This document shows, piece by piece, positions 1 through 64,000 of a stretch of DNA of 64,000 nucleotides. The stretch is from Pyropia yezoensis. Its lineage: Eukaryota; Rhodophyta; Bangiophyceae; Bangiales; Bangiaceae. The notes beneath the pieces were generated by a model that had not been told where the DNA came from, searched no databases, and saw nothing but the letters and a program-made list of their open reading frames with translations. Position 1 is the first letter of the stretch. Each line of letters starts with the position of its first letter. Both the position numbers and the translations under genes were made by a program. Where the stretch lies: positions 18,089,346 to 18,153,345 of the forward strand of contig CM020618.1 of assembly GCA_009829735.1 (NCBI GenBank), in the 5' to 3' direction.

Positions 1-36
1 GCACAAGTGATTTTCCCCTCACGACACAAAGACGGC

Positions 37-1803
37 TTACGGATCGACCTCGGCTGCCGCCTCGACCGCCTCGACCGCACGCTTGTCTTGTCGCTTGGCG
101 AGCACAACGCCAACGCCAATCGTGCGGCCCTCGTCGCGGATCATAAACCGACCAAGCGACGGGAAGGTCTTGTACGGCTCGATACAGATGGGTGCCGCAA
201 GGGATAGCCGCGCAATTACGGTCATGCCTGGCTTGGCAAACCGCGGGTTCTTCTTCACCTTGTCCCCCTTCTTGTCCAACTCGAACAGCAGCCGCTCGAT
301 GGTGCACTCCTCCACCGCCGCGTGGCAATGCAGCACCGCTGAGTATCCAGCCACAATAATGCTCTTGTGCTCCAAGATCATCAGGCGCGCATCGAACACA
401 CGGCAGCCAGCAATTAGGCCCGTGCCTGGGGAACACAACACGAAACCAGGCCGCACGTCGTCCTCTTCAACGCCCTTGATGCGCAGCCGCACGTTGTCGC
501 CAGGCTCCGCGACAGCGGCCTCAGAGCCCTCCAGCTGCACGTCGTCGACCATCACCTCGGTATTGTTGGGCATGAGGATCAGCTTGTCATTAGGGCGGAT
601 CACACCGGCCTCCAACTTGCCCAGGACCACCGTGCCCATCTCCTTGTACCGCTCAAACACGGGCAGAACGACTGGAGCCTCGATGAGACGTTCTGGGGCC
701 TTCAGCTTCTCCAGAATATCCAACAGCGGCTCGCCCTTATACCAGGGGCACGCCTCGGGAGACACCCGGTCGCGCACGTTGGCGCCAGTCAGGCCAGACA
801 CGGGGAGCCAAGTGAGATCCCCCGCCTTCCATCCAATCTGACGTAGGAACGGCCACAGCTTGGTGTAAACCTCGTCAAAGCGGTCCTTGGACCAGGACAC
901 ACCATCCTCCTCCATAATCGTTGGGTCGTCCATCTTATTGACGAGGATGATCAGTTGCCGCACGCCCGTCGTCTTGGCCAGCATGGCATGCTCACGGGTC
1001 TGCCCACCACGATCGAATCCTGTCTCAAACTCGCCCTTCCGGGCCGAGATGACCAGAAGGCCCACGTCTGCTTGTGAGGCACCCCCAATCATGTGCGGTA
1101 CGAAGTTCTTATGCCCAGGCGCATCTAGAATGGTGAAGCGCCGGGTGGCAGTCGTGAAGGACGCCCGTCCACACTCTTCTGTCTTGCCCTTGGCCCGCTC
1201 CTGGTCGGTGGTATCCAGGGCCCACGCATACTTCCAGCTCTCACGGTTCTGGGCCTTGGCCTCCCGCTCAAATTTCTCCATCGTCCGCTCGTCCACGTTG
1301 CCCGTCAGGTACAAGATATGCCCAGAGATGGTGCTCTTCCCAGCGTCAACGTGGCCAATAAACACCAAGTTGGCGTGTTTCTTGCCGTCGCCCATGGGCC
1401 CGTCCAGAGAGCTGGATCCGGCATCCCCACCGGCGTCAACGTCGCCAGCACCATCTTCCGCTGCCTGCTTGCCGGGCTCGCCCCCACCAGCAGTCTCAGA
1501 GGCTACAGCCGAAGGGGCGGGCTCCTTTACAGCAGTGGGCGGCGAAGACGACGACGAACCCTCACCCGATGGGTTGGGAGCAGCGCTGCTGGAGGCCGGC
1601 TGGGCAGCATCGCCTCCAGCATTGCTTGCCGAAGACTCAGCAACTGCCGACCTCGGCGCCGCCGTCACCTTCATGGCTCCAATCCCCGCCGTTGCAGCCT
1701 GGAAGGCGGCGGTGGCGTCGCTGGCTTTGGCAGCATCCGCCCCCGGCGTTGGCGGCACGGCCCATGATGGAACAAACTCAGCAGCATTGGGGTTGAACGA
1801 CAT
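37..1803 (-). CDS. eRF3: Eukaryotic peptide chain release factor GTP-binding subunit eRF3 (Sup35/GSPT family)
   Basis: Translation termination GTPase that works with eRF1 in the cytosol. Read from the ATG at 1803 the protein has 588 residues. Residues 2-14 (SFNPNAAEFVPSW) match the PAM2 motif by which eRF3 binds poly(A)-binding protein, and this fixes the start; the frame is open for 44 more codons upstream, but those residues do not look like eRF3. A low-complexity linker runs to about residue 140. The GTPase domain follows, with GHVDAGKST (150-158), DAPGH (227-231) and NKMD (289-292), then the two beta-barrel domains ending near FMIRDEGRTIGVGVV. The ATG lies in GCCACCATGT, a good initiation context. 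No intron is seen. Similarity to eRF3 over the GTPase and barrels is clear; HBS1 or EF-1alpha are less likely because of the PAM2 motif and the GEFETGFDRGGQTREHA signature. Confidence 0.95.
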   Translation of the reverse strand: MSFNPNAAEFVPSWAVPPTPGADAAKASDATAAFQAATAGIGAMKVTAAPRSAVAESSASNAGGDAAQPASSSAAPNPSGEGSSSSSPPTAVKEPAPSAVASETAGGGEPGKQAAEDGAGDVDAGGDAGSSSLDGPMGDGKKHANLVFIGHVDAGKSTISGHILYLTGNVDERTMEKFEREAKAQNRESWKYAWALDTTDQERAKGKTEECGRASFTTATRRFTILDAPGHKNFVPHMIGGASQADVGLLVISARKGEFETGFDRGGQTREHAMLAKTTGVRQLIILVNKMDDPTIMEEDGVSWSKDRFDEVYTKLWPFLRQIGWKAGDLTWLPVSGLTGANVRDRVSPEACPWYKGEPLLDILEKLKAPERLIEAPVVLPVFERYKEMGTVVLGKLEAGVIRPNDKLILMPNNTEVMVDDVQLEGSEAAVAEPGDNVRLRIKGVEEDDVRPGFVLCSPGTGLIAGCRVFDARLMILEHKSIIVAGYSAVLHCHAAVEECTIERLLFELDKKGDKVKKNPRFAKPGMTVIARLSLAAPICIEPYKTFPSLGRFMIRDEGRTIGVGVVLAKRQDKRAVEAVEAAAEVDP

Positions 1804-2519
1804 GGTGGCGACCAAAACGGCAACGACAGAGGAGGACGCCGACACAGACCCGCGTGCGTACCAGTGACGCACCAGCTGGAAGAGCGTCCACCAGTGGAGG
1901 CCACAGACGCTGTCTCCCGGTCCACGAGCAGGCACCCCAGCGTCAGAGAAGCAGTAAAGGTCAGCCGGAACAGAAGTGGAAGCAGGATCAAGACTGCAAC
2001 AGATACCCCCGGCACCACAGGGCGGGGCGCGTCCAAGCCCCTACACAGGCAGGGCGCCACCACAGGCGCAGACCGTGACGCGGCCTTCAGAGCGATGCGT
2101 CTATCGTCGTTGCATGAGTCGTGGCGGCCAACAAACGTCGTCGACCGTATTTAGTCTGAGGAAATACAAGAGAAACTTTGTCAGGGGAGTGCATTCCGTG
2201 TGATTGGGAGAAGACTTAGTCAACAGTTGCCAACACGGATGGGAGGATGAAACCGTCTCGTAAGTGGCCATGTCAGAGCATCATCGCGCATTGTTTTGCA
2301 TTCGCAAGCAATTGATGCTCACCACCCTCTTGCGGAGGTAAACTGCCAGCGCGGAACAGCGAGGTGCAGCTGTAGCCGGCTACCCATCGACTGGCGCTTC
2401 CACTAGCCGCCACCTGCCTTGTTCCTCCCCCCCCTGACGCCCAACTTTTCCGCACCGACACGTACCCATCTGAGCCGCCGACCCCGCGGGCGCTCTTCCC
2501 CATCCCTGGCGGAAAGCCC
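1804..2519. promoter_or_regulatory. Divergent intergenic promoter region between eRF3 and the SDHAF1-like gene
   Basis: About 0.7 kb separates two genes transcribed away from each other, so both promoters should lie here. The stretch 2140-2230 is clearly less GC-rich than its surroundings (TATTTAGTCTGAGGAAATAC and following bases). No canonical TATA box or other motif can be assigned with confidence, and no RNA gene is visible. Confidence 0.4.
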
Positions 2520-3002
2520 ATGGCGATGCGTGCCACTGCCGGCGGCCGCCCACCAACCCTCTCTGGCGTCCAGCGGCAAGTGCTGTCGCTGTACCGCTCG
2601 CTGCTGCGCACGGCGCGGCGGCTAGACGGAAATCCTGCCCCTTCCACTGGTGGCGGTGCTGCTCTGGAAGCGCCTTCTGCACCGGCCCCCTCTATGGCAG
2701 TGGCGTCTGCGTCGTCAGCGGCGGCGTCGTCGGCGGCGGCGGCGTCGGCGACGGCGGCGGCGGGTGTGTCCCCCACCAGCGCCCGGGCACTGGCTGGGCG
2801 CGTGACAGCTGAGTTCCGGGCCTCCGCGGCGAGCGTCGGCCGTCGCGACTATGAGGTGATTGAGTACTTGCTGCGGCAGGGCCACAAGCGGTTGGAGCTG
2901 CTGCAGGGCCGTGGCGTGACGGGTGTGTCCACGGTGGTGGTCGGGGGGCGGCGGCGCCGTCGACGGGGGGGTGGCGGGGGTGTCCAAGCAGGAGGGGGTT
3001 GA
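2520..3002 (+). CDS. SDHAF1-like LYR-motif protein (succinate dehydrogenase assembly factor 1)
   Basis: Predicted mitochondrial assembly factor for the iron-sulphur subunit of succinate dehydrogenase (complex II). The 160-residue protein begins with a Complex1_LYR segment: residues 14-33 read LSGVQRQVLSLYRSLLRTAR and include the LYR tripeptide. The second half of the family signature lies around residues 98-135 (EFRASAASV, RDYEVIEYLLRQGHKRLELL), matching the IEYLLRRG block typical of SDHAF1. Between the halves is an alanine/serine insert of about 55 residues that usual family members (about 80-120 residues) lack. The C-terminus is a basic R/G tail. The second ATG, six bases downstream, could also serve as start. 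Other LYRM proteins are possible, but the xxEYLLRxG block favours SDHAF1. Confidence 0.75.
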   Translation: MAMRATAGGRPPTLSGVQRQVLSLYRSLLRTARRLDGNPAPSTGGGAALEAPSAPAPSMAVASASSAAASSAAAASATAAAGVSPTSARALAGRVTAEFRASAASVGRRDYEVIEYLLRQGHKRLELLQGRGVTGVSTVVVGGRRRRRRGGGGGVQAGGG

Positions 3003-4322
3003 GAGGTGAGGGGCTTTGAGCCCCAACGGTTGGCAGGTCAGCTGCATCCCCTTGTTTGAGCGTTCAACGGTGACTGTCTGGCGTGCGCCGTCTTTAGAGG
3101 GCGTGCAGAGCGGCGGCGGCTGCCAGCGGCGGCCGCTTTGTTGTTCCTCCCTGTTCTGCTACACAGTCGGCCCGTGGGGTTATCGTGTTAGCGCTGGCGA
3201 CCGCTGCTGTGCCGACCTGGTCGGCTCTGTCGACGCTGGGTTTTTCACGGGCGCTGGCGCCCCGGGGGGGCTCGCCGGTGATTGGCATCCTGTTGTCCAT
3301 GGTCAACCCCTTTGCCCAAGGAGAGCGGGCGTGGTGACCTGATGAAGAACTGGCTCCCGAGAGATGTCCCCACCCACGGAACACGTCCGGAGCACGTCTG
3401 GTTGACTTCGTGAGCGCCTGCGGAGGACAGGTGGGATGGGAGAGGGGAGGCGGCCATGCGCCTGTCCTCTGCGCTGGGCGTCTGCGTTCTAGTGGCGCTG
3501 TCTCTTGCTGATACGGAGGACCGGGAGACAACGAGGACGCGTCTGACGACTCGATCGATCGGAGGCTGGACCTCCGTCCCCGCCAGACTGGCTACGGGTG
3601 CCGGAACGTCGAAAGAACAATAGGGAAGCCCCTCCGAACGCCCGGACTGTTCGGGTTGTCGTCATCGGGCGGCGCCCCCATCTCCCTATCCCCCCCCTCC
3701 AACAGCGCACCACCGACGCCCATCGGCCCGCCAACCTCATGCTTGGCTCCCAGTTCATATTGGACACAGGAGGACGCCAGCCCTCATCCGTCGTCCCGGA
3801 GGGGGGGGGGCAAGACTGGGCGCGGCGAGAGTGGACTTGGGCGGCAAGGTGTGGAGCAGTTAATCGCGGGGATGACGGCGCGCACGGCGGCAACGAGCGC
3901 CTTGACGGCCGCGACACCCGCCGCTGCCCCGCGTCTCTGAGGTCCCCGGTGCGTCACCTTGATCGCCACAAGAGGGGCCGGTCTCGCACAGGGGTGCGCG
4001 TCGACCGTCCGCCCGTGCGGGCGGCGGGCCGTTCGTCGCTAGTGGGCTGCGGGCCCGCCCGGTGCCTGTTGCCGCTATGTATGTACGTACCGCCTGCCAG
4101 GTCGCAAACGCCACCCTCCATTCCGGGACACCTTCCCTCGGGTCGGCCACACTTCTTCCTTCCTCAACACAACCTCGCCATGCCCCAGTCGCCACCGGCG
4201 GCGATATGGGTCGTCTCCCGCGACTGCCGCGGAAGAAGCCGGGGAGGGTGCCCTCCGAGGCGGCCCGAGCCAGCGGCCGCCGCGGCGCACCGCGCGGGCG
4301 CCCGCCCTGCCGCCGCCGCCGC

Positions 4323-4365
<43 letters not shown>

Positions 4366-4671
4366 GCCACCGCCACCGCCGTCGCCGTCGTCGTCGTTGC
4401 CGACGCCGCGGCCCCGCCGCTACCGCTGCCGTCGCCATTGGCAGGTCCACACCGCAGCGGCGGGGCGCCAGCACGACCCCCAAGGGGTGGGGGGGGCGCG
4501 CAAGAGGGAATAGAAAACAAGAACAGAAGAATATAAACAGGGCGGCGCTCGCACAAAGTAGAGCAGAGGCCAGGAAAGGCGGCCTCGCCCCCCCCACCCC
4601 CTTCCCTCCCCTCCCCCTCAACTCCCACCTCTTCCTGCACGACCCAACGTAATCACGGCTCGCGGCGTTGC
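3003..4671. other. Intergenic region with GCC-triplet repeats; no gene recognised
   Basis: This 1.7-kb stretch has long open frames on both strands, but they show only low-complexity Arg/Ala/Pro composition. A GCC/GCCACC triplet tract lies at about 4300-4385. An A/T-rich patch with TATAAACAGGG lies at about 4533-4543 on the plus strand. I see nothing else that can be supported. Confidence 0.4.
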
Positions 4672-6354
4672 CTACCCCCCCCCCGCGGACCCCCCCCCCC
4701 GCCCCCCCGCCGCCACCCGGGCGGTCACGTACATAACGTTGCTCGCCCCCCCCCCCCAGCGCCCGTAGTCGGCGCGATCCCCCCCAAGGCGGTCCACCCG
4801 CTCTACCGCCCAGCCGGTACGGCCGACCGCCGACCGCACGTCTGGGGTGCCCCACGCAAAAAACGCGGCCAGGTCCACCCGCCGGGTGCCGCCGTCGCCG
4901 CCGCCCGCCGCGACGAGCGCGTCAAAGGTGGCGACCGCGCGGGCCCGACGGGCGGCACGGGCGTCAGCGTCGCCGCTCAACGGGCCGACCGTCGACGCCA
5001 GCAGCACCCCCCCCCCGCGGGCGCACAGACGGCGAGCGGTGCGGAGGGTGGCGGCGACGACCGCCTCGCCACCCAGGTAGTAGAGGACGCCCTCGGCCAA
5101 AAAGATGGCGGGGGCGTCAGGGTCATAGCCGGCGAGCAGCAGCGCCGCCTCCCACCCGGGGGCGCCCACGTCGGCGGCGACCGGCACCACCCGGCCTGGC
5201 GGCGGGGCCACCCCCCCCGCCGTCAGGCCCGCCGCTTTGGCCGCGTGCACCTCGGCTGCGTCCACCTCATAGACGGTCGACGCGGCAAGGTCGGGCAGCC
5301 GCCACGAGCGGGTGTCCATGCCCGACCCGAGGAGCACCACCTGGCCGCACGGGAGGGCGGCGGTGAGGGCATCGTCAAAGTAGCGGGTGCGGATTGCGAT
5401 GCGCGCCGCCGGGGTGGGGGGGGGAGGGAATGTCGACAGCGCCAGGGAGGTCGTCAGCGCCGCCGAAACGGGGTCGGTGAACAGAGGGGCGGCGGCGGTG
5501 TGCTCCAGTGACCGGTGTGCCGCACAGACGGCAGCGGAAAAGGTCAACAACGACGGCGGGGGGAGGGGGGGGGCACTCGTTGCCTCAACGGCGGTGACGG
5601 CCAGCGCGGGCGCCTCGGCTGGCACCCCGGACACGTCACCCAGGCCGGCCGCACCACCAGTACTGGCGGCAGCGGCGGTGCCCGACGGTGGCCCATCCAC
5701 GCCCTCTTCCATCCCCGAGCAGCTGCCGCTATCGCCTTCAACGTCCGACAAGTCGACAGCCGGTAAGAAAGAGACGGGTGGGTCCGCAGTGGGCTCGTCC
5801 GCAGTGGGCTCGGCCGCCACGGGCTCGACAACCGCGGTCTCGACAACCACGGTCCCGGCTACCGGGGCCTCGGGTACAGTAGGCTCGGCCGCCGCGGGCT
5901 CGGCCGCCGCGGGCTCGAAAACCGCGGGCTCGACAACAACGGACTCGGCCGCCGCGGGCTCGGCAACCGGGGCCGCAGATACAGCAGGCTCGGTCGCCGC
6001 GGGCTCGGCCTCCGCGGGTGTGGTGGCGGCAGCCTCAGCTGCGGTGGGCTCAACAACGATACGATCCGCAGCGGCCGTGGCGGCCTCAGCGACGACAGGC
6101 CCGACCGGACGGCGCCCCCTACCCGCGGACGCCACCGCTGGCGGAAACAGCCCCCGCCCCGCGGCCCGCGCGCCACCCCCTTCCCCTCCCCCCCGTGACC
6201 GGCCCGGCGAGCGCCCGCGACTCCGGGAGCGGGCCGCCTTGGCCGCCGCCGCCGCACGGCCGGCCTTAGCCGCCGGTGACGCAGACGTGGCCGTCGCCGC
6301 CGCCGCCGCCGCCGACCGCGCGGCGGTCGACGCGGACTCGGCGGCCGCGGCGGC

Positions 6355-6401
<47 letters not shown>

Positions 6402-6654
6402 GCGTGCCGTCGGCGCACGCGTCGGCCGCATCACCGACAGTGGGCGCCGCGCCGTCGGCGGCGGCGGCGACGACATCGTCGGCGGGCCCCCCTGCGGCCA
6501 AGGGCGCCCCGCCGGGCGCCTCCTGCTGCGGGGGCGCCCATGGCGGCCGCCCCTGACCGTCGACTGTCTCTGGCGGCAGTCCCCCCTCGCCATCCTGCTC
6601 CCGGGCGTCGTCGCCTCGCAAGCTCAGCCGCCGGAGGAGGCGGCCAAAGAGCAT
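4672..6654 (-). CDS. LCM/TIGR00027-type SAM-dependent methyltransferase with long repetitive N-terminal half
   Basis: Predicted class I SAM-dependent methyltransferase of the leucine carboxyl methyltransferase superfamily; the substrate is unknown. Of the 660 residues from the ATG at 6654, the catalytic domain is roughly residues 385-650. LGSGMDTRSWRLPDL near residue 441 is the glycine-rich SAM loop, followed by VYEVDAAEV, the acidic residue that binds the ribose, and EGVLYYL near 521. This order is typical of the TIGR00027/PPM1 fold. The first 385 residues are low complexity. They include an Ala run from GCC/GGC triplets (6360-6400), an R/S/G block, and imperfect V-x-E-P-A-A-A-E-P repeats at about 5780-6060. 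The start is uncertain because the frame is open upstream to 7191; the chosen ATG begins MLFGRLLRRLSLR, which could be an organelle-targeting peptide. The domain call is firm, the exact role is not. Confidence 0.75.
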
Positions 6655-7221
6655 GGCGGCGAGGGGGAAAGGGGAGGGGAGGGGGGCGGGGGGGGGGGGG
6701 GGGGGGGCGGTGGGGCGCAGTAGCAGGAGGGGGAAAGAAGCAGGAGGAGGTAAAGTCGCGGCGGCCACGCCGGGTGAGGGAAGGAGAGCCTGTCGGCCAA
6801 GGCGGCGCCGACGCGGAGGGACCCGGAGGCACCGCGACGCTCGCGCGGGGCCGGCGGATCGGCGCGTGCACGTCGGAATGCACCCAGGGGATGAGCCCCC
6901 AATCCCCAGGAATGAGAGCAGGCCCTCTGCAAGGGTGGCGGCGCTGCTCCCGCATGCATGCGGGCGCGTCCAGGAAGGCGCGCCGGCCGCCTGCAGCTCT
7001 GTGACCTGTGACCAGGCCGACCAATCGGGAAGGGTGATCTTGTGGCCTACACCCACACGTTTTTCCGTCCAAAATCCCAAGATATTGAGACTTCTTCGCC
7101 GGCATTTTCCGACCAACAAAGTACTGTACATACAAAAGGGAAAGAGAGGATTTTGAACGACTCTTGGCGGCCCCTGGACCCGACGACTCACCGGCAGTGG
7201 CCGGAGTCAGCCCGCACCTCG
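6655..7221. other. Upstream region of the methyltransferase gene, up to the transposon end
   Basis: It holds a G-rich run (about 6684-6710) just upstream of the methyltransferase start and a more balanced stretch at 7030-7160 that includes GTACTGTACATACAAAAGGG. No gene is recognised. The boundary with the mobile element is set at 7222 by the terminal inverted repeat. Confidence 0.4.
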
Positions 7222-7245
7222 ATCGTCAGCTCCCGCTGAAAGCCC
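7222..7245 (+). repeat. Left terminal inverted repeat of the transposon
   Basis: The 24 bases here are the exact reverse complement of 17913-17936. The matching block begins ATCGTCAGCTCCCGCTGAAA and ends with GCCC. Beyond it the two ends are only loosely similar (clusters of TCGA motifs). Confidence 0.75.
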
Positions 7246-7392
7246 ATCGAAGCCCGTCGAGTCCCATCGACCCATCGAGAGCCGCCTTCGATGGGCGTTT
7301 CCAGCACGTCCAGAGTCCCATCGAAAGCGCGCTTTCGACGGGACCCTTGACGGGGCGCCGCCCAACAGCGCTCTGAATGTTCGATGGGCTTT
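7241..7392. repeat. Left subterminal repeat cluster (CCCATCGA family)
   Basis: At least eight copies of an 8-base motif, CCCATCGA or CCCGTCGA, occur here. Direct copies lie near 7243, 7252, 7262, 7271 and 7317, and inverted copies (TCGATGGG, TCGACGGG) near 7288, 7335 and 7381. Clustered motifs in both orientations inside a terminal repeat are typical of CACTA-type transposase-binding regions. Confidence 0.6.
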
Positions 7393-7732
7393 CTCTCGCG
7401 TTTGTGAACACTGTCTCAAGACACCTCCACAACTGCGAGACAGCACCAACTGTGGCCCCTCTCATTGGATCGGCACCAGCTGTCAGAAGCGGGCCGTCGA
7501 CCGATCGACTTCAGCGTGGCGTCGCAGCAAGCTCGCGGGGAAAGCAGGCACAGTGGTCGGACGCGCCTTTCCCCGCCCAGGTGAAGGCAGCCGCCTCCCG
7601 AAAAATGCGCAGCCCCCCGTCCCACCTCGCCGACAACCGCTCAACGACCGCGGTTGCAACCGTCTCCACGGATCCAATGTCCCCGCCCCGGCTTCCACTT
7701 CCCCAGCCACTGTCGCTTCGGACGCCCCAATG

Positions 7733-8180
7733 CCCGCCCCCCCCGCCGGGGCCCGCCACCGTCGCCGACACAATCGCCGCTGCCGTGGCGGTGTCGGCAG
7801 CCGCGGCTGTAGCGGCGTCCGCCGACCTGGCGGCTGCGGCGGCGACGGCGGCTCCGTCCCCGCCTTTGGGGCACGAGCACAAGCTGCTGCAGCCGCCCCT
7901 CCCGCCGGGGCCCGCCACCGTCGCCAACACAATCGCCGCGGCCGTGGCGGTGTCGGCCGCTGCGGCTGTAGCGGCGTCCGCCGACCTGGCGGCTGCGGCC
8001 GCGACGGCGGCTCCGTCCCCGCCTTTGGGGCACGAGCACAAGCTGCTGCAGCCGCCCCCCCCGCCGGGGCTCGCCACCGTCGCCGACACAATCGCCTCGG
8101 CCGTGGCGGTGTCGGCAGCTGCGGCTGTGCCGGCGTCCGCCGACCTCGCGGCGGCGGCCGCTGTGGCGACGGCAGCACCT
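7733..8180. repeat. 159-bp tandem repeat, nearly three units
   Basis: Two full units and one partial unit recur with a period of exactly 159 bases; the anchor GGGGCYCGCCACCGTCGCC starts at 7748, 7907 and 8066. The period is 53 codons, so every frame stays open on both strands. It lies in the 3-prime flank of the transposase gene inside the mobile element. The plus frame from 7377 reads through the array as an Ala-rich protein (7377-8252), but nothing shows it is expressed. Confidence 0.8.
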
Positions 8181-8510
8181 ACACCGGTCGGTACCGCGAT
8201 TTTTTCCATGTACTGTGTGCAGGAACCGAGGGCTACATGCTGGAGGGCGTGAGTGCACGTGTCTATGCGTCGCGCGCCAAGGACGGGCCGACCTTGCTTG
8301 CCGAGTGCAACGGACGGCGATTTTCTGTCTTCATGTGGACGGGCGCATGCTGGGTATGACCTTATGTGCTGTCGTTGAGATGTTCTTCGTTAGCCCCGCC
8401 GTATTGTCCGCAACCACCTCTGCCCCCATAACTCTAGTTCTAGTTTTTTGGACAAGGCGTCAATGCGCAAGACGAAGACATAAACAGCAGTCAATGACAC
8501 ACCGCAAAGA

Positions 8511-11500
8511 TCACGACCCCCATGGATAAAATGCGTTGATGAAGAAGCGCATAGCGAGACGATCTTCCACAGGGTCACCCCACTGCGCAGGCTTTGCATC
8601 AAAGCCACGGCGACTGGCCAGGTCTGCAAAGTCTGGGACCACGTGAAGCACTCGTCGAATAGCAGACAAGGGCAATATTCTCAAGACAACGTCCGTTTCG
8701 CCGTCGTGTACGCTCCAGGCCAGCCGCGTGCACCCGCGGGAGACCAAGGGGCAGTTGGCTACGCCTGGGACGACCGCCATGTCTGCCACAACTGCGACGT
8801 CACCGTCAGGCTGCCGGACGATCGCACGAACCTCGGCCACCGACAGTGTCGAGGTGTCATCAGCCGAGGAGTACAGGACAAAGTCGTACCATGGATCACC
8901 TCGGAAAGAAGGGGACGCGTACAGCAGCTGCGTGAGCGTCGAGCCGCACTCAAACACAGCCTCGAACTGGACGCGAGTGCTGATACGCACCCGCGCGTCC
9001 ACAGGCAGCTCGAGGGCTGCCGCAAGACCCGCCAACCCTGGCCACTGGGCCATGGTTGACAAACGCACTCGACGCAGGTGATACGCAGGTGTCCGCAAAG
9101 CTGCGTCCTCGGCACGACAACCAGGCGGCCCTCGCGCACGAGGTTGATCACCGGGAGCCACGTCGGTCGCACCATCCGTCCCACCTCCACCGAGCGCGTC
9201 ATCAGGTAGGTCCTCGCCGTGAAGGATCCCGCCCCGTCACTGTCAGTGTCCTCATCCCCGGCAAGTTCCTCCAGACCAGCGAGGAGGCACTCGTCCTCTT
9301 CAGCATTGCGCCGCAGGATGATACGGGCGCCCTGCGCCTGCACAACAAGCTGGCGGGTGAAGCCCGCTATCGCCTTGTTAGTGCGCGCGTAGTAGGGCTT
9401 GTCGTCCTTGTGGAGACGCTCGTTGATACCCGCATTCCCATTGTTGATGTTTCCATGCATGCGTATGGCCTCCATGACGTGGCATAGCAGCTTGTGCACC
9501 TTCGTGGAGTTTTGAGCGCCTAGGATAGGTGTCAGGTACATGGTCACAAAGCGCTCCGCCCGGTCCGCGATGCACTTGCCGACGTCAAGGGTGAGGGGCA
9601 TGGGGGCGGTGGAGCATGTGTTCCCGGACATCTCCGCGTGCAACACCGCGAACTCCGCGAACATGACCGTGATGGCCTCGTCGATCGGCGTCTCCTTCCA
9701 CACAGCGTGATAGGCAGGCCAGTCATATTGGGCTGTGCCAGCCTGACCGGCCGGAACGTTGCTCTCCTCACCGTCATCCTCAGGATCATGCAGACCCAGA
9801 GCCGCGACACGTGCGGCTAGGTCAGGCACAGCGTCAGGGACGCCATCGCCGACGGGTAGAGATGCGTCCGCCCCAGAGCCAGTAGGTGCGGGGACCGGCA
9901 GAGCCCCGCGTGTACGCCAGACCCCGGCCACCAAGTAGGCCATGGTTGACACACCCTCCCGCTGATGCTTCCCCGTGAAAACGGACTGCGGCTCGTCGTG
10001 CTTGACCAAGTATCTTCAGAGAGTCATACATGCGTTCACGATGACGTAGGAGATGCAGGACAGTGCGGAAGGAAAACACGTTGAGCAAAACACCAAGAGC
10101 AGACGTAAGCCACACATGAGTGGGACAATGGAGGCACCACGCGGCGGCATCCGCAACCGCTCACAGTCCACACAGAGGCCACAATTTGCATATAGAGGGG
10201 GCCAAGAGGATGCTCATGCCCACCACTGCTCGCACGACCTTCACAACAACGTACCCTGGCGGTGTTTGGTAAGCTTTACTGCGGCGCCCGAGGTGCTGCA
10301 GACGCTCGTTGCAAATGCGGGGCGACGCGGCGTCCGTCCCTAAGAGGGGCGTGTCACCGTCGCAAAACTTGGGGAAGACCTCGACGAGCCACTGCACGAG
10401 CAGCCTGGTCGCGCCCAGGTCCAGCACCTGCGTCAAAATCCGAAGCAACCCGAAGCAGAGGGTAACAAAACGTCGCACACCGTCAGACTCACGGCTCCAC
10501 CATAGATTGTCTATGGAGGCGAATGCACAACACCCCGTTGCACACGCACACCAAAGGCAAGCCAACGTACGTGCAAGGCATCGAAGCCAATCATCTTGTA
10601 CAGCAAGTAGGGAGATGTGGAAAGATCTTCCATTGCGGCCAACGCCGGCACAAAGCCAGTCAAGCTGTCGGAGGCCTCAAGCGTCTCCTGTCTCGCACGC
10701 TGCCTACTGCTCTGACGGAGGCCATCAACCTCCAACTGGCGCTTAAGCGTCTCCACAACGTCGCGTTCGGCAGCGCTCAGCGCCTCGGATGACCCAGCGA
10801 CATCCACCAGTACGTCACACTGGGAGCACGGGCGCTGGCACTGGCCCGCCTTCAGGCACAACACAGCACGCTTTTCCGGTTGATCGCATACATAAAGCAA
10901 CACACAAGGAAAGGCCATCAGCTGCCGGCCGCCCACGCAGACCTCCACACCAAATCTGCTCGCTGCCATGGCCGTACGCATGCACACGTACAGGAAGCGC
11001 TGAAGGACTCCACAGCGGCGCAGTCGGGAGCGTTCCTTCGCCGCCGTCTCAACTAGGGTCCGCACAATTGGGATGTACGCGACGGTCATCCACTCGATAT
11101 CACCAGTCATGTCGTTGACAAGACGAACTCGAACCGGGTACAGTTTGTGAGCTGAGGAGGTGCGCCAGCGGTGAGCAAGAGAAAGGCAGTGAGGTCAGTG
11201 TACAAGGCAAGACAAGAAAACAGACGTGACGTCAGTTTCTGCACGTGGGATTGAGGACGAGCGCACCCTCACAAATCATTGAAGGCAGCTGAACGGTAAT
11301 CAACACGTGCCCTCGCACGATGAACGAAAGCGGCAACGTACCTCCAGACCACGAAAGCTGGCTGCTGTCACTATAGAGATGCAGCCCTAGCACAAAACTG
11401 GAGCCGCCGTGAGTGCCGACCACCTCTTTCTCACAGAGGCGGAACGCGTCACCGTCCATGGCAGACTGTCGTAGATTGGTGGGAGGTGCAGGGCCACCGT

Positions 11501-12428
11501 CCCCGCTCCACAACCGTACACCAGCTGCGCTCTTGCGCAGGTGAGCCATTACCACCTCCAAGACAGACCGGTAGTACACCTCGTAGACGGCACCGCCCTC
11601 ACGGATCTTCAGTTTCTTCCAGCCCGCGCCTAGTACAGCGTCGCTGATGTCGTCGCGGAGCGCGTTCGTAAATGTAGAAGCCGTAGGAAACACGGCACTC
11701 AGAGAGAGGTGGTCACGTACCTCCATCCGGTCCACTGCGTCGCGACGGTCCCAAACCTCCAAGAAGTCGTACAGCTGCTTCTGCTCTCTCAATGACAATC
11801 CCGCCCCGCCCACACCGAGAACAAACTGCTGCAGTGCCCGAAGACGACGGGTGTTGAACCTCCCTGGTCGGCTGTTCTTGCGTCGCTGCAAAATGGGGAC
11901 GGACCGCGCGGCGTCATCGAGCACCTCGTAAAGACTGAGGACACGCGTCGCCAAGGACTGGTAGGCGTACGCAGCATCCATAGCGTAGTCAGCAGCGCCT
12001 TCCCGCAACACCCCAGTCATCTCTAGCAGAGGATACAGCTTCGCACGGATGGCGGCGTCATAGCTGCCGGTACTGTCGGCTACGAGAGCACCCAGACCCA
12101 CAGTCGCTTCATCTGCCATCAGCTTGTCGTCTGGATCCTGGGTGCTGTCGGCTCCCGGACGAGCTGCTCCACCGTGGGGCTGCCGGCCGCCCATCAGGAG
12201 GTCCATGTGGCTTCGTGCCCTGGGACGCAAGGGAGCGCCGGCCGTCTCAAAGGCGCCATGAGGATCCCCCAGTGGTGGCGACCTCCCCCTCTTCCTGCTG
12301 GGTATGCCGTTTCCCTCTTCTCTCCCGTGAGCCGACCTCTGGTGCCATACAAAGCCGCCTTTGCTGTGTGTCGTGAAGTCACAGACAGAGCAGACGAGCA
12401 GCCTGGCCCGCTTCTTCCCACCAGACAT
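8511..12428 (-). CDS. Plavaka/CACTA-like transposase with N-terminal C2H2 finger, spliced, with one apparent frameshift
   Basis: I propose exons 11342-12428, 10571-11151, 10255-10427, and 10013 down to 8511. Three introns (190, 143 and 241 bp) each start with GTACGT, end in AG and keep phase. Residues 10-34 hold a C2H2 finger (CSVC, then H and H four residues apart). Plavaka-type blocks follow: LYSDSSQLSWSG joined to AHKLYPVRVRLVNDM, then FPCVLLYVCDQPEKRAV, CQRPCSQCDV, FDALH joined to VLDLGATR, PPG joined to YLVKHDEPQSVFTGKHQREG, and KVHKLLCHVMEAIRMHGN with INERLHKDDKPYYARTNK. Near 9060-9160 the frame moves by one base into the final block (residues such as DPWYDFVLY and HVVPDFADLA). This is either a mutation, a sequencing error or an unrecognised small intron, so activity is uncertain. 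Confidence 0.7.
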
Positions 12429-13214
12429 ATCTGTCAACGGCAGTAGCAGTGACAGAGACCGAACCAACGAGCGGCAGCACACCGTGAAGCGGTCCAATGT
12501 CAGCGTCAATGACCTGTTCACAGCAAAGGAACCCGCGGCGCTAGGTCGACGACGGCAACGCATTGCTCTCGATCCCGCGCACACATTGACGTCCATAAAA
12601 CGCCTGTGGAGATACACGTACCATAGGCGTAACAGGCGGCCACCTCATCGGCAGTGCAGACGAAAAGTGAGGAGGGTGGGACGTCCGCTTCGACGCGGAA
12701 GAGAGCAGCACATAGGTCTCTGGAGTTGCGGGGGCGGCACGTCGGCCCAGACAAGGAGGAAGGAGAACGGTTGCACGGCCAAGATGTTGCGCGTTGGCGG
12801 GCAGAGGCAGGCGGCTCACACGTCGGCGTCGGCGGAGAGAAGAGCGGCGCGCCAGGTGGAAAGTGTGGAGGGCAGCAGAGCGGCGCGCCTGGTCGAGAGA
12901 ATGGAGGGTAGCAGCGTGGCGCCTACAGGACTTACGGTCGTACGCCAACGCGGCTCAGCGCAAATGACCTGTGCCTCAAGAGCAGTCGGTCACGCATTGA
13001 GGCAGGGTGATGCAAGCGACCACACGGTACCGCTCTCACGCAAAGTCACTCAGCTTCACACGTCAGGCACCCGCCTGCACCGTCCAAAGCGCAATCAGAG
13101 CCCCGGCGACACCGCGTGTGGTAGCCACGCCTCGGCGACACTGTGTGTGGCGGCCGCGCGCCATTGCCCTAGGGAGGCAGGGCGGGCTGGAGCCCTTTCC
13201 ACCACCCGCTGCCT

Positions 13215-13250
<36 letters not shown>

Positions 13251-14310
13251 CCCCCCCACCGCCTCCGCATGGGACCCTCAAAGGAGATCCAAGAAAGTCA
13301 CGCAACGTACAGAGAGTGTGGCCATGCCTCCTGCTGTTGGCAGGCGTGTTGGCAGGCTGTTGCAGGCTACTGTGGCAGGTCTGTGGCCGACGTCGACAGG
13401 TCCCACCGAGGCCCATCGAGGCCCATCGAGCCCCGAGAAGGCCGTCGTCAGCGCAAGATTTCAAGCTCCGCCAGCGCAACTTGCTGTCTTCGAGAGCAAG
13501 TGAGTGTAAATGACAGAGTTACGGGATGCGTCGACCAATAGATGTGCGGCATTGCCAATACTTGACTGCTCCAAGTGGTACTTTTTTTTCTGGCCTCGGC
13601 GCCAACAGCTTCCGACACGCCACGCAATCTGCCTCCCTCTGTGGGTCCCCAACGAGAGCGTTTCGCCGCTGCTTTGGCTCCTGCGCTTCGCACACCATCG
13701 CCTGAACGCCTGCGTAGCGCCTGTGGTCCGCGTCTCTTCCTGGTACGGCACCCGCTGCCAAAGTCGGACTGCGCTCGTCCCCACGTACTTTCTGGTCATG
13801 GATCGGCTCCGGCGACGGTACGTCGGCTTGTGGACGGCGGGGAGAGGGGTAGCCGGCGCCTGAGGCCAGCCCACGAGCGGCGCAGCGTCCTCGGTCGCGC
13901 TTCCACAGATGTGTGCCGTAGCTAGTGAGGGCGAAGGGTTGCTTCTCCGTCCTGATGAGAGGACGGTATTCAGCGGTGCTGAGGCCTGCTGCCTGTGGAT
14001 GAAGATTCTTCGTCCTGCCTGGCGCCGCGCCCGCGCGAAGGTAATTTCCTGCCGGTTAGGCTCCCCTGTGCGGTCGCAACTGCACCCGGCGCTCGCTTGT
14101 GCGTCTTGTCATGTGAACCCTTGAGTGTGCTCTTTGGTACAAAAGCGTGGCAGGGCATGGCCCAGTGAGCGATGAGGGCGGTTTTAATGCGGTGTCTCTG
14201 ACGACGCGTTTGAGCCTGCGCTTTGTGGTGGCGCCCCTTGCTGTTTCTCCCTTACCCCCCTCCTGTGTTCACTGTGACCTGACCCGTTCGTTCCCCACAC
14301 TCCCCCCACT
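12429..14310. other. Non-coding interior of the transposon between the two divergent genes, with a C34 run
   Basis: This 1.9-kb stretch separates the transposase (leftward) from the accessory ORF (rightward), so it should contain both promoters. It includes a run of 34 C (13216-13249). There is also a short mid-element copy of the GGCCCATCGA motif in tandem (13405-13430), followed by CGTCGTCAGCGC, which resembles the left terminus. No protein in it is recognised. Confidence 0.4.
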
Positions 14311-16983
14311 ATGCCTCCTCGGCGCATTCCTCAGCTATTTGCCAACCTTCCTTCGACGCAGCCGACGGCCGCAAGTGATGGCCATGCGGCAGCAGCCGCT
14401 GTTCTGGCGGAGATGCCGACGGGTCACGCGCAACTGCACTGGGTCACGCCTGGCTTCGCCTCGGACGAGTCGTCCGTTCTCCAGCCTCCAGTGCTGTCCC
14501 CGGCAGCCAGTTCGGCCCGACCACCGCTTGCAGCCCGTCCTCTCCGGGCTGCGGAGGTGCGCGGAATGGCCTTGCCCCCCCGGCGACCTGCGACGCTCGT
14601 CGCTGCTGCGTCGACGCCCCCGCGGCGCACCTCGGCGATGCAGTCGGGGAAGCGCGCGCTGGGGGCGTCCACGACTCTGAAGGGTGGCGCTGATGCGACA
14701 GCTGCAGGCGGGACGGCTCATGAGGAGGATGGCGCTTCTCCGGTCTCCATCGCAGAAGCCGCGCGCCGGGGCGCGCGTGCCACAACCACGCCGATGGTGC
14801 CTGTCGGGGGGGGTGGCTCACGGGCCAGCACGCCAAGCCAGCCCGCCGTTTCACGAGCTGCGTCGCCGGGGTCGGCGGACCTGCATGCACCGCCATCGTC
14901 GTCCGGCGTGCGTAGGCCTTCCTTGTGCGAGGCGCCCCTGCAGACGCGTCAGGCTCCTGTGGCTGTTCCACCCAGAGGTCTGTCTTATCGGGTGGTGCAG
15001 GGGGGGGCTGCTGCCAACAACGCCGGTCTCGCTGGAGAGCGGTCGCTTACGCGAGCGGCTTTCAAGTCGCCGTCCAAGCCAACAAAGGGCGTTCGAAAGC
15101 AGGTCAAGCCGCGCGTCAAGCGCGCATCCAAGAAGACGGTGACTCAGCAGCTGGCCGATGGTCCTGCTGGCGGGCCTGTTCGGGTGTCTGACGGGCCGCC
15201 AACGGCAGCGTCGCAGAATGGAGCTACGCCGCTTGCTGTTCCTCCTCCAATTCACCAGGTAGGCGAGCCGCCTGCTTCTTCGCACGTGACCGTGGTCGCA
15301 ATGACCAGGGTGTTTGTAGAGGGCCTTCACCCAGTGTGTGCCCACTTGGCGGGGCTGAGCAAGAAGCTCGATGAGGTCCACACCTCCGTCAACCGCCTTT
15401 CAACGAGCTTGCACAACCAGGGCGTGGGGAACAAGCGCACCGCCCAAGCTGTGGTGCAACTGCACGGCGCCTTCAAGGGCGTGTACGACGGGGTGGTCGC
15501 CAGAGTCAAGAAGGAGCCGGTTGGGGCGGTCAAACTTCGTGGGAGCACCGCGATGCTGGACGACTGTGAGGCCCAGCTGGAGCTGGCAACCATCAATGAA
15601 CAGGAGCTCGGTGATGTGCGCGACGTGGCCAAGAAGGCGCTGATCAACGAGATGTTGGGGTCCACCGAAAGCTACAAGGCGATGCCCAACCGGGCGCGCT
15701 TCCTGGGTATGTTGTGCGAGGCTTGCGAGAGCGTCCGAGGTGGCACCCGCGACGACTCGGAGGCGTACCTTGCGAGCTTCCGCGTCTTCTTGACGACAGC
15801 CGGCACCCCAACGGAGAAGCGCGTTCGCGTCAGTGAGAAGCTCCTCCGCATCACCAGCCACGTGACCGAGGCTCTGCGGAAGGTGGCAATGCAGGCGTGC
15901 TTCAGCAGCTTGGGCGACAACGTGGAGCTGATGACCCCCGAGGTCGCGGCCAAGTGGCTGCAGAAGGGCAAGTACGCGAACTCTCCAACGGCGGACGCCG
16001 CCATCAACGCCGCGCTGAAAGCGATGTTCAAGCGTAATGGCCACCATTCGCGTGTTGTTGAGCCTAAGGACGTGGGCGACGCCGAGTACGTTGACGCAAG
16101 CACTGGACACGTCGGGCTTATCGCCCACTGGGCACGAGGCATGTTTGAGAAGGTGGCTGGGGTCCGTAAGTCGCGCCGAAGTGGCAACGATGACGGTGCA
16201 TACGATGGGTGGCGGGAGGAGGTGCGTCATGTCAGCAAGTTCCTCCGCAAGCACCAGAGCGTCAAGGCCGGTCTCCGGCTGTGTGATGGAAAGGACAAAC
16301 GACGCGCCATGCAAGTTGCCGACGACGGGACCTTTGTCATTGACGCGTCGGGCGATGAGCTCCAAGAGCGTCCGGCTCGTCCTGCTGGGTCGAGTGGCTC
16401 TGCGGGGTTGGATGGCTCTGCGGGGTCTAATGGCTCTGCCGATCCGGAGTGGGATAGTAGTACGACGCTGCTGCCTGGGTATGCGTCAGGGGACGGCGGT
16501 ACGGACGGTGGGGAGGGCGTAGACGGTGGGGAGGGTTATGATGACGGGGAAGATTATGATGACGGGGAGGGCCTTGGCGATGGGGAGGGCGTCGAGCATG
16601 AGGAGGGAGTTGCGAGAGAGGAGGGAGTCGGTGGCTGGGATGGCGTTGATGGAGGGGAGGGTGTCGCCGTCGCGGATGGTGCTGAGGGTGGGGAGGGCGC
16701 TGCCCGTGTGGGGGGTACTCGTGTCGTCGTGGATGGCTCCGACGATGGGGCCGGCCTTGGTGCTGTCGGGGACGTGGCCAGTGGGGCTGTTGGTGAATCT
16801 GCAGGAGTCGTGAGCGGTGGTGCTGGCATTGACGCTGCGGATGGCGTTGACGCTGCGGGGGGTGCCGACGCCGTGGTTGGCATTGAAGGTGGCGAGCTGG
16901 GTCCCGCTCCGCCTGGAGTTCTCCCGGAGAGCGCCGCATATCCGGGCGGGTTTCCTGAGTACCTCGAGGAGGTGCCTCTGTGA
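14311..16983 (+). CDS. Uncharacterised 890-residue basic/acidic protein inside the transposon (possible second, TnpA-like gene)
   Basis: I do not recognise this family. The uninterrupted 890-codon frame starts at an ATG after a pyrimidine-rich leader. Residues 1-250 are Ala/Pro/Ser-rich. A strongly basic block at about 250-282 (KSPSKPTKGVRKQVKPRVKR and following Lys/Arg) could bind DNA. Residues about 325-685 have mixed composition and look folded and helical, with LSKKLDEVHTSVNRLSTSLH as a possible coiled coil and a long alpha-rich part around EVAAKWLQKGKYAN. The last 200 residues are a Gly/Asp/Glu tail with repeats such as DGGEGYDDGEDYDDGEG. Its position between the same terminal repeats as the transposase suggests an accessory transposition or silencing-evasion protein. 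That role is inference from position only. Confidence 0.6.
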   Translation: MPPRRIPQLFANLPSTQPTAASDGHAAAAAVLAEMPTGHAQLHWVTPGFASDESSVLQPPVLSPAASSARPPLAARPLRAAEVRGMALPPRRPATLVAAASTPPRRTSAMQSGKRALGASTTLKGGADATAAGGTAHEEDGASPVSIAEAARRGARATTTPMVPVGGGGSRASTPSQPAVSRAASPGSADLHAPPSSSGVRRPSLCEAPLQTRQAPVAVPPRGLSYRVVQGGAAANNAGLAGERSLTRAAFKSPSKPTKGVRKQVKPRVKRASKKTVTQQLADGPAGGPVRVSDGPPTAASQNGATPLAVPPPIHQVGEPPASSHVTVVAMTRVFVEGLHPVCAHLAGLSKKLDEVHTSVNRLSTSLHNQGVGNKRTAQAVVQLHGAFKGVYDGVVARVKKEPVGAVKLRGSTAMLDDCEAQLELATINEQELGDVRDVAKKALINEMLGSTESYKAMPNRARFLGMLCEACESVRGGTRDDSEAYLASFRVFLTTAGTPTEKRVRVSEKLLRITSHVTEALRKVAMQACFSSLGDNVELMTPEVAAKWLQKGKYANSPTADAAINAALKAMFKRNGHHSRVVEPKDVGDAEYVDASTGHVGLIAHWARGMFEKVAGVRKSRRSGNDDGAYDGWREEVRHVSKFLRKHQSVKAGLRLCDGKDKRRAMQVADDGTFVIDASGDELQERPARPAGSSGSAGLDGSAGSNGSADPEWDSSTTLLPGYASGDGGTDGGEGVDGGEGYDDGEDYDDGEGLGDGEGVEHEEGVAREEGVGGWDGVDGGEGVAVADGAEGGEGAARVGGTRVVVDGSDDGAGLGAVGDVASGAVGESAGVVSGGAGIDAADGVDAAGGADAVVGIEGGELGPAPPGVLPESAAYPGGFPEYLEEVPL

Positions 16984-17912
16984 CGTGCTTTGACGACGTG
17001 AGGAGGGTGTGGCGGAGTGTGGCGGAGTGCAACCAATAACCCCGTTGGACTCACGGGTGGGTTCGAGGACATGACCGGGACAGCTTGCTGCTGCTTGTGC
17101 TGGAGGGCTCGCCGCTGTCGGCTGTGGGATTGTGGAACTGTGTCGTGTTGGCGGCCTTGCTCGTAGGCTGGGACTGGCTGCTGAGAGTGTGATAGCAAAG
17201 TGCGGGCAGGCGGAAAGTGTGAGGAGGTGTAGCCGGCGGGAGGGGGGCGGGGGGAGGGGGGGAGTGGCATGGAGATTGGAACTGGCCGCTGACCTAGCCG
17301 CCGGCAGCTTGTTGTTTGCATGTGAAGGAGGAACCGGTGGGCGAGGGGAGGGGTGGGGGGGGGGATAGGCGAGACTCTTAAGCAGACGCCCTGGGCTTGC
17401 TTGAGCGCCTTTTCTATGTAGTGGTAGACAGCCGAGTAGACGCTGGCGAGCCAGCGCTGTCTGTATGAGCACAGTTTGTACGTCTGCGTGTGAGTTATTC
17501 GTTGCTCCCAGAGATGATTGGAAGATGGCCAGGACCGCTTTGGTACCACCACAGCGTCAACAGTGTGTCCTTCTTCGTTGCGCGGTATCCAGGGTCTTAC
17601 CAACAGCACTAGTGGCTGCCACAGTGAGCAGGAGTACCAGGGCAGGGGGGGGACGAAAGGGAAGCGAAAGTGGGAACACTGGTATAGGTTGTGGTCCCAC
17701 ACGAAGACCTCGTGAGAGAGCTGAGAATTATCATGAGTCCGAGACTGTGCATGCGAGACTGTAAAGGACGCGCGCCCGATAGGAATCTCCATCGAGGCCC
17801 ATCGAGCGCGTCCCCATCGAGTTTCCCTCGAAGGCCCATCGAAAAGGGGTTTCGGCGGCCACTGAAGCCCCGTCGAGTCCCGTCGAGTTTCCATCGAATG
17901 CGCGGACTCGGC
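16984..17912. other. 3-prime flank of the accessory ORF and right subterminal region
   Basis: No gene is recognised. The distal part (17785-17900) carries CCATCGAG, CCCATCGA and CCCGTCGAG motifs near 17789, 17797, 17812, 17834, 17868, 17878 and 17891, mirroring the left subterminal cluster. Confidence 0.5.
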
Positions 17913-17936
17913 GGGCTTTCAGCGGGAGCTGACGAT
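17913..17936 (-). repeat. Right terminal inverted repeat of the transposon
   Basis: Exact reverse complement of 7222-7245. The sequence just outside is CGAT-free poly-G-rich DNA (GGGGGTGGGG), in contrast to the interior. Confidence 0.75.
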
Positions 17937-18226
17937 GGGGGTGGGGGTGCGCTGGCAGGGGCGGCCCGCGCGGGGACCGGCAGCTGCGCTGGCGGCCGGT
18001 GGCCTTGACACGGCGGCGTCGGCAAGGGTAGGCAGCCGCCAGCTGCAGCGGCTGCTGCGTTGACGTCGTGACGTGTCGCGCGGGGGGCGGGGGCGGGGGG
18101 GGTTGGCTGGAATTCCGACGCGGCCGCTGGTCCGCGCCGGCCCGGCTGGCGGCGGTCGGCGTCTGCGTCACAGCCCGCAACGGGTTCTGCGCCCCCCCAC
18201 CCCCTAGGCCTCCTCTGTCCCCCGCA

Positions 18227-18263
<37 letters not shown>

Positions 18264-21200
18264 CCACCCCCCCCCCCCCTTCCACCCCCCCATCGCCGCC
18301 CCGTACACCTGTACATACCAAGCCGGCCGCCGCCGTCCCCACCCCCACCGTCAGCAACGGGGGGGCAGGTAGGACCCCACCGCCGCGGCGGTGGCGTGGG
18401 GTGCCACCGCCGAGGCGACGCGCCGTCCCCCGCGCCCCCCACGGGGAGAGGGGGGTGGCGCTCTGATGGGAGGGGGGGGAATCGGCGGTCGGCGGCTGAC
18501 CGGTGGTGGTGCTGCGCGACGGCGGTGGCGGTGGCGGTGGCGGCGGCCGCGGGGGGCGCCTAGCGCGCTGGGGGGGTCGGCCGCGGCCGGGGGGGGGGGG
18601 CAAGGGCCGGGGTTTGCCCGCCCGCCGCCGCGCAGGGCCGGGGGGGGGGGTGGTGGTGTTGCCACCCCCGCCCTGGTACCAGTGTGGGCGGCGGCGGTGG
18701 CCGGCGGGCGGTGGCGGTGGCGGCGGCCGCTGGGAAGGGCGGCGTTGCGCTTGTGATGGCCATGGGGGGGGGGCGTGTCGGTGAGTCGCCTGCCGGAGGG
18801 CGGGGGGGGGGGAGGCGGGGGGGGCTGCCCGACCTAGGGATGATGGACGCGGCGGTGGTGGCGGCGGTGGCGGCGGCGGTGGCGACGGTGGTGGCGGCGG
18901 TGGCGGCAGTGGCGGCGGCGGTGGCAACGGTGGTGGCGGCCGCATGCGGTGGCGCGGCGGTGGTGGCCGTGTCGGCGGTGGCGGCGCGGGACGGGCGGGC
19001 GTCCCGCCGCCTGGTGGCCGGCCTCCCCGCAAAAACGGCGCCAGCCGCATTCGCGCCGGCGACGGCGCGCAGGCGGGGGAGAGGGTGGCGTGGGGATTTC
19101 CCCGTCGCCGTCGGGTGGCTCGGGACGGTCGGCCCATGGCCGCGGCGTTGACAGCGGGGGGGTCTATTTGGCCAGGCCCACTCCCCCAAAGGCGGCGGCG
19201 GGGGGGGGGGGGGTGGGGGAGGGAGGAAGTATCCTACCTACCTTCCCCGCTTCACCGGGGTCACCGCCGGCGGTGGCGCCACGGCTGCTGGGCTGTGGGC
19301 GGTGGGCGGTGGTCGGTGCGGCGGTCGGGGACTATGTTGGGCCAGGCTGACTCGGGCTCTGCGCTGCCCCGCGCGCGCGCGGAGCGGCCCGTGGGACCAC
19401 AACGGTCTGTGTTTCCCCTCCCCTCCCCCCCTCCCCACTCGTGGCCAGAGAACGTGGCCGACGCCGTCCAGGCCAACGGCGGTGGACACGCCTATCAGCC
19501 CGTGGCAACCGAGGAGATCCCACGACGACAGCCGGTGACCCGCGGCTGGCACCACCGTGCGGGGCGGGCCGAGCGCCGGGGCGCGGGGTTGCCACCAAGA
19601 CGCAGCACCACCGCTGCTTGACCTCCTCCCCTCGACGCCGAAGGCGGTGCGCATTTCGGGCGGGCGTGGCTGGCCCCTTGGAGGATTCCTGGACCGCCGC
19701 GGTGCCCGACACCAGCAGGGCGCCCCCACGACCTCCCTACACCCCGGTACCCGCGGGGGAAAGGTCCGACAGCGACGGCCGCCCGTCTCTGCTGGCCAGT
19801 GGCGGTGGTGCAAAGCGGCGGCGAGCCAGCGGCGCCGCCCCCACCTCCCCGTCGCACAGCGGCCAACGCCCAAGACCAACTGCAGCAGTGTCCGCGACCA
19901 GCGCTTGTCCACCACGCCCTCTGTTGCGGCCGCTCCTGTCAGAACTCTCTCCCCGCCGCGGCTGTGCCTGTACCCGCGCGGTGCGATGCCAGGGTGTCCG
20001 CCTGGCTAGACGCCCCCGCACGCTGTGGCCGCCTCGTCCGCCGCCGGCATTGCCAATGAACGGGGCCCCCCCCGTCGGGGCGACCCCCCCCCCCCTTACA
20101 CCGCTCCGGGCCGCGGTGGGTGTCGGTCGCATGCGTGCGCGCGCCGCCGCCGCCGCCCGTCCCACCCGTTGCCGCCTGTGCCAAGAGGCACGGGGCGGCG
20201 CTGCCGCCGCCGTGGCCTCTGGGGCGGCAGCCCGCGGCGCTGCTGCCGCCGTGGCCCCTGGGGCGGCAGCCCACCGGTATGCGCGGGGCAAGCCAGCCCA
20301 CGGGGCGTCCACCGTCCAGCCAGACCTGTCACTGTACAGTAGGCGCGGCCCCCAGCGACGGTGCCGTATCCCCAAACGGTTTGTTTGTCGGGCAGACAAC
20401 TCGCAAACGTCCAAAACAAGACGCACCCCTCAACCATCCACTCAACCGGATACACTCCGTCAACCAATGGGAGGTTGACGCGCCCTGCCTTGATCCTGAT
20501 CACGTTTAGAAAAACGGTCGACGTACCAGCCAAACGAGATGCAGGTTTGGTCTTTATCGGCCAAAGCATTAGGATCAAAATCGTCTCCCGGACATGGTCC
20601 CTGACAGCAGTGCCCCCCCCCCCCCTCTCTCAATGTATGTAGCTAAAGTTTTTTAGGCGCTTGCAGTACGCGCCTTGCCCGCATCTGGGGGGAGGACGAC
20701 TGACTGCAGCGGGGGGGGGGCCTCGCCGCAAACCCCCCCTGGCGGTGCGCCCCGAGATGGGACGGCGCCAATCTGGCTGGAGGGGGGCGCCCCCCTCCAT
20801 GGGTGACCGCCCCCCGCGCCCCTCCCCCGGCCGCCGCCGCCGCCGCGCGGCGGCCGCCGCCTCTGTCGCAGAGGAACAGGCACGGTGGCGGCAGGCGCCA
20901 GCAACAAGGCACCAACGAGTCCCCGCTCCGTACTCCCTCCCAACCACCCACCCACCCTCCACCCTACTATAGAGCGCTGGGCTGGGTGTGGTAGCTCCTC
21001 CCCCAACAAAGACGCGTCCGCCCCGGTGGCAGCCGCCCGCCGCCGTGGTCACCCACCCCCCCCCCCCCCCCCCCCCCCGGCACCCATCACGCGCACGACG
21101 GCATGGCCTGGCAACCGCTACGTAGAAAGATACGGGGCAGGCGCCAACCCTACCCCCCCCCTCATCCCCCCCCCCCCTCCCCCCCCCCCCTCTCCGCGCC

Positions 21201-21748
21201 CCGTTACGGGGAAACAAATCCCCACCCGCCCGCCCGCTGCCGACGGTCGCGCTGTGCCGTGACGCGGCACACCGTGACGGGGACGCGGGGGGGGGCCGCG
21301 CGGGGGATTGGCTCCCCTGCCGCCCCCCCCCCCGCCCGCTTTGCTTCGCTTCCCCTCTCCCTTCCCCACCCCCCCCCCCCCCCGCCCCTTTGCGACTCGT
21401 CTGCTTCCCCTACCCCTACCACCCGTTCCCCTTCCCCACACCCCCTTCCCCCACCCTCCCCCCCATCCCCCGCTTGGCATGGCCCACCGGGGGGCTGTCG
21501 CCGGCACACGCCGCCGAGCCGCCGCGCCCGCCGTGCCGGCCCGCCGCCGCGTGGGAGCGCCCGCGCGCGCGCCCGGCGGCGGCGGCCGGCACGCGCGCGG
21601 GTGCCCGCGCAGGCAGCCGGCAGACGGCGCCGTCCCCCCCCCCCCCCCCCGCCCTCCCCTTTTTGAGCAGCCCCCGCCGCCCCCCCCGGCCAGCCGCGGT
21701 GCCGCCCCAGCGCACCGTCGACGGCCGCTGGACAGGCGCGCGCGACGC

Positions 21749-21785
<37 letters not shown>

Positions 21786-21993
21786 TGCCGCCCCACGCCT
21801 GTGGCTGCCGCGGCGCGTGGGACCGTCAGGACGCCCACACCTCCCCCCCCCCCCCCCCGCCCCTCCCGTCCCCTCCCCCCCCCCCCCCAACTTTGCCCCT
21901 TTCATCCCCACTCGTCGCGCTCCCCTCCAACCCCCCCCTCCACCCCCCCCCCCCCCCCCCCCTTCTTCCCACCCGCCCCTCCCCCGCGTCGCG
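17937..21993. other. 4-kb low-complexity intergenic region
   Basis: It is dominated by G- or C-runs (for example C34 at 18229-18262) and GGC/GGT triplet tracts near 18840-18960. A less biased part lies at 20380-20640. Open frames of up to several hundred codons on both strands show only Arg/Pro/Gly/Ala bias and no family signature. A CTATAG stretch lies near 20966. I see no gene I can support. Confidence 0.4.
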
Positions 21994-24420
21994 ATGGGGC
22001 CCCCCGGTCGACGGGCGCCGCCCCGACGGGCAGTGGCCGCCGCGCTTGTGGGCGTGGCCGCCGCCGCCGCGTCGGCGGCGGCGGTCACCACCGCCGCCAC
22101 CGTCGGCGGCGGCGCGGCGCTGGCGCCGTTTGGCTCGTGCGGGGAGCTGCTGAGGACCATCCGCGCCGAGGCGCTCTCCCGGGTGACCGCCTTTGGGCTG
22201 GACCGCGGCACCGGCGGCCTGCCGCTGGCGACGCCCGGCGACGGAAGTAGTCGGCGCATCCGCAACCGCGGGGCGCGGGCGGTCCGCCGGCCCGTTCCCG
22301 GCGCGGACTTTAGTGACACCAACACGCAGGTGGAGGGGGTGGCCGAGGCGGATATCGTAAAGACGGATGGGGAGGTGGTGTACGCGCTGCGGGGGCAGAC
22401 GCTGCGGGTGGTGCAGACGACCGCGGGGGGTGCGGGGGGGGTGGAGGCGGGCGTCCTCCGCCTCCCCGAGTGGCCGTCAGAGATGCTGCTGGGGGAGGGG
22501 GGGCGGCTGCTGGTGATGGCCAGCTCGTACGGGGAGCTGGTACCGACGCCGACGCCCACCCCGTTTGTGGCCAAGCCGCCGCCCCCTGTGGCGGTAGACG
22601 TCGACGAGCCGGCGGCGTCGCCCGCAGACGCCCCCGAGCCGACCGACGAAGAGGAGGGGGAGGCTGAGGAGACGGGCGCCGCCGCCGACGCCGACCCCGC
22701 GCCCACCGACGTGGACGCGGGGGAGGGGGGGACGGCCGCCCTGCTGGCGCCCCCCGTCGACCGCTCCGAGACGGCGGACGCCGACGGCGCTGCCGAGACG
22801 GCCGCCGCGTCAGCCGCGCCGCCGCCCATCACCGCCTGCCCCGGCGACGACGCCGCCACCGACGGCGACGTCACGCTGCCGCCCGGGGCGGTGCCGACGC
22901 GGGAGCCGCGCCCCCACCAGGGCCCCATCACCATTGTCTTTACGGTGGACGCGTCGACGCCGTCGGCGCCGGCGCTCCTCTCCGTCACCCGCCTGCAGGG
23001 CCAGTACGTCAGCTCCCGGTCCGTCGACGGGGTGGCGCGGCTGGTGCTGTCTACCGCGCCGCCGTCCAACCTCCCCTACACCCGCCCGGGGGTGCGCCCG
23101 CGGCCTGGGCGGAACGTGCCGGGCCTGTCCGAGGCGCAGGCCGAGGCGGCCAACAAGGCACTCGTCGCGGGGACGGTGCTGGAGGACTGGTTCCCCCGCT
23201 TCCGCACCGCCCCGGCGGCGGGCGTCCGCGGGGGGGTCACCACGGGCTTCATAGCTGCCTGCAGCGCCACCTACAGGCCCGCCTCCTTTTCCGGCTTTTC
23301 CACCCTCGCCATTGTCACGCTGCCGCTGCGGGCCGGCGCGCCCGGCCCGTCGCTCGGCCGTGGCACCGCCGTCTTTGCGGGCGGGGACACGGTCTACTCG
23401 TCGGTCGGGTCGGTGTACGTGACGACCACCAACTACCGGGAGCGCCGCCCCATCCGGCCGTTTGGCAGCCCCGTGGCGCCGCCCATCGCTGACGGGGGCG
23501 CGTCGTACAACACGTCCATCCACCAGTTTGGGGTGGACAATGGCACCGTCGGGGCCACCTACCTCGGCACGGGGGTGGTGGGCGGTTCGGTGCTCAACCA
23601 GTTTTCCATGCACGAGACGGCGGGCACCTTCTTCATCGCCACCACCCTGGGCGCCCCGTGGTGGCGCGCCCGCAACACGAGCGTGTCCCAGATCACCGCC
23701 TTTCGCCGCGCCGACGGGGCGCCCGCCGACGGGCCGTCGCCGCTGGTGGCGGTGGGCCAGGTGGGGGACCTCGGCCGCGGGGAACGCATCTACGCCGTCC
23801 GCTACGTCGATGACGTGGCGTACGTGGTCACCTTCCGGCAGGTGGACCCGCTGTACATTATCAGCCTGGCCGACCCGACGGCGCTGGTGGCGACCGGGGA
23901 GCTGAAAATTCCGGGCTACTCGTCGTACCTCCACCCGCTGGGGGAGGGCCGGCTGCTCGGCGTTGGGCAGGACGCCAACGCCACCACCGGCCGCACGACC
24001 GGCGTCAAGGTGACCCTCTTTGACGTCGCCGACGTGGCCGCCCCGCGGGAGGTGGCCACGTGGACCGAGCCGGTCTTGGCGTCCGCGTCGTCGGTCGAGT
24101 GGGACCACCGGGCGTTCCTCTACTGGGCCCCCGCCCGGCTGGCCGTCCTGCCCATCCGCAGCTACGGGCGGGACTCGTTTACGGGCAGCGTCGTGCTGCG
24201 GCTGGGCGCCGCGCGCATCACCGAGGTGGGGCGGATCACCCACGAGCGCCCCGCCCCGTTTCAGGGCGGGGGTCCCACCGCCACCGAGTCGATCAGCCGC
24301 AACCTGGTGCTCGGCCGCCAGTGGCTGTGGTCCCTCTCTGGCTCCCGCTTCCAGGTGCAGGCGCTCGACGGGCTCGCCGTCAGCGGGTCGGTCGTCTTCT
24401 CCCCCACCCCCACCGCCTAG
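21994..24420 (+). CDS. Secreted beta-propeller domain protein (PF09826 type)
   Basis: The 808-residue protein read from the ATG at 21994 has an N-terminal hydrophobic segment after an Arg-rich start (residues 14-45), consistent with a signal peptide or anchor. Residues 105-140 carry the family hallmark: FSDTNTQVEGVAEADIVKTD followed by a YALRGQTLRVV strand. Further propeller blades include VAYVVTFRQVDPLYIISLAD, YLHPLGEGRLLGVGQD and SSVEWDHRAFLYWAPARLAV. An acidic Ala/Pro insert of about 100 residues (190-300) interrupts an early blade. This family is common in bacteria and archaea as secreted proteins; the biochemical role is unknown. No intron is seen. The start is chosen because upstream codons are only proline-rich shadow of C-runs. 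Confidence 0.85.
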   Translation: MGPPGRRAPPRRAVAAALVGVAAAAASAAAVTTAATVGGGAALAPFGSCGELLRTIRAEALSRVTAFGLDRGTGGLPLATPGDGSSRRIRNRGARAVRRPVPGADFSDTNTQVEGVAEADIVKTDGEVVYALRGQTLRVVQTTAGGAGGVEAGVLRLPEWPSEMLLGEGGRLLVMASSYGELVPTPTPTPFVAKPPPPVAVDVDEPAASPADAPEPTDEEEGEAEETGAAADADPAPTDVDAGEGGTAALLAPPVDRSETADADGAAETAAASAAPPPITACPGDDAATDGDVTLPPGAVPTREPRPHQGPITIVFTVDASTPSAPALLSVTRLQGQYVSSRSVDGVARLVLSTAPPSNLPYTRPGVRPRPGRNVPGLSEAQAEAANKALVAGTVLEDWFPRFRTAPAAGVRGGVTTGFIAACSATYRPASFSGFSTLAIVTLPLRAGAPGPSLGRGTAVFAGGDTVYSSVGSVYVTTTNYRERRPIRPFGSPVAPPIADGGASYNTSIHQFGVDNGTVGATYLGTGVVGGSVLNQFSMHETAGTFFIATTLGAPWWRARNTSVSQITAFRRADGAPADGPSPLVAVGQVGDLGRGERIYAVRYVDDVAYVVTFRQVDPLYIISLADPTALVATGELKIPGYSSYLHPLGEGRLLGVGQDANATTGRTTGVKVTLFDVADVAAPREVATWTEPVLASASSVEWDHRAFLYWAPARLAVLPIRSYGRDSFTGSVVLRLGAARITEVGRITHERPAPFQGGGPTATESISRNLVLGRQWLWSLSGSRFQVQALDGLAVSGSVVFSPTPTA

Positions 24421-24873
24421 ACGGAGCGGCGGGCCGGGGGGGCGGGCCTCAGACCACCTTTTTTTCACTCTTTCTGTTTTTTTCGTTGTCATTGGGGGGG
24501 GGGGGGGGGGGTGGGGGGGGCACGCTAGCGTTCATCGTGAGCGACTGGTGGGCACTTGGCGGCAGGGACGCCGACCAGGCAGCGGGTGTGGCTGGTGTGG
24601 ATAGGTACTGTAGGGAGGCAGGCAGGGACACGTGCAAGAGGTAGGGACCGCGCGGGACTCTTTTGTTGCCGCCGCCGCTCCTCCCGATACTGGATGGAAG
24701 GGGGGGCCAGCCGACGCCGCCACCGTCTCTTGGCAGCCGGCCCCACTGCCCCTTCCAAGCCGTCCCTACTCGCCGCGCCGCGGTGGCGGTGGCGGTGGCC
24801 GTCCTCTCCCCCCCCCCCCCCCCCCTCTTCTGCACCCCTATAAGAAGGAAAAAAGAAAAGGAGGGAGTTTGAC
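24421..24873. other. Convergent intergenic gap with a G-run
   Basis: The beta-propeller gene and the bHLH gene end here tail to tail. It has a T-rich stretch just past the first gene's stop (24460-24488), plausibly a 3-prime-end signal. A G-run follows at 24494-24510, and a C-run and an A-rich patch (TATAAGAAGGAAAAAAGAAA) lie at 24838-24860. No gene is seen. Confidence 0.4.
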
Positions 24874-25280
24874 TCACTCCCCCCCCACCCCCCCCGCCAG
24901 CACATCCCCCGCCGCGTTGCCCAGCGCGTAGGCCACATCCCACGTCAGGTCCACCGCCGCCGCGTCGTACGGCCGCGGGCGGGTGTCGTAAAAGACGACC
25001 ACCGCCACCACCTCCCCCCCCACCGCCACGGGGAGGCCGAGGGCGGTGACGAGCCCCGCGGCGGCCGCCGCGGGGGCGCGCACAAAGGCGCCCGCGGGGG
25101 CGGCGGCGAGGCGGGGCAGCCACTCGGGGCGGAGGGCGGTGTAGACGCGGCCGACCAGGTCGGTGGGGGGGGGGAAGGCCGCGGCCGCGGCGGCGGCGGC
25201 GTAGGCGGCGAGGCGGGCGGCCAGGGCAGAGGCGGGGGGGACCGCCGGCGACGGCAGGGACACGCCGTGGACGAGCACCA

Positions 25281-25320
<40 letters not shown>

Positions 25321-25356
25321 GCCAGAGGCGGCCGCCGCTGCCGCGGCTGCCGCGTC

Positions 25357-25395
<39 letters not shown>

Positions 25396-25856
25396 GGGGG
25401 CCACCACCCACGCCTCGGCGTGCGTCCAGCCGCCCTCCCGCACCAGGAAGAGCCCCATAAACGCCGATAGCAGCTCCCGCAACGACGGCGGGTGGCCGCC
25501 CCGGAGGGGTGCCGGCACCGCCGGCCGGGGCGTCCCTCCCCCCCCCCCCCCCCTTCCCGGGGGGTCCCCCCAGGCGCGGCGGCACGCCAGTCCCCCCCGC
25601 CGGCCAGCGCCGCCGCTGGCGGCGGCGCCACTGCCGCCGCCGCCGCCGCCGACGCGGCGGACCGCCCCCGGACGACGGCGTCGACCCAGCGGCCGAGGCC
25701 CCGGCGGGAGGAGAGGGCGACCTCCGCCTCGAGCGCCGCCGTCCGCGCCGACAGCGCGCGGAGCGCCCAGAGGGTGCGGTCCAGCAGCTCGGCCTTGTGC
25801 CGCGGCGCCGCCGCGCCCAGGCCCGCCGCCACCGCCGCCGCGCTCGCAACCCCGCT

Positions 25857-25917
<61 letters not shown>

Positions 25918-26898
25918 ACGCCGTCGTCACCGCCATCACCACCACCCCCACCGCAACCGCCGCCGCTGCCGCCTCCGCCGTCGCCTCCCCCACCGCCGGC
26001 CCTGCCACTGCCGCTGCCACTGCCGCTCCTGGCGGTCCCCCCCCCCCCTTCCACCCTCCCCCCCCCCCCCGCGTTGCCCTCCCTGCAGGGGCAGCCCCCC
26101 CCCAGCCATCCAGCCGCCGCCACCGCCACTGCCGCCACCGCCACTGCCGCCGCCGCCGCCGCCGACGCCGCCTTCCCCTGCCCCCCCCGACGGTGGCTGC
26201 GGAAGCGGCGGTGGCGGCGGCACGACAATGCTGCTCGGCGACGCGGCGGCGAGCGTCGGCAGCAGCGCCGCGAGCGCCGCAAAGCGGTCATTCACCTTTG
26301 CCCGGCTCAGCCGCGTGTGCGCATTGTGCGCGTCCTTGCGGCGGTGCGTCGGCGGCAAGGGCGGCGGCGCGGCGCCCCGGCCGCCACCCCTGCCGTCGCC
26401 GCCGTCGTCGTCCTCTTCAGTCGCCTCGCCACCCCGGGGGGCGCCCCACCCACCCACCGCCGCAGGCCCCGACGCCATGCCGTCGGCGGCCGCGGCGGCG
26501 GCGGCTTTTCGCAACGCCCCGCCGCCGCCGCCGCCGCCGCCGCTGCCCCACCGTGGCGTCCCCCTGCTAGTGGCATGCGGCAGCGGCAGCGACGATGGCG
26601 GCGGCGGCGGCATTGCCCCTCCACGGCGGGGTGCCAGCGGCGGCGCCACCCGCGGGCGCGCGGGCGGGGCAGACGCCGGGGCCACCCCCCCGGCAAGGGC
26701 GCCCTCCCCCCGACCACGCTTGGCGTGGCGCTCCCCCGGCGGTGACCGCGACCGGCGCCGCCGGGGGGGCGCCGCCGCCGCCGCCGCCGGCAGCGGCGGC
26801 AGCGGCGGCAGCGGTGGCAGCGGCAGCGGCGACAGCGACGGCGACGCGGGGAGGCGGCGGGCGGCGACCGCCGCCGACGACGGGGGCCGCCGCCCCAT
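24874..26898 (-). CDS. bHLH transcription factor with C-terminal GAF-like domain, reading frame broken around homopolymers
   Basis: Predicted nuclear DNA-binding regulator. At about 26285-26350 the minus strand encodes the basic region and helix 1 (KDAHNAHTRLSRAKVNDRFA, then ALAALLP). Helix 2 plus a short zipper-like helix (RHKAELLDRTLWALRALSAR, then TAALEAEV) lies at about 25730-25805 in a different frame. The first frame resumes for a GAF-like domain at 24874-25518 (LRELLSAFMGLFLVREGGW, LVGRVYTALRPEWL, AAGLVTALGLPVAVGGEVVA). Long Gly/Pro inserts fill the bHLH loop and the inter-domain linker, at poly-C and GCC tracts. The out-and-back frame shift could be two introns or homopolymer length errors. 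The start is uncertain: 26898 is the nearest ATG in good context, but acidic sequence upstream (to about 27000) may also be coding. Plant-type bHLH-GAF proteins are the closest known layout. Confidence 0.6.
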
Positions 26899-27074
26899 GG
26901 CCGCCGCTGCCGCCGCCGCCTTCGCCGTCAGTTGCCACCCGTCGTCGGTCGATAGGGCCGCCCCGGGCGTGTCGTCGATGTCGTTGGCGTCGTCGGCGGC
27001 GGCGGGGGCAGCGGGGGCCGGGGAGGAGGTTGTGTCGCCGGGGGCGGCGGTGGTGGTGGGCGTGCCGGTGCGGG

Positions 27075-27106
<32 letters not shown>

Positions 27107-29226
27107 GCCGCGGGCGCGGTGTGGGGGACCCGCACACATCGCTGCCGACGGCCCGCCACGGTTGCGGCGGCGGCCGACGGTGCCGCCGCCGTCGACGACG
27201 CTGCCACTGCCGGCTTTGACGGGCGCCTTCCCGAGTCCCCCGCCACCCCTCTTGGGGGCCAGCGGCGCCCCACCCCCCCCCCCTCCCCCCCCTCCTCACC
27301 AGCCGATGCGGGGGGAACCCAGCGGGGGAACGGACGGCGCGCCCGCCCCCGTCCCTCCCCCACAGGCGGCGACCGTCGTGCACCCCCCCCCCGCCACTCC
27401 CACTCACCCCCCCGCCCTAATAATCCCCTCTCCTCCCCCCCCTCCCCTTCCCCACACGGCAATGCTGGCAGGCCGCTTCCCCCGCGCCGCCGGCCGTTGC
27501 CAGGCGGATTGCAAGACTCCTGACAGGTCCGCCCACCTGCCAGCCCGCCCGCCCGCCAGCCTGCCCGGCCGCCCCCAGTCGATAGATGGGGGGGCGGGGG
27601 GGGGGGCTGGGGAGCCTGCAGTTCCCCCCAGGCACACGGCCACGTGCGCCTCTGCCTGCCCTGAGCACGCGGACGAAACGGTGGTGCGGAGGCCGCTCCG
27701 CTCGTTCCGTTTTGGCTTCGCCGCGACGATTCTCTTTTTTTTTTTTTTCCTTCGTCCGTGAGGTCCGTCTCAAGGGCCGCGGCGGCGTCAGGGCGTCCCC
27801 GGGGGGACGCCGGCGGCGGCATGCCAGCCCGGCCGCACCCCGCCGCCCTCCCCACCAGCCTTTGCTCACACCCGCCCCCTCCCGCTGCCTCCGCGGTGCG
27901 CGCGCGGCCAGGAGGCAGCCGCGGGCCTCGTCGCGAGAGCGGCCGGCCTGGCTGCCGGGGGAGGGCTTGGGGGGGCGGGTGCATCGAAGAAAACGAGGAG
28001 GGAGCAGAGGACCTTCGCGTCGGGATTCCCGATCTCATGGCCGCGTCGCACCCCGTGGGCCCGCCGCCAACTGGAGAAGCGACTGGTCCAGAAAGCTGTG
28101 GCAGGCAGTGGGACACGCACGCACCCTGCGGAGGGGTCTGGGGCGCACCCACCACCGGCCCCCCCCCACCCCACCCCCTGCGCCAACACACTCATCTCTG
28201 GTCGCCCGCTATCGCCACTGGGACACAAGTTCCCCAAGGCCACGCGACGGTGGGTGGAGCACAGCGACCGCAGCGGTAGGCGGCCGCTGATTCGCACGTG
28301 CGAAGCTGCCTGGTGGCCATGTCATTGGCCCGTCGCGGAATCCCCGCGAGTGGAGATTGGTGGCACGGCCGGTGCGCGCTCGTGGGGTGGTGGGCTGCGA
28401 GCGGAGCCCGCGCGCGCGCGCGCGAGTGCGCGACGAGCGCGGGGTGAAGGGAAGAAGGGGGGGGGGGGGGGAGGAGAGAGCCGGGGCTCCCGCAAGGCAT
28501 CTCCCCACTGGTACTCGCGCGAGGCCGTGCGGACGAACGGTTCAACTTCCCCCCGAGGAGAAAGGGGGGGGGTCATACTAAGGGGGTTTCCTCCTTCTCC
28601 GTGCTGACTGGAGTGAGTGGTGGCCGCCTGCATTGGTATTGTTGCTATGTGTCTAAGAGCAGTACAGTAGGGTGTACAGCAAGGGCGCACCTCCCTGCCC
28701 CTCCCCCCTCCCGCCCCCCCACCGCGCACACCTCAGCGCACGCCGGGGTCGACTCGAACCGCCCTGCCACCGGTCGGTCGAGCAAGCGGTGGATCGCAAC
28801 GGCGGGGCGCGCCCCGAAACCCCGCTGTGGGGCGCGCGACCCATCTTTCGCAGTCGTGAGGGAAAGCTCTGTTGGGCTCCCTGCCGTCGCCCCCCGGAAA
28901 GGCCCCCCCTACCCCACCGGCGCCGCTCTCGCCAAGTCGAGGGCACTCGCAACACCACGCATCGGCCAATGCCGGCGGGGTGTGCAACGTTGGCCCCCGT
29001 CGGCGGCCGCCGCCAGGCTGACAGCCCGAGCCACTGCGGGCTCAACTGGCGGTCCCGCCAGGTCGACCACCTCTGGACGAACCAGTTTCTCCGCGCGGCC
29101 AACCCGGCAATCTCAGTGGGCTGTCCGGTCCAGGATTGCTGTCGCAAAATCCACACGACAGGCGAGCGGCACCCCAGAGATGCTCCACTGGCTGAACAGG
29201 ATTGCATGCGGTGCCAGATGGCAATA
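26899..29226. other. Upstream region of the bHLH gene and low-complexity intergenic DNA
   Basis: It holds a G30 run at 27076-27105, several C-runs and a T-run at 27736-27747. Possible extra N-terminal coding sequence for the bHLH gene (minus strand, to about 27000 or beyond) cannot be separated from shadow frames. Nothing else is recognised up to the retrotransposon flank. Confidence 0.35.
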
Positions 29227-29240
29227 GAGAGCTTCGGCAT

Positions 29241-29311
29241 GTCAAATGTGGGTCGGTTGCGTGGGTCGGGGACACGTTTCTGCCACGTTTGACCGTAGAC
29301 CCACATTTGAC
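29241..29311. repeat. Hairpin with 14-bp perfect arms, left flank of the copia element
   Basis: GTCAAATGTGGGTC at 29241-29254 pairs perfectly with GACCCACATTTGAC at 29298-29311 across a 43-base loop. A similar hairpin lies on the other side of the element at 35968-36005. Confidence 0.7.
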
Positions 29312-30221
29312 GACCCATAAATGGCTACCTACCCCCCCGTACCCACGTTAGATAACGGTCCGACTGCGCCTCCCGCGGCGCGTTTCGCGCCACCTTGACG
29401 CGTACTTGGAAAAGTAGCGCGCGCGCTGCCCGATACTTGCAGACCGGCAGCTGCCTCCAGTGCGGCACCCGTCGGTGGCGCCCTCTGCACGCCCACGCCT
29501 GAGGGTTGGCTCTCCACCAGATTGTGGCGCTCCCTTGGCCACGGCACGGGCTTGGACTGTACACCATGACTGTCTGTCTTAACCTCTGGAACCCCCGTCC
29601 CTTCCCACCCCAACTCGACTTTGTCATGCACCCGTGTTCCCCTCTCGCGGCGCCTGGTATTCGGTTATTGCCCTCCTTCAGAGGGCCCCCGCAACGCCGC
29701 CCACCCCGCCCATATTCCCCCTTACTCCTTTGTGTTTCCACCCCCCCTCTCACCCCCGCCCCCACTGTTTCCTCCCCCTGCCAGCTCGAGCCTCCCTCCA
29801 CGAGGGCCTCCCTCGACGGCAAAGCCAACCTCGATGCCAGCCCTGAGAGGCGCGGCGCCGCCTGCGGCGGGGTTCTCTCTTCATGCGTCAAGAAAGTCGC
29901 GGCAAGGTGTTACGTCTGGTGCGGGCTGGGGGACAGGTGTGGGAATTAATGTACTATCTTCCTACCGACCTTCTTCAGGCTCCCCGTGCCAGATCGGCCA
30001 CACATCTATTCCCCTCCGCGGCGCCGCCGTCGCCGCCGTGCAGACTCGAGACCGCTAGGATCCTTACAGTCCCGGTTCACACTCCCCCTCACTTCCCATA
30101 CCCCTTTCCTTGACTTGAGCGATGAGCGTGGCCGCGGGCACACGATGGCGGGGAGCCCATACTCCAGCCGAGGTGCCATGGCAGCTCGCGCACAAGTGGA
30201 AGAGGCAGAGAAGCAGGAGGC

Positions 30222-33200
30222 TCAGTCAGTCGCGGCAAACGTGCCCGACGCCGACTTGGTGACACAGACTGACCGAGGGAGAGGCACTCGCCCAGTGGCA
30301 ACCGCGTGCCGCAGCGTCCCCGCTCCCGTCGGCTTAGTCAGGCCGTCAGCCACCTGGAAGGAGCCTGGAAGCCACGTGACAGAAGCGAGAGTTCCCAGCT
30401 GGTAGTGCTCGCGCAGCTCAGCAACAGCCGCGCGGACCTCCTTGGAACCTGTCGCCGTGGTCGAGGAGAGGGAGTCGTACAGCGCACGCGAGTCGATAAA
30501 CGCGTGCACAGGAACTGTGGCACCCTCCTTCCCCTCAAAAAGTATACCGGCGACCGACGCAGCGTTGAGGGCAGTCAGCAGCCCTTGAAGCAGACTGAAC
30601 GCCTCAGCCGCGTACGAGCTGTGCGTAACGCGGCGCTGCCGGTGAGAGCCCCACGCCACCAGATCGGCGTCCACGCCGTCAGCACGTGTGGCCGCCAAGG
30701 CTCGTGGCCCCACCAGACCGCCAGCCCCACCGAGAAACAAGGCGTAGCCCGACTGCGCCGCTGTCGATTTGAGCGTCACCGCGGAGGAGTCGGTGAACAG
30801 ATAGAGGCATTGTCCCGGAGGCACAACCCGGAAGCGAAGGCCGAGGTCGCGCCCCCTGCGGCCCAGTACCAGCATCTTGTTGGCGCGCACGAGGTCAGCG
30901 ACGAGTGCGTGCTGGAAGTGACGCGCGAGCACCGCCGCCCCACACGCCAAGTGGGGTAACGTTTGACCAGCCGCCCAGAGCAGAGCGCCCGTCGCCCGCC
31001 GGTACAGCGTCAATTCGTCCTCCGTTACAGCCGCGGCCACATTAGCCAAGCGGTCCGCTGGGGTGGGGATGTCGTCCATGCAGTCCACGTAGGCCTGCTG
31101 GTGTACCCATACGCTCGGCGGCCGGGTTCCGGAAGCGGCGGCAAAAGAGATGGCGAGGCCCGTAAAAACTAGCGCCCCCGACGTAATGGGGCCCACGGAG
31201 AAAGCCTTCTGCAGCTTGCGCTCAAACGTAGCGACGCCCTCGTCTGTGCCGCCGTAAAGAAAGTCGTCAACGTGCGCGGCGACCGCAAGGATGACGGTGC
31301 CGTGTTGCACCGTCACGAAGAGGGCCGCGTCGGAAGACGACCGCACCGCCCCAATGGAAAACAGGAGCTCACAGACGCGCTTGTACCACAGCAGCGGCGC
31401 GTCCACGAGGCCGTAAGCGCACTTGGCCAGCCTCCACACCATGCCGGGAGCTACGCCCGCCTCCCGTGGCGGGCGGACCCAGACAGGATAGGGACGGTCG
31501 ATGGGCATTCCTTGCAGGAACGAGGTGGAGACGTCAACTGTCCGCGGCTCCCACCCCATGGTCACCAGTAAGGACAGAAGTAGGCGCACTGTAGAGCGGG
31601 CCACCGTCGGAGAAAAGCTCTCAATATGGTCTTTGTCGCGGTCCTCGTTACCGCGTGCACAAAAGCGCGCCTTCAAACGTGGCAGCAAGCCAGGGAGTGA
31701 GGGCGGCTTGATAGTCAGTACCCAGCGCATGCTAAGTACCCGCTGGCCAGCAAAAGGCACCTCCTCATAGGCGCCGTGCGTCATCCACGCAAGCAGCTCC
31801 GCCTCCTTGGCGGCGTCAAACTCGGCGCCCGCCGACGACGCCGGCACCTCATTACGGGCCCGCATCTCTCGCCGAGTAATAAGGACGGAGTGCGCGACAA
31901 GGGCAGGGAGGCCCTCATCACGGTGGGCAGCGGCGACGCCCGTGGACGCTACCGCCACAGTGGCCGCGTCAGAGTCGAAAGGGGCAGTGGCCGCGAGCGC
32001 CGCCCCAGCAGTAAGGGCGACCTCCAGAGTTACGATGTCGCGGCCAAGGACGGCGGCCTCGCCGACAACGAGCGCGACGGCCTCCACCGTTTCATGGCGT
32101 GGCATGACGACGCTCGGGCGCCGCTGCTGCTCTTGCGTGGGGGGGGGGGGGTCACATTGAGGTAGAGTAGCCGCCAGCGTCACGGCCGCCCCAGCGTCAC
32201 CGGCAGGGCCGGTGGCGTGCCGCAGTGCAGAGAGTGCTGCGCCCACGACGCCCGGGTCAGTCGCCTGTGACGCGACCGGATCGGGGGAAGAAAACGGCTC
32301 GACGTCTGACGCGTTGCGCGTCTTGTAAGACCCCCCATGCCGTAGCCGAACGACAAGACCAGCTTGGGAGACAACTGTAGCCGGGCCATGCATTCCCCGC
32401 CTTGAGGAAGATTCCGACTGCTCCCAGTACCGGACGACGTCGCCGGGCTGGTACACCCGGCCAGGATCCCCTTGCATGCGCCGGTTGAGCGCCCTCCGCA
32501 CGGACTGGCTGGCCTCGGCACGCGAGAACGCCGCGCGCGACGCCGCCAACATGGCCACGGTGCGCGCGAGATCCTCTTCCGTGGGGAGATAACCCTCCTG
32601 CATAGCCGGCATTTCGTCCGACAGCACCGACGGGATGCGCGGCTGCGAGCCAGTGGTCAGCTGGAATGGAGACGCACACCCGTGGACGGCCAGAGAGTTT
32701 TTGGCAAAACACGCGTGATCCAAAAGCTCTTGCAGCGACGCAGCGGGGTAGTCCGACGCCAGAGCCGCGACCATGTGCTTGATTACGCCGTTGTGGCGCT
32801 CGCAGACGCCGTTGCTCCAGGCAGACTGGCCGGCGGTCACGTCCACCCGAATGTTGAAGCGCTCGGCCAGCAGGCGCATTAGGGCGTTGTGAAACTCCCG
32901 CCCAGGGTCTGACAAGATGATACGGCACGCGCCGTAGACACAGATCCAGTGGGACAGCAGCGCGCGCACGATAGTTGGCGCCTCCTTGTCAGCCACCACC
33001 GCACAGCGGGACAGCCGCGTACCGAGGTCGATGACGTGAAGAAAACGACCACGTCCGTTAATCTCCGCCAGATCGATCGCCACAGAATCGTTGAAGAGCG
33101 TTGGACGCGGGATGGTAACCACCGCTCGGGGAGGACGAGGCTGGGCAGCACGGCACGCCGCGCACGCCGCCGTAACCTGCCGTACAGTAGGAGCAACAGA

Positions 33201-34944
33201 CTTGTCCACACAGCCCGCTTCCTCCAGCAGGCGTATCAGACGGTCAGCGCCGGGGTGTGCATATGAGCGGTGTAGCCGCGTAAGAACCGTGCGCAGCCGG
33301 GGACCCGCCGCCAGTACGGCTCTTGAGTCTCGACGGTGCACTCTACCACGCGCCTCCCGCGCGGCGCCCGGTACGACGGCACACTCCGCGACCGGAGGCG
33401 GGGAGGGAGCGGTTGGCAGCGCAGGGGGATCCGCTGGGGCGGACGTCGGACGCCCGCCGGCACCATCAGTGGGCGGAGTCACGACCGAGTCCGCCGGGCG
33501 GATGTGCGTGGAGTCATCAAATGTCATGTGCCGATGCCGCGGACGAGTAGCGGCCGTCAGAGCGAATTCACGCGGTTGGGGCAGCAGACTAACAGTGAGG
33601 TGACCGGTGTTGTTGACAGTCAGCGGGACGAGTGTACGCAAATCCTTGAGCCACATCGTGTCGTCCTGTATGTCGAGCACAGCGCAGGCAGCGCGCAGCG
33701 CCGGACGACTCAGCAGTAGAGGAAGCCCACCCGGGATAACGCAGGCTCCAATTTTCCGGACGACGCCACCCAGGGAGATAGGAACGGTCCAGTGCTCGCG
33801 CGCCAGCGTTGTCCGCTCATCACCGAAGCGGAACAACACCGAAGCGTCGCTAGTGACCACCGTGGCGCGGAGGTCGTCGGGCAACGCCGACAGGTACCGC
33901 TGCAGCCAGTCCACGCCGGCAACCGTTGCCGTCGCACCAGGATCGATGATGGCGTCCCCGACAACAGAAGAGGTAGCCGTCAGCACCTCTTTGCTTGCGT
34001 TTTGCAGCGGGGTGCCGTCGTGTTCGGTCGCGAAATGCGCAGAGGGTCCAGGAACGACCGTCGCAATAAGAACGGGCCTTGCCGCGGGCGCAGCCGCGGC
34101 CGCCGGACGAGGAAGAGGCGGGGTCGGTGGCCGCGGGACACCATCCCGCGGTTGCCGCTCCGGGCAATGAAAACGAACGTGGCCCTCCTTGTGGCAATGC
34201 CAACACACGATGGGGCCACGGTCAGCAGCGGCAGCGAGAAGGGCCGCATGCTGAGCCGCCGTTAAATTGATCGCAGCGACGTTGGGGGCGACCGGGGGCG
34301 GGGGGGAGTGGCCGTGGAGGCGATCCAGAGCCGTCGCGAGCTCCCCGACAGACGGTGTGGCCGGGTTGTGCGCAGACGCCGACGCGGTAACTTGAACGAC
34401 CACCTGCTGCTCATGAGATAAGCCCGCGTTGCGGAGCAGCAGCCCCCCCAGATACACGTCGGGAAGAGGTGCGCCAGCCGACGCACACCGAGCGGCCGCC
34501 GTACGAAATTTAACCACGTAGGCCGCCACCGTACCGTTGCCCCGTGTGCACGCGTGCAGGTCTGACGTAGCCCGCGAAAGCTTGACCGCGGGCGGCGCGT
34601 CGAACGTGACCGCTAAATGTTCCAACAAAGCGCGAGCGCCGCCGACAGAAAACAGGAGCGCCTCGTCCAACTGGTGAGCGCACTCGGCAGCCAGGCCAGT
34701 CAGGGCCAGCTTCAGAGCCCCGCCTTGCTGGACTGGTGCCAGGTTGCATGTGTGTAGCCAAACGCGGGCGAGCCGCCGATAGGAAGTAACCCCGGCAGGG
34801 CCTCCCCAGGCGGGGGGACTTGCAGACGAGGGAACATAGATAGCTCCCCCGTAGTTGGGTGCTGGAGCACCCGCACCGTTCCAGGGTGCACCTCCAAACA
34901 CCCCACCCCCACCGCCGCCACCGCCGCCACCGCCGCCCCCGCCA

Positions 34945-34976
<32 letters not shown>

Positions 34977-35183
34977 ACCACCGCCACCACCGCCACCACC
35001 GCCACCACCGCCCCCACCGCCCCCACCGCCTTCACCGCCACCGCGGCCGCCACCACCATCGCCCCATCCGCCTCCACCGCCACCGCCGTGGGCGCCGTCC
35101 CCGTCGCCAGCGTGAGAGTAATTGCCGTCATCCGACTCGTCCGGCGCAGCATGATGAAAGCCGCGTCCAGATCCCGTGGACAA
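30222..35183 (-). CDS. Copia-type gag-pol polyprotein, 1653 residues, uninterrupted
   Basis: The order is gag, protease, integrase, reverse transcriptase, RNase H. After a poly-Gly N-terminus (about residues 33-95) comes a gag domain. A CCHC zinc knuckle (CWHCHKEGHVRFHC) lies near 328-341, and the protease site reads DPGA (near 411) where DSGA is usual. The integrase HHCC region is near 635-675 and its catalytic D, D and E sit in VAIDLAEI (about 700), ILSDPGREF (about 757) and NGVCERHNGV (about 790). The reverse transcriptase has DVSTSFLQG (about 1216) and HVDDFLYGG (about 1302; HVDD for YVDD). RNase H has FTDSSAV (about 1460) and FIDSRALYDS (about 1560). All catalytic residues are present, so the protein may be functional. 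Algal copia families such as the GalEa/PyRE type of red algae are the expected relatives; that is from general knowledge, not a search. Confidence 0.9.
34898..35092. repeat. GGT/GGC (CCACCG) triplet repeat encoding the poly-Gly start of gag
   Basis: About 190 bases are nearly pure ACC/GCC triplets on the plus strand. On the minus strand they encode Gly in the gag-pol frame and Ala/Val in the overlapping upstream frame. Repeat-length change here would not break the frame, because the unit is a triplet. Confidence 0.8.
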
Positions 35184-36001
35184 TCATTGCCTTGGTCGCC
35201 AGCCATGGCCGGCGAGCCACCGACGTGTGCTGGCTCCTGGCGCTGCTGGCCGTCGCCATGATGATTGCCGAGACGGCGACCAGCAGGAGGCGGCCGCTCA
35301 CAAGCAGCAGGAGGCGGCCGCTCACGAACAGCAACGGGGCGGCGGACATCGGGGGGACCGCCCACCGGCACGTCACGAGCAGGAGGCACGGAAGATACGT
35401 TTGAATGGCGGGACTCAGAGGGCGGAACCGACCGCGGCGACCGCGGGGGAAAGAGGTCGTGAAAACCGGGGTCTTGAACATCAGGAACACCGGCGACAAT
35501 TTTAGGGCCGCCGTCCTTGACCGCCGACATATCGTCGCCACGAAGATCAGCCACCCTAGGGACAGACGGGGATGCTCGCCCGAGAGGAGGGACAAAAGCA
35601 GGGAGATCGACGCGGCGAGGCGGCCCACCCTGGCCGTGGTCGCGCGCGCGCGGATAGATGGGCTGCGGGGCGACGAGAGGAGCCGCCTCGGAGTTGGAGG
35701 TGACGGCAACACCTGACGAGGCCCGCCCCCCCCCCGACGATCCCGCCGTCGACGGCACCGGACGAGGAGCAACCTGCCGGCCTGCCAGCCCCGACTCTGG
35801 GCTCCAGCCCAGGGAGAACAGTTGCTCAAAGCGGCGCTCGTCCGCAAAATACGTGCGAGAAACGGCGGCATGGCGCAAGTGGGAAATTTTCCCTTGTGCC
35901 GAGGGCGAGAGCTCACGCAACGTCCCAATCGATACTTGAGTACGTGCCGAAGCTCGGCGTGGGTGCAAATATGGGTCGGTCCACGTGGGTCGCCGACCCA
36001 C
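35184..36001 (-). other. Leader region of the retrotransposon with an overlapping open frame (possible gag extension)
   Basis: A frame one base out from gag-pol is open from 36001 to 34712 and overlaps the gag-pol start. Its N-terminal part (about residues 1-75, including a DERRFEQLFSLGWSPE stretch) is not obviously low complexity, and it could be a separate gag N-terminus reached by frameshifting or splicing. Three similar Arg/Pro repeats (PPPAACERPPPAGRR type) lie at about 35280-35340. No family signature is seen. Confidence 0.3.
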
Positions 36002-36005
36002 ATTT
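35968..36005. repeat. Hairpin at the right flank of the copia element
   Basis: GTGGGTCG (35985-35992) and CGACCCAC (35994-36001) form a perfect 8-bp palindrome with one central base. A wider pair, AAATATGGGTCGG (35968-35980) and CCGACCCACATTT (35993-36005), pairs with one mismatch. It is closely related to the left-flank hairpin. Confidence 0.7.
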
Positions 36006-36050
36006 TACCCACGTTTGTTACCCACGACGCACTTACCGAAGCTCTCTAAT

Positions 36051-37084
36051 ATGTTCAGCTTTCTTCTCTTTGCTGTGCAATCCTCGTCCTTTTCAATCGA
36101 ACTCGTCCTTGTCCGCGACTTGCAGAGACAGAGATATGATAGATAGGCAGCTGCGGCCACCTGCGACGGGGCAAGCTGCCGCAGTGCCCGCCTGTTAGTC
36201 GTCCGCAGCTGGCGGCGGCCACCAAAAGCCACCGCCACCCTTATGAGCCGCCTCCCATGGCCGCTGCCCATGTTGTCCCTTCCGCATCTGCCGCCTCTAA
36301 GGTGGTACACTGAGTTGGCCCGCGAGATGTGCGGCTACATAGTGTGCGTCCGGCGGCGAGGACAGAAGCCCCGCCGCTGCGGGATGAGATTTAGGCCTCG
36401 AAGGTAGCGGCGCACATGACAGGGCGCGGTGCGCAAGGGACATGCACGGTCGACGATGAGAAGTGGGCGAGAGAAGATCGGGAAGAGAGCGGGGGGATGA
36501 GGAACAGCCAGACACGGCTGCATCAACCATGTTTTCAAGTGTTTCCTGCTATGTACGAGCTCTCCCTGGATTGTGCGACTGGCTGATACATTGGTCCCAC
36601 TCGTGCTGCTCCAACATGACGCTAGCCGCCATGACCGCGGTCCTCAGTGCCCAGCTAACGCTCTCGAAACACCTGACTCTTGTCCAGCAAAAACCAGCAG
36701 CATTATTAACCCCTTCGCCTGCACGCGCCAGTAGCCGGCCCAGGCAAGGGTGCGTGCAGCACAGCTCGCCGCGGGCGTGATTCATCATAGACACCTGCCC
36801 TTCAGCTCCCTCCTCCCCTGTCAACGCGCGCGTGACTTTGATCGCCACTTCTGTGGCAGCCATCGTCATCGCGACTGCCCGCGGCTTGGCCGGGAGGGAG
36901 AAACTCCCCCCCCCCCCCGAGCAAGAGTGTACGAGCGGTAGCCGCCGCGTTTTTCATATGTATCACATGATACAAGTGCTCTCGTTACGTAGCCTGTTTG
37001 TCGCTTGCAATGTCATTTGTGTCAGTCCGCCCTCACCACGTCTTCCCTCCCCAGCATCCAGTTCTCTCCGCTGCAGCGCTACCG
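36051..37084. other. Intergenic region between the retrotransposon and the VTC1-like gene
   Basis: Base composition is more balanced here than elsewhere. Several short open frames on both strands (up to about 110 codons, for example minus 36549-36869) have no recognisable signature. I see nothing I can support. Confidence 0.4.
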
Positions 37085-38200
37085 TCACCCCCCGACCGCC
37101 ACAGTTGCGTGCGAGTGGAAGGTCTGATGGCTGACCACCGCGTACAGCACCATGAGCGCAATCATCCCCGCAAATACGGCCACCACCACGGCTGGTGCGG
37201 AAGGGGACTCCCAGGCCGTGGGGTCGTCGTTGGCGGTGAGCAGTGCGCGGCGGCGGCGGTGGAACTGGCGGAGCCCATACAGTGCACAAACGAGGCCGGC
37301 CGCCCACGCCACTGCCGTCAGCAACAGCCGGAAAGGGAAGGCTGTGTGGTCTTCAAAGAATGCCAGGGAGAACATCCCCAGGGCACCAAGGTTGAGCCCT
37401 GTCCACACCCACTGTGATATGCAGAGAACACCCGTAGTCAAGGAACAAGAGAGATGGAGGCACGGACAAGACCGAGTCCAGGAACACGAAAGATGGAGGA
37501 AGAGGAGACGGCAGCGCAGACAGAAACATGACCAAAAAATGCAGGAAAAGCACAGACACAGCAAGCTCAGTCAGAATCGGTGACCGGCTTTTGTCTGGGT
37601 CGGAAAGGCTCCGTCGACATGGCCCCGCCACTCCGCGCCTCCCGGGAATGGAGCTGCTCCATCCCTTACCTTGAAGAACGTCCTCTCCGAGCTGAGGGAT
37701 GTTTTCATGTAGTCTTTTATAGCTTTCTTCAGCTCCTTCTGTCGCTTGGCGTCCTTGGCAGCCGCCTCCTTCTCCTCCTGCACCTCATCCATTGACACCT
37801 TGCGCTCGGCGGGCTTGTCGTCGTACATCCCGCCGCCCTGCCACATCGCCGGTGATTCGTACACGTCCTCGACAGAGCAGTCGTCCGCCACATCATCCAT
37901 GGTCACCGCCACGTCGGGGAAGGCGGCAATGGGCGGTGGCGGCGAGGGCGCTCCAAGCCGGGTGGCCCCCATCACGGCAGCCCGCCGCAGCCCGTCCACC
38001 TCTCGTGTCGACAACGACGGACGTGGGGAGCGGGTGCTCGAACGCCTGGAGCGGTCGGCAGAGGGTGACGCGTCGTCCTCGGCAACGGCAGTCTCGGAGG
38101 AGTTGCGGAGGTAGCTTGGGGAGGGGCAGCCAACGCGGGCGGGTGGGCGCCAACCGGGAGCGCCGGCCAACTCCTCTGCCGGGGAGCCAAAAAAGACCAT
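37085..38200 (-). CDS. VTC1-like (DUF202) three-helix membrane protein, two exons
   Basis: Exons 37670-38200 and 37085-37411 join in phase across a 258-bp intron (donor GTAAGG, acceptor TATCACAG), giving 285 residues. The junction creates the family signature SSERTFFKWVWTGLNLGALG, which matches the ERTFLxWL block of DUF202/VTC1 proteins. Three hydrophobic helices follow, the second ending in YGLRQFHRRRRALL and the third being PAVVVAVFAGMIALMVLYAV. VTC1 is the small membrane subunit of the polyphosphate polymerase complex of vacuole or acidocalcisome membranes. The N-terminal 165 residues are Ser/Pro-rich and end in a charged coiled-coil-like stretch (KEAAAKDAKRQKELKKAIKD). There is no SPX or VTC catalytic domain, so it would be an accessory subunit. 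Confidence 0.75.
37412..37669 (-). other. Intron of the VTC1-like gene
   Basis: 258 bases, GT...AG (AAG|GTAAGG to ATATCACAG|TGG), phase 0. Removing it restores the ERTFFKW signature, which supports the splice sites strongly. Confidence 0.8.
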
Positions 38201-41200
38201 CGTAGGACGACGGCGCTCGCTGGGTGAGGCGGTCGGCTACAGGCTTGAGCCTGGGAGAATGCAGAGCTCGGGAAGGTGGGCAAAGAGCACCAGCACAGGC
38301 GGTAAGGGTCAGCTGGGTGTGGGGGAAGGTGTGTGCACAGAATTGGGGGACATTCCAAGCTCGCCTCCCCGAAGACGTTTAAGTAGGTGCTGGCTGGATC
38401 ACCGCAGGAGGCTCAGCCCCCCCCCGCCGCCGAAGCGCCGGTCACCGCATCTGGGCAGGAGCCAAGGCGGCCTGCATGGCAGGGGATGGCGGTGGGCGCC
38501 TTCTCCCTGCGGCCCCGAAATATGCATGCAAATGCGCGGCGGCCACACCAGGCCAGCATGCACCGCGTACGGTGCATGGCAGTCGGGGAGGTTATCCCCA
38601 CCGTGAGAGGGGAGGCGCGCTCCCCCCGAATCCATGAAAGCACAATCTCCCCCTACAGGCCAGAAAAGAGGGACAGCTGTGACAAATATTCCTCGGCTTG
38701 TGGTCACGGCGGCCGCTCCTCGTTTGGTCCCTCGCCTCGGCGGTTCCGCCCGGGGGGCGGTTGGCGCCTGATTGCCGCACGCAGCCACAAAAGCCGACTG
38801 CGCGAGACGGGACGAGGCTCCCATCCTGACCAACGCGAGAGAACCGCCCCGACAGCGTGTCAGAAGCCAGCCGACTTTGAGACCCCCTGTGGGAGAACCC
38901 CCCCCACACAACGACCGTGACGGGAGGCTGGTCGTAGAGCCAATGGAGTCTTCCAGTGCTCCCCGATGAACGGTCCACAATGGCCAGACGAGCCGTTGTG
39001 GCGGTGTGATATAGATCGTGCGGTGCATCTGTGGAGTGCCCCACCGTGACTCCCTCCTCACGTCACAGGTGTCCCGAAAGGGGGCACACTCCCCCCGAAA
39101 GGTGGTACACACTCCAGGTGGAGCTCCCCATCGGTTGCGCACCGCTGCCGGTGCGCCCAAGGCACCACTGGGAGAAGAAATTCACCTCTCCCCTCAGTGT
39201 CGGGCGCTCACAAGCATGCAGGCGTGTGGGGCCACCAATGGCCGCGACCACCCGCTGTACACACCACCCTACCCTACCCTACCCACTCGCGTACGCAGAG
39301 CCACACGCTGGGGCCCCTCGCAGATAAGAGGGGTCATGGGTGGGGCCGGGGGAGCGTCGGCGCCGCCCGTTGCACTTCCGGGGTGCGTCAGTGAGCCACG
39401 CCTCAGCCGGGGCCCCGCGCGGGGTGGATCGGTAGATCACCGCCGGCGCCTCGGCGACGCGAGCCCCGCCCGAGACGACCGCGGCGGCACCGCGGGCCCT
39501 ACAAGCGCTTTGTAGGGGGGCCACCCCTGGGCCGGGTGGGTGGACGGGAATCGATGTCGGGGCGCCTCGCTGTGGCGCTCTTGGCCCCGCGCCACCGGCT
39601 GGGGGCCCCGCGTCACACGATGGTCATTGGGGCCCCGCGCCACAGCTCGGTGGAGCAGCAGACAAATGCTGCTGCTCCTGCTGCAAAAAGGGGCGAAAAA
39701 CGAGAGCGGAGGGGCGGCGAGCCAGGAGGCACCCCCGACGGCCCGCTGGGTCAGGCCCAGCAGAGCCCTGGCGGGGGGCGTCCGCGCAACCTGCCGTTTC
39801 GCACGCGCCCCCAGCAGGGGGCGCTGGCAGCCGCGGGGCCTCTTAGATCTGTGGCCCGCTGCCACTGGCCAACGCCAGTGCCCATACAATATCGCGCAGT
39901 AGGGAGCGTGGCGTGCCGGACCCTACGGCGGCCGCGCGCCTGCCAATCAGCGGGCACGTGTACGGCTCTGCCACACCCGCGAGTCGCCAGTCGGTGCGCG
40001 CCAGGACGGCCACACGCGCCAGGACGGCCACACGCGCCAGGACGGCCACACGCGCCAGGACGGCCACACGCGCCAGGACGGCCACACGCGCCAGGACGGC
40101 CACACGCGCTCGGGGTGGGGCGGACGGGTGAAGGGGGGGCGCTGCCCGGCAGGGCCGGTGGAGGGGCCTTCCCAGCCGTTGACTGGAGGAGAGTCCCGCT
40201 GCCGGCAGCGGCCCCGAACTTCGCCCCCCGTTCGTTAGCTTTCTCCAGCTCCCGTGTGGCGGGGACGCCTGTCTCCCTCTGCGGTGGTGCTGCTGTCGAG
40301 CCGACCGCAGCGGATGCGTCGCCCGCTGTGCTCCCTTTTTGGTTCAAGCGGCAGGGAGGGCCGACGTCGGGGCTGTACGGAGGGACGTGGTGAGAAAAGG
40401 GGACAAGGCTAGGTGGTTGCGCAGGCAGAGGGCGGCTCGCGTCTATTCCTGTTGTGCGCCGTCGCACACAGGAGACTGCTCTCTTTGATTTAGGAACGAA
40501 GAACCTTGAGGGCGCGTCACTTGCGGCCCCCAGACGAAATGACGCCGTACGCAGGTGTTCCTCGACCCGATGGTCGCGGGACAAAATCCCGCCATACGCC
40601 CGTGGTGGACTCCAGACACGGATGCGCACCTACCTGTGCCGTTCCCCTGCGCCTTTGCTCCCGAACGTCCACTCTCGTCGGGTTTGACAAACCGCCTGCG
40701 AACACCCGCCTCCCCGTTTCCAAACGAACCCCCTGTCCATATCGCACCACGCGCGTTTTCATCATCCCCATGTTGAACGACGGCGCCCGCCCCAACTCAC
40801 CCCCCACCGTCCCCCTCAATCTCCGTCCCTACCCCCCGCTCCTCCCCTCCCATCCTCTCTCCTCCTCGCTCGCTGCACCATAAGCCGCCACCTTACCACA
40901 ATCGCCTCAGCCTGGCCGCCACAGCTGTCCACGCAATTCGGCCGCGAGGTGGCAGTGGAGTCATACCCCCCATTCCCCATCTTCCCCAATCCTCACTGCT
41001 GCCGACGGGAACGTGATGATCATGGCCGCTGCGCGCACCGCGGCGCACATGCTCGGCTGTGATGGGCATTCGCTCACGGGCGCAACGGATCGCCCTGCTC
41101 AGCGCTGCCGCGCCGCGTCTTCCCTGCTACTGCTGGCGTCACAAGGCTCTGCGGGCGTGGCGGCTGTTGGGTACACGCCGAAAGGGATGACGCCTGCCAC

Positions 41201-41476
41201 CGCCCCCACCTGCCACATGCCCGACTGGGCGAGCACTGGTGGCCGGGCGGGCGTGCGGGCGGGAGGACGGGGGGGAGAGCGGACGGGCAGGCAGGCTGGG
41301 GGAAGGGTGGGCGGGCGTCGGCGGGGTGGCGACGGCGCTATTGCTGGCACTGGTGCTGCGGCGTTATGACAGCTGACTGCCGTCACAGCGACGGTGAAGA
41401 GGGGGGTGGGGGCGACAGAGGGGGTGGCGAAAGCGGCGGCGGCAACAGTGGCGGGGGTGAAGTATGGCGGCGGCGG
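38201..41476. other. 3.3-kb intergenic region with a minisatellite
   Basis: No protein family is recognised in the open frames here. It contains three GGGGCCCCGCGYCAC-like repeats (39583-39645) and the 18-bp minisatellite listed separately. A short (CCCTA)3 stretch lies at about 39265-39283. Confidence 0.4.
40001..40108. repeat. 18-bp minisatellite, six units
   Basis: The unit CCAGGACGGCCACACGCG starts at 40001, 40019, 40037, 40055, 40073 and 40091 with no mismatch between units. Being a multiple of three it leaves all frames open; the plus frame reads as a PGRPHA repeat, but no gene is supported. Confidence 0.9.
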
Positions 41477-42643
41477 TCATGGCCGCGGAGCTGCTGCCGC
41501 CCAGCGGATGACAAGGACCGCTTCCCCCTCGAGCGCCTCGATGCGCGCGGTTCGGCCGCCGGGAAGGGAGGGTGTGCCGCCGCCGGGGGCATGCCGCTGC
41601 AGCAGTCGCCGCAGCGCCTCGACGTGGACAAAGGTATTCGCGTAGCCGCCACCGCTACCGCCACCGCCACCGCCACCATTACCGTCCCCGCCCACCCCCT
41701 TGCCACTGCAACCACCACTGCCGCGGCAGCCACCGCCGCCGCCACCCCCGCTGCCGTCTCCGCCGACACCTCCCCGCAAGTCTTCGGCAGCAGCGGTAGC
41801 AGCAGCGGCGCTCTCGGCCAGCAGTCGCCGCAGCAGCCGCCGCGCGCAACGCCCACGTGCTGGCCTGCCACCACCTCCGGCAGAGGCCGAGGGCGGTGAC
41901 CCCCCCGCAGGAGGGGGAGGTAACAGCCCCCCCAGCCGCCCGCCCACCCCCCCCACCTGCCGCCGCCGTCGCCGTCGCCATCGACCCGGGCCCCGGGGAC
42001 GGGCGGGCGACCAGCGGAGGCGGGCTGGCCACCACCGCCCGCGCCCACACGTGGCTCGCGACGGCATCGAGGTAATCGCCCTTGGTTGCGATCACCTCTG
42101 CCGTGCGGCAAATGGCCGCCACCACATCGCCGCCGCCGGGCGCCACCGCTGTTGCAAGAGCGGAGAGGGCGGTGCGGCGGCGGCGCCCACGTGCCGACCT
42201 GGCGTTGTATGGGCGGGTCCAGACGGGGATACGGATACCCGCGGTGGCGCAGTAGGCCGCCGTCTCGGCACGCGAAACGCCCAGCAGAGGGCGGATGAGC
42301 GGGGGGGGGGAAAGGATAAAGGCACTGTTGGGGGGGAAGTGGGGCGGGGGGGTCGCCCATGGCGGGTCCTCCCAGCAGGCGCCGTCGCCCCCGCCGTCGC
42401 CCCCGTCGGCACCGCCGACGGCCGCGCAGCCACCACCAGGCCACTCGTCAGCAGGACGCCGCAGAGGCCGCCGCCAGGCCACACCGCCAACCCACCCCCC
42501 CCCGCCCCCCTACACAGGTGACCCAAGACAGTCTCGACCTGGTCTGCCGCCGTATGCCCTGTTGCAAACGCCGTTGCGCCCGCCTGCGCCGCCATGGAAG
42601 CGAGCGCCGCGTACCGCCCACGACCAGGCGACGGCCTCGGAAT
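41477..42643 (-). CDS. tilS: tRNA(Ile)-lysidine synthase-like (TilS), lacking a visible PP-loop and split across frames
   Basis: TilS makes lysidine at C34 of the organelle or bacterial tRNA(Ile)-CAU. Three blocks are recognisable on the minus strand. First, RYAALASMAAQAGATAFATG followed by HTAADQVETVLGHLCRG (about 42485-42615) is the GHxxDDQxET region. Second, IRPLLGVSRAETAAYC followed by PVWTRPYNARSARGR (42190-42300) matches the RPLL...R block. Third is a C-terminal part ending GGGTPSLPGGRTARIEALEG (to 41477). The blocks lie in frames 1, 2 and 1, changing near G/C runs at 42300-42330 and 41900-41960. The ATP-binding SGGxDS loop that should precede them is not found before the divergent VKOR gene starts. 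It is either a 5-prime-truncated remnant or has an unseen exon. The D of the usual ADDQ motif is replaced (TAADQ). Confidence 0.55.
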
Positions 42644-43106
42644 GCGAAAGGGAGGCCTCGGCGGCGGCGGCCGCCGCGACAGCAGCAGCGGCGCCGATGA
42701 CTACGCGTGCCACCGTTTGTGGTCTCAAGCAACGTCAGGAGGACAGAAGAAGTCCAAGAATGTCCTGTGTGGCGAATGTAGTTCAATACCATTACGACAA
42801 GATAAAAGCACCGTACTGACAACACAGGCGAAGGTGATCCTTGTAAGTTGCAGACGTTGGTGAGCGCCGCGTCTGTACTGTAGCTCGTAGCTCCCACGTC
42901 CTCGAAGGATCAACCCTTCCACCGCCACTTCGCGTCTACGACCCCGCGGGGTGCGGCGAACGCGTTCGCTCCTCCACCCCCTGTCCTACCATCCGACCAT
43001 CCTGGCACACCCGCTGACGTCCCGCCCTGTCCGTCCGGTCGCTTGTGGAAGGAGCTTCCTCTCCTCCTGGACGCTTTCTTCCTTTAACGTCCCTGCCGGG
43101 CAGACC
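42644..43106. promoter_or_regulatory. Head-to-head intergenic region between the TilS-like and VKOR genes
   Basis: The stretch 42730-42870 is unusually A/T-rich for this DNA and contains ATACCATTACGACAAGATAA. It could be promoter or intron sequence of the TilS-like gene. No SGGxDS-coding exon could be found on the minus strand here. Confidence 0.35.
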
Positions 43107-45035
43107 ATGGCGGCTTCGCGGCCTGCGTTTGCGGCGCCGCTGTGGGCGGTCGTGACGCGGCCGGCAGCGACGCCTGCTGCGTCCGTCGCCCAGCGGGGTT
43201 GGGGTGCGCCCGTTCGACGCCCCCCTCGGTGGGCGGCCGCCCGTCTCGGTGTCCGCCGTGCGTCGTCGAGGCGCGGGGCGGTGGTGGTAGCAGTGGCGCC
43301 CCCCCCCCCCTCACCCCCCTCTGCGGAAGAAGGCGGGGTGTCCTCCGCCGCCGCCGCGCCGCCTCCTCTCTCTTCAGATGCCGAAGCAGCAGACGTGCTT
43401 GTCGACATGGACGGGGCGCCGTCGGCGGAAGCGTTTGCCCACGCCCTGGCCTTCCTCCCCGCCCGCCGTGCAGTCACCGTCGTGGCGCTGTTGGGCGCGC
43501 TTGAGACGGCCTTTCTGACGGCAACCAAGGCATTTTCGTCGCCCGCAGCCATTTGTGGCACCCGCGGGTGCGTGGACGTACTGTCGGGGCCGTACGCGTC
43601 CTTCCTGGGCATCCCACTTTCCCTCTTTGGCTTTGTCTCGTACGCCGCCTTTGCCGCGCTGGCCGGCTGGCCGCTCGCCTCGCCGACAACGTCGCCTGAC
43701 TTTGTCCGCCGCGACGCGGCGACGCGGCCACTGATGGTGGGCCTGTCGGCGGCCATGGTGGTGTTTTCCGCGTACCTCGTGTCCCTCCTCGCGTTTGTCA
43801 TCCGCAGCCCGTGCGTGTACTGCCTTACGTCGGCGTCGCTGTGTGCGGCCCTCTTTGTACTCACCACGCTCGTCGGCCGGGCGGTGGCGAGCGTGGGCGC
43901 CACGGTCCGCATTGGGGGGGTGGGGGGCGTCGCCGCCGCGCTGCTGTCGGGGGTCGTTTTCTTGACGGCGCCGGTCAAGGCGGCGCCGCCGTCAGCCCCG
44001 CCAGCCATTACGGCCGTATCAGACCGCAAGGCCATGGTACGTTTTCGGGGGGCTTGTCCCCTGGAGGGGGGGGTGAAGGGTTGGGCGGGAGGGTAGGGGC
44101 TGCGGGGGCGCGGGAGGTCGAATGACGGGTCTCGCTGCCACGTCTGCCGGCAAGAGCGCGGGCACTGACGTGCGTGCTTGTGGCGGACGCTGGGTGATGC
44201 TCATGGCTGTGGCTGTGGTCCATCGGGTCGGTGTGCTGCTGCGCCCCCGTCTCGTGGCCCTGGAACTGGCCACCCGTCGTGTCGTGGCGCGGGATACGGG
44301 GACGGGGCGGGGGGACGTGGGGTTGGCGATGGTGATGGTGGTGGTGTTGTTGGTGGCGGCGGCGGTGTGTCGGTGCGTCTCGGGTTGCGCGCAGACACTG
44401 GCCAAGCGGCTAGAAGAGCAGGGTGCGACGATGTTTGGCGCCTACTGGTGCGGCCACTGCTATGCACAGAAGCAGCTGTTTGGCGCTGACGCGTTTGCGC
44501 GAATCCGCTACATTGAGTGCGCTCGCGACGGGGTGGGCTCCCAGGCGGCGTTGTGCCGCGAGAAAAAGGTGCCGGTACGTTCGCGCTCGCGTGGCCAGCC
44601 TTGGGCTGCTGCTCTTTCTCTTTCTATACAGAGATAGAGGTCGGTGCGGGGGGTGGTGTTTCACGCGGGGGTAAAGAGGCACGACGGCCGGCCGGTGGGT
44701 GTGGTCCCTCGTGTAGCGGGAGGCTGTCCACCCAGAGAGCGTCACGACTGACCCACCGCCTTGTATGTATCCTTGTCTGCCTGTGACGCCGCTGCCGCTG
44801 CCGCTGCCACCGGGACTGCCTGCGACCTTTGCTACCGTTGCTGGGACTAACCGTCCCCGCCGCTGGGACTACCTACAACCGCCACTGTCGTCGTCCACCG
44901 CCGCCGTCGCTGCCGTAGGGCTACCCGACGTGGGAGATCAATGGCGCGCTCTACCCGGGCGAGGCGGACCTGGCGGGCCTCCAGGCCATTCTCGACGGCA
45001 AGGTCCCGCCCTACGTTCCCGGCGGCCGCCCGTGA
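43107..45035 (+). CDS. LTO1: Plastid-type VKOR-thioredoxin fusion (LTO1-like thiol oxidoreductase), three exons
   Basis: Exons 43107-44036, 44395-44574 and 44919-45035 (all phase 0) give 408 residues. Both introns (358 and 344 bp) start GTACGT or GTACGTTT and end in CAG or TAG. Residues 1-65 are Ala/Arg/Ser-rich, consistent with a chloroplast transit peptide. The VKOR domain has the loop cysteines (ICGTRGCVDVLSGPYASFLG, about 149-168), four to five helices and the active-site CVYC at 236-239. The C-terminal thioredoxin-like domain has WCGHC (328-332), then YIECARDGVGSQAALC and YPTWEINGALYPGE. In plants and cyanobacteria such fusions form disulfides in lumenal proteins needed for photosystem II. 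Each domain and splice site is well supported; the thylakoid location is inferred. Confidence 0.92.
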
Positions 45036-46733
45036 GCGGCGGCGCGTGGGCGGCGGGTGGCGGCGGGCGGCGGCGGGCGGCGGCGGGCGGCGGTCCTTTC
45101 CCTCCCCTACCTACCCCTGCTGCGCCGTCTCGCTCCGCCCTCCCCGACCCTTCCCTTCGTTTCGCGGGTGTAAACTACAAGAGAAGAATTTAAGCCTCGT
45201 GTGTGCTCTCCTGTCCTTGTCGCCCTCTCCCTCTGCCGCACCCTTAACTCCGCGCGGGATGGACACGGCAGTGACGGCAACACCTTTCCCCACCACCACA
45301 CCACCGATGCCACTATGCTGTGTGTGGCTCCCTTTTCTTTGTTTCCCCCCCCCCTACCCTTCTTGTGACCCAGGGTGCCCGACACAGGGACCCACGCATG
45401 GCGGTAGCCACTCGCAGGGTTACGCCCCTGCAGGCTGGCCGGGCAGCACAAGAACAGATGATGGAGCGAAGTGTCCATACACTAGCCAGTGTTCCCCAAA
45501 ACAATTCTCGCGTGGCCACGCCCCGCGAGGGACAGGGTCGGGGAATGATAATGCCGGCGAACAAGCGTGCGACATAGAACACTGTGGGCCGACAGCCACG
45601 CCCCCTTCCCAGAGGCCGAAAGAGGGGACCCTGTCACTGTTGTCGCCGGGCTGGCCAGGGGGGCGCGCGGAGAGACTCCCACAGAGGGCACTTTGCAGGG
45701 GGGTGCCGGGGGGGTTGTGGGTGGCACCACGCCATTGGGGAGTGGGGACGGAAGGCAGGTGGGGGGGGGGGGGGGGGAAAGGAGGAGGAGAGGAGGAGGA
45801 GGGAGGAGGCGGCGACGGCGGCGGCGACGGTCGTGCAGGCGCGCACCCACGCCTGCACGATGGCCGTGGCCGCTCGCCTTGCGCGGCGGAACGGGATGCT
45901 GCCACCGTCCCGGTTGGCGGCGCCCGCTCCTCGGATATTGACAGCGGGCAGGCAGACGGGCGGCCGGCCGCGGCGGCTGCGGCTGCCGCGGCGCCCGTGG
46001 CGGCGGCACCTCTGCCCGTCTCGGCGCTGGCCGCCACCGCCCGCTGTGCCCCTTTGGGGAGCTCGCAGCGCCCGTGCGTCCCGCCCGCCAGCCCGTCCCG
46101 GCCTGCGGCCACGGGGATGCGGACGCGGGGGGGGGCTGCTAGCCGCGGCGGGGGGGGGACCGGCGGGTGGACGGGGTGGCCGCTTGCGGCGACGCCCCGT
46201 CCATGCCACCGCCGCCACGACAGCAGCGGTGGAGCACTGGGTGGGAGGGAGGGAGGGGAGGTGCAACGACGCGCCGTGCGGCGCCGTGCCGACGTGTGCC
46301 GCTCCTTCCCGTTTGCTTGACGGCCGGTGGTGGCTGGTGGCACCCGCGGCGGCGGTGGCTTCTGGGGGGGGTGGACGCCCATTGCGTCCTGTCCCTGCCC
46401 CCTCTGCCACGACAGAGGCGGTGGAGCGCGGGGCGGGGGAGAGTACCGCACCAACGCGGCTGCCTGGCACCCTTCCTGGCTGCTTGCAGAGACGGGTGCT
46501 CCCTGCCACCGCGCTGGAAGGGGAGTGAACGGGAGCGCCGGGTCTACAAGAGGGGGTGCACCCCCCTCGACGACGGCCCCACTTCCGGTCACACAGCCAC
46601 CGTCGCAGCCGCCCCAGTCCAACCTCCTCCTCCCTTCCCGACGACCAAGACCGAGCCACCCACCCATCCTACATCCTCCTCTTTGCCGGGGCTCCCCACT
46701 TTGAGGCCTCCCCCATCATCCCCACGTCTCACC
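45036..46733. other. Intergenic region upstream of the first twin gene
   Basis: No gene is recognised; open frames here are low-complexity. A TACAAGAGGGG element at 46544-46554, 180-190 bases before the downstream ATG, recurs in the otherwise unrelated promoter of the second twin. Confidence 0.4.
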
Positions 46734-48584
46734 ATGGCGCGCCTGGCCTGTGTGGTCGCCGCAACGGCGGTCGCGGTGGCGGCGGCGTCCTCATCGGCGG
46801 GCGCCGCCTCCCTCGACGAGGCGTCGGCGCGCACCTACTTTGCCAGCCTCCACCGCGGGTGGAAGAAGCCGGTGGCGGCGCCCCACAAGCCCGCCCACGG
46901 CAAGGGCGGCCTGCCGGTGGTGATTCTGCCCGCCAAGTCGGCGCTCCCCGTGGTGGTCCTCCCCGCCAAGTCGGAGCTCCCCGTGGTGGTCCTCCCTGCC
47001 GAGTCGGAGCTCCCCGTGGTGGTCCTCCCTGCCGAGTCGGAGCTCCCCGTGGTGGTCCTCCCCGCCGAGTCGGAGCTCCCCGTGGTGGTCCTCCCCGACG
47101 CGACGCCGTCCGCGTCGGCCAGCCCCGTGCCGTCGGCGTCGCCCAAGCCCGTGCTGTCGCCGGTCGGCACCACCGCGCCGCGGCCGACGGCGTGCATCCC
47201 GGCCGTCCGGAATGGGGTGACGTGCCCGTGCAAGGACGGCCGCCTCAACTGCGCCGCCGCCACCGCCGCCCCGTCCGCCGCGCCGTCGCCGCGGCCGACG
47301 GCATGCATCCCGGCCGTCCGCAACGGCGTGACGTGCCCGTGCAAGGACGGCCGCCTCAACTGCGCGGCCGCCACCGCCGCGCCGACCGCCGCCGCCGGCC
47401 TCGTCGACATTGACACGGTGGACGTGTTTGGGGAGGGCGCCGGCAAGGGCGACAAGCCGGTCGTCGCCACCGCCGTGCCGCGGCCGACGGCGTGCATCCC
47501 GGCGGTGCGTGATGGGGTGACGTGCCCGTGCAAGGACGGCCGCCTCAACTGCGCCGCCGCCACCGCCGCCCCGTCCACCCCGCCATCGCCGCGGCCGACG
47601 GCGTGCATCCCGGCCGTCCGCAACGGCGTGACGTGCCCGTGCAAGGACGGCCGCCTCAACTGTGCGGCCGCCACCGCCGCGCCGACCGCCGCGCCGTCGG
47701 CGGCGCCGACCGTGGCGCCGACCGCAGCGCCGACCGCCGCGCCGACGGCGGTAGTGGTGACGGCTGTGCCCACCATGCCGTCGGCCACCCCCGTGTCGAC
47801 CGTGGTGGTGGTGGTCCCGCCGCCGGCGCTGTGCAAGGTGTGCGACGTTGGCCGCGTGGTGGTCACGGCCGTACCGTGCATCAAGAAGGAGAAGAAGCTG
47901 GTGTACGGCTGTGGCTCGGCGCACACCTTTTCGTTCCCCGCGACGACCGTGACGTCCAAGGCGACGGCCACGGCTGCAGCGACGGCGGCGCCCGCCACCG
48001 GCTGCGTGCGGTGGGTGGAGGTGGCGGTCAAGACGACGTGCCCGCAGCGGAAGCTGGTCAAGGCATGCCACCAGGTGGTGTGCCCGGTCAAGGCGTGATA
48101 GAGCGAGACCGCAGGGCATCGCCGTGTGGCGCACCGCCAGAGGGGATGGGCGGGCGACGCGACCTGGGTCGCCCGTATCTGCAGTTGTTAATTATTGTTA
48201 ACATCTAAAGTCAAATGTACATTTAATCGATCTTCCATGTCTTTTGCACAGTGGTTTTCAACTCGCTTACGTATCTACTTGTGTCTGCATGTCGCGCGGT
48301 TGCTGGGCGGGATGGGGGAAGGCGTCGTCGGCAAAGATGGACCCAGCCGCGTGAGGCCGTTTTTGAGAAGGGTGCAGAGGAGGGCCTGAGCTTGCCTTCC
48401 CGTGGACTGTGTCCTGCTCAAGTTGATCGCTGTCAGCTACCCACGGGCAGTTGCGTCCACGGCTCTGGCGCACGCAGGGTTGGCAAAAAGTGCAAACAGG
48501 TGAAGTTGGTATCTGGCGTCCCGCGGGCTAGCCGAAGGAGCAGAGAAGGAAGCGTCCCCCTCATGGGGGTCAGCAGTGGCGTCC
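46731..48584 (+). repeat. Left arm of a 1.85-kb inverted duplication
   Basis: This arm is the reverse complement of 48969-50822, centred at 48776.5. The translated sequences in several frames are identical between arms, so the match is essentially perfect. The outer edge falls four bases before the start codon, and the inner edge is about 490 bases past the stop. Confidence 0.92.
46734..48098 (+). CDS. Secreted Cys-rich repeat protein, copy 1
   Basis: I do not recognise a named family. The 454 residues begin with a clear signal peptide (LACVVAATAVAVAAASSSAG). Five or six tandem 11-residue LPVVVLPAESE units follow (about residues 60-125). Then come four units of a Cys module, ACIPAVRNGVTCPCKDGRLN plus C, with spacing C-x9-C-x-C-x6-C; each is preceded by PRPT and followed by an Ala/Thr/Pro linker. 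A second, different Cys-rich region closes the protein (LCKVCDVG, VPCIKKEKKLVYGC, CVRWVEVAVKTTC, ACHQVVC). The design suggests an extracellular matrix or cell-wall protein with disulfide-linked modules. It is an exact twin of the gene at 49455-50819. Confidence 0.8.
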   Translation: MARLACVVAATAVAVAAASSSAGAASLDEASARTYFASLHRGWKKPVAAPHKPAHGKGGLPVVILPAKSALPVVVLPAKSELPVVVLPAESELPVVVLPAESELPVVVLPAESELPVVVLPDATPSASASPVPSASPKPVLSPVGTTAPRPTACIPAVRNGVTCPCKDGRLNCAAATAAPSAAPSPRPTACIPAVRNGVTCPCKDGRLNCAAATAAPTAAAGLVDIDTVDVFGEGAGKGDKPVVATAVPRPTACIPAVRDGVTCPCKDGRLNCAAATAAPSTPPSPRPTACIPAVRNGVTCPCKDGRLNCAAATAAPTAAPSAAPTVAPTAAPTAAPTAVVVTAVPTMPSATPVSTVVVVVPPPALCKVCDVGRVVVTAVPCIKKEKKLVYGCGSAHTFSFPATTVTSKATATAAATAAPATGCVRWVEVAVKTTCPQRKLVKACHQVVCPVKA

Positions 48585-48968
48585 TCACCACAGTCAGTGA
48601 ATGTTGCGCAGGCGGCTCTGGACTAGCAGCGGGGTGCAGTGGGGGGCGAAGTGATTGGTGGTGTACTCGGGCGATCGAAGCAAGTGGATGTGGAGGTTTT
48701 TCGTCTCGGCGTCGCCGGTTTTTCGCAATGTGCCTACGGCTCGAGGCTGTCATTGTCTCGTTAGCAGTGGTAAAAGAAAAAAGAAAACTCCAGGATAGAG
48801 CTGTTGACGCCGCACAGAGCTCGGAGGGGCATCTCCCTCAATCCAAGGCCTAGAATTGTTCCCGCATCCTCCCTTCCACGCCACGCCAATCTTACCAAAG
48901 GGCTGGGCACGGCAGGGCAAGGATGAAACGACTCATTGCCTTGCAGACAGCCTCTTCGCCAGATCGGC
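48585..48968. other. 384-bp unique spacer at the centre of the inverted duplication
   Basis: Single-copy sequence between the two arms. It is moderately A/T-rich, with an AAAAGAAAAAAGAAAA stretch near 48772-48786. No gene is recognised. Confidence 0.7.
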
Positions 48969-50822
48969 GGACGCCACTGCTGACCCCCATGAGGGGGACG
49001 CTTCCTTCTCTGCTCCTTCGGCTAGCCCGCGGGACGCCAGATACCAACTTCACCTGTTTGCACTTTTTGCCAACCCTGCGTGCGCCAGAGCCGTGGACGC
49101 AACTGCCCGTGGGTAGCTGACAGCGATCAACTTGAGCAGGACACAGTCCACGGGAAGGCAAGCTCAGGCCCTCCTCTGCACCCTTCTCAAAAACGGCCTC
49201 ACGCGGCTGGGTCCATCTTTGCCGACGACGCCTTCCCCCATCCCGCCCAGCAACCGCGCGACATGCAGACACAAGTAGATACGTAAGCGAGTTGAAAACC
49301 ACTGTGCAAAAGACATGGAAGATCGATTAAATGTACATTTGACTTTAGATGTTAACAATAATTAACAACTGCAGATACGGGCGACCCAGGTCGCGTCGCC
49401 CGCCCATCCCCTCTGGCGGTGCGCCACACGGCGATGCCCTGCGGTCTCGCTCTATCACGCCTTGACCGGGCACACCACCTGGTGGCATGCCTTGACCAGC
49501 TTCCGCTGCGGGCACGTCGTCTTGACCGCCACCTCCACCCACCGCACGCAGCCGGTGGCGGGCGCCGCCGTCGCTGCAGCCGTGGCCGTCGCCTTGGACG
49601 TCACGGTCGTCGCGGGGAACGAAAAGGTGTGCGCCGAGCCACAGCCGTACACCAGCTTCTTCTCCTTCTTGATGCACGGTACGGCCGTGACCACCACGCG
49701 GCCAACGTCGCACACCTTGCACAGCGCCGGCGGCGGGACCACCACCACCACGGTCGACACGGGGGTGGCCGACGGCATGGTGGGCACAGCCGTCACCACT
49801 ACCGCCGTCGGCGCGGCGGTCGGCGCTGCGGTCGGCGCCACGGTCGGCGCCGCCGACGGCGCGGCGGTCGGCGCGGCGGTGGCGGCCGCACAGTTGAGGC
49901 GGCCGTCCTTGCACGGGCACGTCACGCCGTTGCGGACGGCCGGGATGCACGCCGTCGGCCGCGGCGATGGCGGGGTGGACGGGGCGGCGGTGGCGGCGGC
50001 GCAGTTGAGGCGGCCGTCCTTGCACGGGCACGTCACCCCATCACGCACCGCCGGGATGCACGCCGTCGGCCGCGGCACGGCGGTGGCGACGACCGGCTTG
50101 TCGCCCTTGCCGGCGCCCTCCCCAAACACGTCCACCGTGTCAATGTCGACGAGGCCGGCGGCGGCGGTCGGCGCGGCGGTGGCGGCCGCGCAGTTGAGGC
50201 GGCCGTCCTTGCACGGGCACGTCACGCCGTTGCGGACGGCCGGGATGCATGCCGTCGGCCGCGGCGACGGCGCGGCGGACGGGGCGGCGGTGGCGGCGGC
50301 GCAGTTGAGGCGGCCGTCCTTGCACGGGCACGTCACCCCATTCCGGACGGCCGGGATGCACGCCGTCGGCCGCGGCGCGGTGGTGCCGACCGGCGACAGC
50401 ACGGGCTTGGGCGACGCCGACGGCACGGGGCTGGCCGACGCGGACGGCGTCGCGTCGGGGAGGACCACCACGGGGAGCTCCGACTCGGCGGGGAGGACCA
50501 CCACGGGGAGCTCCGACTCGGCAGGGAGGACCACCACGGGGAGCTCCGACTCGGCAGGGAGGACCACCACGGGGAGCTCCGACTTGGCGGGGAGGACCAC
50601 CACGGGGAGCGCCGACTTGGCGGGCAGAATCACCACCGGCAGGCCGCCCTTGCCGTGGGCGGGCTTGTGGGGCGCCGCCACCGGCTTCTTCCACCCGCGG
50701 TGGAGGCTGGCAAAGTAGGTGCGCGCCGACGCCTCGTCGAGGGAGGCGGCGCCCGCCGATGAGGACGCCGCCGCCACCGCGACCGCCGTTGCGGCGACCA
50801 CACAGGCCAGGCGCGCCATGGT
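48969..50822 (-). repeat. Right arm of the 1.85-kb inverted duplication
   Basis: Mirror of 46731-48584. Upstream of the start codon the two copies share no clear sequence, except for the TACAAGAGGGG element. Confidence 0.92.
49455..50819 (-). CDS. Secreted Cys-rich repeat protein, copy 2 (identical twin)
   Basis: Its 454 residues are the same as copy 1 in every frame I compared, transcribed toward copy 1 (tail to tail). The 3-prime untranslated region is also duplicated, so transcripts that run past their ends could pair with each other over the shared arms. The 5-prime region is unrelated to that of copy 1, so the twins may be regulated differently. Identity implies either very recent duplication or continuing gene conversion; an assembly artefact should be excluded. 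Confidence 0.8.
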   Translation of the reverse strand: MARLACVVAATAVAVAAASSSAGAASLDEASARTYFASLHRGWKKPVAAPHKPAHGKGGLPVVILPAKSALPVVVLPAKSELPVVVLPAESELPVVVLPAESELPVVVLPAESELPVVVLPDATPSASASPVPSASPKPVLSPVGTTAPRPTACIPAVRNGVTCPCKDGRLNCAAATAAPSAAPSPRPTACIPAVRNGVTCPCKDGRLNCAAATAAPTAAAGLVDIDTVDVFGEGAGKGDKPVVATAVPRPTACIPAVRDGVTCPCKDGRLNCAAATAAPSTPPSPRPTACIPAVRNGVTCPCKDGRLNCAAATAAPTAAPSAAPTVAPTAAPTAAPTAVVVTAVPTMPSATPVSTVVVVVPPPALCKVCDVGRVVVTAVPCIKKEKKLVYGCGSAHTFSFPATTVTSKATATAAATAAPATGCVRWVEVAVKTTCPQRKLVKACHQVVCPVKA

Positions 50823-53033
50823 CGGTTGCGAAGAGGGTGGGGGAGGGGTGTCAACGGCGAGAACGCGGGATGGGGGAGGTGGTAGGATGGGGAGGCCGAG
50901 GAGGTTGGCTGGTTGCTGCGGCGGTGGCTGTGGGATGGGGAGAGTGGCTGTCGTCGCGGGGGGGACGGGCCCCTCTTGTACGCCTCCCCGCCGGCGGGAG
51001 GCCGCCGTCGCCCCCCGCTTTCCCACCCCCCCCCAGCAGCGGCGGGGCGCAGCTGCGTCTACGGCGTTGGGTGCCAGCCTCCCAGCCTGCGGGTGGACTG
51101 CCTGGCCACCCCCAGTGGCAAGGCCGCGTGCCGCGACAGCGCAGCAGCGGGTGCCGTGGCGCACTACGCCCCCGCCAACCCCCCCCCCCCCCGTCCCCGC
51201 CCGCACACCCACGCTCCGCTGACGCCGTCGTGGCAGCGCTGGTAAGGCGGGGTGGACGCAAGCGGCGCCGCTTCCTCCTCCCCCCCCCCCCGCCATGGTC
51301 ACCACTGGCGGCACCACCGCGGCGCTCCCACCCACCGCCCGACGTGGCACCGTGTGGGGCGCCCTCGGCGCGGGTGCCACGCCGAGCGCGGCGTGCATGC
51401 AGGGGGCGGGGCAGGCAGGCGCGCGCAAAGAGCGGGCGCCCCGCCGGACCCCCATTGGGCGCGGCACGCCCAACGCGGTATGGCGGCAGAGGCCAGGACG
51501 TCACGGCCACGCCCGCCGCCGCCCCCCCCCCCCCGCCCGCCTCACCCCACCCCCCCAACAGCAACATCAGTGAGTGGTAGCGCCTGCGGTAGGTGCGCCC
51601 ACTGGCACATCCGCCCCACCGGCGGGACGGCGGTGCGGGCGAGGGCGGTGGCCACCTCCACCTCCCCCCCCCCCCCCCCCCCCCATCCGGCACCGCGTGC
51701 GTGCGGCACCCGCCCGTCGCCGCCGCAACGTTGTCGTACGTACGCCGCTACTGTCAATGCCACTACCGTTGCAGTGGCTTGCCGCCGCCGCCACCAGTCC
51801 CGCCACGGCAACGGGCGGGCAGGCGCACGGGCGCCGCGGCGGGCGGCCGCTGCCGCCAGCCGGCCGGCCGCGAGTGCGCCTGCCCGGCCACGGGCGCCCG
51901 TAGCGGACGCGTATCCAGGCTGCAGCCTGCAGGTTGCACGGCGGGGCGGGGGGCGTGTGTCTGTCGCGGGACGAAAGGGGGGGGGGCAAACACCCACCGC
52001 TGGATAGCAGGGCCTCGGCGCTTGTAGGCCCTATAGGGGGGGGGGGGGGGGGGGTGGGGGGGGGGGGGGGGGGGAGGTGGGGTGGCGGCGACGGGGGTGG
52101 CGAGACACGGCCGCCGCTGCTTCCAACCGCCAGTCACAGGTGCCACGGTGCTCGCTTTACCAGACTGGCGTCGGGAGGGGGCGGCGCCAGAGGGCGCGAC
52201 GGCTGTCCTCCTTTCGGCGGCAGCAGACGCGACAGCCACGGGCAGGTGGACTCTGGCTCACCGTCACCGTCCAGTTGGGGCGCAGCTTCTGTGACCACCC
52301 GTCGAGGCCACTTCGGGTGGGCTGGAGCGAGGAGAGAAACGTGGACCGCCCTCCTCTTGATACTCAGGGGGGGGGGGGGGGTGGGGGAGGGGGAGGGGGA
52401 GGGAAGGGGCGGCGACAGCAAAGGAGCGTCCCGCTTGCCTAAGACGGCCTCTTCTGGCGCGCGGGCGAGATGGGGACAGAGGGGCGCCCTGACGGGCAGA
52501 AGGGGATTGTCGATGGGTGCCGGCGGGATTAAGGCGGCGGGGGGGGGGGGGCGGGGGGGGGGGGACCGAGCGACATGCACTAAGGTCCACAAAGCGCACG
52601 AGCGTTGGCTGACGGGTGGGCAACGCGGGGGGTGGGCGGCATAGGATGGTCACGGACAGAGGCTGGTGGGGAGACGGGGTGGGGGGGGAGTAGGAAGGAT
52701 TGGCCGTGCTGGCCAAGACGACCGCAGGGCGAGCGGGCATGGCACGACCGGTTTCAAAAACAACGTGTTCTCTGTCTTCCTCCCGCTCTGCCGGCGTGTG
52801 GCCTCGGCGGCGCAGCCATCCCGCCCGCTCACCCCTCCAGTCATGGCGTGCACCTCTCCCCGCCCCCCGCCCCTCAATCGGTGCTGGCCGCGTCCACCCC
52901 CCCCCCACCTCGGCCACCTGGTTGTCATCTACGGCTCATCCACCCCACGGCCACCCCTCCACCACTCCCTGCTCACGGCGCGCCTGCGCCTCGACCCTCC
53001 CCCCCCTTGAAGGGTCGTGCGCCGGGCGGCGCC
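50823..53033. other. Intergenic region between the second twin and the protease gene
   Basis: It holds the promoter of the second twin (the TACAAGAGGGG element on the minus strand at 50970-50980). Several G- or C-runs occur, for example at 52029-52074. No protein or RNA gene is recognised. Confidence 0.4.
50970..50980 (-). promoter_or_regulatory. TATA-like element TACAAGAGGGG upstream of the second twin gene
   Basis: The same 11 bases occur 180-190 bases upstream of copy 1 (46544-46554) and about 150-160 bases upstream of copy 2, although the surrounding upstream sequences differ. It resembles the TATAAAGGGG of the protease promoter and may be a core-promoter element. Confidence 0.4.
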
Positions 53034-54449
53034 CTACTGGAAGAGGTCCAGCCACCACGACGGCAGCCGCGACCGGCGCTCTGGCGCCGGCGACGGCGAC
53101 GGCGTCGGCGCCGCTTCGTCATCCTCATCACCGTTGCCCCCATCGACGGGCGTCGGCGCCGGCGCGTCGCCCCCCCCGCAGCCGCCCGCCACGTAGCCGA
53201 GGGCGTACCCCCCCACGGCGGGGGCCCCCCGCGTCAACAGCGCCTTGACGTCTGCCGACGACAGCGCCGCGCCGTCGGCGCGGTCGCCCAGCAGCAGCGC
53301 GACGATCCCCGCCACGTGGGGCGCGGCCATGGAGGTGCCGCTGAGGAAGCGGAGCCCCCCGTCGCTCCGCGCGTCGGCCGACAGGATCTGGGTGCCCGGC
53401 GCGATGACGTCCACGCACGCCCCCGTGTTGCTGCTCCGCGCGACCGCGTCGGTGTAGTCCCCATTGGCAACGGTAATCGCCGACGCGGCGCGGGCGGGGG
53501 TGAAGGCGCACGCGTCAATGGCCGAGTTGCCGGCCGCCACCACGGGGATGACGCCCAGGGCGGCCGCCCGGTCGACGGCCGTGTCCTCGGCCGACCGGCC
53601 GCCGCGGGCGCGGCCGCCCAGGGACATGCTCATGACCACCTTTCGCGTCGACGGCGCCGCCGCCTTGAACGCCGCCACCTCCTCAATGCCCGCGAGGATG
53701 TCGGAAAAGGAGCCGCTGCCCCGGTCGCTCAGCACCTTGATGCACCGGAGGGTGGCCGCCTTGGCCACCCCCGACTCGACGCCCCCCACCGTCCCCGCGC
53801 AGTGAGTGCCGTGGCCATTCCCGTCGGCCGCCTCGGCGCGGGACCGCCCGGCCGACGGCGACGACGATGCAAACACCGACGACGCGCGGCCCGCAAACTG
53901 CTCGTGGGTGGACCGGCAGCCCGTGTCGAGGACAAAGACGTCCACGCCGGCGCCCGCAGACGGGAAGCAGTCGTAGGTGTAGCTGCCGTCGAGCGGCAGC
54001 GCCCGCTGGTCAATCCGGTCGAGCCCCCAGTAGCCGCGGATGCCGCCAGTGATGACCTGCCGGGTGGCGGCCTCGTCCAGGTCACTCACCGCGCCAATGG
54101 GCACCGACGTTTCCACCACAAAGTCGTCGACAACGGCGACAACGTTGGGGAGGGACGTCAGGTCTGCCTGCACAGAGAGGCCGCCGTCGGGCGGCGGGCA
54201 CCGCGCGCGCATCATGCTCAGGGTGGGGAAGGCGGTGACGCCCTCGCAGCCGAGGCCCGTCAGGGCGGCGGCGGTCTCGTCCATGCACCCGCCGGCGCCG
54301 CAGCCGGCCTTGAGCGCCAGCAGCTGCACGTTGAGGACGTCCTGCTGCGCCGACAGGTCCGCGGCGGCGGCGGCGGCGGGGCGGGAGGCGGCGTAGACGG
54401 CCGCCGCGACGGTGACGGCCGCCACGCGGCGGGAGCGGACGGGCGCCAT
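53034..54449 (-). CDS. Secreted subtilisin-family (S8) serine protease, proteinase K-like
   Basis: The 471 residues include a signal peptide (VAAVTVAAAVYAASRPAAAA) and a propeptide of about 120 residues resembling inhibitor I9 (LTSLPNVVAVVDDFVVETSV). The S8 catalytic domain has Asp in VFVLDTGCRSTHEQF, His in DGNGHGTHCAGTVGG, the oxyanion Asn in VVAAGNSAIDACA and Ser in FLSGTSMAAPHVAGIVALLL. It ends with an acidic Pro/Ser linker and a short tail, SWWLDLFQ. All catalytic residues are present. There is no intron, and the ATG context is GGCGCCATGG. It probably acts outside the cell or in the secretory pathway; the substrate is unknown. Confidence 0.93.
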   Translation of the reverse strand: MAPVRSRRVAAVTVAAAVYAASRPAAAAAADLSAQQDVLNVQLLALKAGCGAGGCMDETAAALTGLGCEGVTAFPTLSMMRARCPPPDGGLSVQADLTSLPNVVAVVDDFVVETSVPIGAVSDLDEAATRQVITGGIRGYWGLDRIDQRALPLDGSYTYDCFPSAGAGVDVFVLDTGCRSTHEQFAGRASSVFASSSPSAGRSRAEAADGNGHGTHCAGTVGGVESGVAKAATLRCIKVLSDRGSGSFSDILAGIEEVAAFKAAAPSTRKVVMSMSLGGRARGGRSAEDTAVDRAAALGVIPVVAAGNSAIDACAFTPARAASAITVANGDYTDAVARSSNTGACVDVIAPGTQILSADARSDGGLRFLSGTSMAAPHVAGIVALLLGDRADGAALSSADVKALLTRGAPAVGGYALGYVAGGCGGGDAPAPTPVDGGNGDEDDEAAPTPSPSPAPERRSRLPSWWLDLFQ

Positions 54450-54681
54450 GGTGAGCCGGCCGGCGGCGGAAGCGTGGCGGGGGCGGGGGGGGGGTGGGCG
54501 GGGGGGGGCGGGGGAGGGGATGGGAAAGGAAGACCGATGCAGGAGAGAAGAGGGGGGGGTTGGGTAGAGAGCCTTGTGCTTGAGGTGCTTGGCGTCAGAC
54601 GCGAGCGGGCAGGCGGGCTGCTGCTGGTGAGCTGCGGGATGAAGAAGGGGTGGGTGTAGCTGGGAACCGAGGCGGGGGCGG

Positions 54682-54692
54682 CCCCTTTATAG
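54682..54692 (-). promoter_or_regulatory. TATA box of the protease gene
   Basis: The minus strand reads CTATAAAGGGG about 235 bases upstream of the protease start codon, in otherwise TATA-poor GC-rich DNA. It is the clearest TATA box in the window. Confidence 0.6.
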
Positions 54693-56695
54693 CCGCCCCC
54701 GGCTGTCGGCCTCGGCCGCACCGTGGCTGCCGCCGTGCCGGCGTGCCGCGCGGCGCCCGCTGCGGCGGCCAGCCCCCACCGCCGCCGGGGGCGCCCGGCG
54801 GGGGGCGCCCCGCCAGGCCATCCCCCCCCCCACACCCGCCCGGCCGCCCCCCCGGCAGACGGCCACACGGCCGCCAATGCCGCTGCAACAGCCGCCGCCG
54901 CCGCCGCCGCTGTCAACGCGGCCGCCCTGACCGCGACGGCCGCGGGGAGCAGGTGGACCCGCCTGCCTGCCATACACCCTTCCCCCCCCCCCCCCCCCGC
55001 GCCCCCCCCCCCCCCCCCCCCCCCCCAACCCCCCCCCCCCCACCCCCCCCGCCGGGGGGGGGGGGCCCCCCCAACCTGCCCCCACCCCCGCCGCGGGGGG
55101 GGGGTCTGCCCGGCCGGGGGGGGGGGGGGGGGGGGGTGGGGGGGGGGCGTGGTAGGTGGACGGGGGATGCAAGGCGGCCGGCCGGCCGGGCGCTGGTGCT
55201 GACCGCCAGCTTTTGCGCGCCAGCGGCGCCAGCGGGCAAGGCCGGGGGAGGCACACCGCCGCCCGTGGCGCGGGGGAGCGGGGGGGGGGCGGGGGGGGGG
55301 GGGGGGGAGGGGGTGCATGCAAGCACCGGGTGGGGGGGAGGGTGGGGGGGGCGGGCGGGCGGGCGGACGGACACACCCACGCTGTCCACGGCCTCGGGGG
55401 AAAAACAGCCTGCCGCCCCCCCCCCCCCCCCCCCCACCCCCTCCCTCCTCCTCACGTGGGTCCCCACGGTGCCGCCGCCGCCCCCCCTCCACCGCGCGTG
55501 CCACCCTCCGTGTCGGTAGGGGCCTGCTCGGGCAATGGGAAGAAAAAGAAAAAAAAACGAGCGGCGACAGACCCGCCGTCTCGTCCCCTTTCCCTCTTCA
55601 CCCCACACCCGTGACAGGGCACGCCCGGCTGGTGCCACGCCCTTGGCAGCCCGCGGCGGGGCGCCTTGCCCACCCGCCGCCTCCCCCCCCCACCACCCCC
55701 CCCCCCCCCCCGCACTTCCCATCCCTCCCTCCCCTCCCCCCCCCCCCCCCCCTGCACGATCCCGCCGCGGCCACGCGGGCGGTCGGGGCCACGCGGCGCC
55801 CGTTTCTCCCCGCACGCCCCGTTACCGTGCCGCCGCCACGGCGCGGCACGTCGTGCATCGTGGCGGGGGCTCACGGCCCGGGGGGGGGGGGGGGGGGGGG
55901 GGGTGGTGGTGGGGGGGGGTCACCCGCCTCGCGCGTGCGCGCGTGTGGAGGCCACACGCGTGGGAGCGGTAGAAGGGGGGGGGTGGGGGTCCGGAGGGGG
56001 GGGGGGGGAGTGGGGTGGGGGGGGGGTGAGGGACAGGCCTGGGCGGAGCTTCCGGTGCGTGCGCTGTGCTGGCGGTGGCGGCGGCGGCCGCCGCCGCGGT
56101 CCCGGCGGCGGTGCTCCCACGCAAGGAGCTGGGGGCGGCGGGAGGGTGGCGGCACCCCCCCCCCCCCCCGAAAGCCTGCCTCTCTTCCCCCACGGATCGT
56201 AGCGCACGTTTTGGGGAGGTAGCAGGCGACACGCCCCCGTCGGTGGAGGGCTGCGGGGGTGGGAATGGGGGCGGGGTGGAGCGGAGGGAATGGGAAGGGG
56301 GCAGTGGAGGAAGCGCGTCGGAGGGGGGTGCAGAGGGGCTGGCGCGGCAGCGGCCATGGCCGCCAGACGCCGCCAACCCACCACCACGCGCTCCCGGTTC
56401 ATATACCTACACCAGTGGGGGCGGGCCCCGGTGGCCGCGGCGTGTGGCATTGGCAGAGAGGGAAGGCCCCCCCCCCCCTCCCCAACGACAGACCGTAAGC
56501 GCGTGACAGCGTCGGCCGCGGCCGTGTGGGATATCTCTTTTTCCGATCACGGAGGCGATGGAGCCTTCTTTCATGGTGAAGGGGGGGGGGGAGGGGGGGG
56601 GGCGTCAGGGGTATCGCTGGGAGGGGGACCTGGCATGCAGACCCGACTCGGCGGCAAGGCAAGGCGGCCGGTCGCCCACGGCAGAGTCGACGGCA

Positions 56696-56746
<51 letters not shown>

Positions 56747-57479
56747 CCGCCAATGCGCGCAGACGTGCAAGCCCATATCTGGGCCCCGGTCGTGGACGCC
56801 AGAGGGCGTGCGTCTGGTCGCACGCCCCCCCCCCGCCCCCCCACCCTGTCCTGCCCCGCCTCGTCCCGTCGCCATCACTGCGCACGTGCCGAGGCGGCGG
56901 CGCGGGCGTGCGGGGGGAGGGGGTGGCTGGGGGCTCTTTTGCCGGCGCTGCCACGGCGCCCCCTTGGCGGCCACTGCGGCCACAGCGGCCGTCGTTGCCC
57001 ACCGCCCGCGCCCGTGAGGGGCAGGGGGAGGGGGGGGGTGGGGGGTGGGGGGTGGGGGGGCCGCAGGCTGGCGGTGGCCTCTCTCTCGACCGGTCTGATG
57101 CGGGGCCCCCGGCCCGCCCCCCACCGCTGTGGCGACGCCCGCGCTATTTTTTGTCTGCGGGGGGGGTGGGGGGGCGGGGGGGACGGACGGCGGCGTTGCG
57201 ATCTGTGGGCGGACAGACGGGCGGGCGACGCGCCTTGCCCGCGTGACCGTGGCCGGCCGGCCGCGGCGTGGATCACAAACGGGGAGGGGGGGTGGCGAGT
57301 GCCGAGGGCGAAAAAACCATTTCGGCTACTAACCCCCCCCACACCCTAAGAATCGGGGAGGTAAGATCGGCCTTGCAGACCCACCAGAGGCCGCTTTCAC
57401 CGCACCCCCATGGGCAGCTTGAGGAGTTACTTCTTGGTAATTATGTAGTTGTAGTTGCTGTCCCTAGTCCAGAGCTAGT
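54693..57479. other. Low-complexity intergenic region rich in G- and C-runs
   Basis: Many mononucleotide runs (for example 55010-55080 and 55110-55150) and CCG triplets (56700-56740) occur. Long open frames on both strands are compositional shadows. A less biased stretch at 57340-57530 is A/T-richer. No gene is supported. Confidence 0.4.
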
Positions 57480-58655
57480 AAGGCAGATGTGTAGCGAGGC
57501 AGTTTTGTTTTTTAAATCGACCCGGTATTAGCGTGCTGAAGTCGCCACCATCCTCAGCCATTCCATCATCCTCCCCCCCCTCCTCCATGCGCAGTACAGC
57601 TCTCTGCCCCCATCCACCCTGCCCTCCCCCGCGCTGGTCCTTCCTACCGCCTGCTGTCCATGTATTAAAGCAGCATCGGCAAACTTCGCTGTCGCCACTA
57701 TCCCCGCTTCCAACCACCGAACTCCGCCCCAAACAACCCCACCACGCGCGAGACACATCGCCTACCTTCCCCCCCTCCCTTGCCCGCTCCGACCTTCCCA
57801 CAGCAGCCGTTACTTCCGATGCACCCGCAGCTCTGCCCCTGTAGGTCTGCCTCTTCTCAACAACCTCAACACACGCTCGCACCATCCGACGCCCGTCCCG
57901 CCACGTACCAACTTCCACGCACACCCCGCTCCCTCTGCCGTTGCCACAAAAAAACACAGCGCCGCCGCCACCGCCAGCCCACCCAGCGCCGACCTCCACC
58001 GTCCCCCGCCGTGCCCCCTCCCCCCCAACTCTACCCCGGCGCGACAGCGGCGGCGGCGGCAGCGGCGCCAGTGATGCCAGCGTGCTCTCCTGCAAGCAAA
58101 AAAGAGTCAGTGCGCAGGGCACATCAGCATCAGTCAAAAAAGAAGGGGAGGGGGAAGATCAGCAAGGGCAATGGAGACAGCAGGAAATTGGGTGTGTTAG
58201 GGAGATAAAAAGGGGCGATGAGGGGTGGAGAGGTCTCGAGCCGGCGGCTAGCCGGCGGTCAAAACGGTGGTCGAGCAGGTGGCCGAGCCGGTGGCCGAGC
58301 CGGTGGCCGAGCCACCGCCGCCGACGCCGCCGCCGCCGTCGCCGCGCGCGACCAAGGCGGACGTAGCCCTCGTCGCGCGGCCGCAAACGGTGGTGCCGGT
58401 GCCGGTGCCGGCTGCCACCACTGCCGCCGCTACCCCCTCCCCCGCGGGCGGGCGTGGCACCAGCTGGGGGGCCTGCAGGCCGACCAAGACCGGCGGGGAC
58501 GGCACCGGCATCGGCGGCGGCCGCGGCGGCGGCACTGGCGGTGGATAGATTGTGCTGACATGGCGCTTGGTGAATGCCAGCGGGCGAGCTCTTGGCGTAG
58601 GGATTGCGCTGTCCACGTGGACGTGCTCGATAAAAGCGCGCCCTTTTTCACCCAA
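57480..58655 (-). other. Possible unrecognised spliced gene (minus strand)
   Basis: A strong 3-prime splice site (CTCTTTTTTGCTTGCAG) ends at 58090, and a GTACGT donor, like those of the confident genes here, starts at 57908. Together they would bound an internal exon of 181 bases, and one frame of it encodes a hydrophobic segment (SALGGLAVAAALCFFVATAE). Upstream, minus-strand codons around 58250-58655 give a Pro/Ala-rich polypeptide ending in GSATGSATGSAT repeats. No homology is recognised and the full exon chain could not be built. Confidence 0.2.
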
Positions 58656-60119
58656 TCATCGTTGAGACCGCCCGCAGAAGCGACACAGATCCGGCCTCGT
58701 CCAATCATAAGGCAGATTCGGTGAGAGAGAGTGACCTGGCAAATCCATCCGCGCGCGCCATAGTCGCCGTGTAGCCCTCTGTCTCGGAGCCCTCCCCCGT
58801 GTTCCTCCCCGTCCCCATGTACCCCCGTACACCCGTCCCCCCCTCCCCCATGCTGCCCCCCTCCCCCTCTCCCCCTCCCACCCCTCTGGAACTCTCCGTC
58901 TCCCCCCCCCCCCCCTTCTCCCCCGCTCCTGCCTTTGACCTCTCGTCTGCTCTTTCTCTCCCCCGCCTCTGTCCACCGCGTGCTGACAATAGCGTGGATG
59001 CTTTCTCAGTCTAAGGGGCGTCCGGAGGAGCTAGTGAGATGGCGGCGGCAGCGGCTGGCGTTGGGCGGCGGGAGCGCGAGCGGATGGCACGGTTTGGTCG
59101 GCTACGTGCGGTACGGGAGGGTTGACTTTGTGGGGTGCAGGTGGGGGGGTGAGCTGGCGGAGGGGGAGCCGTGGGAGACGCGGGAGGCTACGCGGGCTCG
59201 ACCAAGGGGGGGGGGGGGGGGACGGCAGAGGGGGGGGGGGTTACGGGGCCTGGGGGGTGGAGGGGGGTTTTGTCTGTTGGTGTCGCTTGATTGTTGTATT
59301 GCATTGGGGTTCATGTACGGCAAGGCGGGCTGCCGGTAGGCTGGGATTGGGGAGGGGGCGGTAGCTGTGTTTGTGAGGGTCCGAGGGGAAAGAGAGGGAG
59401 GGGTGGGGGGCGCGTCGGCGACGGCCAGGCGGGATGGTCCTCCCCGCGAGGGTGGAGGGGGTCGCTCATCATGCTGCGTGCTCTGCGTGAGCGCAGGCTG
59501 TTGCTAATGATTAATCCTCAAACTAAACAACAAACTAAGTGGGTTGTGGAGACCAAACCCGGAAGAAGTTACTACGCACCTCGTCAATGAGGAGTTGCTT
59601 GGCCCCTCGACGTGGCACTGGCCACGTGGACGGGGGGCTCCCCTGAGGCACTACAGGGGGGTTATCCGCCCCCCCCTGATGGGCCCAAAATCGAGGGGGA
59701 GGGGGGGGGGTTAACCGTCGATTGGTTGGTCCAGAGTGGTTAGTCGTCCAAATGGTTTTAGCATGTACCGAAAGCCCCATGGCCGCGGCGGTGCCGCCCG
59801 CGTGGCCGCTCTCGCGTGGCGCCCGGCCGGCCGGCGGCGTGGCGGTCTATGCCCACGGGGGCCGCCACGCGACGGGGCGTCACGTCCTCCGCACCCCGCC
59901 TCCCCCCCTCCCCCCCCTACTTCCTCCCCCCCTGCCACACACACCCCACACCCCAGTGGGGTGACCCCACCCGCCGCGTCAGCGGCGGGGTCCGACCGGA
60001 CACCCTGCCGCGGGGGCGGGTGGGATGGGATGGAGGGAGTAGCGGTACGACCCCGCTGGCGGGCAGGTGTGGCCCGTAGTGGTGGCGGTGGCGACGTGCG
60101 CCACATGGACGGCGGGGAT

Positions 60120-60191
<72 letters not shown>

Positions 60192-61303
60192 GGGTGGCGC
60201 CCCCCCCAGGCTCGCCTCGCGGTGGCTGCGGCTGCAGAGGCAGCAGCGGCGATGGGCGGCGGCGGCGGCGGCGGCGGCGGCGGGAGGCGAGCACGACAGC
60301 CCACACCGGGAACGGCGGCGGGCGGGGACGACGCCGCCCGTGGCGAGGCGGCACAGGCAATGGAGCTCCATACATACCCACGACGCGGAGTGGGGGGAAA
60401 GGCCCGGAGGAGGGGAGGGGGGGGGGGGGGGGGGGGTGGGAGGGGAGGGAAAGCGACGGGCGCCTCGCGTCTGCGGGTGCCTTCCCCGCCCGTGCGTCTC
60501 GTGGCGGGGCGTGGCGTGGCAGGCGTTCCCACCCAGGTGCCCGATGGGACAATGGCGGGCCCATGGGGTGCGGGGGGGGGGGGGGGGGCGGGTGGGGGGG
60601 GGGGGGAGGGGGTGGGTGGGTGGGTGTCGATGGGCGGGGGGAGTCACCAGACAGACTTTGAAGATTTCTCTCCCCCAGGTGGCGGGGGGGGCGACCCGCC
60701 CGCCGCCCCCCACGCGGTCGCCAGCAGCACACGGCCGCGTCGACGGTCCGGGGCGGCGACGGACGGGGGAGGGCGGGGGTCGTGGCCGAGGCGGTGGCGC
60801 GGTCGGCGAGGGACGAGAAGAGGAAAAAAGAAAAAAAAAAAGAGAAGGGCCGCGCGGCCAAACGTCCAGCACGGCGGAGGGCACGCAGCGCGCGTGGCAG
60901 ACCATCCCCCGCGGAGGGAGAGGGCAGGGTGCGGGGAGAAGAGAAAGAGCGCACACGCACGCGCGGCGCCGCCAGTCGGGGGGTATGGATAGGGTTGTGC
61001 AGGTGGGCGGCGCCCCCTGGCCCCCCCTGCCTGTGACCTCTTGCCCGTGCTGACGTCCGCGAGCACCCCCCCGCCGCCACCCGGGCGTTGACGGGGCCGC
61101 CGCTGCCGCCGCCGCCGCCGCCGCCACGCGGGTGGCGGCCACCCGCGGACACAGGAGCTCGTGGCGGCGCGGTGACCCTTCCTGCTGCTGCTCCCCCCCG
61201 TGGTCATCCCCCCCCCCTGCCCATCCGACACCCGCCCACTCTTCCGCGCATCCCCCACCCCACCCGCCTCCCCCCCCCCCCACCTCCCTCCGAGGCGTGT
61301 CGC
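58656..61303. other. Intergenic region containing a 71-base G run
   Basis: It includes a mononucleotide G tract at 60120-60190, further G-runs (60418-60437, 60568-60606) and C-runs. No gene is recognised; the more balanced stretch at 59480-59780 has short open frames without signature. Confidence 0.4.
60120..60190. repeat. Mononucleotide G71 tract
   Basis: Seventy-one uninterrupted G on the plus strand, the longest of many G/C runs in the window. It should form G-quadruplexes as single strand and is hard to sequence, so its true length is uncertain. Confidence 0.85.
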
Positions 61304-63223
61304 TCACGCGGCACCCCCCCCCCCCCCCCATCCACGCTGTTCCGTCTCCCATTCCACCCTCTTGACTGGCACGACCGCAGCGGCGCCGCCCACCCCCCCG
61401 CGCCCCCGCCGGCGGCAGCGGGCCGCCCACCCGGCGGCCGCCGCCCGCTCCACCCCCGCCACCGCCGCCGCGGCGAGGCCGTACGCGGCCAGCAGGGCGG
61501 CGGCGGTGGCCCACCGCGGCGGCGCGGCCGCCCCCCACACCCCCGCCGGGGGAGCGGCACGCGCCCACGACGCCCCGCCGCGCACCCGCGTGGCGGCGGC
61601 GGTGGCGGCCGTCGATGCGGCAGCCGCCACCGCCGCCGCGCCGCGCCCACCAGGTGGGGGGTTGCCGCGTTGCCGAGCTGCAGCGGCAGCGGCGGCGGCC
61701 GCGGCGGCGGCGGCGCCGCGGCCCCCTTCAACGAGCGCCAGCCCAAGGAGGTAGGTCGCCAGCACCGCCGCCCCCGACGCCGCCCCGCCGAGTGTACACT
61801 GCGAGGCGGGCGGCGGCGCCCCCCGCCGCGGCGCCGTGGCCACCACCGCCGCCGCGGTGGCGACGCCGCCGCTGGCCAGCGCCACCCCAATCAGCACCCA
61901 CCCCGGCTGCCGGTCGCCGGCGGCGCCCGCCGCGGCGGTGGGCGCGGCGGCCACGATACACACCGCCACCACCGCGCCCCACACCCCGTGGGTGGCCCCC
62001 ACCTGCGCTCCTACGGCCGCCATCCACCGGGCGACTGCCCGCGTGCCGCCGCCGCCGCCGCCGCCGCCGCCGTCGCCCAGAGGCGTTGCGTCCCCACCGC
62101 GCTGCGGGACGGCCGGTACGGCTACTACCGCCGCCAACGCGGCGGCGGCCGCCCTTCGCCGTGCCGCCGACCCGGCCGCCACCGCCGCCAGCGACGCCGC
62201 CACCCCAACGGCGTGGACGGTGGCGCCGTGGCGGAGGAGGGAGGCCAGCACCCAACCGCTGCCGCCGCCGCCGCCGCCGCCGTCCGAAGCGACGGTGGCC
62301 ACGGCCGCCAGAGCCGCGGCAGCGACGGCGAGCCCCACCCGCACCAGCAGGCCAGCGTCTGGACAGCAACCCCGAGGTGCCCCACCGCCGGCGGCTGACG
62401 CCACCCCCTTCCACCCTACGGGGTCACCCTGGCCGCCACCCGCGTCGGCTGTAAAGTCCAGCCACGCGCGGTGGGTGGCCAGCCGGCGGGGGGTGGAGGC
62501 CAGGTCAATCGTCTCCACCGCCCGGAGGCTGCTGCCACCGCTGCCACTGTCACTGTCCGACACAAGCAGTGCAATGGGGGGGACGCGAGGCTCATCAACG
62601 CCGCCTCCACCGCCGCCGCTGCCGCGGCCGCTGCCCACGGCGGTGCGGCCACCCCGGCCGCCGCTGCTGGCTCGGCGGCCCGACCCGGTGCGTCCCCCTG
62701 CCCCGCCTCCCCCCAACCTGGGCGAGGGCGTATGGGTGAGATGCGGCGTCACGGGTGGCAGTGACGGGCCGAGGCTGGCGTCACCGCCGCGGCGGCGGCC
62801 CGACGGTGCGGGAGGCTCCTCCCCCACCAAGCCCAGCGCAATGGCCGCTGGGCGGACTGCCCGTCGCGGGGGGGGGGGGCGCCCAGCGGCGGTCGGCAGC
62901 GGCGGCAAGCCGCCCTGGCAGGTGGTCGCAGCTATCGCTGCCGGCCCGGTGCTGATGGTCGGCTCGGGGGGCGGCCGTGCGCCCCCTTCTTCCCACCCCC
63001 CCCTTGACGCCTCAGTCGCCACCACCTCGGCCGTGGCCGCCGGGAATAGCAACACGCTGATGCTGCTGCTGCACGCGCTAACCGTAATGCCGTCACTGCT
63101 CCCCGCCGTCGCGTCATCATCGCCGTCGTGGCCACTGTCGCCGCCGTCGCCGCCGCCGTTGCCGCCAGCAAGGGGAAACCCCGGGGGAGGGAGCGGGCGA
63201 CTGGCCGCGGCGTCGCGCATCAT
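61304..63223 (-). CDS. Uncharacterised multi-pass membrane protein (about seven helices)
   Basis: I do not recognise the family. Read from the double ATG at 63223 (context CCTACACCATGATG) the protein has 639 residues. Residues 1-270 are a soluble, low-complexity Gly/Ser/Pro region; a short distinct stretch, LRAVETIDLASTPRRLATHR followed by AWLDF, lies near 240. The C-terminal half has about seven Ala/Val-rich hydrophobic segments, for example LLVRVGLAVAAAALAAVATV, PGWVLIGVALASGGVATAAA, AASGAAVLATYLLGLALVEG and RWATAAALLAAYGLAAAAVA. A conserved-looking HGVWGAVVAVCIVAAAP precedes one helix. The steady hydrophobic periodicity in one frame over 1 kb argues that it is a real gene. The start could lie further upstream, since the frame is open to 63544. 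Confidence 0.5.
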   Translation of the reverse strand: MMRDAAASRPLPPPGFPLAGGNGGGDGGDSGHDGDDDATAGSSDGITVSACSSSISVLLFPAATAEVVATEASRGGWEEGGARPPPEPTISTGPAAIAATTCQGGLPPLPTAAGRPPPPRRAVRPAAIALGLVGEEPPAPSGRRRGGDASLGPSLPPVTPHLTHTPSPRLGGGGAGGRTGSGRRASSGGRGGRTAVGSGRGSGGGGGGVDEPRVPPIALLVSDSDSGSGGSSLRAVETIDLASTPRRLATHRAWLDFTADAGGGQGDPVGWKGVASAAGGGAPRGCCPDAGLLVRVGLAVAAAALAAVATVASDGGGGGGGSGWVLASLLRHGATVHAVGVAASLAAVAAGSAARRRAAAAALAAVVAVPAVPQRGGDATPLGDGGGGGGGGGTRAVARWMAAVGAQVGATHGVWGAVVAVCIVAAAPTAAAGAAGDRQPGWVLIGVALASGGVATAAAVVATAPRRGAPPPASQCTLGGAASGAAVLATYLLGLALVEGGRGAAAAAAAAAAAAARQRGNPPPGGRGAAAVAAAASTAATAAATRVRGGASWARAAPPAGVWGAAAPPRWATAAALLAAYGLAAAAVAGVERAAAAGWAARCRRRGRGGVGGAAAVVPVKRVEWETEQRGWGGGGGAA

Positions 63224-64000
63224 GGTGTAGGAGGGGCAGACGGGAAAGTTGAAGGTGGGGGGAGGGTCCGAGGGCCTCGGGCCGGGACCGGCAAGATCCT
63301 GTGGGGCGGAGCAGAGGGGCGCCAAGGCGCAGGGATAGCCGTGGATGGACACGTCTCCACTCGATGGCGGAGCGCAGGCACGGTGAGGGGCCACAGAGCG
63401 GGGGCAACGAGCGTGGGGGGAGCGACCCGTCCCCTCGTCCCTCACCGCCGCTCGCCGTTGCTCATCTGCGTTCGCCCCACCAACACCGCCTTCGGTAGGC
63501 ACCACGTCGCCGCCGCGACCGGCACGTCCAGACGCGCACACCAAAGCGCCCTCACTTCAGCGCGGTCACAGGCGGTACCACCCTACGCCACCACCCCTGT
63601 GGCCGGTCTCACCGCTTCCTGCTGGCCATTTTCCCCTGGTAAGGTCAGGGGGGAGCGGGGAGCGGGCGGGCTGACATGCCGCCGTCGGGTGAGTTGTTGG
63701 TGAAGAGGTGGAGGTGGGGGGGGGGAGGGCCAGGAGTGGCGCGACGTGACGGCCCAGACGTCACGGGGCCACCGCAGACAAAACGGGATATGCGTCGGCT
63801 GTGTCGTGAGGAGAGGTGCGTCCTCGTGGAGAGGAGGGCGTGGAAACCGGGGGCGCGGCTGCCTGTGGCAAAGGGGATGATGACCGAGGAAGCGGCGGAC
63901 GTGGCGGCTTGCGGCAGACGAGAGCTGTCTGTGCCTCCAGACAGAGTGTACTGTACATCTGATGTTCCAAACAAGTCTTCCTGTAGAATACTTGTCTGAG
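63224..64000. other. Upstream region of the membrane-protein gene to the window end
   Basis: Presumed promoter region. Base composition becomes more balanced toward 64000 (GTACTGTACATCTGATG near 63949). No gene is recognised. Confidence 0.35.

Follow-up and report, generated by a model that had tools for sequence, protein, structure and literature searches.

The En/Spm (CACTA) element of maize carries arrays of a subterminal motif and follows a two-protein plan, TnpA/TnpD, in which TnpA binds the subterminal repeats at both ends, bringing these together, and also acts in regulation. In the sections of PMC12730594 drawn on here, the CMCT group of transposons is defined by the transposase motifs D, D, C(2)C, H(3-4)H and E and by target duplications of 2-5 bp (2-3 bp in Plavaka); fungal PlavakaA has termini 5'-TGT..ACA-3' and a 2-bp target duplication, and fungal PlavakaB has termini 5'-CATCA..TGATG-3' and a duplication of 2-3 bp. 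From the parts of two further papers used here, potentially active EnSpm-Plavaka elements are known in the green alga Auxenochlorella (PMC12633428), and Plavaka-flanked giant repeats, which carry tyrosine-recombinase genes and reach 50 kb, in Amoebidium (PMC11244446). We have examined a window of 64,000 nucleotides from the nori red alga Pyropia yezoensis, an edible, cultivated seaweed, in which positions 7222-17936 are a DNA transposon. We consider it highly probable that this is a cut-and-paste transposon of the Plavaka branch with a four-exon DDE transposase and a helper protein, ORF2. This reading is built on sequence-level evidence (the borders, a relative's empty sites, gene structure, catalytic motifs, selection on both proteins and the co-occurrence of ORF2), to which we add the cut-and-paste chemistry and the helper role by inference.

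The two genes and the subterminal arrays

The features of the element, in window positions, are the following.

7222..7223, left copy of the 2-bp target-site duplication AT (from a relative's empty sites and non-AT duplications in relatives)
7224..7245, plus strand, left terminal inverted repeat, 22 bp, CGTCAGCTCCCGCTGAAAGCCC
7244..7387, left subterminal CCRTCGA array, 8 sites in both orientations, spaced about 10 bp apart near the tip
7734..8210, three tandem repeats of 159 bp
8511..10013, minus strand, transposase exon 4: H-x4-H motif, catalytic E and the C-terminal domain; in the window copy the frame is broken near 9227
10255..10427, minus strand, transposase exon 3: GTACGT donor, AG acceptor
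10571..11151, minus strand, transposase exon 2: CDQPE with the putative second catalytic D, CSQC as the C(2)C motif, match to Pfam Plavaka
11342..12428, minus strand, transposase exon 1: start codon, C2H2-like finger, putative first catalytic D in YSD
13401..13434, 10-bp-spaced CCRTCGA cluster between the divergent genes
14311..16983, plus strand, ORF2, a single open frame of 890 aa: conserved core, acidic tail, conserved C-terminus
17789..17897, right subterminal CCRTCGA array, 7 sites
17913..17934, minus strand, right terminal inverted repeat, 22 bp
17935..17936, right copy of the AT duplication (from a relative's empty sites)

An earlier note on this DNA had described a spliced transposase, a second large open reading frame and thus a two-gene element, and codon-phase and dN/dS evidence supports all of these; codon phase was ambiguous in the left tandem repeats (7377-8252). 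The transposase gene has four exons on the minus strand and encodes a protein of the DDE type, whose motifs run in the alignment in the order YSD, CDQPE, CSQC, HKLLCH and NERLHK, the choice of the catalytic D residues being an interpretation; D, D, C(2)C, H(3-4)H and E are all present in the order expected of the CMCT group, and one copy (C2:18569) has lost one C of C(2)C. Between subfamilies the transposase has a dN/dS of 0.15-0.18 and the ORF2 core one of 0.15-0.17, and between recent copies the ratio is 0.59-0.99; by these ratios both proteins are under selection, which is purifying for ORF2. Could the window copy still move by itself? Its transposase frame is broken near 9227, in the C-terminal region, when compared with four of the six other copies that align at this point (the remaining two differ further in length), and only two of the seven transposase copies read are open throughout. 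The description of the locus as one element stands, and "intact" is too strong a word for it; since its frame is interrupted, the window copy would probably need to be mobilised by transposase supplied from another copy.

ORF2, which is divergent from the transposase gene, consists of a conserved core (15268-16377), an acidic tail of 18-bp repeats (16494-16731) and a conserved C-terminus. It gave no Pfam or NCBIfam match and no known domain was recognised in it, the Pfam scan detected no TET/JBP domain, and no ORF2 was found in viral contigs. The best matches of an ORF2 profile among solved structures were coiled coils, the top ones mostly designed (sc-apCC, sc-t-SNARE), followed by syntaxins and others, and we read them as generic coiled-coil similarity; a single-sequence structure model (mean pLDDT 39.5) was unusable. 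ORF2 lies within 10 kb of 67 of the 94 transposase loci with at least 37% identity (the other 27 have no ORF2 match in that distance), as against none of the 53 loci below 37%. Seen from the other side, a transposase match lies no more than 10 kb away at 68 of the 97 ORF2 loci, in divergent orientation at 63, and is missing at the other 29; the random expectation is a mean of 2.7 and a maximum of 8 in 500 placements. ORF2 is the companion of one transposase branch, nearly always as the same divergent partner, and is kept across this group at 21-100% identity.

The motif clusters which had been noted inside both ends were confirmed as arrays of CCRTCGA, with eight sites in the left 250 bp, seven in the right 250 bp and three in the remaining 10.2 kb. 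All seven elements examined have arrays of at least six sites at both ends (six to eight in the left array), and six of them have the cluster between the genes, which is possibly a regulatory site and is missing in one. We propose that the spliced four-exon transposase would excise the element at its 5'-CGTC...GACG-3' termini, and that insertion into CATG-like sites would duplicate the central 2 bp, usually AT. By analogy with TnpA, ORF2 probably helps the element jump: it would most likely bind the CCRTCGA arrays at both ends and bring the ends together, and it is predicted to bind the intergenic cluster as well, regulating both genes. Somewhat short of an even chance, in our estimate, is the fuller proposal of a red-algal two-protein Plavaka branch with 5'-CG ends and a CATG target rule of its own, in which ORF2 may be a new sequence-specific partner that acts on the arrays to assemble the complex and set the transposase dose. 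Could ORF2 instead be a passenger gene, or might it act on silencing by the host, as is thought for the TET/JBP proteins of some fungal Plavaka? We regard this as unlikely, though it is the strongest of the alternatives: the lack of a recognised domain and the fact that CCRTCGA binding is a prediction would suit a passenger, but the conservation of ORF2 across the whole transposase group under purifying selection, and its nearly constant divergent pairing, argue for a helper, and the Pfam result on TET/JBP speaks against a silencing role.

Probable placement in the Plavaka branch

The assignment to Plavaka, suggested earlier together with a profile comparison against CACTA, holds by a narrow margin in the profile search. 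Against PF18759 (Plavaka) the exon-2 frame reaches 28.7 bits and a copy's spliced protein 26.7, just above the gathering score of 26.3, with a match that spans under half of the profile; the genome contains 114 PF18759 matches, as against none in any of 14 control genomes. PF02992 (Transposase_21) gave no match at E up to 1 with the spliced protein of a copy or with two related transposases, and a transposase profile run against solved structures returned a single match, at E 0.68. Judged from its sequence, the element is placed in the Plavaka branch of the CACTA/EnSpm-Mirage-Chapaev-Transib group. That it could be a classical CACTA/EnSpm element is improbable. It has the same catalytic motif order, it resembles maize En/Spm in its subterminal motif arrays and in encoding a transposase plus a second protein (a plan like TnpA/TnpD, with TnpA compared by description only), and the same genome holds 48 Transposase_21 (CACTA) matches; however, its transposase is not matched by PF02992, its ends are not CAC..GTG, its duplication is 2 bp and not the 3 bp of En/Spm, and its two genes are divergent.

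Within the Plavaka branch, the 2-bp duplication fits both the CMCT and the Plavaka ranges. As far as PlavakaB is characterised in the sections of PMC12730594 used here, the nori element shares with it a CACTA-group DDE transposase with C(2)C and H(3-4)H and a duplication length within its range, and the two sets of termini are one transition apart. It differs in having 5'-CG and not 5'-CA ends (with A, T or G as the fifth base in relatives), an AT duplication at a CATG-like target, ORF2, no TET/JBP domain found and a red algal host; because its termini are CGTCA..TGACG and not CATCA..TGATG, we do not file it as PlavakaB. PlavakaA, by the same partial account, has a target duplication of equal length, but its TGT..ACA termini are absent from the nori element. 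The CGTC ends, the AT duplication and the ORF2 partner look like a new Plavaka variant. A new algal lineage, as the earlier note put it, is plausible, although Plavaka is already known in an alga, the green Auxenochlorella, to which our element is likened by description only (PMC12633428, in part). The elements of Amoebidium likewise have a Plavaka transposase outside fungi, and differ in their giant size and tyrosine-recombinase genes (PMC11244446, in part). Three end pairs in the nori genome span 19-44 kb; since ORF2 fragments are repeated inside them, we read these as nesting or assembly duplication and not as giant cargo elements of that kind.

Termini, target site and copies

The identical inverted ends claimed for this element are real, and so is the element: the 24-bp inverted repeat ATCGTCAGCTCCCGCTGAAAGCCC matches exactly at 7222-7245 (plus strand) and 17913-17936 (minus strand). 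Copies do end at these limits, but because the outer AT on each side is target duplication, the element proper is 7224-17934, 10,711 bp long, with 22-bp inverted repeats beginning CGTC. Its termini are 5'-CGTCA..TGACG-3', and those of relatives CGTC plus A, T or G; recognisable ends were absent from one of four distant elements, and no recognisable tip was seen at three of twelve weak left-end places.

Inspection of target sites, for which CG had been the candidate, did yield a 2-bp duplication and a relative's empty sites, but the dinucleotide is AT, and CG is rejected. The relative in question (C3:514) sits within a short repeat with AT on both sides, and all 16 uninterrupted copies of this repeat that were fetched carry a single AT; these empty sites are the relative's and not those of the window insertion. 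Two relatives have the direct duplications AG/AG and AC/AC, and 20 of 28 left ends and 17 of 23 right ends have C/G immediately outside AT. From these sites, the target duplication is 2 bp, AT in the window element, and the target is CATG-like, with its central 2 bp duplicated. Might AT (or CAT) belong to the terminus, with insertion proceeding without any duplication? We hold this to be very improbable. AT stands at nearly all tips read, the flanking C/G preference would fit, and 13 element pairs showed no 2-5 bp duplication outside ATCGTC above the level of mismatched pairs at offsets 0 to 3 (at offset -2 all 13 of 13 pairs match in AT, which follows by construction and was left out of the evidence). 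However, the empty sites retain one AT and not zero, which refutes the idea for the C3:514 insertion, the relatives' matching dinucleotides are not always AT, and homology between two near-identical distant elements begins exactly at CGTC, inside AT/AC.

The 2-bp duplication is thus the reading we retain, and the copies agree with the borders. An end search, as had been advised, gave 39 rows for the left end; leaving aside 7 that are inverted sub-matches within those same ends, they mark 32 separate genomic places, and the right end occurs at 18. Among full-length copies the best, at C3:10294-10305 kb, is 97.2% identical over 10,218 bp (7734-17937) and 94.9% identical over 7222-8179, and its homology ends at 7222 and 17937; copies that are 97-99% identical terminate at the element ends or hit an N gap, so homology does not run past them. 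Nor do the ends enclose unrelated interiors, for in four diverged copies they hold the same two proteins as in the window. Because copies are up to 99.2% identical, the family seems to have been mobile recently.

Three end pairs are in reversed orientation (C1:18041/18883, C3:20744/20774 and C1:37159/37135), and inversion by alternative transposition was considered for them. It was dropped for the first, both pieces of which run into 500-N scaffold gaps. It was also dropped for the second, in which the two pieces jointly make up the whole element with a 5-bp overlap, and the same 364-bp repeat flanks the break in both, one side leading into a 500-N gap; insertion of a mobile element combined with a contig placed in the wrong orientation would account for this, a real inversion being possible. 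These reversed and gap-bound pairs are what an assembly artefact or chimeric repeat would have in its favour as the source of the identical ends, a notion we find scarcely credible, as the window is free of N and the sequence between matching ends is complete and gap-free in six other elements.

In the literature as sampled here, Plavaka has been described mostly from fungi, with little on how the elements move. For a cultivated seaweed, the nori family supplies gene models together with exact ends, empty sites and a target duplication, and its conserved ORF2 partner raises the testable question of how CACTA-group elements recruit accessory DNA-binding proteins. A native tool for tagging genes in red algae might also be developed from the element.

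Copies, borders and target site of the transposon

In this work we compared the transposon at 7222-17936 with its relatives in the same 107.5-Mb genome, where copies are named by contig and kilobase position. The perfect terminal inverted repeats described in the earlier note were confirmed exactly in the window, at 7222-7245 and 17913-17936. The left end occurs at 32 distinct places (39 match rows less 7 inverted sub-matches inside the same ends) and the right end at 18, and ten element regions were taken from the genome for comparison. The proposed borders hold in a full-length copy, C3:10294-10305, whose homology ends at 7222 and 17937 and whose identity is 97.2% over 7734-17937 and 94.9% over 7222-8179. 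C1:18883 matches at 99.2% over 10,043 bp before a 500-N gap intervenes, and C1:18041 at 98.7% over 5,356 bp before another; these two near-identical copies both end at 500-N scaffold gaps in mutually reversed orientation, an arrangement that points to a mis-oriented or misplaced contig. Identical ends and flanks were also seen at two nearby places in C1:3264/3273 and C2:30235/30244, one adjoining N, and these pairs look like duplicated contig ends.

More diverged copies match the window element piecewise at 67-82% (C1:29241 and C3:20762). The DNA match of C2:18569 to the interior of the window element is limited to 2.2 kb, and the interior compared as DNA gave no match in C2:11118, C3:5079 and C3:514; all four encode both proteins, transposase and ORF2, in the same divergent layout, with pieces of about 50-88% identity. 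The C3:20732 region, in which a left end and part of the transposase C-terminus remain, is together with C3:20762 one element divided by an inserted repeat: the parts overlap by 5 bp and the same 364-bp repeat flanks each at the break, a picture that would fit the insertion of a terminal-repeat element at this point. The two parts are now separated by about 23.5 kb and oppositely oriented.

The target duplication is AT itself, because empty sites carry one AT, relatives are flanked by AG/AG and AC/AC, and shared homology begins at CGTC. The element at C3:514 lies within a short repeat (96 match rows in the genome), with AT on both sides, and all 16 uninterrupted repeat copies sampled from the top of that match list read GATC-AT-GYCAA, with a single AT. 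This host repeat is itself a high-copy element of about 120 bp, many copies being about 90% identical, with the inverted-repeat ends TATAGTGCGTCCCG and CGGGACGCACAATA. In C2:18569, AG flanks the element on both sides as a direct repeat, the flanking dinucleotide of the distant relative e24644 is AC on both sides, and in two near-identical distant relatives the shared homology starts exactly at CGTC. No duplication outside ATCGTC exceeded chance in the 13 pairs checked. The element proper is therefore 7224-17934. The insertion target is CATG-like, since C precedes the dinucleotide at 20 of 28 left ends and G follows it at 17 of 23 right ends, whereas other AT dinucleotides in the window have C before in 40% and G after in 39%. 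The left ends counted are the 32 places less one duplicate and three that had no recognisable tip; the right ends are 17 of the 18 places and six further ones, and all flank bases were tabulated by hand. The transposon lies just beyond the 5' end of an open frame with a leucine carboxyl methyltransferase domain:

4672-7206, minus strand, open frame left of the insertion, PF04072 (E 1.9e-32)

The transposase and its place in the CACTA group

A codon-phase comparison with a copy of 77% identity shows coding blocks on the minus strand, and the exons are:

12428-11342, minus strand, transposase exon
11151-10571, minus strand, transposase exon
10427-10255, minus strand, transposase exon
10013-8511, minus strand, transposase exon, to the stop codon

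Splice donors (GTACGT, GTAAGT or GTGCGT) stand at the same positions in all seven aligned copies. The frame is open throughout in two, C3:10294 and C2:18569 (1,114 and 1,115 aa), and each of the remaining five is interrupted by one or more stops or frameshifts. In the window, a one-base length difference near 9227 puts the C-terminal domain out of frame, and the N-terminal part has an additional short out-of-frame patch; an assembly error may lie behind this, because PacBio long reads underlie the assembly (PMC7423979). A related transposase is open for 1,140 aa without introns and has about 45 extra aa at the position of intron 1.

Sub-threshold Pfam matches point to a C2H2-like finger at the N-terminus. 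The aligned motifs, in the order YSD, CDQPE, CSQC, HKLLCH and NERLHK, correspond to the D, D, C(2)C, H(3-4)H, E set of EnSpm, Transib, Plavaka and relatives (PMC12730594), the choice of catalytic D residues being our own reading of the alignment. The Plavaka profile PF18759 (cut-off 26.3 bits) matched the exon-2 frame at 28.7 bits and the spliced C3:10294 protein at 26.7, and Transposase_21, sought up to E 1 in the latter, gave no match. Elsewhere in the genome there are 48 matches to Transposase_21 (CACTA), and thus two CACTA-group branches in one genome.

According to PMC12730594, fungal PlavakaB has ends CATCA..TGATG with duplications of 2-3 bp, and PlavakaA has TGT..ACA with 2 bp. The ends of the window element, CGTCA..TGACG, are one transition from those of PlavakaB. 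CGTC followed by A, T or G is kept in the diverged copies with recognised tips and in three of the four distant relatives examined, and we therefore place the element within the CACTA group as Plavaka-type, in a separate lineage rather than as PlavakaB. Plavaka is reported in a green alga (PMC12633428) and in Amoebidium (PMC11244446). Among the Plavaka titles listed, none concerned red algae, and no literature match listed joined Pyropia yezoensis with Plavaka; Repbase and most subscription literature, where an earlier description is possible, lay outside this search.

ORF2 and its association with one transposase group

The second gene and the motif cluster between the genes are:

14311-16983, plus strand, ORF2, 890 aa
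13401-13434, between the divergent genes, intergenic CCRTCGA cluster

Of five ORF2 copies compared, four keep an open frame and one, C3:10294, is frameshifted. ORF2 had no match in Pfam or NCBIfam and, a coiled-coil signal excepted, no informative relative among solved structures. Its core gave at least 109 matches genome-wide, down to 21% identity, which merge into at least 97 loci. A transposase match lies within 10 kb of at least 68 of these, divergently in 63, against a mean of 2.7 and a maximum of 8 under random placement; the less sensitive Pfam profile placed a transposase within 8 kb of 49 of the 97, divergently in 48. When 147 transposase loci were grouped by identity to the query, ORF2 was found near at least 67 of the 94 with 37% identity or more and near none of the 53 below. 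Only the best candidates entered either list, so that the counts are lower bounds. We regard ORF2 as a marker of one transposase group, with the reservation that 0 of 53 may partly reflect ORF2 diverged beyond detection. These 53 loci add Plavaka-like transposases for which no ORF2 was detected; a run of them at 33% identity has almost equal scores, which suggests one high-copy family.

Between subfamilies, dN/dS is 0.15-0.18 for the transposase, 0.15-0.17 for the ORF2 core and 0.30 for full-length ORF2, whereas between recent copies it is 0.59-0.99. This contrast is expected if spread needs both proteins and copies then decay freely.

What could ORF2 do? In each of the seven elements examined, the 250 bp at the left end carry 6-8 CCRTCGA sites, counted in both orientations, and the 250 bp at the right end 6-10, compared with an internal density of 0.23-0.66 per kb; six of the seven (all except C2:18569) also have an intergenic cluster with a spacing of about 10 bp. 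Mainly because the ends and the intergenic region share this address, we infer from the anatomy of the element that the ORF2 protein may be both helper and regulator, and would act at the CCRTCGA sites of both ends and of the intergenic cluster.
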